Of a stretch of DNA of 32,877 nt, positions 1-32,877 are shown one piece after another. Source of the stretch: Pseudomonadota bacterium (lineage in GTDB: Bacteria; Desulfobacterota; Syntrophorhabdia; Syntrophorhabdales; Syntrophorhabdaceae); assembly GCA_026388275.1 (NCBI GenBank), contig JAPLKB010000002.1, forward strand, positions 1 to 32,877. Direction: 5' to 3'. Each line of letters begins with the position of its first letter. Within the stretch, counting starts at the first letter, position 1. The notes beneath the pieces are model-generated. The model did not search any database. It saw only the letters and a program-made list of their open reading frames with translations, and had not been told where the DNA came from. Position numbers and translations under genes: made by a program.

Positions 1-77
1 AAAGCTTTATAGGTTTTTCACAGGAAGGGCAAAACGAATTGGGCAGGATTATTGACCTGTTCCGGGGAAGCCGGTAG
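1..77 (+). CDS. C-terminal end of an unidentified protein (possibly a PilZ-type domain)
   Basis: The frame is open from base 3 to the TAG at 75-77 and reads SFIGFSQEGQNELGRIIDLF followed by RGSR. The 5' part lies outside the window. The ending, a hydrophobic strand followed by an amphipathic helix with E, Q and L, resembles the close of c-di-GMP-binding PilZ domains, but about 24 residues are too few to decide. The neighbour at 414 carries FliM-type peptides, so a motility or c-di-GMP context would fit. That link is inference only. Confidence 0.4.
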   Translation, partial: SFIGFSQEGQNELGRIIDLFRGSR

Positions 78-356
78 ATGCATACATTAAGAAAACTGCC
101 AACAACAGAACCGAATATGAAAATAAGGATGTTTAATATATGCATTATTGGCCTGTTTTTTGTTTATTTTATAGTTCAATATGCTTTTTTTGTCAATTAT
201 ATAATCCCTGACATGTCATTAGCAGCGGTGTCAGGTTGTCCTAAACAAACCATTTTAAGTTTCTCTCAGCAGTGTTCGATTCAGCAAACCATGTTGGCCT
301 CATGCCATTCATTCTTTAAATACTTTTTGAAAAACTGCAATAAAAAGCTTACGTAA
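78..356 (+). CDS. Small putative membrane protein, hypothetical
   Basis: A 92-residue frame starts immediately after the stop of the preceding gene (TAG then ATG). Residues about 18-45 form one long hydrophobic, aromatic-rich segment (ICIIGLFFVYFIVQYAFFV) that could span the inner membrane. The remainder is short, with four cysteines (three of them after residue 64) and a lysine-rich end. An internal ATG at 117 would leave the membrane segment intact. No convincing Shine-Dalgarno sequence precedes either start, and the family is not recognised. The abutting stop/start and the clear membrane segment argue for a real gene; the low complexity and missing ribosome site argue against. Confidence 0.35.
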   Translation: MHTLRKLPTTEPNMKIRMFNICIIGLFFVYFIVQYAFFVNYIIPDMSLAAVSGCPKQTILSFSQQCSIQQTMLASCHSFFKYFLKNCNKKLT

Positions 357-413
357 AAGTATTTTCTGCCGATAAAATTCTAAAGTAACACCATTTTGAC
401 CTTTGGAAGGGCA

Positions 414-785
414 ATGGAAGATTTGCTGTCACAAGATGACCTCAATGAGCTTCTTGGCGGATTGCCTGAAACAACAATAGCAGTCTCGCAAAAAGAAATA
501 AAAGTAGAGGATATACTGTCACAAGATGACCTCAATGAGCTTCTTGGCGGATTGCCTGAAACAACAATAGCAACTTCTTCCAACAAAGAAACGAATGGAG
601 TGGAAGGACTGCTGTCGCAGGACGATTTAAACACACTGTTTTGCATAACCGAAAAAACAATAGCATCGTCAACAAATAAAATGGCTGTTTCTGATATGCC
701 TGCAGAAGACATAAGTTCGTGTGGAGAATCACTGTCTCAGGAGGAAATAGATGAAATGCTGCGCCAGTTTGATAGAGGTATATGA
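414..785 (+). CDS. Tandem FliM N-terminal (CheY-binding) motif protein
   Basis: This 123-residue protein consists of four spaced copies of one short motif: LLSQDDLNELL (4-14), ILSQDDLNELL (34-44), LLSQDDLNTLF (66-76) and SLSQEEIDEML (106-116). The pattern LSQ-acidic-acidic-(I/L)-(D/N)-x-L-L is the signature of the extreme N terminus of the flagellar switch protein FliM (E. coli ILSQAEIDALL), the helix that captures phosphorylated CheY. The FliM middle and C-terminal domains are absent, and the linkers are polar (T, S, N, K) and probably disordered. The ATG at 414 was chosen because it puts the first motif at residue 4 exactly as in FliM and follows GGAAGG; a TTG at 396 is the upstream alternative. 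Inferred role: a multivalent CheY~P-binding protein acting as sink, scaffold or adaptor. A FliM-like peptide used by another response regulator is also possible. Confidence 0.7.
   Translation: MEDLLSQDDLNELLGGLPETTIAVSQKEIKVEDILSQDDLNELLGGLPETTIATSSNKETNGVEGLLSQDDLNTLFCITEKTIASSTNKMAVSDMPAEDISSCGESLSQEEIDEMLRQFDRGI
426..572 (+). repeat. Exact 57-bp direct repeat, period 90 bp, inside the FliM-N motif gene
   Basis: Bases 426-482 and 516-572 are identical over 57 bp and lie in the same reading frame, 90 bp apart. Perfect identity at synonymous positions shows a recent in-frame duplication; the third and fourth motifs of the gene have diverged. Such a repeat can expand or contract by slippage or recombination, so motif number may vary between strains. 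Confidence 0.9.
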
Positions 786-879
786 ATAAAGTCCCCTTTT
801 CATGGCAAATCATATTTTATTAGAATTGATGTTCTTACTTGCCGATGTTTAATACTGTCAAGGCAGATAACCACGACAT

Positions 880-910
880 CGGGTCATGCTTTTGAGTACG
901 ACCCGGTTTT
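880..910 (+). terminator. Probable intrinsic terminator after the FliM-N motif gene
   Basis: CGGGTC (880-885) pairs with GACCCG (900-905) across a 14-nt loop and is followed by GTTTTATGG. It lies about 95 bp after the stop codon at 785. The U-tract is short, so termination may be partial. Confidence 0.5.
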
Positions 911-916
911 ATGGAA

Positions 917-961
917 TACAATGAAAAACACCCACGGAAATCTACAACTATTTTCATTGTA
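917..961. repeat. 11-bp perfect inverted repeat between two converging genes
   Basis: TACAATGAAAA (917-927) is the exact reverse complement of TTTTCATTGTA (951-961), with 23 bp between. It sits between the ends of the gene at 414-785 and the opposite-strand gene ending at 1012, so a weak bidirectional terminator or mRNA 3'-end hairpin is the simplest reading. Confidence 0.45.
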
Positions 962-1011
962 ATAATATTATATTATCTTCCGGGAAGAAGATATCTGATC
1001 GACAGAAATTA

Positions 1012-1977
1012 TCAGAAACTATATGTGAGTCCCACAAGAAACATCATGGTATATCGGTCAAAAAATCTTATATTCGACTCTGTCTGATAACCGTTAATGC
1101 CCGCCATTATTGTATATTTCCTCCATCCGAAGGGCTCCGGGAATGTGGCCACTATGTTTGTCCCGTATGTTTTTTCATCCCTTGTTTCTGCAAATATCGG
1201 ATGCATCCTGTCAAATTTTGCCGTATTCCCGTAAAAACGTGTATTGAGATTGAAAAAGGGGGTCCTCACCTCAAACCCAAGCCCGCTGCCATAGTTGTCA
1301 TAGCTGTTGCTCCTGCCGTAAAACTGACCTCTTTCGAATGAAAATTCAGGGATAATACTGAACATTTTGTCAAAATCGTATCGATAATCAATGCCTATCT
1401 TATGCATAAACCCATCCTGTCTGAGCGTTGAATAGAGCTCCCCGATAACATCATTTTCTACTTTTGTAGCGGCAAATCTATAAGAAAGGGAAAGTTTGGT
1501 ACCCATTATTTTTGCATAAGTAATTCTGCCGCCGAAATACATAGTATTTGTTGGCGTTCTATACAATAAATAGGGATTTTGCCATTTTTTCGCCAGCAGG
1601 GAATAAAAACCGGACACATCAATAACACCCTTCGGCAAAGCTTGTTTTATTCCGATATTAATGCTTCCCTGTTCGGTAATAGTATTGAAATATAAAGTAG
1701 TACTGCCTTTTTGCCCTTCCTGATAATCCGGTATATACTTCACATCGAAATAGGGGAGTGCCAGATAGGATATATTTGTGTCCGCTTTCGAGCCAAGGCT
1801 GTCAATTCTCCTGCCGCCCTTCCCCCAGAGATTGTCTGCTCTTTGCACCGCCATTGCCCAGCTCCCGACAGTTATCACATATTTGCCTGCCTGAACATTC
1901 GGGACAGCAAAGAGAAAGGAAAAGAGCATAACACAGGAAATGATATTGCTTGTCTTCCCAGGTGTATGCCCTTTCAC
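1012..1977 (-). CDS. Outer-membrane beta-barrel protein, DUF2860-like
   Basis: The 321-residue product begins with a basic stretch and a hydrophobic core (VMLFSFLFAVPNVQA) ending in an Ala-x-Ala-like cleavage site near residue 30, so it should be exported. The mature part is built of alternating polar/aromatic strands such as KLSLSYRFAA and IGIDYRYDF, and ends in Tyr-Ser-Phe; a C-terminal aromatic residue is the usual signal for barrel assembly by the Bam machinery. The overall pattern recalls DUF2860 outer-membrane proteins, an identification made from memory. No ligand can be deduced. The annotated start is GTG without a clear ribosome site; a downstream ATG at about residue 17 would shorten the signal peptide. 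It lies 27 bp after the selenoprotein gene on the same strand and may share its promoter. Confidence 0.6.
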   Translation of the reverse strand: MKGHTPGKTSNIISCVMLFSFLFAVPNVQAGKYVITVGSWAMAVQRADNLWGKGGRRIDSLGSKADTNISYLALPYFDVKYIPDYQEGQKGSTTLYFNTITEQGSINIGIKQALPKGVIDVSGFYSLLAKKWQNPYLLYRTPTNTMYFGGRITYAKIMGTKLSLSYRFAATKVENDVIGELYSTLRQDGFMHKIGIDYRYDFDKMFSIIPEFSFERGQFYGRSNSYDNYGSGLGFEVRTPFFNLNTRFYGNTAKFDRMHPIFAETRDEKTYGTNIVATFPEPFGWRKYTIMAGINGYQTESNIRFFDRYTMMFLVGLTYSF

Positions 1978-2004
1978 CGTATTATTATTGTTACATTATC
2001 TTTA

Positions 2005-2319
2005 TCAGCAACTGCATGAACTTCCGCAGCCGTCATTTTTCGAGAGTTCTGATTTTATCATAAACCCTGCTCCCATAGTAGATTCAATGAAATCAACGTT
2101 GATGGGTTGTACTTCTTTAAACAACTCTTTTTCAATAATAAATGATATACCTCTTTCATTAAAAACTTCGTCGTTTTTATTAGGCTCATCCAGAGCCATA
2201 CCCAAAGAGGGGCCTGATCACCCACCCTCCATTTTCATAATCCTTATAGAGGTAGGACCATCTTTTCCTTCGATAAACTGTTTTATCACTTCGCCTGCCT
2301 TATCCGATACTTCAAACAT
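2005..2319 (-). CDS. HesB/IscA-like selenoprotein (in-frame UGA = Sec34)
   Basis: From the ATG at 2319, behind AAAGGAG with a 6-nt spacer, the frame reads MFEVSDKAGEVIKQFIEG and reaches a TGA at 2220-2218 (codon 34), then continues SGPSLGMALDEPN to a TAA after residue 104. The context GG-U-SGPSLGMALDE is the known signature of HesB-like selenoproteins, where Sec replaces the first conserved cysteine of the IscA/HesB fold. The protein ends in a cysteine-rich tail GCGSSCSC instead of the CGCG of classical IscA. A SECIS-like hairpin follows the UGA. Expected roles are Fe-S or metal handling, or redox chemistry in the cytoplasm; the exact function of the family is unknown. An automatic caller would report only the 66-residue fragment starting at TTG 2205. 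A true nonsense mutation is unlikely because sequence on both sides of the UGA matches the family. Confidence 0.88.
2183..2220 (-). promoter_or_regulatory. Bacterial SECIS-like element downstream of the UGA
   Basis: Twenty nucleotides after the UGA (2220-2218) the mRNA can form GGCUC (2197-2193) / GAGCC (2187-2183), a perfect 5-bp stem closing the loop UGGAU. The loop carries a G at its second position and begins 25 nt after the UGA. Both fall within the described bacterial SECIS rules (apical loop 16-37 nt from UGA, a G in the first two loop bases). This would recruit SelB and Sec-tRNA. Confidence 0.75.
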
Positions 2320-2375
2320 ATTTTACTCCTTTAACTGAATTCGTTATCGCTGCTCAAGCAATGAACGTGTAATTT

Positions 2376-2404
2376 ATATTAAGCATTTATATGTTTTTTA
2401 TCAA
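2376..2404 (-). promoter_or_regulatory. Sigma-70-type promoter of the selenoprotein gene
   Basis: On the minus strand TTGATA (2404-2399) and TAATAT (2381-2376) are separated by exactly 17 bp. The expected transcription start is about 50 bp before the ATG at 2319. The divergent DUF763 gene starts at 2432. Confidence 0.55.
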
Positions 2405-2431
2405 GCCATATCTTCCTGTAGGAGTTCAAAC

Positions 2432-3553
2432 ATGATAAACTATAAAGAGGATATAAAGACAAAATTTATGAAGAAGGCAATTACCACCCTTCCCCTGCAT
2501 TACGGAAAGGCCCCTCCATGGCTTTTTCAGAAAATGAAGAGGCTCTCTGCTGCTCTCATCGAGGTTATCGTTATGGAGTTCGGCGTAAAAGAACTGCTTG
2601 TCCGTATTGCCGATCCCATATGGTTTCAGGCATTGGGATGTGCTGTAGGCTTCGACTGGCACAGCAGCGGTGTTACCACAACTCTATGTGGGGCATTGAA
2701 AGAGGGGCTCCAATCTCTGTATGATGAGATGCCTATCGCCATATGCGGCGGAAAAGCAAAAAGGGCAATCCAGACTCCAGGAGACATTGAAGCATATGGT
2801 GAAAAATGGGGTGTTGACGTTGCAGATTATATTGCCTTAAGCCGCCTCTGTGCAAAGATTGATAATACTGCAGTCCAGGATGGTTATAACCTTTACCACC
2901 ATACATTTGTCTTCACAAAAGAGGGTGATTGGGCAATTATCCAGCAGGGTATGAATGAAAAACTCAAAAATGCAAGACGGTATCAATGGCTCTCAAGAGA
3001 AAGTCTTGATATAACAAACGAACCTCATACAGGTATTACATGTAATGAAAGGGGCGCAGTATTAAACCTTGTGGCTGGTGAAAGCGAAGGAGCAAGAAAG
3101 TCTGCAGTAGATTTTGCAAAGGGAGATCCTGATTCTATGATTAAAACATGGAAAGAAGTTGCTCTAGCCATGCCGAAAAGGCATTACATATCGCCTGCCG
3201 ATATAAATCAAACACGTCTTTTCAAGATGTTTAGAACGATTCATGAATCACACCCTGAGACATTCAAAGATTTAATAGGAATTCATGGTGTCGGCCCGAG
3301 AACTGTTTCAGCTCTTTCTTTAATTGCCGAACTTGTCTATGAGAAACTTCCGAGTTTTAAGGACCCTGCACGGTTCAGTTTTGCCCACGGGGGGAAAGAC
3401 GGTTACCCCTTTCCCGTTGATAAAAAGACCTATGAAAATTCCATAGAATTCCTGAAGATTTGCATCGACAAGGCAAAGGCAGGCGATAGGGATAAAATCG
3501 ATGCATTCAAAAAGCTTTCTTTATTGGCATATTTCAACAACCCCAGATATTAA
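2432..3553 (+). CDS. DUF763 family protein with C-terminal helix-hairpin-helix-like motif
   Basis: The 373-residue protein matches DUF763 (COG1415) as I recall it: an N-terminal TLPLHYGKAPPWLFQKMKRL, then ADPIWFQALGCAVGFDWHSS with GVTTTLCGALKEGL, and a C-terminal block LIGIHGVGPRTVSALSLIAE followed by DPARFSFAHGGKDGYPFPVD. GIHGVGPRT has the form of a helix-hairpin-helix, which suggests nucleic-acid binding. The family is common in archaea and thermophilic or anaerobic bacteria and has no established reaction. AGGAG seven bases before the ATG fixes the start. The gene stands alone, divergent from the selenoprotein and convergent with the efflux operon 50 bp downstream. Confidence 0.85.
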   Translation: MINYKEDIKTKFMKKAITTLPLHYGKAPPWLFQKMKRLSAALIEVIVMEFGVKELLVRIADPIWFQALGCAVGFDWHSSGVTTTLCGALKEGLQSLYDEMPIAICGGKAKRAIQTPGDIEAYGEKWGVDVADYIALSRLCAKIDNTAVQDGYNLYHHTFVFTKEGDWAIIQQGMNEKLKNARRYQWLSRESLDITNEPHTGITCNERGAVLNLVAGESEGARKSAVDFAKGDPDSMIKTWKEVALAMPKRHYISPADINQTRLFKMFRTIHESHPETFKDLIGIHGVGPRTVSALSLIAELVYEKLPSFKDPARFSFAHGGKDGYPFPVDKKTYENSIEFLKICIDKAKAGDRDKIDAFKKLSLLAYFNNPRY

Positions 3554-3602
3554 TAATTTCAATCATTTATGAAACTGCGGGAGAGAGCAATGGAATCAGC
3601 TA

Positions 3603-4715
3603 TTATCCCAGCCTCTTTTTAAACCTCAGGGCACTCAAAGTCATTACAAGAATGCCCAGCATGAATAACTCAAGCATTTGGGGCCAGAGGATATCAATCC
3701 CGTTTCCTTTGAGAAAAATCCCTCTGATGATTACAAGAAAATACCTCAGCGGATTGAGGTACGTGCCATACTGGACCGCCACCGGCATATTCTCAATAGG
3801 GAACATAAGTCCTGACAGAAGTACGGCAGGGGCAAAAAAAAGGAACGTTGCCATCATGGCTTGCTGCTGCGTTCTCGAAATCGTGGAAATAAACAACCCT
3901 ATACCAAGAACCGACAGTAGATAAATGGCAGTACAGAAAAACAGGAGTATAAGCGAACCGATGACAGGTATGGAAAACCAGAATACGCCCACCGTAGTCA
4001 CAAGAGACATATCGAAAAATCCTATAATAGCAAAGGGGATGGTCTTGCCCAGTATAAGTTCAACAGGTTTGAGAGGCGTCACCATAAGCTGTTCCATAGT
4101 GCCTATTTCTCTTTCACGCACAATTGCCATTGCGGTAAGGAGAAGGCATATAAGCATTACCATGATAGCGATAACACCCGGCACATTATAGTTTCTGCTT
4201 GTAAGATCAGGGTTGTACCATGCCCTTGGACGCACCTCGAACTTAATCGGCCTTGCCCTGACCTTTTGAACGCTCAAATCGCCTGCGTATTTCATAATGA
4301 TTCTGTTTGCATATCCCATGGCCACAAGAGCTGTGTTTGAATCAGTCCCGTCAACAAGGATCTGTATTTCCGTTTGGTTCCCCTTTTTTATGTCTGAGGA
4401 AAAACCCCTGTTTATCTGGATAGCCGCGGTAATTTTCCCTTTGTCGAATAAATCCTGGATGGCGTCATTTGAAGAAATATCATAGTCCATGCGGAAATAT
4501 CCCGGGGCATTGAACCTTCTTACAAGCTCCCGGCTTTCATAGGATTTGTCAAGGTCGTATACTGCCGTCCGGATACAGTTCACATCCGTTGTGACTGCAT
4601 AGCCGAAAACGATCAATTGTACTATCGGTGTGCCAAAGATAACTGCCTTCATGCGCCTGTCTCTGAAAATCTGGATAAATTCCTTTATTACCATCCTTTT
4701 TATCCGCTCAAACAT
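3603..4715 (-). CDS. ABC-2 type efflux permease (YbhR-like)
   Basis: This 370-residue inner-membrane protein has one N-terminal membrane helix (IFGTPIVQLIVFGYAVT, about 26-43), a long extracytoplasmic domain (about 45-190), then five hydrophobic segments from about 195 to the end. VREREIGTMEQLMVTPLKP between the second and third membrane segments is the cytoplasmic loop typical of ABC-2 exporters of the YbhR/YhiH class. It is last in its operon and three bases from the stop-start junction with its sister permease, with which it should form a heterodimer served by the two ATPases upstream. Substrate unknown; the E. coli counterpart has been linked to cation and drug export. Confidence 0.88.
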   Translation of the reverse strand: MFERIKRMVIKEFIQIFRDRRMKAVIFGTPIVQLIVFGYAVTTDVNCIRTAVYDLDKSYESRELVRRFNAPGYFRMDYDISSNDAIQDLFDKGKITAAIQINRGFSSDIKKGNQTEIQILVDGTDSNTALVAMGYANRIIMKYAGDLSVQKVRARPIKFEVRPRAWYNPDLTSRNYNVPGVIAIMVMLICLLLTAMAIVREREIGTMEQLMVTPLKPVELILGKTIPFAIIGFFDMSLVTTVGVFWFSIPVIGSLILLFFCTAIYLLSVLGIGLFISTISRTQQQAMMATFLFFAPAVLLSGLMFPIENMPVAVQYGTYLNPLRYFLVIIRGIFLKGNGIDILWPQMLELFMLGILVMTLSALRFKKRLG

Positions 4716-4718
4716 GGT

Positions 4719-5837
4719 TCACTCTATCCTTTTTTTGAATTTTTTTATTGCCAGGGCAAACGCCAAAATACCAAAAACAGACAGAAGCGATGTCTCCAGC
4801 AACAGAAACGACAGTGTGTTTCCTTTCAGGAATATCCCCTTCAGTATGGCGACAAAATACCGGGCCGGAAGAATATAAGTTATAATCTGAAGGGGTCTGG
4901 GCATATTGAATATGGAAAACATAAAACCGGACAAAAGCAGCGCGGGTAAATATGACACGATCAAAGATGCCTGACATGCCACGATCTGTGATTTTGTCAC
5001 AGTAGAGATAAGTATCCCCAAGCTTAAACCTCCAAAAAGGAATATGCTGGACAGAGCTATGAGTAAAATGATGTTGCCCTTAAGAGGAACGCCAAAGAGA
5101 TATATGACTATCAGAATCGACATGACCATATCAATGAAGCCGATGAGAAAATACGGTATCAGTTTACCCAGAATCAGCTCCGTCGTTTTCACAGGTGTGG
5201 AAATGAGCTGCTCCATGGTGCCCCTCTCCCATTCTCTTGCTATGGTGAGAGATGTAAGGAGCGCTGCGATAATTGACATTATAACGGCAATAAGCCCCGG
5301 TATGATAAAATTCCTCGATTTAAGCTCAGGGTTATACCAGACCCTGGTACGGGCATCAATGAGCGGCATAATACGGTTGCCTGTTAGTCTTGCCGTATAG
5401 AGGTCCGATATGCCTGTTATATAACCAAGCGCAATAGTTGCCGTATTTGAATTACTCCCGTCAACAACTATCTGAATCTGTGCATCCTTGCCTGTTCTTA
5501 TGTTTTTTGAAAAGTCTTCCGGGATGGATATTGCAGCTTTCGCCTTTCCTGAATCAAGATATCCGTCTATTTCATCATGGCTGTCTGCATAACCGACTAC
5601 AGAAAAATAGCCGGATTCTTTGAATTCTCTGATAAATTCCCTGCTCAAACTGCTTTTGTCGCGGTCGTAAACCACGGTTGAGAGGTTGTCAACATCAAGG
5701 GTAATAGCATATCCGAATATAAAAAGAAGTATAACAGGCATTAAAAATGCCATGGCAAGGCTTAGAGGGTCACGCCATATCTGGATCAGCTCTTTTTTCG
5801 CAATTGCCTTAACCCTTAAAAGCTTCATTTCATGCAA
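4719..5837 (-). CDS. ABC-2 type efflux permease (YbhS-like)
   Basis: At 372 residues it has the same plan as the next gene: N-terminal helix (LAMAFLMPVILLFIFGYAITL, about 28-48), periplasmic domain with DGSNSNTATIALGY, then five membrane segments. The cytoplasmic loop REWERGTMEQLISTPVKTTE is the ABC-2 signature. The start overlaps the end of the ATPase gene by 8 bp, which implies translational coupling. The paralogous pair (about equal length, shared DGxxSNTA motif) probably arose by duplication and forms the two halves of the channel. Confidence 0.88.
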   Translation of the reverse strand: MHEMKLLRVKAIAKKELIQIWRDPLSLAMAFLMPVILLFIFGYAITLDVDNLSTVVYDRDKSSLSREFIREFKESGYFSVVGYADSHDEIDGYLDSGKAKAAISIPEDFSKNIRTGKDAQIQIVVDGSNSNTATIALGYITGISDLYTARLTGNRIMPLIDARTRVWYNPELKSRNFIIPGLIAVIMSIIAALLTSLTIAREWERGTMEQLISTPVKTTELILGKLIPYFLIGFIDMVMSILIVIYLFGVPLKGNIILLIALSSIFLFGGLSLGILISTVTKSQIVACQASLIVSYLPALLLSGFMFSIFNMPRPLQIITYILPARYFVAILKGIFLKGNTLSFLLLETSLLSVFGILAFALAIKKFKKRIE

Positions 5838-6768
5838 CCTCTATCAGGGTTATAAATACATCTTCCAATGAAGGAACGATCTTTTTTATGCTGCCCACTG
5901 TAATACCCGATGTCTTGAGTATCTCTTCGATTCGGGGTAGCACCATGTCGGCGTTTTCCACAATTACATGGAGTGTACTCCCAAAGATAGCCGCTTGAAC
6001 ATTATACCGCTCCAGCACCTCCATCGCTTCTACAATCCTGTCAACCTCTATCTCAAGGACTCCTCTTGTCATGTATCTGTTTTTTAGTTCAGAGGGTTTC
6101 CCCTGAGCTATGAGTTTACCTCTGTAGATCAGTCCGAGTCTATGGCAATACTCCGCTTCATCCATATAGTGGGTCGTAACAAATACGGTTGTCCCTGTTT
6201 TTGACATTCCGTCGATAAGCTCCCAGAAACGACGTCTTGATAAAGGATCAACACCTGATGTAGGCTCATCAAGGAAAAGTATCGGGGGCTCATGGAGTAT
6301 TGCGCAGCCAAGGGCAAGTCTCTGTTTGAAACCACCTGGGAGTTCTTTTGTAATGATGCCTCGCCGATCCATAAGTCCAGCCATATCAAGGACCCATTCC
6401 TTTCGCTCTTTCTTCTTTTCCTTAGGGACACCGTAAATGCCGCTGAAAAAATCTATATTTTCAGCTATCGTGAGGTCATCATAGAGGGAAAATTTCTGGG
6501 ACATATAGCCGATATGTTGTTTTATCTGCTCTGACTGGCGTACGACATCATACCCTCCTACGGTTCCACTCCCCCCAGTGGGCATCAGAAGCCCGCAAAG
6601 CATCCGGATAGTCGTTGACTTGCCTGCACCGTTGGGTCCGAGGAACCCGTATATCTCGCCCTTTACAATACTGAGACTTACATTGTCTACTGCAACGAAA
6701 TCTCCAAATCTCCGGGTTAAGCTTTCAACGTTTATTGCAATATCTTCAATGGATTTGTCCTGATTCAT
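5830..6768 (-). CDS. ABC transporter ATPase (second half of a split YbhF)
   Basis: A complete ABC nucleotide-binding protein of 312 residues. Walker A is GPNGAGKST (about 44-52), the Q-loop falls in YMSQKFSLYDDLT, the signature is LPGGFKQRLALG, Walker B is ILFLDEPTSGVD and the switch histidine is in VTTHYMDEAEYC. The signature has PGG in place of the usual SGG. The C-terminal 80 residues form the usual regulatory tail. ATG 6768 was preferred to the GTG at 6771 because AGGA lies five bases before it. In E. coli two such units are fused in YbhF; here they are two genes 83 bp apart. Confidence 0.9.
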   Translation of the reverse strand: MNQDKSIEDIAINVESLTRRFGDFVAVDNVSLSIVKGEIYGFLGPNGAGKSTTIRMLCGLLMPTGGSGTVGGYDVVRQSEQIKQHIGYMSQKFSLYDDLTIAENIDFFSGIYGVPKEKKKERKEWVLDMAGLMDRRGIITKELPGGFKQRLALGCAILHEPPILFLDEPTSGVDPLSRRRFWELIDGMSKTGTTVFVTTHYMDEAEYCHRLGLIYRGKLIAQGKPSELKNRYMTRGVLEIEVDRIVEAMEVLERYNVQAAIFGSTLHVIVENADMVLPRIEEILKTSGITVGSIKKIVPSLEDVFITLIEVA

Positions 6769-6810
6769 CACATTCCTACCTGTACCTCTTGACTGAGCTA
6801 TTGCTTCAAT

Positions 6811-6845
6811 TCAATAGGTCCTATAGTCGCATAGGGTCTATAGAC
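6811..6845. repeat. Short palindromic repeats between the two ATPase genes
   Basis: The 83-bp gap between the two ATPase genes contains GGTCCTATAGTC and GGGTCTATAGAC in succession. CCTAT...ATAGG can form a small hairpin and GTCTATAGAC (6836-6845) is a perfect 10-bp palindrome. It may tune expression of the downstream genes or be a remnant of a short tandem repeat. Confidence 0.35.
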
Positions 6846-6854
6846 TGATACTGT

Positions 6855-7775
6855 TTATCGTTCCACCATTGAAATGAACACATCCTCTATGGAAGGCAAT
6901 ATCTCCCGGTAATCCTTTATCTCCATGCCTCCAATTTTCAATTTTTCAATAATTTCATTAACCATACCTTTTTTCATAAGGGTAATATGGAGCCTGTCGC
7001 CATAAATGCTCACGCCCTTAACACCTTTCATGCAAAGGGCAACCTCCCTTACCGCATGGGTATCATTACTCCACATTTCCAACATGGGAAGTTTGACAGA
7101 CTTCTTAATTTCCGCAGGTTTGTCCTTTATAAGCAGCTTTCCGTTATGCAGAAGCCCGATTTCCGTACACCGCTCAGCCTCATCGAGATACGCGGTAGAG
7201 ACAAAGATAGTTACATGTTCTTTCAACAGTGCATAGAGTATCTTCCAAAAATCCCTCCGTGACACCGGATCAACACCGTTTGTAGGCTCATCAAGGAAAA
7301 GAATTTCAGGCCTGTGGATAAGAGCACAGGCAAGTCCGAGTTTCTGTTTCATCCCGCCTGAGAGCTTTCCTGCAAGCCTGTCTGTAAAAGGCGTGAGATT
7401 GCTGAACCCAAGGAGTTGTTCAATCCTTGGGGGACGCTCGCTTTCAGGAACATCATAGATGTCTGCGTAAAAAAGGATATTTTCCATAACGGTAAGGTCT
7501 TCGTAGAGGCCGAATTGCTGAGGCATATAACCTATGTTCTCCTTTATCTCTTCGCCCTTTGTAAGAATGGAACGAGAGGCAACCCATGCTTCACCGGATG
7601 TGGGCTTCATAATAGCGGTAAGGAGTCTCATGACTGTTGTTTTCCCGGCACCGTCCGGGCCGACAAGGCCAAAAAGTTCGCCTTTTCTGACTTCAAGGTT
7701 AAGGCTATCAACAGCAATATTGTTGCCAAAGGTTTTTGTCAGGTTTTCAATTTTTATGGCAATGTCGTTCAACAT
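6855..7775 (-). CDS. ABC transporter ATPase (first half of a split YbhF)
   Basis: The 306-residue ATPase has Walker A GPDGAGKTT (an Asp where the consensus has Asn), Q-loop YMPQQFGLYEDLT, signature LSGGMKQKLGLA, Walker B ILFLDEPTNGVD and a switch region with STAYLDEAER, in which the usual histidine is replaced by alanine. Loss of the switch His suggests that this site hydrolyses ATP poorly and that the other ATPase supplies most of the activity, an asymmetric pair as in many heterodimeric exporters. ATG 7775 is used; a TTG at 7793 is an in-frame alternative. It lies 51 bp after the adaptor gene. Confidence 0.9.
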   Translation of the reverse strand: MLNDIAIKIENLTKTFGNNIAVDSLNLEVRKGELFGLVGPDGAGKTTVMRLLTAIMKPTSGEAWVASRSILTKGEEIKENIGYMPQQFGLYEDLTVMENILFYADIYDVPESERPPRIEQLLGFSNLTPFTDRLAGKLSGGMKQKLGLACALIHRPEILFLDEPTNGVDPVSRRDFWKILYALLKEHVTIFVSTAYLDEAERCTEIGLLHNGKLLIKDKPAEIKKSVKLPMLEMWSNDTHAVREVALCMKGVKGVSIYGDRLHITLMKKGMVNEIIEKLKIGGMEIKDYREILPSIEDVFISMVER

Positions 7776-7826
7776 CAACCTCACTGCACGCAATATCCAG
7801 TGAACATAGAGGGAGGTTCAGAAGCA

Positions 7827-8816
7827 TTACTGCTTTAACTCAATCCTCACATCTGCCGGCATACCGGGCTTCAATTCATCATTGACGTTTTTTACTCTTA
7901 CTTTTACACCGAATACGAGCTTGACCCGCTCCTCCTGTGTTTGAACATTCTTCGGGGTAAATTCCGCCTCGGATGATATAAACGTCACAGCGCCTTCATA
8001 CACCTTACCTTTAAATGTATCGACTGATATTCTTGCCTTTTGTCCGAGCCTGACCTGACCAAGTCTGTCCTCTTTCACGTATACCTTAATCCATGGATGT
8101 TCAAGATCGCCTATTGTTACAACAGGCGTGCCTGAAGCAACAGTCTCACCGGCTTCAACATTCTTTCTCAGCACAACACCATTCATGGGGGCATAGATCG
8201 TCGTATCTCTTAATCTTTCCTCTGATGCGGCAAGCACTGCCCTGGCCTGTTTCACACGATGTCCTGCAATGCTGATTTCCTCCTTTCTCGGCCCTTCCCT
8301 GACGAGACTCAACGACTCAAGGGCATTTCTATGGAGGGCTGTGCGGGCATCGTAAGCACTCCTTGCAACATCAAACTGAGATGCAGATATGGCGCCATTT
8401 TTGTAAAGTATTTCTGCCCTGTCAAAATCTTTTTTTACCTTTTGCAATTCTGCTTCCTGGGCATTCATTTGTGCTTTAGCCTGCTCTATTTCTTGGGAAC
8501 GGGAACCGACCGATAACTCTGCCAGTTTTGTAGTTGCCTCATCCAGAGATGCCTTACTCTGAGCTACCACCGAAGCGATCTCTGCACTGTCAAGTCTGGC
8601 CAGCAGATCACCGGTCCTTACCTTATCGCCTTCATCCACAGGGCGTTCCGTAACCCTGCCGGGTATTTTAAAACCTACATTTGTCTCTATTACCTCAACA
8701 TTACCGGAGAGGATCATTGCCCCATTGTCTTTTTGTCTTTTGAGGTTATACACAACCAGGACCGTTATACCTATAACAATTACAGCTAAAGCTATCAAAA
8801 TTCTCTTTTTTTTCAT
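7827..8816 (-). CDS. HlyD/YbhG-like membrane-fusion (periplasmic adaptor) protein
   Basis: The 329-residue protein starts with a lysine-rich end and a single membrane anchor (ILIALAVIVIGITVLVVYNL, about 5-24). A lipoyl/barrel-sandwich half (SGNVEVIETNVGFKIPGRV...DEGDKVRTGDLLARLD), an alpha-helical hairpin rich in A, E, Q and K (about 80-190), the second lipoyl half (DTTIYAPMNGVVLRKNVEAG) and a beta-barrel domain follow. It links the ABC-2 pump to the TolC-like channel across the periplasm. Start and stop overlap the outer-membrane gene by four bases (ATGA). Confidence 0.9.
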   Translation of the reverse strand: MKKKRILIALAVIVIGITVLVVYNLKRQKDNGAMILSGNVEVIETNVGFKIPGRVTERPVDEGDKVRTGDLLARLDSAEIASVVAQSKASLDEATTKLAELSVGSRSQEIEQAKAQMNAQEAELQKVKKDFDRAEILYKNGAISASQFDVARSAYDARTALHRNALESLSLVREGPRKEEISIAGHRVKQARAVLAASEERLRDTTIYAPMNGVVLRKNVEAGETVASGTPVVTIGDLEHPWIKVYVKEDRLGQVRLGQKARISVDTFKGKVYEGAVTFISSEAEFTPKNVQTQEERVKLVFGVKVRVKNVNDELKPGMPADVRIELKQ

Positions 8817-10279
8817 TTCCCCACCTCCACAGCATACCTGTCTTCCCCGATAGCCTTGCTCAAATACGCAACAGCAGTCTCTCTGTCAAAAATTGCCTGA
8901 TAATAATCTGTTTCCGCTCTCAGGAGGGCTGTCTGCGCATCAATTACATCCTGACTCATACCGGCGCCGGTATCATATTTGAGCAACTCTACCCTTAGAC
9001 TCTCGCGGGCGCTCTCAATGGCTTTCTGAGTTACTTCAATCCTCTCCTTCACATTTGCAATGCTCATATGGGCATCCCTCACTTCACGGATTATGGTAAG
9101 TTTTAAAAAACGTTCTTCCTCTCTTGCCTTTTCCAGTTGCACTTTTTCCCTGTTTATCTCAGACCTTATAGACCCGCCGTCCATAATGGGCATCGTCAAC
9201 TTCACGCCATAATACCAGTTTTCTCTGAATCCGGTGTCACTGCCGGCTGTACCACCATACTGGCCGGCTACAAAAATATCAGGGAGTCTCCTGCCTTCAG
9301 CTATCTTTACCCGTTCTTCGCTGATAAGCCTTTTTTTGGCAGCTGCTTTATAATCAGGTCTCCGTGATAATGCCGTGTCCATACTTTCTTTAAGATCAGT
9401 ATAAGATATGTCCGTAGGTTTTTCATGAACAATGGAAATTATGACGTCCATATCGTCCATGCCCATCAGGTTTTTGAGAAACTCGTATGCGCTGGCAAGG
9501 CTGTTCTTCACAATAAGCCTGTTTTCCTTTGCATGGGATAGTTCAACGTCTGTCTTAAGCAGATCGAGCCTCGGTGCAACACCCGTTTTAAGATAGATTC
9601 CCACGTTTCCTTTATGCACCTCAAGCTGTTTCACCGATGCATCATTAACAAGAAGAAGTTTTTCAAGTTGTGCAATCTTATGGTATACGCTTGAGATATT
9701 ATAAACAAGCTCCTGCTTGCTCATTCTGTAATTGTCCTCTACAACCGTCTTTTTCATTTCGGCTACATTTACCCCCCTGAAGAGTCTTCCACCCCTAAAC
9801 AGAGGAAGTCTAAAAGAAATACCTGCGTCCCATATGGTATTTCTGAACAAAGGAAAATCCGTTCCTGGACCAATAGGAGGTTGTATCACAATGGGCGTGA
9901 GAGGGGTGTCGTAACGATATCGGGTAATGCCGCTGCCTCCATCGATCTTTGGCATTCTGTCAGCCCTTGCCGAGTCTATCCCATAAATTTCCGCCTCGAT
10001 ATCTTTTGCAGCTATCCTGATCCTCGGATTGTTCTTCATAGCATATTTGATTAGCATTGAGAGTGTATATTTATCGACGTCCTTTTCAGCCCGGGGTCTG
10101 TCTTCTGACAGCCCAACCTGGTTGGCCGACAGGTCGTGCCGGCTTGGTTCCTGTGCATAAGAAGGGGTATGATGTATTGTACATATCAGAAGAAAAATAA
10201 GAACAGCAATGCGTATAATCAAATCCATCCTCTTTTTTATTAATATTTCAGTACCATTTCTTTTCATTTGCCATTTCAT
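8813..10279 (-). CDS. TolC-family outer-membrane efflux channel
   Basis: The 488-residue protein has an N-terminal signal (MDLIIRIAVLIFLLICTIHH within the first 40 residues, cleavage likely after SYA), then two long repeats of helical hairpins rich in A, E, K and L, as in TolC/OEP proteins. Typical pieces are MLIKYAMKNNPRIRIAAKDI at the start of repeat one and AGMSQDVIDAQTALLRAETD near the end. The first ATG (10279) is preferred since GGAGAAGG lies upstream inside the repressor gene and the ATGA overlap gives coupling; the ATG at 10228 would be a shorter signal start. A dedicated TolC inside a YbhGFSR-type operon makes this a self-contained tripartite exporter, unlike in E. coli. Confidence 0.9.
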   Translation of the reverse strand: MKWQMKRNGTEILIKKRMDLIIRIAVLIFLLICTIHHTPSYAQEPSRHDLSANQVGLSEDRPRAEKDVDKYTLSMLIKYAMKNNPRIRIAAKDIEAEIYGIDSARADRMPKIDGGSGITRYRYDTPLTPIVIQPPIGPGTDFPLFRNTIWDAGISFRLPLFRGGRLFRGVNVAEMKKTVVEDNYRMSKQELVYNISSVYHKIAQLEKLLLVNDASVKQLEVHKGNVGIYLKTGVAPRLDLLKTDVELSHAKENRLIVKNSLASAYEFLKNLMGMDDMDVIISIVHEKPTDISYTDLKESMDTALSRRPDYKAAAKKRLISEERVKIAEGRRLPDIFVAGQYGGTAGSDTGFRENWYYGVKLTMPIMDGGSIRSEINREKVQLEKAREEERFLKLTIIREVRDAHMSIANVKERIEVTQKAIESARESLRVELLKYDTGAGMSQDVIDAQTALLRAETDYYQAIFDRETAVAYLSKAIGEDRYAVEVGK

Positions 10280-10941
10280 TTACCTTCTCCTTGAACGTAC
10301 CCGCCAAGAGATTTGATTGCCTCTAAGGAAAAACCGCTGATATGGTCTGCTATAGATTCTATCTCCTCAGTCTTGAAGTTGTCCTGATGAAAAAGCTTCT
10401 TGATGACATGCTTTGCATAAACAAAAAAAAGACACTGACTGACTATACTTAAGCAACAGAAACGTGTAGTCTCTTCACTTGCCGGTTTTCCACGTAATTG
10501 TTGGACAACAGATGAAAGAAACAAAAAAGCCGGCTGTATTGTATCTTCTATAAGCATATCCAGCGCCTTCGTAGGCTCCATATACTCCCTCGCAACAAGT
10601 CTCCCGAACCAGGAAGACTGACCTTCCTCAAGTATTCTGAAAAGAAAGGACCGTATGAATGCTTTAAGGTATTCTTCAGGGGATTTATTTTCATCCATCT
10701 TAAGATCAAGTGGATATTTTTGAAAAGCCACTTCACGCCAGTATTCCAAAACCAAATAGTAAAGCTTCTCCTTATCCCCGAAATGATAATTGACGGCAGC
10801 AATATTCACATTGGCTTTCTCACATATATCCCTCACCGTTGCATTTCTGAACCCGTATTCGGCAAAGATTTCACCGGCGGCTTCAAGTATACGTTCACGG
10901 GTACTTAAGCTGATATTTTTGCCACTCTTCATAAACCTCAT
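10276..10941 (-). CDS. cecR: TetR-family repressor of the efflux operon (CecR-like)
   Basis: A 221-residue regulator with a TetR helix-turn-helix (TRERILEAAGEIFAEYGFRNATVRDICEKANV..., about 14-60) and a C-terminal ligand domain of the CecR (DUF1956) type, recognisable in SSWFGRLVAREYMEPTKALD and VVQQLRGKPASEETTRFCCL. E. coli CecR (YbiH) controls ybhGFSR, the same transporter genes found directly behind this one, so local control is very likely. ATG 10941 abuts a 44-bp palindrome, implying autorepression. A second ATG at 10932 is possible. The gene overlaps the TolC gene by four bases and leads the operon. Confidence 0.85.
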   Translation of the reverse strand: MRFMKSGKNISLSTRERILEAAGEIFAEYGFRNATVRDICEKANVNIAAVNYHFGDKEKLYYLVLEYWREVAFQKYPLDLKMDENKSPEEYLKAFIRSFLFRILEEGQSSWFGRLVAREYMEPTKALDMLIEDTIQPAFLFLSSVVQQLRGKPASEETTRFCCLSIVSQCLFFVYAKHVIKKLFHQDNFKTEEIESIADHISGFSLEAIKSLGGYVQGEGK

Positions 10942-10942
10942 T

Positions 10943-10994
10943 TTAATACATATGTTTTAAATATATGTTTAAAACATATGTATTAATTTGTCAA
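10943..10994 (-). promoter_or_regulatory. Promoter and 44-bp palindromic operator of the efflux operon
   Basis: Two perfect 19-bp arms (10943-10961 and 10968-10986) flank the centre TATATG. The core unit ACATATGTTTTAA recurs in degenerate form in the middle, giving three CATATG-like half-site clusters. A consensus -35 TTGACA lies at 10994-10989 on the minus strand; 17 bp on, TAAACA (10971-10966) is the best but weak -10. The whole palindrome thus lies between the -35 box and the repressor start codon, the expected position for a TetR operator. Confidence 0.7.
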
Positions 10995-11061
10995 ACATTT
11001 TTTACAAAAAATATGTACAAATAATTTTCTTCCTTTTTGGTGCAGTCATTTGGTATATTCT

Positions 11062-11067
11062 TATAAT
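11062..11067 (+). promoter_or_regulatory. Possible -10 box for the ankyrin gene
   Basis: A perfect TATAAT stands 150 bp before the ankyrin start; the best -35, TTGGTG, is at a long 19-bp spacing. The rest of the 10995-11219 stretch shows no gene. Confidence 0.3.
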
Positions 11068-11219
11068 TTATTTGTTGGTTTTTAGACGGAATAACCTGTC
11101 TGTCTCTGATCGGGATGTATGAAAAAGGGAGACTGGTTGAGACCTCTGTAAACGGAAAAGTAAGATAACTTATTTTAAATGATTACGGGAGTTTTTCAAA
11201 ACAATGAGGCATATTTAAT

Positions 11220-11798
11220 ATGGAAAATCCATTACCTGATTTATTAAAAGCTTGCGAGAAAGGTGATTCAGCTGCTGTAAGGATTTTGTTGAGCAGGGGT
11301 GCCGACATAAATGTTGCAGACAATAATGGATCAACTCCGATCTTCTATGCCTCTATGTACGGTTTTGCCGATACTGCAAGGGTGCTCATTGATCATAATG
11401 CCGACATTAATGCAAAAAATAAGCTTGGCAATACACCTCTTATATATGCTTGCATGTCCGGGCATACAAGTATTGTCAAATTACTGATGTCCAGAAATGC
11501 CGATGCAAACTTGAAGGATAAGTTTGACGATACCTGTATTATCATTGCAAGCAAAAGAGGTCATATAGAAATTGTGAAGCTGCTCATTGCTTACGGGGCT
11601 GATATAAATGCCAGGGACAGGTACGGCAATACCTCTCTGATGCATGCCTGTCTGAATATGCATATAGGAATAGCCGCTTTTCTTATAGAAAACGATGCAG
11701 ACCTGTCTGCCATCAACAACAAAAATCAAACTGTCCTTGATATTGCTGTCAAAATGAGACTTGATAAGATAGCTGATGCTATAAGAAAAAAAACCTAA
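11220..11798 (+). CDS. Ankyrin-repeat protein
   Basis: The 192-residue protein is made almost entirely of five full ankyrin repeats and a short cap, about 33 residues each, beginning near residue 5. The repeats show the canonical GADINxxDxxGxTPLxxAxxxGHxxIVKLLL pattern, for example GNTPLIYACMSGHTSIVKLL. There is no signal peptide or membrane segment, so it should be cytoplasmic and bind a protein partner that cannot be named from sequence. GAGG lies 10 bases before the ATG. It is a single gene, converging on greA. Confidence 0.92.
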   Translation: MENPLPDLLKACEKGDSAAVRILLSRGADINVADNNGSTPIFYASMYGFADTARVLIDHNADINAKNKLGNTPLIYACMSGHTSIVKLLMSRNADANLKDKFDDTCIIIASKRGHIEIVKLLIAYGADINARDRYGNTSLMHACLNMHIGIAAFLIENDADLSAINNKNQTVLDIAVKMRLDKIADAIRKKT

Positions 11799-11818
11799 AG
11801 ACAAGATTGTAATAAAAA

Positions 11819-12283
11819 TTACACAATGTTAATGATTTCGTAAGTCCGCTTGCCGCCAGGGGCTGAAAAGTTTACTTCATCTCCCACAGATTTACCCATT
11901 AATGCCCTGCCAAGAGGTGAGCTCATAGAAATCTTACCTTTTTGGATATCAGATTCATAGGGACCAACCAATTGATAAACCACCTCTTCGTCAGTATCAA
12001 GATTCATCAAGGTAATATTGCATCCGAATTCAACACTTTCGAATTCCGTTTTTTTAACGTCTACAACCTCGGAATTTGTGATCATCATTTCTACTTCGGC
12101 AATCTTTTTCTGGAGAAACTGATATTCCTCCTTTGCAGCATCCAATTCAGCATTTTCTGAAATATCACCATGAGCCCTTGCTTCTTCTATGGCAAGTATA
12201 ATCTTAGGTCTTTTGATAGTAAGCAGAAGTTCATGTTCCTTCTTCAGATTTTCATAGCCTTCACGTGTAATAGGTGATTTCAT
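11819..12283 (-). CDS. greA: Transcription elongation factor GreA
   Basis: The 154-residue protein has the N-terminal coiled coil (about 1-75) with the tip motif AHGDISENAELDAAKEEY, whose Asp and Glu position Mg2+ in the RNA polymerase secondary channel, and the FKBP-like C-terminal domain with SSPLGRALMGKSVGDEVNF and GGKRTYEIINI. It rescues backtracked polymerase by stimulating transcript cleavage. The start MKSPITREGYENLKKE at 12283 is set by AGGAG five bases before and by family length (about 158); an upstream TTG at 12325 is spurious. Confidence 0.95.
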   Translation of the reverse strand: MKSPITREGYENLKKEHELLLTIKRPKIILAIEEARAHGDISENAELDAAKEEYQFLQKKIAEVEMMITNSEVVDVKKTEFESVEFGCNITLMNLDTDEEVVYQLVGPYESDIQKGKISMSSPLGRALMGKSVGDEVNFSAPGGKRTYEIINIV

Positions 12284-12520
12284 ATAAACTCCTGATATTA
12301 TCCAAATACGGAAAAACAATAACACTGTTTAATGCAAATTTTCAACACGTTTTACTTATATCCCTGCATCTTAAGGGAAAATAGACACTATCTTCTGCAA
12401 GTGTTATGTTAAACTTCTTAGAAATTAATTGAGGTAATGGCAGATATTTTAAAAAACGTAGGGGTTCCTGTTTCAGCGCAAGCTCTTCTGTCTGATTTAC
12501 TATACTCGCAGATAATACAT

Positions 12521-12946
12521 TTAGTCCGTTTTGATGCATTTTCCATTGAAATAATCCCACGCATTGCACACAGTTCCATTCTTAAAGGTGCAGATTCCCT
12601 GTTCATCAACCATGTTATTATTTTCTATGGCTGTATATGATCCCCCAGTAATCACACAGAGCCTTGCAGCAGGAGTTACATAGCCTGCAACATTTACACC
12701 GCCTACGGGGCATTCTCCTCTGAACATAGCCCATTCCTCACACTGACGTTTATCTTCAAATATACAAATACCGTATTCTCCTCCATCGCCTCTTTTTTGA
12801 ATAGAAAGCGCTCCGCCCTTGTTTAAGCAGTTGACTGAGGCCGGGTTGGCAATGGCAGTTTTATTCGTTCCGGCACATTCAACAGGAAAAACGATTGTTA
12901 AAATTAGAAATACAATTGATATGATAAATTCAATCATTTTTATCAT
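12521..12946 (-). CDS. Secreted double-DUF333 protein
   Basis: The 141-residue product has a signal peptide (MIEFIISIVFLILTIVFPVECA, cut near residue 25) and two DUF333 modules. The first is canonical: NPASVNCLNKGG...GEYGICIFEDKRQCEEWAMFRGEC. The second is degenerate but alignable: TPAARLCVITGGSY...EQGICTFKNGTVCNAWDYFNGKC. The paired cysteines suggest disulphides in the periplasm; the signal could also be read as a lipoprotein-type end at VECAG. DUF333 proteins have no settled function; a link with protease inhibition is only proposed. AGGAGG seven bases before the ATG supports the start. The roughly 240 bp on to greA show no convincing gene. Confidence 0.85.
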   Translation of the reverse strand: MIKMIEFIISIVFLILTIVFPVECAGTNKTAIANPASVNCLNKGGALSIQKRGDGGEYGICIFEDKRQCEEWAMFRGECPVGGVNVAGYVTPAARLCVITGGSYTAIENNNMVDEQGICTFKNGTVCNAWDYFNGKCIKTD

Positions 12947-13002
12947 ATAAAATCCTCCTGATACAGTTGCTATATTCTTCCTGTATTTTTCTGAAAATGT
13001 AA

Positions 13003-13383
13003 TTATTCGCCTATCAACGGCAGCACCTTGTCAATGCGGAAATAAACAAGATAACGCTTTTCTTTCTGCTGGTCTTCCGGTACTATGTAGGACTTTCTCC
13101 ACCTTATCTTTGCAATGGCTTCCGAATCGGTCTCTTCTTTAATCCTGGAAAGATACAATCTTTTTCCGACTAACTTTCCTCCGGCTTCTATGAAAATGTA
13201 TGCAGCATGAGGGTTTGATCTCAAGTTTTCATGGGTCAGACGTTCAGTCATAATATAAGCTATTGTTTCCTCATTGATGAAATGCGGTCTTGAATAAATA
13301 GCCACATTCACCTTTCCCTCTGAATTTGCTGTTGCCAGCACTCCATGGCCGGTTACGTTTTCAAAATATTCGCTGAGATTCAT
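13003..13383 (-). CDS. Pyridoxamine 5'-phosphate oxidase-fold flavoprotein
   Basis: The 126-residue protein shows the split-barrel FMN-binding fold: GHGVLATANSEGKVNVAIYSRPHF at the start, then NLRSNPHAAYIFIEAGG and a long final strand region. This family includes many small FMN, F420 or haem-binding proteins; the substrate is not predictable and pyridoxamine phosphate oxidation itself is unlikely at this length. GGAGG six bases before the ATG at 13383 fixes the start; an upstream alternative at 13431 adds 16 residues lacking family character. It is divergently transcribed from the SLOG gene, with 150 bp between them. Confidence 0.82.
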   Translation of the reverse strand: MNLSEYFENVTGHGVLATANSEGKVNVAIYSRPHFINEETIAYIMTERLTHENLRSNPHAAYIFIEAGGKLVGKRLYLSRIKEETDSEAIAKIRWRKSYIVPEDQQKEKRYLVYFRIDKVLPLIGE

Positions 13384-13485
13384 CGGTACCCTCCTAAATA
13401 ACTTCGAAAGCGATATAAAAACTATATTCATTATATCAAGATTTTATCTGTAGACGATATTTTTTTAACACAATGACTTTCTTAT

Positions 13486-13528
13486 AACAAAATATTTTGT
13501 TGCTAACAGTAACGATACTAATTATGTT
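13486..13528 (+). promoter_or_regulatory. 16-bp palindrome and promoter before the SLOG gene
   Basis: AACAAAATATTTTGTT (13486-13501) is a perfect 16-bp palindrome. It overlaps a candidate -35 TTGCTA (13500-13505), 17 bp before TATGTT (13523-13528). The predicted transcription start would fall on or next to the ATG at 13535, and no Shine-Dalgarno sequence is present, so a leaderless transcript is possible. The palindrome is placed as an operator would be. Confidence 0.45.
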
Positions 13529-13534
13529 ATATTA

Positions 13535-13999
13535 ATGAAAATCATTTCGGGTTGCCAGACGGGCGTTGATAGAGCAGCCATTGATGTCGCAATGGAAATA
13601 GGCTTGGATTATGGAGGCTCTGTTCCCAGAGGAAGGAAGGCAGAGGACGGAACAATAGATAAGAAATATGATAAACTTACGGAACTTGAAACAGACCGTT
13701 ATGAATCCCGTACCGAAAAGAATGTGACTGACGCAGACGCAATATTAATATTTACTGTAGGCTGCCCTATAGGGGGCACAGCATTGACAATAGAATACGC
13801 TAAAAAGCATGGGAAACAATATCTCCTTATTGACCTTAAAAATAAGCCCGACAATGAGATAATTGAATCGATTCAAACATGGCTATCCGATAATCAGCCG
13901 GAAATCCTTAATGTGGCAGGACCGAGGGAATCATCGGCACCCGGCATATATGAAAGGGTCTTTTTTATACTGTATAATATTTATGATCCCTTGATATAA
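13535..13999 (+). CDS. SLOG-fold protein of the putative molybdenum carrier family
   Basis: The 154-residue protein opens with MKIISGCQTGVDRAAIDVA, continues with GSVPRGRKAEDGTIDKKY and YESRTEKNVTDADAILIFT, and has GCPIGGTALTIEYAKKHGK. These are the motifs of the putative molybdenum carrier family (PF12694), a Rossmann-like member of the SLOG nucleotide-binding superfamily. By analogy it may bind a nucleotide or molybdopterin-type ligand; no catalysis is established. Length is normal for the family. It is followed after 5 bp by the HPr-like gene, probably one transcript. Confidence 0.85.
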   Translation: MKIISGCQTGVDRAAIDVAMEIGLDYGGSVPRGRKAEDGTIDKKYDKLTELETDRYESRTEKNVTDADAILIFTVGCPIGGTALTIEYAKKHGKQYLLIDLKNKPDNEIIESIQTWLSDNQPEILNVAGPRESSAPGIYERVFFILYNIYDPLI

Positions 14000-14004
14000 A
14001 TCTA

Positions 14005-14604
14005 ATGAAAGAAGAAATTAACCTTATACCCTCTGAATTGAAGGCAATTGAAAAACACAAGTGGTACCTCTCTGAGCAGCAGGGGAAGGAGGTATCCTTT
14101 GAAGAAGCTTTAAGAGATTTTCTGGATAACTACGAAGCCGACTGGATGAGTGAAAAGCAGTGCATGGATTGCAAAGAACAAACAGATCAGATATTACAAT
14201 ATAAATGGTTTCGTTCAGAAGAGGAGGGACACGATATAGGTAAAGATGCCGCTTCCAAAGAATGGATAAGCAAGTATGCCCATATATGGCGTGAAGAAAG
14301 GGAAAGTCTTGAGGCCAACGGTTTTACCAAAATGCATATAAGAACGGGAAAAAAGAAGCAAATAAAAACCGCTGTCCTATCCGACATTGCACATAATTAT
14401 GATTGTGAAATATATATAAATAAAGACAGAATGAAATTCTATAACTTTATTATTGCCGGAAGAAAAAACTTAAACATAAAGTCAATCCTTTGTCCTGTTT
14501 TGTTGGATTTTTCTAAAGATGAGGAGGTGCGTTTTCTGGCGACAGGCTCAAGAGCTGAAGAAGCTCTGGCAGCAATCAGAGATACAATTCAGTTAATGTC
14601 TTAA
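14005..14604 (+). CDS. Protein with two KW-type repeats and a C-terminal HPr-like domain
   Basis: The 199-residue product has two related N-terminal segments: IEKHKWYLSEQQGKEVSFEEALRDFL-type (about 15-50) and ILQYKWFRSEEEGHDIGKDAASKEWI-type (about 65-100), each probably two helices. A CxxC (MDCKEQ region, CMDC) lies between them. Residues about 120-195 resemble the phosphocarrier HPr fold (AHNYDCEIYINKD...LNIKSILCPVLLDFSKDEEV...TGSRAEEALAAI), but the phosphorylatable histidine of GLHARPA is not seen in its usual place. It may be a regulatory HPr relative rather than a sugar phosphotransferase component. Family not known to me. Confidence 0.65.
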   Translation: MKEEINLIPSELKAIEKHKWYLSEQQGKEVSFEEALRDFLDNYEADWMSEKQCMDCKEQTDQILQYKWFRSEEEGHDIGKDAASKEWISKYAHIWREERESLEANGFTKMHIRTGKKKQIKTAVLSDIAHNYDCEIYINKDRMKFYNFIIAGRKNLNIKSILCPVLLDFSKDEEVRFLATGSRAEEALAAIRDTIQLMS

Positions 14605-14708
14605 TACTTTTTTTTAAATTTCGCTGGACAGGTTTCTTATAGCCTACTGCAAAAGCTTTTTTTAGTTTTTATCTTTATATTGTAGTCCGCTTACGGCAAG
14701 GCAGCAAT

Positions 14709-16076
14709 TCATTTTCCGATACAAAACCTGGCGAAAATGCTCTGTAAAATCTCATCAGGACATGTTTCACCTGTAATTTCCCCAAAATGCAAGAGGGATT
14801 CCTGAAGCTCAAAGGCTGCAAATTCTATCGGCTCCTTTTCTTTTATACATGCAATTGCCCTGCCGACAGCTTCTCCAGCCTTTTCAAGGGCATTTCTGTG
14901 TCTTATATTCGAAATAAGCACACCGCTTCTTTTAAAACCCTTTTCCATCAATATCCGGTATATTTCTTCTTTAAGCCCTTCGAGTCCTATATCTAATAAA
15001 GCTGATATTTCAATCCATCGGAGATTCCTGGATCTCAAAATAGCATAATCGAGTCTCTGTGGCAGATCAATTTTGTTGATAACAAGCATAATGGACATAT
15101 CCCTGATTTTTAATAAAACACCTTCGTCTTCAGGGGAATATATGTCCGAACCATCGAGAACCCAAATAATGAGGTCTGCTTGGGGTATTTTCCGACTGAC
15201 CCTCTCTACACCTTCTTTTTCGACTTCATCTCCGGAATTCCGTAATCCTGCTGTATCAATTATCTTTACTTTTATGCCTCTTATATAAAGTATGTCTTCT
15301 ATCAGATCACGTGTAGTTCCAGGAAATGGCGTCACAATTGCTTTTTCTTTGAGGAGCAGTGCATTCAAAAGGCTTGATTTGCCGACATTTGTCTTACCGA
15401 CAATAAGGACCTCCAGACCGTGCTTAATTGCTTTGCCTTCATAATAAGAATTTACCAGTATTTCAATCTCCCTGTTTGCCCTTGTCAGGCTTAAGAGCAT
15501 CCTCTTTTTGTCTATTTCCACATCTTCTTCAGGGAAATCTATGAGCGCATCTATTTCAATCAATGCTTCTTTGATGTCCCCTTTAAGACTGTTAATTTTA
15601 ACCGATAATCCCCCCTCCAGCTGCTCAACAGCATTTTTTAATTCTTCATCTGTTTCACTCTGAACGATATCGAGGACAGATTCCGCCTGGAGTAAATCTA
15701 TTCTACCATTGAGAAAGGCCCTTTTCGTGAATTCACCAGGTTCGGCAAGCCTTGCGCCTTGCGCGATCATAGCGGCCAGAATATTTTTCTGGGTAGCGTA
15801 CCCGCCATGGGAATAAACCTCTGCAATATCCTCTTTTGTATAAGTATTCGGTGCATACATGAATACTGCAAACACTTCATCAATTATCTTATTTCTATCC
15901 GGATTCGTAATGTGACCAAGGTATAGGGTGCGTGGTTGATAAAAATTTATATTTTTCTTTGGCTTAAATATCTTCTTTATTATAGGGTGGGCAAGCTGCC
16001 CGCTCATTCTGACTATACCGATCCCACCCTCACCAACAGGGGTTGAAATGGCACATACGGTATCATCTTTTTCCAT
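14709..16076 (-). CDS. mnmE: tRNA modification GTPase MnmE
   Basis: The 455-residue protein has the N-terminal formyl-THF-binding domain (DDTVCAISTPVGEGGIGIVR...), a helical domain and an inserted G domain with GKTNVGKSSLLNALL (P-loop), TPFPGTTRD (switch I), DTAGLR (switch II) and NKID. It ends in FARFCIGK, the conserved C-x-G-K tail that serves catalysis. With MnmG it makes 5-carboxymethylaminomethyluridine (or the aminomethyl form) at wobble U34. Its start overlaps jag by 14 bp. It is the last gene of the rpmH cluster; no mnmG is in the window. Confidence 0.97.
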   Translation of the reverse strand: MEKDDTVCAISTPVGEGGIGIVRMSGQLAHPIIKKIFKPKKNINFYQPRTLYLGHITNPDRNKIIDEVFAVFMYAPNTYTKEDIAEVYSHGGYATQKNILAAMIAQGARLAEPGEFTKRAFLNGRIDLLQAESVLDIVQSETDEELKNAVEQLEGGLSVKINSLKGDIKEALIEIDALIDFPEEDVEIDKKRMLLSLTRANREIEILVNSYYEGKAIKHGLEVLIVGKTNVGKSSLLNALLLKEKAIVTPFPGTTRDLIEDILYIRGIKVKIIDTAGLRNSGDEVEKEGVERVSRKIPQADLIIWVLDGSDIYSPEDEGVLLKIRDMSIMLVINKIDLPQRLDYAILRSRNLRWIEISALLDIGLEGLKEEIYRILMEKGFKRSGVLISNIRHRNALEKAGEAVGRAIACIKEKEPIEFAAFELQESLLHFGEITGETCPDEILQSIFARFCIGK

Positions 16077-16770
16077 TCATATTCTTTTTTCTAGGTGAAA
16101 TAACTACCCGTTTTGTATGCCCTTCACCCTCGCTTTTCGTGCTTACATTTCTATTGTTCTTAAAAAGTGTATGAACCACCCTTCTCTCGTAAGGATTAAG
16201 AGGATCTGTTTTTTGAATCCTGCCAGTCCTTTTAACTTTGTCTGCCAGTCTTTTTACCATTATTGTCAGACCTTTTTTCCGTTTTTCTCTGTAGCCGTTA
16301 ATATCTACGAGAAGTTTCAAACCCTGTTTATATCGCTTTGCAATAGCAAGTCTGAGGATATGCTGGAGAGCTTCAAGCGTTTCTCCGTCTTTCCCGATCA
16401 ATATATCTCCATGGTCACATTGTATAAGAAACATCAGTCTTTCAGGCGTATTTGTGACTTTTATATTAAAATTCAGATCGACAAATTTGCTCAACTCCTC
16501 TAAAAAAAACTTGCCATATTCCTCAATGGTGTCTGTCTCCGGCACGTTTGAATCAAGAGTATTTACTTTCAACATATCTATTTCAGGAGAGTCTATTTTT
16601 TTAATTCTTGCCGTAATTCTTACTTTTTTACTGCCGAGAAAACCAAGGATACCCTTTGTGTCTATTTCCTTAACATCTATTTCAAGGTCTCTTTCTTCGG
16701 CATTTAATTCAAGTGAAGCCTTTCTAATTGCATCTTCATAAGTTTTGCCTTCTACTTCTATAAAATCCAT
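16063..16770 (-). CDS. jag: Jag/KhpB RNA-binding protein
   Basis: The 235-residue protein has the three-domain plan of Jag (KhpB): Jag_N (MDFIEVEGKTYEDAIRKA... to about 55, with GILGFLGSKK), a KH-like domain (about 90-165, IQCDHGDILIGKDGETLEALQ) and an R3H domain (about 170-225, with NPYERRVVHTLFKNNRNVST). It binds RNA and is generally coupled to YidC in gene order. It sits nine bases after yidC, overlaps mnmE, and is of normal length. Confidence 0.95.
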   Translation of the reverse strand: MDFIEVEGKTYEDAIRKASLELNAEERDLEIDVKEIDTKGILGFLGSKKVRITARIKKIDSPEIDMLKVNTLDSNVPETDTIEEYGKFFLEELSKFVDLNFNIKVTNTPERLMFLIQCDHGDILIGKDGETLEALQHILRLAIAKRYKQGLKLLVDINGYREKRKKGLTIMVKRLADKVKRTGRIQKTDPLNPYERRVVHTLFKNNRNVSTKSEGEGHTKRVVISPRKKNMNGKR

Positions 16771-16779
16771 ATTGCCCCC

Positions 16780-18402
16780 TTAAGAGACTTTTTTATTAAT
16801 GTAGTATTGTTGTCCAATGGATATTACATTATTTACCAGCCAGTACAGAACAAGTCCCGCAGGAAATCCCCAGAAAAGGAATGTGAAAAGGATGGGCATA
16901 AAAAGCATCATCTTTTCCTGCATGGGGTCGGCAGTGGTTGGGGTCATTTTCTGCTGAATGACCTGAGTAACACCCATAATTAACGGTAAAATTCTTATTG
17001 GTAAGGAATATCCAAGGACAGTAAAAGAATATAAATCTTCAGGCGCAGAGAGATCATTAATCCACAGCATAAACGGAGTATGACGCAGTTCTATTGCGCT
17101 GGAAAGTGCTTTATACAGGGCAAAAAATACGGGAATCTGAATAACCATCGGGAGGCATCCTCCCATAGGATTTACGCCTTCTCTTTTGTAAATATCCATC
17201 ATCTCCTGGTTCAACTTTTGTTTGTCATTCTTATATTTCTCCCTCAATTGTTGAATCCGCGGCTGCAGCTTTTTCATATTATTCATTGACTTGAAGCTCT
17301 TTACGCTCAACGGATAAAAAATAATTTTGATTAGTATGGTCAGAAGGATAATATCTATTCCATAGTTGTGCGTTACTTTATTGCTATAGTTCATACCAAG
17401 AATCAGCGGTTTTGCGATAATATCAAACCAGCCGAAATCTATAATTTTTTCAGCTTTTACATTGAGGCTTTTCAATATATCGCTCTGTTTTGGACCAAAG
17501 TACAACTTTGCCGAAATATTTTCTTTATTCGATTGTAATCTCAGGATTGGGATACCTGTTTCAGTTTTAAGGATGGTAAGAGGTACACCGGAGTTGTCTT
17601 GAGGCATATAGATAAAAGCAAAAAAACCTTCATCAAGGCCTGCATATTTGAAATTTTTATCAATTTCAATGTTCTTCTCGATCTTTTCTATCTGCTCAAA
17701 TTTTTTACCATTAAAAACAAATGGTCCCTTAAATGTATAGCTTGATGTTTTTTTGCTGTTTATTGTTGCAAAATCAATGCGTATTGTATTTTTATCAATG
17801 TCCTGGACTTCAACATCCATGTCAATAGTGTACGTATCAGGATAGAATGTATATGTTTTTTTAATTTTTTTGCCGTCGCTGAATACACCGGTAAAAATAA
17901 TTTTCTCCGGCTTATCTTTTATTGTCACATTATCCCTGTCCGATTTAAAGCTGGTTTTGTCATTTATCGTTTCATTATTAACAATTCTGGAAATTGCGGG
18001 TAGATAGACATAGGGATTTACATCCTCGATCATCTCTTTGTCCTTGTCGTCTTTAACATTTTCCTTGTATTGTTTTAATTTTACGTTTTTTATACCTCCT
18101 CCAAGGTCCGTCAACGTAACCTTAAAAAAAGGAGTTTCAACAAATATATCTTTCGGGGGTTTTGCTTCTATTTCAGGTTTAGATGTAATGCCCTTTCCTT
18201 TTTGTTTTATTTCTCCCTTTTGCACTTCTTCTTTGGCTATAGTCTGTGTTTTATTTTTTTCCCCTTCCTTTGCCTGTTCTTTCTTTTGGGACTGCTCAGT
18301 TGGTTGTTGTGGTGGTTGTTGTGGTTTTGGAGCAAAGTAAGTCTGAAACAAAAAAATTATGACAACTGCCAGAACCAGGGCTATTATGGTACGCTTTTCC
18401 AT
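16780..18402 (-). CDS. yidC: Membrane protein insertase YidC
   Basis: At 540 residues this is the long Gram-negative form: an N-terminal anchor (TIIALVLAVVIIFLFQTYFA, about 4-23), a low-complexity P/Q/K/E linker (about 25-75), the large periplasmic beta domain (about 80-310), and the conserved insertase core with five membrane helices (about 330-535). The core contains the cytoplasmic coiled hairpin NNMKKLQPRIQQLREKYKND and GGCLPMVIQIPVFFALYKAL. It inserts and folds inner-membrane proteins with or without SecYEG. The KEGEKNKTQT-like linker is unusually charged. Confidence 0.97.
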   Translation of the reverse strand: MEKRTIIALVLAVVIIFLFQTYFAPKPQQPPQQPTEQSQKKEQAKEGEKNKTQTIAKEEVQKGEIKQKGKGITSKPEIEAKPPKDIFVETPFFKVTLTDLGGGIKNVKLKQYKENVKDDKDKEMIEDVNPYVYLPAISRIVNNETINDKTSFKSDRDNVTIKDKPEKIIFTGVFSDGKKIKKTYTFYPDTYTIDMDVEVQDIDKNTIRIDFATINSKKTSSYTFKGPFVFNGKKFEQIEKIEKNIEIDKNFKYAGLDEGFFAFIYMPQDNSGVPLTILKTETGIPILRLQSNKENISAKLYFGPKQSDILKSLNVKAEKIIDFGWFDIIAKPLILGMNYSNKVTHNYGIDIILLTILIKIIFYPLSVKSFKSMNNMKKLQPRIQQLREKYKNDKQKLNQEMMDIYKREGVNPMGGCLPMVIQIPVFFALYKALSSAIELRHTPFMLWINDLSAPEDLYSFTVLGYSLPIRILPLIMGVTQVIQQKMTPTTADPMQEKMMLFMPILFTFLFWGFPAGLVLYWLVNNVISIGQQYYINKKVS

Positions 18403-18414
18403 TCAATGCCTCCG

Positions 18415-18624
18415 CTATTTAACCGGATCATATCCACCGGGATACAAAGGGTTACACTTTAAAATTCTTTTTAATCCCAGCAGTACGCCTAAACCAAGAC
18501 CCTTTTTTTCTATCGCTTCTTTCATATAACACGAACAGGTAGGATAATACCGGCATTCAGTGGGGATCAGAGGGGATAGGAAAATACTGTATAGATTTAT
18601 TAACCGTATTACGTATTTTTTCAT
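18415..18624 (-). CDS. yidD: Membrane protein insertion efficiency factor YidD
   Basis: The 69-residue protein reads INLYSIFLSPLIPTECRYYPTCSCY, then LGLKRILKCNPLYPGGYDPV, both diagnostic of YidD (COG0759). The conserved cysteines are present. The start overlaps the rnpA stop by one base (TAATG), so translation is coupled. It assists YidC-dependent insertion at the inner membrane. Confidence 0.96.
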   Translation of the reverse strand: MKKYVIRLINLYSIFLSPLIPTECRYYPTCSCYMKEAIEKKGLGLGVLLGLKRILKCNPLYPGGYDPVK

Positions 18625-18959
18625 TATCGGGCATGTCCATTTAATAATTCTTGCAATTCTCTATTTACATCAATCCATGTCAACTTTTGGGGTGATTTCT
18701 TTACCTTGATAAGGTGGTTATGACAATCTTTAAAAAGTGACTTATTAAGCCTAAAATATTCCTTTATAAGCCTCCTCATCCGATTCCTGAAAACTGCCCC
18801 CCCTACCTTTTTCCTTATCGTTACCCCAATCTTTTTTATACTGTTTTTATTTCTATATAATAAAAGTATAAAATTGTGTGTTTCCGCACTCTTTACCCAT
18901 TTTATACCCCGAAAATCCTTTTTATTCAGTCGTTCTTTTTTTGTAAGACAGTATTCCAT
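18624..18959 (-). CDS. rnpA: Ribonuclease P protein component
   Basis: The 111-residue basic protein has the RnpA plan: LTKKERLNKKDFRGI at the start, then IGVTIRKKVGGAVFRNRMRRLIKEYFR, where the RNR motif contacts the RNase P RNA and leader sequence. It is the protein cofactor of tRNA 5' maturation. It lies 86 bp downstream of rpmH on the same strand, as in most bacteria. The N-terminal ATG is supported by family length. Confidence 0.96.
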   Translation of the reverse strand: MEYCLTKKERLNKKDFRGIKWVKSAETHNFILLLYRNKNSIKKIGVTIRKKVGGAVFRNRMRRLIKEYFRLNKSLFKDCHNHLIKVKKSPQKLTWIDVNRELQELLNGHAR

Positions 18960-19045
18960 TTACATCGGTTACCATGTGATATTTTTATGGGTTGATAATT
19001 ATGGTCTTAATTTATTGGTTACCCGCTATCTACCACACAAGGATA

Positions 19046-19180
19046 TTATACAGTCAGTTGTTTTCTTCCTTTGGCCCTTCTTCTTCTTAATACTTCTCTT
19101 CCTGAAGCTGTCCTCATTCTCACAAGAAAGCCATGCGTTCTTTTCATGCTCTTATTGTGAGGCTGGTATGTTCTTTTCAT
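19046..19180 (-). CDS. rpmH: Ribosomal protein bL34
   Basis: This 44-residue gene is easily missed because of its size. Reading the minus strand from ATG 19180 gives [20 protein letters not shown] then [20 protein letters not shown] and QLTV, the full bL34 pattern (KRTYQP, HGF, RMRT, GR.VL..RR.KGR). GAGGTGA lies four bases before the ATG. It leads rnpA-yidD-yidC-jag-mnmE. The two serine-containing insertions after KRTYQP (usual SKRKR) are a little unusual for the family. Confidence 0.95.
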
Positions 19181-19305
19181 GTTCTCACCTCAATTCCCTC
19201 TGAGTTATTACTTATCGAAACTATTACTTAAGCATAAAAAGTCTAAGAAAGTCAATAACCATAATACCTGTAGCTATCATCTGCACACATGCTTGTTTAG
19301 ATTTT

Positions 19306-19962
19306 TTAAATTCCGCAATGTCTTAATCTGGCTTCTTTTATTATCCTTGTTGATGCAAGCTTTGATATGACTGTTATATCTTCGAGAGGCAGATATCCTG
19401 TAATGGAAGGATCAAAAAGTATTTTCAAGGAAGGTGGAAATTCTTCATCACCTTCCCACAGAATAAATGTAATAGGTATTCTCGGAAGAGCATAGAGAGT
19501 AAAAGATGCATCGCCGTATTCCTCTTTTATTCCTCCTATAGCTTCACCGGTCTCAAGAAAAACATGCTTATCAGACCCGAAGGCTGTAATAAGAGGGCGG
19601 GACACCCTTTGTTCAAAAACATGTAAATATCCCGCTAATCCCGGTATATCCACATAGGATACTTTATCAAGACCGGACAATGAACCAGTGGCGGTATTAA
19701 TATAATGAAGGATAATAATCTTTGTTACAAGTGTAACATTTGCCCCTTTTGAGCTTTTGAATAAAAATTCAGGTATCTTAAGCGTAATTATTTCATCAAA
19801 ATAAGATACATCAACGCTGTACTGATCCTGTATTTTCTCATAGGTAACTCCTGCATTGACAAATCGGGCTTCGCAATCCGAATCTGAAAGGGTTTTGCAG
19901 GCAATCTCAAAGACCTTTTTATATATTTTTTGTTTTTTTAGATCCAGACTCCACCTCTGCAA
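19306..19962 (-). CDS. DUF3786 family protein
   Basis: The 218-residue protein shows the DUF3786 pattern as I recall it: VTKIIILHYINTATGSLSGL followed by VSYVDIPGLAGYLHVFEQRV, and near the end PRIPITFILWEGDEEFPPSL, KILFDPSITGYLPLEDI. The family occurs in anaerobes and is often found near corrinoid or Fe-S genes; its function is unknown. It begins 44 bp inside the end of rpe, so it is probably translated from the same mRNA; the only in-frame ATG is at 19962. The 125 bp up to rpmH show no gene and no secure promoter. Confidence 0.8.
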   Translation of the reverse strand: MQRWSLDLKKQKIYKKVFEIACKTLSDSDCEARFVNAGVTYEKIQDQYSVDVSYFDEIITLKIPEFLFKSSKGANVTLVTKIIILHYINTATGSLSGLDKVSYVDIPGLAGYLHVFEQRVSRPLITAFGSDKHVFLETGEAIGGIKEEYGDASFTLYALPRIPITFILWEGDEEFPPSLKILFDPSITGYLPLEDITVISKLASTRIIKEARLRHCGI

Positions 19963-20614
19963 TATTTTTCCTTATTTCATCTATTTTCTGCTTGTAGTTT
20001 TTGCTGTGGAATATCTCTGTGCCCATAACCAGTATATTTGCACCTGCTTCAACAACTTTTCTCGCATTTGAGGCCTTTAAGCCGCCGTCTACCTGGAGAT
20101 CGATTGCCTTCCCGGTTTTTTTTATCATCTCCCGCGCTCTTATAATTTTTTTATCCATAGACTGGATATAAGATTGCCCGCTGAATCCGGGATTTACTGT
20201 CATGATGAGCAAAAGATCTGCTTCAGGAAGGGCATATTCGATCATCTCAAGCGGTGTCGATGGATTCAAGGTTATGCCTGCCTTTGCACCACATGATTTA
20301 ATCACATCTATCGTTCTAAGGATATGAGGGTCAGTCTCAATATGAACTGTAACAATATCCGCACCGGCATCTATAAAAGCATTTACAAACTTCTCAGGGT
20401 TTTCGATCATCAGGTGTACATCAAGTGTTTTTTTTGTAATTTTCCTTATGACCTCAACAAACATAGGGCCAATTGTTATGTTCGGAACAAAATGGCCATC
20501 CATTACATCTATATGTATCAGGTCTGCTCCGGCTTTTTCGACTGATTTTATCTCCTTTTCAAGTGTTAAAAAATTGCATGAAAGGATGGAAGGGGCAATC
20601 TTGATTTTATTCAT
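19919..20614 (-). CDS. rpe: Ribulose-phosphate 3-epimerase
   Basis: The 231-residue TIM-barrel protein has MNKIKIAPSILSCNF, HIDVMDGHFVPNITIGP with its metal-binding His and Asp, VHLMIENPE, VNPGFSGQ and the phosphate site VDGGL near the C terminus. It interconverts ribulose-5-phosphate and xylulose-5-phosphate in the pentose phosphate pathway. It lies two bases after the PASTA gene and overlaps the DUF3786 gene. The C-terminal tail ESGSKKTKNI is about 10 residues longer than most and overlaps the next gene. Confidence 0.96.
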   Translation of the reverse strand: MNKIKIAPSILSCNFLTLEKEIKSVEKAGADLIHIDVMDGHFVPNITIGPMFVEVIRKITKKTLDVHLMIENPEKFVNAFIDAGADIVTVHIETDPHILRTIDVIKSCGAKAGITLNPSTPLEMIEYALPEADLLLIMTVNPGFSGQSYIQSMDKKIIRAREMIKKTGKAIDLQVDGGLKASNARKVVEAGANILVMGTEIFHSKNYKQKIDEIRKNIAEVESGSKKTKNI

Positions 20615-20615
20615 A

Positions 20616-21323
20616 TTATCCTCCGGTAATTACTTTGAATTCTATCTCATCATCTGTGTTAAATATGGTTTTTAAAGGAATAGATGCATTTATAGACGGT
20701 TTTAAACGCAAGCTATATCCGCTTTTCTCGTATGTTATTTTGTGTTTTATGCCTTTTCTATTTACTTCGTTCAAAAGCTCAGACAGTTCCAACTCTTTTA
20801 AATCCGGCATCATATAAAGTGTTTTTTGCTCTACGCCGACAAAAAGCGTTATTCCTTTCCCTTCAAGCATGTCTTCCCCAGCCTTTGGTATCTGGGCAAT
20901 TATTTTGTCGACTTTTTGGTTTGGTACATAAATTATTTTCTCAACTACCAAGTTTATTCCTTTCATCATCTCTGCAATATTGTCTATTGGTTGTCCTGTC
21001 AGTCCCGGAACCCGGACAAGTTCCGGCCCTTCAGATACAATTACAAGTACAACCCTTCCCTTTCTGGTAGATATATTTGCTTCAGGCTTCTGTACTGTAA
21101 TATGATTATAGGGAACATCATTTCTCCTTTCATATTTCACCACGGAAAGGGACAACCCCTTACTCTTAGCTAATTGCTTTGCATCGTCGACAGTTTTTCC
21201 CCGCACGTCCGGGCATATAACGATTCCTCCTGTTTTGAGCAGAATGCTTACCGTAAAATATCCTGACATTAAAAAAACTGCTATAACCACCCCTAAATAT
21301 AAGAAAACCTTTAGCCAATTCAT
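20616..21323 (-). CDS. PASTA-domain membrane-anchored protein
   Basis: The 235-residue protein has an N-terminal membrane anchor (VFLYLGVVIAVFLMSGYFTVSILL, about 6-30) and three PASTA repeats of about 65 residues in its periplasmic part. Each has the Px(V/L)xGxxxxxA pattern, for instance CPDVRGKTVDDAKQLAKSKG and VRVPGLTGQPIDNIAEMMKG. PASTA modules bind peptidoglycan fragments or act as scaffolds. No kinase or PBP domain is fused, so this is the short stand-alone form commonly next to rsmB/rpe in Desulfobacterota. ATGA overlap with rsmB. Confidence 0.9.
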   Translation of the reverse strand: MNWLKVFLYLGVVIAVFLMSGYFTVSILLKTGGIVICPDVRGKTVDDAKQLAKSKGLSLSVVKYERRNDVPYNHITVQKPEANISTRKGRVVLVIVSEGPELVRVPGLTGQPIDNIAEMMKGINLVVEKIIYVPNQKVDKIIAQIPKAGEDMLEGKGITLFVGVEQKTLYMMPDLKELELSELLNEVNRKGIKHKITYEKSGYSLRLKPSINASIPLKTIFNTDDEIEFKVITGG

Positions 21324-22684
21324 ATCTTTTTAAGCCTTGCTATAAAAAATCCGTCCATTGCTGTTTCATGCGGTAAAGATAAATAATATTCCATATTTTT
21401 ATTAAACAGGAACGGTAAAGGATTTTCAAGTATAAATGATTCTTCTTTTTTGAACCTATTTATAACAGAGACAGTCTCTTCAGGTTCAAAAGAACAAACA
21501 CTGTAGACAAGATGGCCGCCTGTTTTCAGTTTTGTCCATAAAGATTTTAATAAGTTGAATTGATATTCACCGAATACGGCAATATCCTTTTCTTTTCTTC
21601 GCCATTTTATTTCAGGATGTTTCCTGATAATGCCAAAAGAAGAACATGGGGCATCAAGGAGGACTGCATCAAAAACTCCGTCCTTGAAGGGACTACAGGC
21701 AGCATCACCTTCTACACGATTTATCGTGGAGGTTATGAATTTTAACCGCTTCATTTCATTGTCCATTGCAACGATTGCCTTTAAATTAAGCTGTTCTTTC
21801 ATTTGTTCTGTTTTGGTTCCCTGCCCTGCACATGCATCCAATACAAGACCACCTTTTTCAGACTGGATTGATAAGCAGGCAAGTTGAGAGGCTTCATCCT
21901 GAATATGAATAAGGCCTTTTTTAAAAAGCTCATCTTTCAACACAAGGCTTAATCTGTCAACATACAGTGCTGATTCCAGGAAACGCCCCTTCCTGACTCC
22001 GATACCTTTATCTTCAAGGCAGCGCATTACTTCATCACACGAAATCTTGTTAAGGTTCACTCTTATGCCGAATTCAGGGGGCTCATTTAAGAGAGTAAGA
22101 AGCTTTATCGTTTCATGATGCCCGAACCTTTTAAGCCATCTGTTGACAAGCCATTCAGGAAAAGAATAAAGAACAGACAGATTTGAAATTTGAAATTTTG
22201 GATTTGAAATTTGGGATTGTTCTGCTTCCGGCGGGATTGAATCGTGTAAATTTCCGGTTTTATCTATGTCTGGAATAGGCCTGTGATTAACAGCCTCTGT
22301 TTCTCTGATAAAATTTCTCAGCACTGCGTTGACAAAGTTCCCGATATATACGCCATGCTCATCTTTTGCATAGCCCACCGATTCATTAACAATGTGATAT
22401 ACTCCTTTTTTCATAAATGAAATCTGATAAAAGCTGATCCACAGGAGATATTTTAGTTCATTTTTTACCGTTTTTCTTGCGTATCGGGAAAGTATCCAGT
22501 TAAGATAGCCCTTCCATCTCACCACTCCGGACACTATTTCGTAAATCAGGCCTTTTTGTGTCTCTGTAAGTTTATGCCTTGAAAATGAACGGTCTAAAGT
22601 CTCATCAAGGAAACTGCCGTCCTCTACTTTCTTAATTGCCTGAATACATATCGTTCTTAAAGTGCTACCGAAATTATTTTCTAT
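21320..22684 (-). CDS. rsmB: 16S rRNA m5C967 methyltransferase RsmB (probable AUA start)
   Basis: The C-terminal SAM-dependent domain carries DACAGQGTKTEQMK, the Cys of DAPCSSFGIIRKHPE and the catalytic Cys of VYSVCSFEPEE; the N terminus is a NusB-like RNA-binding domain. The first canonical start is GTG at 22534, but the frame upstream still codes for the NusB-like half: STLRTICIQAIKKVEDGSFL and LDRSFSRHKLTETQKGLIYE, typical of RsmB. No ATG, GTG or TTG lies there. The best-placed candidate is ATA 22684, nine bases after GGAGG (22698-22694), giving IENNFGSTL and a normal length of about 454 residues. It would overlap htpX by 11 bp. A non-canonical or GTG start remains unproven. It methylates C967 of 16S rRNA. 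Confidence 0.85.
   Translation of the reverse strand: MENNFGSTLRTICIQAIKKVEDGSFLDETLDRSFSRHKLTETQKGLIYEIVSGVVRWKGYLNWILSRYARKTVKNELKYLLWISFYQISFMKKGVYHIVNESVGYAKDEHGVYIGNFVNAVLRNFIRETEAVNHRPIPDIDKTGNLHDSIPPEAEQSQISNPKFQISNLSVLYSFPEWLVNRWLKRFGHHETIKLLTLLNEPPEFGIRVNLNKISCDEVMRCLEDKGIGVRKGRFLESALYVDRLSLVLKDELFKKGLIHIQDEASQLACLSIQSEKGGLVLDACAGQGTKTEQMKEQLNLKAIVAMDNEMKRLKFITSTINRVEGDAACSPFKDGVFDAVLLDAPCSSFGIIRKHPEIKWRRKEKDIAVFGEYQFNLLKSLWTKLKTGGHLVYSVCSFEPEETVSVINRFKKEESFILENPLPFLFNKNMEYYLSLPHETAMDGFFIARLKKI
22181..22218. repeat. A/T-rich repeat inserted in frame within rsmB
   Basis: The 38-bp stretch contains ATTTGAAATTTGAAATTTTG and GATTTGAAATTTGGGATT, that is, a repeated ATTTGAAATTT unit. It is translated as SQISNPKFQISNLS in rsmB, at a junction between the NusB-like and catalytic domains where the family has no conserved sequence. 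The motif looks like a common intergenic repeat and is foreign to the RsmB fold. Confidence 0.5.
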
Positions 22685-23525
22685 ATGCCATATCCTCCAA
22701 TCTCTTGATTCTTTCTTCTATTGGAGGATGGGTGCTGAAAAGTGAGAGCACCCCCTTTGCAGTAAAGGGGTTCATGATAAAGAGTGGAGCAGTAGAGGGG
22801 TTTGCATCGTTCATCGGACTGCGTATAATGCCTGCATGGAGTTTTTTTAAGGCATTCGATAAAAACAGCGGATTCCCTGTGAGCCTTGCTCCGCCGTCAT
22901 CAGCAAGATATTCCCTTGACCTTGAAATTGCAAGCTGAATAAGCATGGCAGCAAAAGCGGCTATTATTGAAAAAATGATCACACTTAATATATTGCCGCC
23001 GCCTTCATCATCACTATTCCCTCCGCTGAAAAATGCAGCAAAACGCGCCCAGTTGGCAATCATGGTAATCGCACCCGCCAGCGTTGCTGCAACTGTTTGT
23101 ATGAGTATATCCCTGTGCTTAATGTGGGATATCTCATGCGCAAGAACACCTTCAAGTTCATCCAGGCTTAATATCCGCATAATCCCTCGCGTAACAGCCA
23201 CTACACCTTTTGACGGGTCTCTGCCGGTTGCAAAAGCATTTGGACTCTCACTGTCTATAATATAAACCCTGGGCATGGGAATAGATGCTTTTTGGGAAAG
23301 ATTATAAATAATACTGTACAATTGGGGAAATTCGCTTTGGGATGCCTCTTTTGCACCGTACATGGAAAGGACAATCTTGTCGCAAAACCAGTAACTCACA
23401 AGGTTCATGACAAGGGCAATGAGAAACATGACTGAAGCGCCAGTGCTTCCTCCTATCATGCCTCCAAGGGCAACAAAAATTATTGTTAAAATAACCATCA
23501 GAAAGAAAGTCTTCATCTGGTTCAT
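22674..23525 (-). CDS. htpX: HtpX-type membrane M48 metalloprotease
   Basis: The 283-residue protein starts with two membrane segments (TFFLMVILTIIFVALGGMIGG, then GASVMFLIALVMNLVSYWF), has the zinc motif HEISHIKH with the third ligand in SREYLADDGGARL, and two more membrane segments after the active site (about 150-200). RDPSKGVVAVTRGI and FSTHPPIEERIKRLE are typical of HtpX. It degrades damaged inner-membrane proteins. GGAGG six bases before ATG 23525 fixes the start. It is the first gene of the htpX-rsmB-PASTA-rpe-DUF3786 run. Confidence 0.95.
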   Translation of the reverse strand: MNQMKTFFLMVILTIIFVALGGMIGGSTGASVMFLIALVMNLVSYWFCDKIVLSMYGAKEASQSEFPQLYSIIYNLSQKASIPMPRVYIIDSESPNAFATGRDPSKGVVAVTRGIMRILSLDELEGVLAHEISHIKHRDILIQTVAATLAGAITMIANWARFAAFFSGGNSDDEGGGNILSVIIFSIIAAFAAMLIQLAISRSREYLADDGGARLTGNPLFLSNALKKLHAGIIRSPMNDANPSTAPLFIMNPFTAKGVLSLFSTHPPIEERIKRLEDMAYRK

Positions 23526-23558
23526 ACAAAACCTCCAATTTTATTGTTTACTATGCAT

Positions 23559-23586
23559 AGTATAAACATTTTTAAAGTTTTATCAA
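23559..23586 (-). promoter_or_regulatory. Promoter of the htpX operon with a 14-bp palindrome
   Basis: TTGATA (23586-23581) and TATACT (23564-23559) are 16 bp apart on the minus strand, 34 bp before the htpX start. The -10 box overlaps the perfect palindrome TACTATGCATAGTA (23549-23562), a possible operator. Confidence 0.5.
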
Positions 23587-23657
23587 GATTGGTTATGAGC
23601 ATACGGGGCAATCATCTTATTCCAATTAACCTCTTATTGTCTATGTGAAATGAATCA

Positions 23658-23900
23658 CCCCGCCGCAAGCGGACGGGGTATCAAAAGCAAGAATATGGAA
23701 CCATTTCGAAGCAAGCTTCGGGGTATTGACCCGGCGGGGCAATAAAATCAAAGGGCTTTGCAGGGTTTACCTGCAACAGATTGAATGAACCTCCACGCAG
23801 GAAGCTGCGGCGTATCACTGGAAAGAGGCTCATACCCCCCTCACCCCGCCCTCTCCCCCGGAGGGGCGAGGGAAAGTAGTAATCCTGCAGCAAGCTGTAG
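23658..23900. repeat. Array of four REP-like hairpins between htpX and the ANTAR regulator gene
   Basis: The 409-bp gap holds four hairpins with a common core: CCGC-AA-GCGG inside CCCCG/CGGGG (23658-23678); CGAAG-CAAG-CTTCG (23707-23720); CGCAG-GAAG-CTGCG (23796-23809); CTGCAG-CAAG-CTGTAG (23885-23900). Most are followed by GGGTAT or GCGTAT. A separate GC-rich inverted repeat (CCCTC...GAGGG) lies at about 23836-23874. No credible gene is present in the gap; these are repeated extragenic elements. Confidence 0.6.
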
Positions 23901-23934
23901 AGAATCATTTGGATTGATAATTGGCACAAACGTT

Positions 23935-24498
23935 CTACCCGAGCATAGTAATAATAGCTTCTGAAACTTCTTTGAGCGACTTATTTTTGTCCATACTGAT
24001 CTTCTGAATCCTGCGGTATGCCTGTGACTCTGTGAGATGTTCCTTATCCATCAGGAGACCCTTAGCCCTATCTACAAGTTTACGTGTTTCAAGTTCATCC
24101 TTGAGTCGTACTATACGTTCTGTAAGAGAGGATTTTTCCAGAAAATGTCTTACCGACAATTCAAGGGCAGGAGAAAGGCTTTCCTCCCTGAAGGGTTTTG
24201 TAAGATATGCCATAACACCGGCATCTCTGGCCTGATCGATGAGATGGCGGTCGGAATAGGCGGTAAGTATTATCACGGGATAGCTGTCTGCTATCTTTCT
24301 TGCCATGTCTATGCCGCTAATATGGGGCATCTTTATGTCCAGTATGACAACATCAGGTTTTTTCTGCTTTATCAGATCAAGGGCCTCTCTGCCGTCCCGT
24401 GCCTCGGCAACCACTTCATGGCCAATCCCCTCCAACAATTCTTTCAGGTCTACCCGGATCAGGGGTTCATCATCTGCGATTAAAATACGAAAGCTCAT
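23935..24498 (-). CDS. ANTAR-domain response regulator (transcription antiterminator)
   Basis: A 187-residue regulator: receiver domain (1-120) with acidic pocket D9-D10, phospho-acceptor D54 (VVILDIKMP), T/S in LTAY and K in LTKPF, followed by a coiled segment and an ANTAR domain (about 130-187: LVDRAKGLLMDKEHLTESQAYRRIQKISMD). ANTAR proteins (AmiR, NasR, EutV) bind paired hexaloop hairpins in nascent mRNA and block intrinsic terminators. The ATG overlaps the end of the kinase gene by four bases (ATGA), so the two are a cognate pair. Possible target RNA elements lie at 29221-29400 and 30700-30747. Confidence 0.93.
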   Translation of the reverse strand: MSFRILIADDEPLIRVDLKELLEGIGHEVVAEARDGREALDLIKQKKPDVVILDIKMPHISGIDMARKIADSYPVIILTAYSDRHLIDQARDAGVMAYLTKPFREESLSPALELSVRHFLEKSSLTERIVRLKDELETRKLVDRAKGLLMDKEHLTESQAYRRIQKISMDKNKSLKEVSEAIITMLG

Positions 24499-27365
24499 AG
24501 TTTCAGGTCATAGTAATTTTTCAATAAAGGAAATACAATACATGCGGTAGTTCTTCCCTCTCCTCTCAACGTAAACCTGCCCCGCAGATCGTCCTTAACT
24601 AATGTGCGGACGATCGTAAGACCAAGATTACCGTCCTTATCAGGGTTGAAGCCGTGCGGCAGGCCTGAACCTTCATCCTGAACAGTCAACGACACGTTGT
24701 TTTCCTTCTCCCCAAGAATTATTGAAAGTTTTCCTTCGCTCTGCCCTTTATAGGCATGACGAGCAGCATTCTGGATCAGTTCGTTCATGATCAGGGCAAG
24801 GGATGTGGCCTCTCTTGAGGGGATCATCATTGACGGCCCCTGTATATCCACTGTCATCCTGGGCTCAATCTGACCCGCAAGAGACAGCCTGCTTACATTA
24901 TCCATAAGCCTCTGCAGATCCACCATACCGATTTCACCCTGGCAAAGTGTTTCATGTACGACGGCAATGCTCATTATACGCGATATGCTGTCATTCAATG
25001 CCTGCTCTGCTGAGATTCCATCAAGGCGTCTGATCTGCATCCGTAAAATACTGGCAACATTTTGCAGATTGTTTTTCACCCGATGATGGATCTCCTTCAA
25101 GAATGTTTTATGCTTCTGAAGATACCTGTTCTCTATAAAAATGGCAAGCTGATTGGTAACGCCCGATAGAAATTCCATGTCTTCCTGTATCCGGTCATAC
25201 TGAAAGGAGAGTTTTTTGTCTTTTTTCCAGAAGAGGTTTAGTATTCCTCTTATTTGTCCCTTGTATGAAATAGGCAGCGAAATAAAGCCTGTCGCAAAGG
25301 GAACAGATATCTCCACCGGACAGTTGTTTACCGGTATATCGGCTATCGAAATGGGCTGGCAATGCTCAATCTGCCACCGCGCAAGGCTTTCATCATTCTC
25401 GGAATAGATATCTTTAGATGCTTTGTCCGCATCATATGCATCTTTTATAAGGAACTCGCCGGCAGGGTCAATGAGCCAGAGACTTACCATTGAAAGTTTG
25501 AGGATACGTCTGATATGCCTTGTAATATTTTTTAATTTTGTATTTGTTGTAATAGACCGTGAAATTTCATTACTCAAATGGTTTAAAATTTCCAATTGAA
25601 CCAGTTTATTGGTCAGCTTTCTGTCTACCTCTATCCTCTGCAAACCTCTGGCAATAAGTCTTGCTATTGTTTTTGCGAGGGCCATATCTTCTTCTTCGGG
25701 CAAAACAATATTGGTCTTCTTTTCCAATAGCAATATCCCGAACCGCCTGCTCTGGCTGTCAAGGAAAATTGAGGTAAAACCGGAGGGTATTTGCTTACTG
25801 TTTATCTGTACAGGAAATCCATCGTTGTCCTGAGTTTCAGCTATCGAAAAGGTATTCCGGTTTTCTGCGGGCAGGTAAAATCTCCAGACTGCCCAGGGAA
25901 ACAGGCTGCTGAGCCTGTCTGACAGCCGGGCAACAAGATGCATCACATCGGTTTCTTCCTGAATAATCTGATTAATTTTACTCATTATTTTCATCTGAGC
26001 TTCTCTTTTGTTCAGCCGCGACGTAAATTCGTAATAAATGCGTTTTCCTTTGTGCATCAATGCAGTAACAGGGTTCAGCTCATCTGAAAAAACAAGCGTT
26101 GAAACCGATTGGTTCTGGAAAACCGGCAGTCCGTCATCAGAAAGACCCTGCTCACCGAAGGTATAATATCCACATACAGGAATCCTGGCTTTTTTGCGAA
26201 GGAGGTCCATTTCTTTTGACTCGTCAGGCCCCATCAATCTCTTTCTTAAGGCACAGGAAAACATCATTGCAAAAGACGGCTTTTTTAAACCTCCCTGGTG
26301 GATGGCCTTGTTATAGGCGGCAAGCCCTGCCTGAACTATATCGTCTCTGGCTGCCCGCATCAGCGTAAGTACCTGATCATTCATCATCAGGGGTCCGAAT
26401 TGTATAGAACCATCGGGCAGTACACATTCAGGAACATTGAGGAGCCAGTTGCCATATAAATCGCTGGTACCGAAGGGAAACTGGCTGAACCAGATCACTC
26501 CGTCCCCCAGATGTTCAATAGGTATGCCGAGCAAATCGGCACAGACCTCAACTGCAGGTCTCCCGTCAAGTTCGTGAACAATGTGTCCTGATGCCTTTGT
26601 AACTAATGCACGTTTTGTTGTAGGAGAAAACCCATGGGCTGTTCCGAGACCGAAAAGTATATCTGTTTCCACAAAAGCAAGGACTAAGGCATCATTGTAA
26701 ACCATATCATTAAGTATCTGGAAATTTGCCTCAAAATGAAAATTGTCGGAAGAACTCCCTCCGAATATGGGAATACGGTTTACCGAGGCCTTCCGGAGTT
26801 CCGTGTGAATATCGTGGCTTAAGGATGCCTGTTTTTTTGTTGCACCCGGAGAGAAAATAATGAGAAACACAGGTGAAACCCCTGCCCCTCTTGATGTTGT
26901 CATGTGCAGCATCTGATGTAAAGGGTGGTCAGGGCTGAAATATTCTGAAACCCCTGCTTCGGCCAATGCCTGTCTGACAGCCTTTTTGTAATCAGAAGAA
27001 ACGTGCCTGCCGATACCTGTCTTTATCCGTAAATGCGGCGAGGCGATAACGGCAACGACAACGCTTCTCGAAAAATACCCATCAGCTATTTCCCCTGCGG
27101 TGCTCGTGCCTATAATTGGACAGTCTCCGACAATTTCGGCAACCCCTCTGCTGACTTCTTCAATGTTAAGCTCTGAGGAGGCAAACACTATTGTTAACGT
27201 CGGTTTAAAACGATTAAGCCGTGTAAGGGCTTCGACCGCAGCCTTACGGCCCATATCGGCATCCTTGCCTGTATGTGTCTTTCCAACACCCGTCTCAATA
27301 TATGCACCCATATTCTCCGGCTGTAACCCCGTTGTGTCTTGATGGGAAATCTTATACATATTCAT
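24495..27365 (-). CDS. FIST-GAF sensor histidine kinase (HisKA_2)
   Basis: The 956-residue protein has FIST_N (about 45-260, PIIGTSTAGEIADGYFSRSV), FIST_C (about 265-415, ending near CALRKRLMGPDESKEMD and PVCGYYTFGEQG), a linker, two GAF-like domains (about 460-600 and 610-745), and a HisKA_2 dimerisation helix with H760 in HHRVKNNLQNVASIL as likely phospho-acceptor. It ends in a HATPase domain with N-box MNELIQNAARHAY, G1 DEGSGLP and G2 GNLGLTIVRTLV. No membrane segment, so it is cytoplasmic and should sense a small molecule, since FIST domains are proposed to bind amino-acid-like ligands. EutW-type kinases paired with ANTAR regulators share the HisKA_2 class. Start codons at 27365 and 27359 are both possible; the ribosome site is weak. 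Confidence 0.93.
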   Translation of the reverse strand: MNMYKISHQDTTGLQPENMGAYIETGVGKTHTGKDADMGRKAAVEALTRLNRFKPTLTIVFASSELNIEEVSRGVAEIVGDCPIIGTSTAGEIADGYFSRSVVVAVIASPHLRIKTGIGRHVSSDYKKAVRQALAEAGVSEYFSPDHPLHQMLHMTTSRGAGVSPVFLIIFSPGATKKQASLSHDIHTELRKASVNRIPIFGGSSSDNFHFEANFQILNDMVYNDALVLAFVETDILFGLGTAHGFSPTTKRALVTKASGHIVHELDGRPAVEVCADLLGIPIEHLGDGVIWFSQFPFGTSDLYGNWLLNVPECVLPDGSIQFGPLMMNDQVLTLMRAARDDIVQAGLAAYNKAIHQGGLKKPSFAMMFSCALRKRLMGPDESKEMDLLRKKARIPVCGYYTFGEQGLSDDGLPVFQNQSVSTLVFSDELNPVTALMHKGKRIYYEFTSRLNKREAQMKIMSKINQIIQEETDVMHLVARLSDRLSSLFPWAVWRFYLPAENRNTFSIAETQDNDGFPVQINSKQIPSGFTSIFLDSQSRRFGILLLEKKTNIVLPEEEDMALAKTIARLIARGLQRIEVDRKLTNKLVQLEILNHLSNEISRSITTNTKLKNITRHIRRILKLSMVSLWLIDPAGEFLIKDAYDADKASKDIYSENDESLARWQIEHCQPISIADIPVNNCPVEISVPFATGFISLPISYKGQIRGILNLFWKKDKKLSFQYDRIQEDMEFLSGVTNQLAIFIENRYLQKHKTFLKEIHHRVKNNLQNVASILRMQIRRLDGISAEQALNDSISRIMSIAVVHETLCQGEIGMVDLQRLMDNVSRLSLAGQIEPRMTVDIQGPSMMIPSREATSLALIMNELIQNAARHAYKGQSEGKLSIILGEKENNVSLTVQDEGSGLPHGFNPDKDGNLGLTIVRTLVKDDLRGRFTLRGEGRTTACIVFPLLKNYYDLKL

Positions 27366-27458
27366 ACTCTATTATTTTCATATATGTCAACCGGTCGTAC
27401 AGACAGAGCTCTGCCTTTATAGTTGATCAAATCAACAGGCAGTCCAATTTGATATAAA

Positions 27459-27507
27459 GCCATGCAGGGAGATCGCCTTTTGATAGCAATCTTTTTTCCT
27501 GCATGGC
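27459..27507 (-). terminator. 10-bp inverted repeat, possible weak terminator of the aldehyde dehydrogenase transcript
   Basis: GCCATGCAGG (27459-27468) and CCTGCATGGC (27498-27507) are exact inverted repeats with 29 bp between. On the minus strand the second arm is followed by TTTATATC, and it lies downstream of the aldehyde dehydrogenase stop. The rest of the 268-bp gap holds no convincing gene. Confidence 0.35.
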
Positions 27508-27633
27508 AGCCAAAAGAAAAAATCATAAACAAAGCGATGAACACAGTTCAACCAATAAACATCGAGTATATACTTTTTGCATTCATCTTCTTCTTCCTTT
27601 ATTGCATGCACAGTACCGGGTTAATCAAACACA

Positions 27634-29091
27634 TCAGAACGGATACTGGCGCGGAGTGAGCTGCATACTGATCCAACGCAGTTCAGTAAACTCCTCCAGT
27701 GCAGCTTTGCCGCCGAACCGGCCCCAACCGCTATCCTTCACACCTCCGAATGGCACCTGCGGTTCATCATGAACCGTCTGATCGTTTATATGAACCATTC
27801 CGGATTCGATGCGTTCAGCGATGGCCAGGCCTTTGGCTAAATCATTGGTGAAAACAGCAGCAGAAAGTCCGTACATGGTATCGTTTGCAACTGCGATTGC
27901 ATCCTCAACATTTTCAACCTCGATTACCGAAACTACCGGGCCAAAGGTCTCTTCACAGGAAAATGGTGTACTGAGCTTTGCATTAGCCAGTATTGTAGGA
28001 TAGTAACAAGGTCCCTCAGACTTGCCGCCTAAAAGGATCTTCGCACCGTCACGCACAGCAGCATCTACGCTGTTTTTGACCTGGTCAAGCTGGGACTTAT
28101 TGATAAGAGGTCCGATGATCGTGTCCGGTTCCTTCGGGTTACCAACCTTGTAAGTTGAAACTTTTGCGACAAATTTTTCAGTAAATTCTTTTGCAACGGG
28201 CTTTTCCACAATGATCCGCCGCGTTGACATACAAATCTGTCCCTGATGGAGAAACCCCCCGAATGCTGCAGCGTTAACAGCATCATCAATGTTAGCATCG
28301 CGCAGGATGATCATGGGATTCTGTCCGCCCAGTTCCAGGGCAACACGTTTCAGGTAGCGGCCGGCTTTTTCAGCCAGTTGACGTCCTACTGCAGTTGAAC
28401 CGGTCAGGTTGATACGGCGCACCTTCGGGTGTTCGATGAATTCGTCTCCTATCTCACTGCTTCCGCCAGGCCCGTTGGTAACAAGATTCAAAACACCTTT
28501 TGGAAAACCTGCTTCATGAAAAACCTCTGCAAGCACTACGCCGCCCGCTGCAGCCGCCTCCGTTGAGGGCTTAAGAACCGCTGTATTTCCATAAGCAATA
28601 GGCATGCAGATAGAACGCAGTGACAGGATCAAAGGCGCATTCCACGGCCCAATGCCTGCAACCACACCCACGGGTTGGCGTATTGCCATATAAAATGCAC
28701 CGGGCAGATCGGCAGGAATTATTTCACCGGTTGCCTGATGCGCCTGTGCCGCCGCTTCGCGCAGTAAACCGGGGGTGAACATGGTCTGGAACATGGCAAA
28801 ACCAAAGGTGCAGCCCGTTTCTTCTGCAAGAATCCCGACAATCTCCATCTGTTTCTTTTCGAGAATGTCGGCAGCCTTCAGGAACAAAGCCTGACGTTCA
28901 GCAGGAAGCGTATGCGACCATGATGGAAATGCTGCTGTTGCTGCATCAATAGCCCGCCTTGCGTCAGCTTTCTTTCCCGACGGCACTTTTGCAAAAACCT
29001 CGCCCGTGTAAGGGTTGAGATCGTCATAGACCTCTCCGTCAAGGGCATCTACCCACTCACCATTAATGTACATTTTGTATTCTTTCGGCAT
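27634..29091 (-). CDS. Aldehyde dehydrogenase, aromatic-aldehyde type
   Basis: The 485-residue NAD(P)+-dependent enzyme has N151 (PWNAP), K174 (LKPSTE), E253 (ELGGQNP) and the nucleophile C287 (HQGQICMSTRR), in the normal ALDH order, with GSTAVGRQL as the coenzyme loop and the FGPV...PFGGVKDSGWGRFGG end. It is complete and of usual length. The closest recalled relatives are benzaldehyde/salicylaldehyde or vanillin-type dehydrogenases, which would fit the SDR and uptake genes nearby; the substrate itself is a guess. The ATG at 29091 has GGAGG about seven bases upstream. Two copies of an attenuator element precede it. Confidence 0.93.
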   Translation of the reverse strand: MPKEYKMYINGEWVDALDGEVYDDLNPYTGEVFAKVPSGKKADARRAIDAATAAFPSWSHTLPAERQALFLKAADILEKKQMEIVGILAEETGCTFGFAMFQTMFTPGLLREAAAQAHQATGEIIPADLPGAFYMAIRQPVGVVAGIGPWNAPLILSLRSICMPIAYGNTAVLKPSTEAAAAGGVVLAEVFHEAGFPKGVLNLVTNGPGGSSEIGDEFIEHPKVRRINLTGSTAVGRQLAEKAGRYLKRVALELGGQNPMIILRDANIDDAVNAAAFGGFLHQGQICMSTRRIIVEKPVAKEFTEKFVAKVSTYKVGNPKEPDTIIGPLINKSQLDQVKNSVDAAVRDGAKILLGGKSEGPCYYPTILANAKLSTPFSCEETFGPVVSVIEVENVEDAIAVANDTMYGLSAAVFTNDLAKGLAIAERIESGMVHINDQTVHDEPQVPFGGVKDSGWGRFGGKAALEEFTELRWISMQLTPRQYPF

Positions 29092-29122
29092 CTTGATTCC
29101 TCCTTAATAGATTTTTTGAGAA

Positions 29123-29374
29123 TCAACGCTGGTTAAGCATTATTGTTATGCCATGCACCTCCTTGCTTAAGCATTTGATGCTTTGATCTTCGTTGTTTGT
29201 CAAACCTCTCATTAAAATATAAAAATGCCTCTCTTGCCCTTCATCAGGCAAAAGAGGCATCATTACCTCCAACATGACAGCACTTCTGCTATCGATATAA
29301 GTCTGCATTTTTTTACGTAATGCCTCTTGTTCGTCGCTTAAGCGAAGAAACAAAAAACCTCTTTTACCCTTCAT
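29123..29374 (-). CDS. Possible 83-residue ORF spanning the attenuator leader
   Basis: An open frame runs through the leader upstream of the aldehyde dehydrogenase gene. It starts inside element C and contains element B as EVMMPLLPDEGQERHF. The interior (SDEQEALRKKMQTYIDSR) looks plausible for a helix, but the start overlaps a terminator hairpin and has no Shine-Dalgarno site, and both ends are dictated by RNA elements. It may be chance. It is listed for completeness, because ribosomes translating here would affect the element B hairpin. Confidence 0.25.
   Translation of the reverse strand: MKGKRGFLFLRLSDEQEALRKKMQTYIDSRSAVMLEVMMPLLPDEGQERHFYILMRGLTNNEDQSIKCLSKEVHGITIMLNQR
29221..29270 (-). 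promoter_or_regulatory. Attenuator element B (hexaloop hairpin overlapping a terminator)
   Basis: GGAGGU (29270-29265) can pair with GCCUCU (29258-29253) around the hexaloop AAUGAU. Alternatively, CCUCUUUUGCC (29257-29247) pairs with GGCAAGAGAGG (29238-29228) as an 11-bp terminator stem (one U-G wobble) followed by CA and UUUUU. The two hairpins are mutually exclusive. It lies 130 nt before the aldehyde dehydrogenase start. Confidence 0.65.
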
Positions 29375-29400
29375 CGGGCAAAAGAGGCGTCATTACCTTA
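29352..29400 (-). promoter_or_regulatory. Attenuator element C (hexaloop hairpin overlapping a terminator)
   Basis: The same layout as element B: AAGGU, hexaloop AAUGAC (29394-29389), GCCUCU, then a 12-bp terminator CCUCUUUUGCCC (29387-29376) with GGGUAAAAGAGG (29369-29358) and UUUUUU. The first hairpin is weaker here (an A-C mismatch). It starts just where transcription is expected to begin, close to the promoter at 29407-29436. Confidence 0.6.
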
Positions 29401-29406
29401 AAAATA

Positions 29407-29436
29407 GTAGTACAATTTCTTAATATAAATTGTCAA
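29407..29436 (-). promoter_or_regulatory. Promoter of the aldehyde dehydrogenase leader
   Basis: A consensus TTGACA (29436-29431) is followed after 18 bp by TACTAC (29412-29407). The -10 is a moderate match. Transcription would start near 29400, at the 5' edge of element C. Confidence 0.5.
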
Positions 29437-29539
29437 GTTTAATTTTCACAAACCTGTTTCTTCCATCTCATAATATCTAACTATCCGTCATTATTATAAT
29501 TTCAGTTTTCATTATCCGGGTCTCGAACACCAGCAACGT

Positions 29540-29917
29540 TCATTCGTCAGGTATCTCGGACACAGCTTTGGTGTCGTATCCATCCCGGGCTTTCAAAACA
29601 TTTTCAATGTTATTTTCTGACCACTCGCGTATAGCCTCAAGTATACGCACCAGCGTACGCCCGAGGTCGGTAAGTGAATACTCCACTTTCGGCGGCACCG
29701 AGGCGTAAACAACACGGGTCACGAGGCCGTCCCTCTCAAGCCCTCGAAGCGTCTGGGTTAGCATCTTCTGCGACACACCGCCAATCTCCCGTCGCAATTC
29801 TCCAAACCTCTTCGTTTTATCCTCAAGCGCACCGACAACGAGGACTGCCCATTTATCGGCAATCCTATCCAGAACAATCCTTGTAGGACAATGTTCATTA
29901 TATACATCCCATTTCAT
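29540..29917 (-). CDS. HxlR-family redox/ligand-responsive regulator
   Basis: The 125-residue winged-helix protein shows the HxlR pattern: CPTRIVLDRIADKWAVLVV near the start, RFGELRREIGGVSQKMLTQTLRGLERDGLVTR, then VPPKVEYSLTDLGRTLVRIL. The single N-terminal Cys (NEHCPTR) is at the position used as thiol sensor in YodB/HypR-type members, so control by electrophiles or quinones is possible. It is divergent from the SnoaL-like gene and shares its promoter region with two candidate operators. ATG 29917 has AGGAG 10 bases upstream. Confidence 0.93.
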   Translation of the reverse strand: MKWDVYNEHCPTRIVLDRIADKWAVLVVGALEDKTKRFGELRREIGGVSQKMLTQTLRGLERDGLVTRVVYASVPPKVEYSLTDLGRTLVRILEAIREWSENNIENVLKARDGYDTKAVSEIPDE

Positions 29918-29954
29918 GGAAAACCATCTCCTTACGCTTAATTTTCCTTATAGT

Positions 29955-30019
29955 TACCATATGGGTAGTATATCACAAAAAAGTGCCTACTTGCAAATAG
30001 TAATATTAGCATCTAAAAT
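29955..30019. promoter_or_regulatory. Divergent HxlR/SnoaL promoters sharing one -35 box, with two operator-like sites
   Basis: The self-complementary hexamer TTGCAA (29991-29996) serves as -35 for both strands. Rightward: 17 bp to TAAAAT (30014-30019). Leftward: 18 bp to TATACT (29972-29967). Candidate HxlR sites are TACC-N5-GGTA (29955-29967), just downstream of the leftward -10, and TACT-N7-AGTA (29988-30002), which covers the shared -35. TACT...AGTA resembles known HxlR boxes. Confidence 0.6.
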
Positions 30020-30064
30020 GATCAGCATGCCGCTGCGGCAATAAAAATTACGGAAGGAGGATCA

Positions 30065-30547
30065 ATAACAAGGTTAGCAGTAAGGATAGCCTTATTAGCT
30101 ATCTTAATCTTTACTTTAGGAGGTATGGCAATGGCAGAGAATTTGGCAGAAACCAATAAGAAGGTAATCGGAGCATTTGCAGAGTCTGTTTTCGTGAAAA
30201 AAGATCTGTCTGCAGTAGAACAATTCGTGAAGACTGACTATATTCAGCACAACCCTTTGGTAAAACAGGGCGCAAGCGGGTTTAAGGAATTCTTCTCGAC
30301 CTGGTTTGCCTCTGTACCTGACTGGAATTACACGCTCAAGAAAATTGTCGCCGAAGGCAACGAGGTATGGGTGTATGGAACATACGCAGGGACACTCAGG
30401 AAAGAGTGGCTGGGAATACCCGCCTCAGGGCAGAATTACGCTTTCGAGGCAGTAGACATTTTTCGCGTACAGGACGGGAAACTTGCTGAACACTGGGATG
30501 TGATGGACATCTATGGGCTGTTTAAACAACTGGGAGCCATAAAGTGA
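30065..30547 (+). CDS. Secreted SnoaL-like (NTF2-fold) protein with probable AUA start
   Basis: The mature part belongs to the SnoaL-like ester cyclase group of the NTF2 fold: NKKVIGAFAESVFVKKDLSAV, YIQHNP, TWFASVPDWNYTLKKIVAEG, VDIFRVQDGKLAEHWDVMD. ATG 30125 would give 140 residues, but the frame upstream reads ITRLAVRIALLAILIFTLGG then MAMA-EN, a textbook signal peptide with an Ala-x-Ala site. No ATG, GTG or TTG precedes it; ATA 30065 stands four bases after AAGGAGG. ATG 30131, seven bases after an internal AGGAGG, could give a cytoplasmic form. Function is probably small-molecule binding, not certain catalysis. The hairpin at 30560 ends the transcript. Confidence 0.8.
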   Translation: MTRLAVRIALLAILIFTLGGMAMAENLAETNKKVIGAFAESVFVKKDLSAVEQFVKTDYIQHNPLVKQGASGFKEFFSTWFASVPDWNYTLKKIVAEGNEVWVYGTYAGTLRKEWLGIPASGQNYAFEAVDIFRVQDGKLAEHWDVMDIYGLFKQLGAIK

Positions 30548-30559
30548 TGTCCTGGAACA

Positions 30560-30590
30560 GAAGGGCGGCTGCAACCGCCCTTCTTACTTA
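30560..30590 (+). terminator. Intrinsic terminator after the SnoaL-like gene
   Basis: GAAGGGCGG (30560-30568) pairs with CCGCCCTTC (30575-30583) around the loop CTGCAA and is followed by TTACTTATAC. A strong 9-bp stem with a modest U-rich tail, 13 bp after the stop codon. Confidence 0.7.
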
Positions 30591-30631
30591 TACATCTCTT
30601 TATCTTTAGACAATTCGCTGTCAAAAAATGC

Positions 30632-30661
30632 TTGACATGAATTTCATTGTGCATGTACAAT
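30632..30661 (+). promoter_or_regulatory. Promoter of the SDR gene
   Basis: TTGACA (30632-30637) and TACAAT (30656-30661) are 18 bp apart. The expected 5' UTR of about 95 nt contains attenuator element A. Confidence 0.7.
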
Positions 30662-30699
30662 TGAGGAAATATGATAAGGGAGAAATTCTCCAATGCTAC

Positions 30700-30747
30700 G
30701 GAGGTAATGAAGCCTCCTTTGCCTGAAGAAGGGCAAAGGAGGTTTTT
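30700..30747 (+). promoter_or_regulatory. Attenuator element A (hexaloop hairpin overlapping a terminator)
   Basis: GGAGGU (30700-30705) pairs with GCCUCC (30712-30717) around the hexaloop AAUGAA; the alternative is an 11-bp terminator CCUCCUUUGCC (30713-30723) / GGCAAAGGAGG (30732-30742) followed by UUUUU. One stem position is C-G here and U-A in elements B and C, a compensatory change. The SDR start (30765) lies 18 nt after the U-tract. A 24-codon ORF (30707-30781) also overlaps it. Confidence 0.7.
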
Positions 30748-30764
30748 CTTTGAAAGGAGGACGT

Positions 30765-31529
30765 ATGAGATTAAAGGGTAAAGTAGCAATTATAACAGGG
30801 GCTTCCCAGGGAATTGGAGCGGCATTCGCAGTTGGTTTCGCAAAAGAAGGTGCAAAGATCGTCATTGCAGACATTTCAGACGGAAGCAAGACCTCGAAAA
30901 GTGTGCATAAAGCTGGAAGCGAGGCGCTTTTTGTCAAAACGGACGTAAGCAATGAACAGGAATGCATAGCTATGGCTAAAGCTGCTTTCGATAGTTTCGG
31001 GCATATTGATATTCTCATTAACAACGCCGCAATGTTTGCCAATATTGTGCTAAAACCTTTTACAGAATTGAGCAGTGAGGAGTTTAAACATATAATAGAA
31101 GTCAATACCAGCGGAGTGTTTCACTGTATTAAGTCAGTCTTCCCCTACATGAAGAAGAAGGGAGGCAAGATTATTAATTTATCTTCGGCATCCATCCTGG
31201 AGGGCGTGCCGGGTATGCCTCACTATGTCGCATCAAAAGGAGCTGTGATGGCCTTGACCAGATGTATGGCACGTGAACTTGGCGATTTCAATATAAACGT
31301 AAATACAATTGCTCCCGGCTTTACCCACTCAGAAGGAGGGGATAAGTTCGATCGCAACAAGGCATTACCTTTGCCCCCTCTTGATGAACTGCAGCTGCAG
31401 GGTCGGTGTCTCAAAAGACCTGGGGTTCCGAAAGACTTAGTAGGACTTGCGCTCTTTCTCGCGACTGATGACAGCGCTTTCATTACAGGCCAGATGATAG
31501 TACATGATGGCGGCCTGTCACTTTATTAA
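30765..31529 (+). CDS. Short-chain dehydrogenase/reductase
   Basis: The 254-residue Rossmann-fold enzyme has the classical SDR set: T11GASQGIG18 coenzyme loop, D60 in KTDVSN, NNAA (86-89), N114, S141, Y154 and K158 (YVASK), and the C-terminal FLATDDSAFITGQMIVHDGG. D36 after the second strand suggests NAD(H) preference. Substrate unknown; the neighbourhood with aldehyde dehydrogenase and LivGF suggests degradation of an alcohol or hydroxyacyl compound. The start ATG 30765 follows GGAGG by four bases; the upstream TTG at 30750 is not used because it lies inside the terminator tail. Confidence 0.93.
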   Translation: MRLKGKVAIITGASQGIGAAFAVGFAKEGAKIVIADISDGSKTSKSVHKAGSEALFVKTDVSNEQECIAMAKAAFDSFGHIDILINNAAMFANIVLKPFTELSSEEFKHIIEVNTSGVFHCIKSVFPYMKKKGGKIINLSSASILEGVPGMPHYVASKGAVMALTRCMARELGDFNINVNTIAPGFTHSEGGDKFDRNKALPLPPLDELQLQGRCLKRPGVPKDLVGLALFLATDDSAFITGQMIVHDGGLSLY

Positions 31530-31584
31530 GGATATTGATATTAATGTGATACGGGGATCATTCTTCCCGTGTCTTGAAGGACTG

Positions 31585-31810
31585 ATACCAATTCGGATTC
31601 ATTTATAGCACCCAGAGGGTACCCGGGCAACAACGAGCCGACGCAGGCGTAAGAGGGTTCATTTAGCTCACACGGTGAGCGAGAGGAGGAGGCTTCGACG
31701 GCCGGGGCACCCGCAGAGCGGGTCGTGGTGGAGGGGGCGACGTGAGCTCCGGGGATAGCGGAGAGCGAGGAGGAGGTAGCGAAGTTATATGATTGAAGGC
31801 GAATTGGTAT
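31585..31810. mobile_element. MITE-like element, 226 bp, with GC-rich structured core
   Basis: It is bounded by perfect 11-bp inverted ends ATACCAATTCG (31585-31595) and CGAATTGGTAT (31800-31810). The core (about 31620-31790) is much richer in G and C than anything nearby and can form several hairpins, e.g. CTCAC/GTGAG and ACCCGC-AGA-GCGGGT. A unit with GAGGAGG plus TTCGA/GCGAAG recurs at both sides of the core. No ORF of note and no clear target-site duplication. Non-autonomous transposition is the likeliest origin. Confidence 0.6.
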
Positions 31811-31830
31811 GATAAGGGGGTTACAGGATC

Positions 31831-32553
31831 ATGCTTCTTGAGGTATCAAACCTGAGCAAACATTTTGGCGGCCTCCGGGTCCTTCAGGATGTCTCCTTTC
31901 AGTTGAATGAGGGAGAGATACTTGGACTTATCGGACCTAACGGGGCAGGCAAAAGCACTATGTTCAATGTGATTACCGGCGTATACCGGCCAGACGGAGG
32001 AACCATCCTGTTTCAAGGAAAGAGTCTTTTAGGTCTTAAACCCCACCGGGTATGCAGGAGAGGCGTTGCCCGGACATTTCAGCTTGTCAGAATCTGCCAG
32101 ACCATGACAGTTTTAGAGAACGTGCTTGTAGGCGCCATATACGGTAGAAGCAGCGGGAAGAAAAAGGCGCTGGATGAAGCCCTTGAGTGTCTGGAACTCC
32201 TCAATCTATCGGAAGTAAAGGATATTGTAACTGCACATCTGACATACTCGGACCGCAAACTCATAGAGATAGCCAGGGCCATCGCGACAAGACCCGGACT
32301 GGCTCTACTGGATGAACCCCTTGCCGGTTTGAATCCCTCTGAAACGGAAAAGATCATGGACGTCATTCAGAAAATACGGAAAACCCGCGGTGTATCAATC
32401 ATCTGGATCGAACATAAAATGGATGCTGTTTTCAATCTCTGTGACCGTATCGTGGTGCTGGATTACGGAAAGAAGATCGCAGAAGGCACATCCAAAGAAA
32501 TAGCAACAAACAAGAAAGTGGTGGAGGCATACCTTGGCGAACCCATTACTTAA
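31831..32553 (+). CDS. livG: LivG-type branched-chain amino-acid ABC transporter ATPase
   Basis: The 240-residue ATPase has Walker [10 protein letters not shown] (about 36-44), Q-loop [22 protein letters not shown], a degenerate signature [17 protein letters not shown] in place of LSGGQ, Walker [13 protein letters not shown] and switch His in [10 protein letters not shown]. The order [14 protein letters not shown] and the '[20 protein letters not shown]' start identify the LivG class of the hydrophobic amino-acid uptake family. In this setting the substrate could also be an aromatic or other carboxylic acid. It follows the MITE-like element by 20 bp and overlaps livF. Confidence 0.92.
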
Positions 32554-32877
32554 CGTAACGAATCTGAACGTCTTCTATGGCGACGCCCAGGCCCTGTGGG
32601 ACGTTAACTTTAAAGTGCATGAAGTGCATGAGGGTGAGGTCTTCTCTATCATAGGATCCAACGGCGCCGGAAAATCAACTATTTTGAGGACACTCTCCGG
32701 TTTGTTAAGCCCCTCTTCCGGGCAGATAGAGTTCCTGGGAGCCCGCATTGACGGAAAAAGCCCCATGGAAATGGTTGATATTGGCATCTCCCTGGTTCCT
32801 GAAGGCAGGGGGTTGTTTTCTACTCTGACAGTCATGGAAAATCTGGAACTGGGGGCCTTTACCAGGCGTGCCCGTCC
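32534..32877 (+). CDS. livF: LivF-type ABC transporter ATPase, 5' part
   Basis: The frame begins at TTG 32534, six bases after GGAGG (32523-32527), overlaps livG by 20 bp, and runs off the window at 32877 after about 114 codons. It shows [20 protein letters not shown], Walker A GSNGAGKST and LVPEGRGLFSTLTVMENLELGA, which is characteristic of LivF. A 9-bp tandem duplication (GTGCATGAA, GTGCATGAG) inserts three residues (VHEVHE) just before the GEV of the beta hairpin. Signature and Walker B lie outside the window. Confidence 0.93.
   Translation, partial: MANPLLNVTNLNVFYGDAQALWDVNFKVHEVHEGEVFSIIGSNGAGKSTILRTLSGLLSPSSGQIEFLGARIDGKSPMEMVDIGISLVPEGRGLFSTLTVMENLELGAFTRRAR

Follow-up and report, generated by a model that had tools for sequence, protein, structure and literature searches.

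The gene and its motifs

The N-terminal peptide of FliM is the target of CheY at the flagellar switch (PMC7355467), and its occurrence in four copies within a short protein devoid of any FliM domain raises the question of whether such a gene is functional and, if so, which signal its product would bind. The gene lies at the extreme start of contig C2 of a 3.5-Mb draft genome (completeness 99.5%); the window, that is, the whole stretch of 32,877 nucleotides analysed here, corresponds to this contig. The features of the gene are the following:

414..785, + strand: ORF of the FliM-N-motif array protein, ATG start, 123 aa; dN/dS of 0.18 against the congener G001
426..455, + strand: motif 1, LSQDDLNELL
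516..545, + strand: motif 2, LSQDDLNELL
612..641, + strand: motif 3, LSQDDLNTLF
732..761, + strand: motif 4, LSQEEIDEML, the C-terminal motif, which all orthologues retain
426..482, + strand: 57-nt identical repeat, copy one, period 90
516..572, + strand: 57-nt identical repeat, copy two, period 90

The predicted product is MEDLLSQDDLNELLGGLPETTIAVSQKEIKVEDILSQDDLNELLGGLPETTIATSSNKETNGVEGLLSQDDLNTLFCITEKTIASSTNKMAVSDMPAEDISSCGESLSQEEIDEMLRQFDRGI (translation of window positions 414-785, + strand). Initiation at a TTG at 396 would lengthen the protein by six residues, but the orthologues agree with the ATG at 414. As the first-pass annotation had claimed, the ORF encodes a stand-alone array of four motifs: Pfam detected no FliM, FliN, CheC or CheX domain in the protein, including the FliM middle domain (PF02154) and the C-terminal FliMN_C domain (PF01052), and no match to a known family above its cut-off, whereas NCBIfam searches with the array family yielded only chance-level and weak FliM/FliY matches (FliY model, E 0.13, in 3 of 17 members). 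Neither the window protein nor its orthologues contain a membrane segment, another domain or a recognisable localisation signal. Single-sequence AlphaFold2 prediction gave no usable model (mean pLDDT 42, very low confidence); three of the short helices in it coincide with motifs 1, 2 and 4. This low-confidence result fits a disordered chain but proves nothing.

A degenerate DNA pattern for the first five residues of the motif has four matches in the window, all within the array ORF, compared with 0.39 expected, and at least four matches were reached in none of 100 shuffles. Across the whole genome, a longer motif pattern produced eight matches, four of them in the array gene, versus none for the reversed control. 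The shuffle counts and the reversed-control scan rule out a chance motif. No flagellar or che gene was recognised upon reading the ORFs of the window, in line with the first-pass annotation. Among the genes named by reading are a large FIST-like sensor histidine kinase gene (23935-27365, - strand) and an adjoining receiver gene with an ANTAR-like C-terminal end.

Orthologues and recent expansion of the array

The search for the array in related genomes that the first-pass annotation had proposed, carried out across 46 genomes of the order by protein search and then by alignment search, recovered 17 orthologues, all in the window's own family and distributed over five genera (g1, g3, g4, g10 and g11). 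The same protein family is represented in named records of Syntrophorhabdus sp., Syntrophus sp. and Deltaproteobacteria MAGs. The orthologue alignment used as a query in a scan of the genome contig collection retrieved seven loci, whereas the single array protein retrieved none from the same collection; a plasmid collection contained no match to the array protein. Other proteins of the relatives with a single LSQxx-like match, including a ~500-aa methyltransferase-like protein, a ~350-aa protein ending in ISQDDLNLIL and a histidine kinase, were read and judged to be chance matches.

The orthologues are 56-123 aa long and carry two to four motifs per chain. All have one motif near the N-terminus and a second one, of the form (L/M)(S/T)Q(D/E)x(I/V)Dx(L/M)L, a few residues from the C-terminus, with zero to two extra motifs in between; in genus g4, a degenerate middle motif is retained, such as ELDKLMSDL. 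The earlier description of four equal motifs therefore stands as to their number in the window gene but not as to their equality, the core conserved in the orthologues being one N-terminal and one C-terminal motif. Motifs 1 and 2 both fall within the exact identity between 426-482 and 516-572, which confirms the reported 57-bp repeat. Because the congener G001, in which the first motif lacks the S of SQ, has one repeat unit fewer than the window gene, the four-copy form is supported as a recent local expansion, as had been proposed.

Pairwise dN/dS values among the orthologues range from 0.15 to 0.50, indicating that the family is under purifying selection. The loci differ by genus: a beta-barrel gene is adjacent in g1, the array gene of G003 is flanked by an SDR gene and an rpe-rsmB-htpX block, and in several g4, g10 and g11 genomes, the gene is found near an ArsA-like ATPase-rsmD-coaD block.

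A conserved FliA-type promoter element

The sigma-28 consensus reads TAAAGTTT-n11-GCCGATAA (PMC2859248), and two candidate elements are found upstream of the array ORF:

368..375, + strand: GCCGATAA, predicted sigma-28 (FliA) -10 element, kept upstream of all orthologues
349..356, + strand: TTACGTAA, weak candidate -35 element, 3 of 8 positions matching TAAGATTT, separated by N11 from the -10 element

The -10 element precedes all 17 orthologues (15 perfect matches and two at 7/8), 20-53 bp 5' of the ATG, and was observed also upstream of the array genes at the named loci. Its expectation in shuffled upstream sequences is 0.0006 per gene, and among 331 predicted control genes of at least 100 aa from the same loci as the array genes, it was found within 60 bp of a single one, the array gene of the window. 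Given that the loci differ between genera, the element was retained while the neighbourhood changed. The -35 box of the array genes, taken at a spacing of N10-11, matches TAAAGTTT weakly, at 3-6 of 8 positions; flagellin genes of the order carry TAAG(A/T)TTT-N10-GCCGATAA or near variants. We infer that the array gene is transcribed by FliA, a dependence that is a prediction because the -35 box is weak. A search of the host genome for TANNNTNT-N9-12-GCCGATAA returned six sites, mostly within ORFs, and defined no regulon. At L175:1501 (G000:C16:49440), TATATTTTCCCCTTATCTGCCGATAA, which closely resembles the array-gene promoters, is located directly 5' of a short ORF (72 aa, MATTIRIEAKSV...), a possible further FliA target.

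Association with flagella and chemotaxis

Of the 46 genomes from the order, 37 encode cheA, including all 17 with the array (p 0.009, phylogeny ignored). Similarly, fliM accompanies the array in 16 of 17 genomes (p 0.028, phylogeny ignored), the exception being a genome that is 66% complete, and flagellin in all 17. In G004 and G024, one each from genera g4 and g10, the array, fliM, cheA and flagellin are jointly absent. The link of the array gene to flagella is well supported. However, 19 flagellin-positive genomes of the order have no array gene, so that the gene is accessory and dispensable. Replacement of a missing CheY~P phosphatase by the array is unsupported, as CheX is encoded in 15 of the 17 array genomes.

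The host genome encodes two cheA-cheY systems, with the second CheY on contig C9. On contig C59, a single complete fliM (MEQILSQEEIDALMSGL...) precedes fliN and a series of export genes, flhB, flhA, flhF, flhG and fliA. After these come cheB, a HEAT-repeat-like gene, cheR, cheY and cheA, with cheW separated from cheA by one gene (names beyond profile matches were assigned by reading the proteins). The array gene, on contig C2, sits outside this fli/che cluster. Two genomes with the array, G010 and G032, have a single detected cheA each, located on the fliM contig, which makes the motor chemotaxis system the likely partner of the array.

CheY contact positions

In the E. coli CheY-FliM-N complex, FliM residues L6, Q8, I11, D12 and L14 contact A90, I95, A99, Y106, V108 and K119 of CheY, and L15 makes contact as well in a modelled Vibrio complex (PMC3774744); CheY K119 and FliM D12 form a salt bridge (PMC7012829). 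In our alignment, the array motifs retain the pattern hydrophobic-S-Q-x-(D/E)-hydrophobic-(D/N)-x-L-(L/F), that is, the FliM positions that touch CheY, which bears out their original assignment to the FliM-N type and suggests that they would bind CheY~P. The position of FliM D12 is occupied by Asn in motifs 1-3 of the window gene and by Asp in the C-terminal motif; the Asn may weaken motifs 1-3 for CheY. By comparison with E. coli CheY, T87, K109 and K119 are all preserved in the C59 CheY, which carries Phe instead of Y106; the residue at position 106 is Trp in the C9 CheY, which has Val in place of K119.

Motif arrays elsewhere in the phylum

Proteins combining the motif with other parts were collected by a phylum-wide search and from the named loci. 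In a protein of Desulfobotulus alkaliphilus (L131:4059-6656), a transmembrane segment comes after 16 FliM-N-like motifs, and the C-terminal end is FliL-like (Pfam E 0.008, below the cut-off). G225 (L132:2934-5345) has the same arrangement with 11 motifs; both genes are located in a flagellar operon, between fliA and flgF/flgG. G324 encodes a FliN with two N-terminal motifs (LTQEELDKLL and VSQDELDKLL; L116:1516-2178) immediately 3' of fliM, and G268 a CheX-CheX-motif-FliN fusion, cut by the contig end (L135:2-1507, - strand), with a FliY-like layout and CheX domains. The FliL-like, FliN and CheX-FliN cases tie the motif, in multiple copies too, to the switch, CheY~P phosphatases and flagellar operons.

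A motif-free homologue of the FliL-like C-terminal part is encoded near flhF in another member of the Desulfobacterota (G292, L142:6988-7704). A stand-alone protein of G173 (L136:3795-4718, - strand; 307 aa) combines about five FliM-N-like motifs with a C-terminal part that is charged and helical. Looser DDLDALL arrays lie just 5' of valS in G060, G132 and G160; these proteins (G060 L137:1828-3120, - strand; L107; L110) are Ala/Pro-rich, contain repeats of the unit (LGQ)DDLDALLxEL and end in a conserved helical C-terminal stretch, and a related gene occupies the same place upstream of valS in G270 (L138:3848-4462, - strand). Two membrane proteins have cytoplasmic arrays of the QDDLDALL/QSDIDALL type: a DUF3999 protein encoded upstream of a recJ-like gene (G418, L133:300-3173) and one whose periplasmic domains are bacterial Ig/cadherin-like (G297, L134:1771-3807).

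A candidate competitor for CheY~P and its alternatives

Taken as a whole, our analysis suggests that the array protein is probably a soluble competitor for the CheY~P signal of the motor, of a kind that has not been described. The specific model, which we hold with moderate confidence, is that the array gene belongs to the late (sigma-28/FliA-class) part of the flagellar-chemotaxis regulon and that its product would be a soluble, disordered, multivalent ligand of the flagellar CheY. Each motif would mimic the N-terminal peptide of FliM, which grips CheY~P on its alpha4-beta5-alpha5 face, and because FliM-type motifs would be presented with no C-ring domain behind them, the array would rival FliM in binding CheY~P. 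The pool of free CheY~P would be buffered and switching damped, with at least two motifs per chain providing more capacity and avidity. We infer the decoy or buffer effect on CheY~P; the direction and magnitude of any change in switching are speculative. More tentative, and in our estimate rather less probable than the model itself, is its extension, whereby motif number, changed through tandem duplication, would tune the effective CheY~P threshold of the motor, and the membrane-anchored forms of other members of the phylum, which reach 16 motifs, would concentrate CheY~P there.

The main rival is a bridging or localising role, in which the two end motifs would keep a pair of CheY~P molecules, or one CheY~P together with a different receiver, at the motor, the pole or the receptor array, so that CheY~P would be raised locally rather than lowered in its free form. 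The conserved core of exactly two motifs at opposite ends favours this role, and the membrane-anchored relatives in flagellar operons suggest recruitment as one use of arrays; nevertheless, the lack of any membrane segment, further domain or recognisable localisation signal in the window protein and its orthologues speaks against it, and we consider this role rather unlikely. Still less probable is a partner outside the motor pathway, be it the second CheY on C9 or another response regulator. The presence of two cheA-cheY systems in the window genome and the Trp at position 106 of the C9 CheY speak for it, but this CheY has no counterpart of K119, the promoter element is one of flagellar type and G010 and G032 carry the array with a single detected cheA, on the fliM contig.

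FlgM, the anti-sigma-28 factor, is a small, disordered regulator with a FliA-type promoter, and the small size, predicted disorder and promoter element of the array gene resemble it. A FlgM-like function in flagellar assembly or gene expression, with the motif serving a contact other than CheY, is nonetheless improbable to us, given that Pfam detects no FlgM family match and that what is conserved in the sequence amounts in essence to the CheY-contact motif. That the ORF is a non-functional product of chance, or of the decay or truncation of a fliM, is hardly credible. The array protein does start in a FliM-like manner (MEDLLSQDDLNELLGGL versus MEQILSQEEIDALMSGL), but the intact fliM on C59, orthologues in five genera, the dN/dS values and the conserved promoter element all argue against decay, and the first-pass annotation's own counter-hypothesis, a decayed fliM with remnants of the middle domain, is excluded by that fliM and by the missing PF02154 match.

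If competition for CheY~P is indeed the role of the array, direct titration by a gene-encoded multivalent competitor, expressed with the late flagellar genes, would constitute a further layer of control besides the kinase, the phosphatase and extra CheYs known to set the CheY~P level, acting on a switch that responds very steeply to CheY~P. The natural series of 2, 3, 4 and up to 16 motifs would then lend itself to studying how valency affects switching.

Comparison with known systems

The docking motif itself is already known from FliM and from Bacillus subtilis FliY (PMC8809382), whereas the stand-alone array appears to be new: neither stand-alone FliM-N motif arrays nor CheY sinks of this type were found in the open-licence literature searched, and the FliL-like array proteins of D. 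alkaliphilus and G225 had no description there as far as searched. With the N-terminus of FliM, the array shares the motif and the CheY-contact positions, but it has no middle or C-terminal domain, carries two to four motifs per chain rather than one and is encoded outside the fli cluster behind its own FliA-type promoter element. FliY of B. subtilis, which joins CheC/FliM-like and FliN domains to an N-terminal CheY-binding motif (PMC8809382), likewise displays a FliM-type motif outside FliM; by contrast, the array has multiple motifs and, according to Pfam, neither a phosphatase (CheC/CheX-like) nor a FliN domain.

CheZ, with its C-terminal CheY-binding peptide (PMC12270135), offers another case of a short linear CheY-binding peptide in a chemotaxis protein. 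For the array, binding is predicted, its sequence is of the FliM type and it has neither a phosphatase domain nor a CheZ match in Pfam. The phosphate-sink CheYs that operate in multi-CheY chemotaxis systems, discussed, for example, for Rhodobacter sphaeroides (PMC2924250), resemble the array in that it, too, would reduce the CheY~P signal reaching the motor; however, such a sink is a receiver that drains phosphoryl groups, whereas the array has no receiver domain and would titrate CheY~P by binding. A further likeness is to the proteins of D. alkaliphilus and G225, flagellated members of the same phylum, which also contain tandem SQ(D/E)(D/E)I(D/E)xLL arrays without FliM domains but differ from the window protein in their 11-16 motifs, membrane anchor, FliL-like periplasmic end and location within a flagellar operon.

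Follow-up and report, generated by a model that had tools for sequence, protein, structure and literature searches.

The locus raises one question: does an in-frame UGA close to the start of a short reading frame end a gene, or is it read as selenocysteine (Sec)? It lies in a stretch of 32,877 nucleotides (hereafter the window), positions 1 to 32,877 of contig JAPLKB010000002.1 in assembly GCA_026388275.1, from a bacterium placed in the Syntrophorhabdaceae (Desulfobacterota). A first-pass annotation, made from the letters alone, had proposed a HesB-like selenoprotein at this place.

The coding frame and its surroundings

The Sec-containing HesB/IscA-like gene occupies 2005..2319 on the minus strand, a strand that the first-pass annotation did not give. 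The sense stretch runs from the ATG at 2319-2317 to the last sense codon, which ends at 2008, and is closed by a terminal UGA at 2007-2005. With the internal UGA (2218..2220, minus strand) read as U, translation of 2319-2005 yields MFEVSDKAGEVIKQFIEGKDGPTSIRIMKMEGGUSGPSLGMALDEPNKNDEVFNERGISFIIEKELFKEVQPINVDFIESTMGAGFMIKSELSKNDGCGSSCSC. The length of 104 residues, Sec at codon 34 in the context GG-U-SGPSLGMALDE and the tail GCGSSCSC are all as proposed earlier. The codons of the cysteine-rich end, CGSSCSC, lie at 2008..2028 (minus strand) and align with the C-terminal cysteines of IscA. The start was described as well placed, and a ribosome-binding site AAAGGAG is indeed found at 2326..2332 on the minus strand, 6 nt 5' of the ATG. 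The proposed promoter did not hold up: the best candidate is a weak 9/12 match at 2404-2376, and the two sites in the region, with 2.2 expected, are at chance level. Under the standard code the sole open reading frame on the coding strand of this locus starts with TTG and spans 2005-2205, which is the 66-residue stub predicted for ordinary gene calling. An antisense frame of 132 residues (1940-2338, plus strand) overlaps the gene. A standard gene caller would miss the full gene, and the present finding completes the annotation.

Both neighbours, a divergent DUF763 gene (2432-3553) and a downstream DUF2860 gene (1012-1977), are uninformative. The clusters obtained from the gene neighbourhood comparison reflect antisense frames or genus-level synteny and point to no consistent functional partner. 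Elsewhere in the window, a predicted frame at 396-785 (plus strand) contains three repeats of LLSQDDLN(E/T)L(L/F).

Conservation of the UGA and the selenocysteine machinery

Among 86 aligned homologues, codon 34 is TGA in 72 sequences, TGC in seven, TGG in five and TAC in two. A sequencing error for TGC or TGT, which the first-pass annotation had named as a possible refutation, is excluded by this recurrence. Conservation of both the UGA and the SECIS hairpin described below extends over the phylum. A homologue is present in 38 of the 39 genomes of the same family, the best match mostly having exactly one internal TGA, and the copy of the sister species, at 84% identity, likewise has TGA at this codon. 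One Sec-type copy (L019:1501-1812, minus strand) has an extra in-frame TAG at codon 14 and may be a broken gene, a sequencing error or a second recoding. Elsewhere in the phylum, in other families, genes for Sec and Cys versions lie close together (L054, L055, L056, L063, L076, L080 and L081).

The host genome (3.53 Mb in 71 contigs, 99.5% complete) encodes SelA (582.9 bits, cut-off 268), SelB (365.6 bits, cut-off 242) and SelD (369.6 bits, cut-off 125). The tRNA-Sec was detected with 72.2 bits (cut-off 47) and is also called by ARAGORN, with anticodon UCA. SelD itself has one internal TGA, in the context RGAG-U-ASK, which matches the UxxK motif of Sec-type SelD (PMC13188914). SelA, SelB, SelC and SelD had been predicted for this organism, and their absence would have been the main objection to a selenoprotein; all four were found, and the objection falls away. 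Comparison of sequences confirms the predicted gene as a genuine selenoprotein gene whose internal UGA codes for Sec, and insertion at the predicted Sec34 is near certain.

The SECIS hairpin

An apical hairpin, GGCUC-UGGAU-GAGCC, was located at 2183..2197 on the minus strand, with a 5-bp stem and a UGGAU loop that begins 25 nt after the UGA and has G as its second base; the 25-nt distance and a G in the loop are as the earlier reading of the sequence had them. It fits the description of bacterial SECIS elements, which lie directly 3' of the UGA and have a small apical loop with a G (PMC1088965). The fold energy of this single sequence is unexceptional (z -1.0 against dinucleotide shuffles), so the case for the SECIS was made comparatively, from synonymous recodings and covariation. 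All five stem pairs form in 71 of the 72 Sec genes, and the complete stem is found in none of the 14 homologues with Cys, Trp or Tyr; it arises in 4.4% of synonymous recodings. Mean fold z against such recodings is -1.64 at the SECIS and about -0.5 to 0.05 at the measurable control offsets. The three most synonymously constrained codons of the gene, Ala+8, Leu+9 and Glu+11, are within the SECIS region (CTG, for example, in 72/72). Compensatory changes were found at two pairs, U-A to C-G in nine distinct sequences and C-G to U-A at another pair in one sequence, and RNAalifold recovers the same helix. The Rfam scan of the window gave no match, which leaves the SECIS without confirmation from a library model.

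The swap from U-A to C-G comes with a change of Glu to Gly in the protein. LDGP in place of LDEP was observed at L035 to L041, L044 to L046, L083, L084 and L088, which suggests that RNA pairing is maintained there at the expense of the residue. In genes with UGA-GCC or UGA-GCT, a competing fold is possible, since the 5' arm of the SECIS stem can also pair with the bases immediately following the UGA (L052, L053, L057, L061, L062, L068 and L077).

The interval from the UGA to the apical hairpin may hold a small accessory hairpin, at 2200..2213 on the minus strand, where 2213-2210 pairs with 2203-2200 in the predicted fold of the window. The full set of four pairs is present in 45 of the 72 genes, as against 11% of synonymous recodings. 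In the alignment register tested, 84.8% of cells are formed and two pairs show changes on both sides; the score was reached by no shuffle in this alignment test, in which sequence relatedness was uncorrected. Its two wobble-wobble pairs have covariation z of 4.4 and 5.1, the highest in comparison with 165 control pairs (maximum 3.35), kinship again being uncorrected. Some families are without the hairpin, and it is missing from the RNAalifold structure. On these grounds, together with the uncorrected relatedness, we take the apparent covariation, seen in most lineages at wobble positions that are synonymous, as a lead, not a result.

Family, fold and known relatives

The 104-residue protein matches the NCBIfam model NF038090 (IscA_HesB_Se) over its whole length with 110.9 bits, above the cut-off of 85, so the proposed identity as a HesB-like selenoprotein is borne out by a curated Sec-type model. 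It has Sec at the same place as that family and a Cys-rich tail, and no material difference was seen. Of 395 genomes sampled from the phylum, 220 have a match to NF038090, which is above the cut-off in 168. The protein scores below the cut-off of TIGR01911 (41.9 vs 66.35 bits), the model used in a 2026 review (PMC13188914), and therefore belongs to the NF038090 branch rather than that of TIGR01911. It also falls below the cut-offs of the Fe-S_biosyn Pfam model (22.6 vs 26.3) and of TIGR00049 (57.5 vs 58.8), and is far from the equivalog cut-offs for IscA (40.3 of 150.6), SufA (40.5 of 136.2) and ErpA (43.9 of 117).

An AlphaFold2 model built with 46 homologues has a pLDDT of 83.5, with residues 97-104 of the tail disordered. 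Its best PDB matches by Foldseek are IscA and SufA (TM about 0.7-0.8, E about 1e-6 to 1e-7), and the closest solved structures are IscA with [2Fe-2S] (1x0g), IscA (1r94 and 1s98) and SufA (2d2a). In the profile alignment, Sec34 corresponds to the first cysteine in E. coli IscA (1s98, 1r94) and in AQ_1857 (1nwb); the tail corresponds to the C-terminal cysteines of the same three structures. The A-type fold, a residue at the first-cysteine position and C-terminal cysteines are thus common to this protein and to IscA, SufA and ErpA; it differs from them in having Sec for Cys and CGSSCSC for CGCG. The cluster ligands of E. coli IscA are given as Cys35 and Cys99/101 (PMC11327457), though Cys35 remains idle according to one structural study (PMC5471300). 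A partnership between Sec34 and the Cys-rich tail, as suggested in the first-pass annotation, would by homology fit the IscA pattern of Cys35 with Cys99/Cys101.

HesB-like selenoproteins of Syntrophus aciditrophicus, Syntrophobacter fumaroxidans and others were listed in 2006 (PMC1794560), and their motif is given as UxGP in the 2026 review (PMC13188914). The present protein resembles them in having U-S-G-P at residues 34-37, in coming from similar anaerobes and in the dominance of the Sec form. Since Sec-containing HesB-like proteins with UxGP have been on record since 2005-2006, this gene is a further and expected member of a known family, made up of small proteins related to iron-sulfur metabolism in anaerobes that use selenium.

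Paralogues and the A-type carriers of the host family

A second Sec-type copy is present in the same genome, on another contig (C18, 11374-11664, equal to L091:998-1291); its motif reads UGGP and its tail is a short GGCC. It likewise scores above the NF038090 cut-off and is an older paralogue, which the sister species has too. The scan of the genome contigs with the protein as query returned one locus only. The window gene and the C18 copy are the only matches to TIGR00049 in the genome, both below its cut-off, and among the 39 genomes of the family none has a match above it. PF01521 is above its cut-off in four of 79 genomes of the phylum, in one of them through a TGA-containing gene. These cut-offs may overlook divergent A-type carriers. 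Three NifU_N/IscU-type scaffold genes are found in the host genome. These searches make it reasonable to suppose that, in the host family, Sec-type HesB would act as the A-type carrier.

In the phylogenetic tree, the window gene and the sister-species copy group together with support of 100/93. The Trp and Tyr versions form one clade (100/100), nested with moderate support in the Sec sequences, and are without a complete SECIS stem. One base separates UGG from UGA. Trp/Tyr paralogues with a different Cys tail were observed in sister genomes (L087, L089, L090, L095, L096, L097 and L098). Since some homologues carry Trp or Tyr instead of Sec, a selenium or sulfur ligand at this residue is dispensable in the paralogues.

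Proposed function and alternative readings

Computation establishes the gene with its conserved UGA and its SECIS, the presence of the Sec machinery, and the protein's family and fold. The explanation that we favour, and hold with high confidence as a whole, is that of a HesB/IscA-family selenoprotein with an IscA/SufA-type fold, whose UGA would be decoded through the SECIS and which is likely an iron or Fe-S carrier. A ribosome would reach the UGA at codon 34, SelB with Sec-tRNA-Sec would bind the hairpin just 3' of it, and Sec would be inserted instead of termination. The product would adopt the A-type (IscA/SufA) fold, in which Sec34 takes the position of Cys35 in IscA and further cysteines sit on a mobile C-terminal tail. 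Most likely it would collect iron or an Fe-S cluster from an IscU/NifU scaffold and deliver it to target enzymes, and Sec34 and the cysteines of the tail would serve either as ligands or as a redox-active pair. Taken by itself, this carrier role is probable rather than assured. Against the explanation as a whole count the unexceptional fold energy of the single SECIS sequence, the scores below cut-off for Fe-S_biosyn and TIGR00049, and the homologues with Trp or Tyr. In addition, no conserved isc/suf link was found beside the gene in the gene neighbourhood comparison. In Methanococcus maripaludis, disruption of the gene for the HesB-like selenoprotein, a 75Se-labelled protein whose function was called unclear, reportedly left nitrogen fixation unimpaired (PMC11097638).

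The same protein might instead be a thiol/selenol oxidoreductase, built on a scaffold like that of IscA but not serving as a cluster carrier, Sec34 and a tail cysteine forming a reversible selenenylsulfide. Sec is usually catalytic, Sec and the Cys-rich tail are retained together in the Sec homologues, and most uncharacterised selenoproteins are expected to be redox proteins (PMC13188914). Against this stand a family and a fold that are those of Fe-S carriers, retained cysteine positions that are likewise the carriers', and the lack of an adjacent UxxC or CxxU motif, and we regard an oxidoreductase as possible but rather unlikely.

Readings in which the UGA is not decoded as Sec are highly improbable. 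For a pseudogene, or an error for TGC/TGT at codon 34, all that speaks is that a standard-code stop splits the two halves of the gene; TGA is held at this codon in aligned homologues from many families and in the similar sister-species copy, and is accompanied by a conserved SECIS and a complete Sec system. Ordinary termination with a separate 66-residue protein started at the internal TTG has equally little to recommend it. The frame at 2005-2205 does exist, but its TTG, at codon +5 counted from the UGA, occurs in 37 of the 72 Sec genes, the others having CTG, CTT or CTC. A codon retained in only about half of them is not a conserved start, and in-frame conservation extends to the residues 5' of the UGA.

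Returning to the carrier explanation, a joint reading may be tentatively put forward for the host family, although we consider it doubtful in its entirety. The role of A-type carrier would have passed to Sec-HesB there, with no standard Cys-type carrier remaining, Sec34 would be a direct selenolate ligand of iron or Fe-S in transit, and the SECIS would be a two-hairpin element in which the small hairpin tunes Sec insertion.

The interest of the finding is mainly in the wider family pattern rather than in the window gene. Sec-type HesB and its Trp/Tyr relatives are the sole homologues of A-type carriers found in the 39 family genomes, and through this family the role of HesB-like selenoproteins, listed as unclear, becomes testable. 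One and the same protein occurs naturally with Sec, Cys, Trp or Tyr, which offers a ready comparison for the contribution of selenium.
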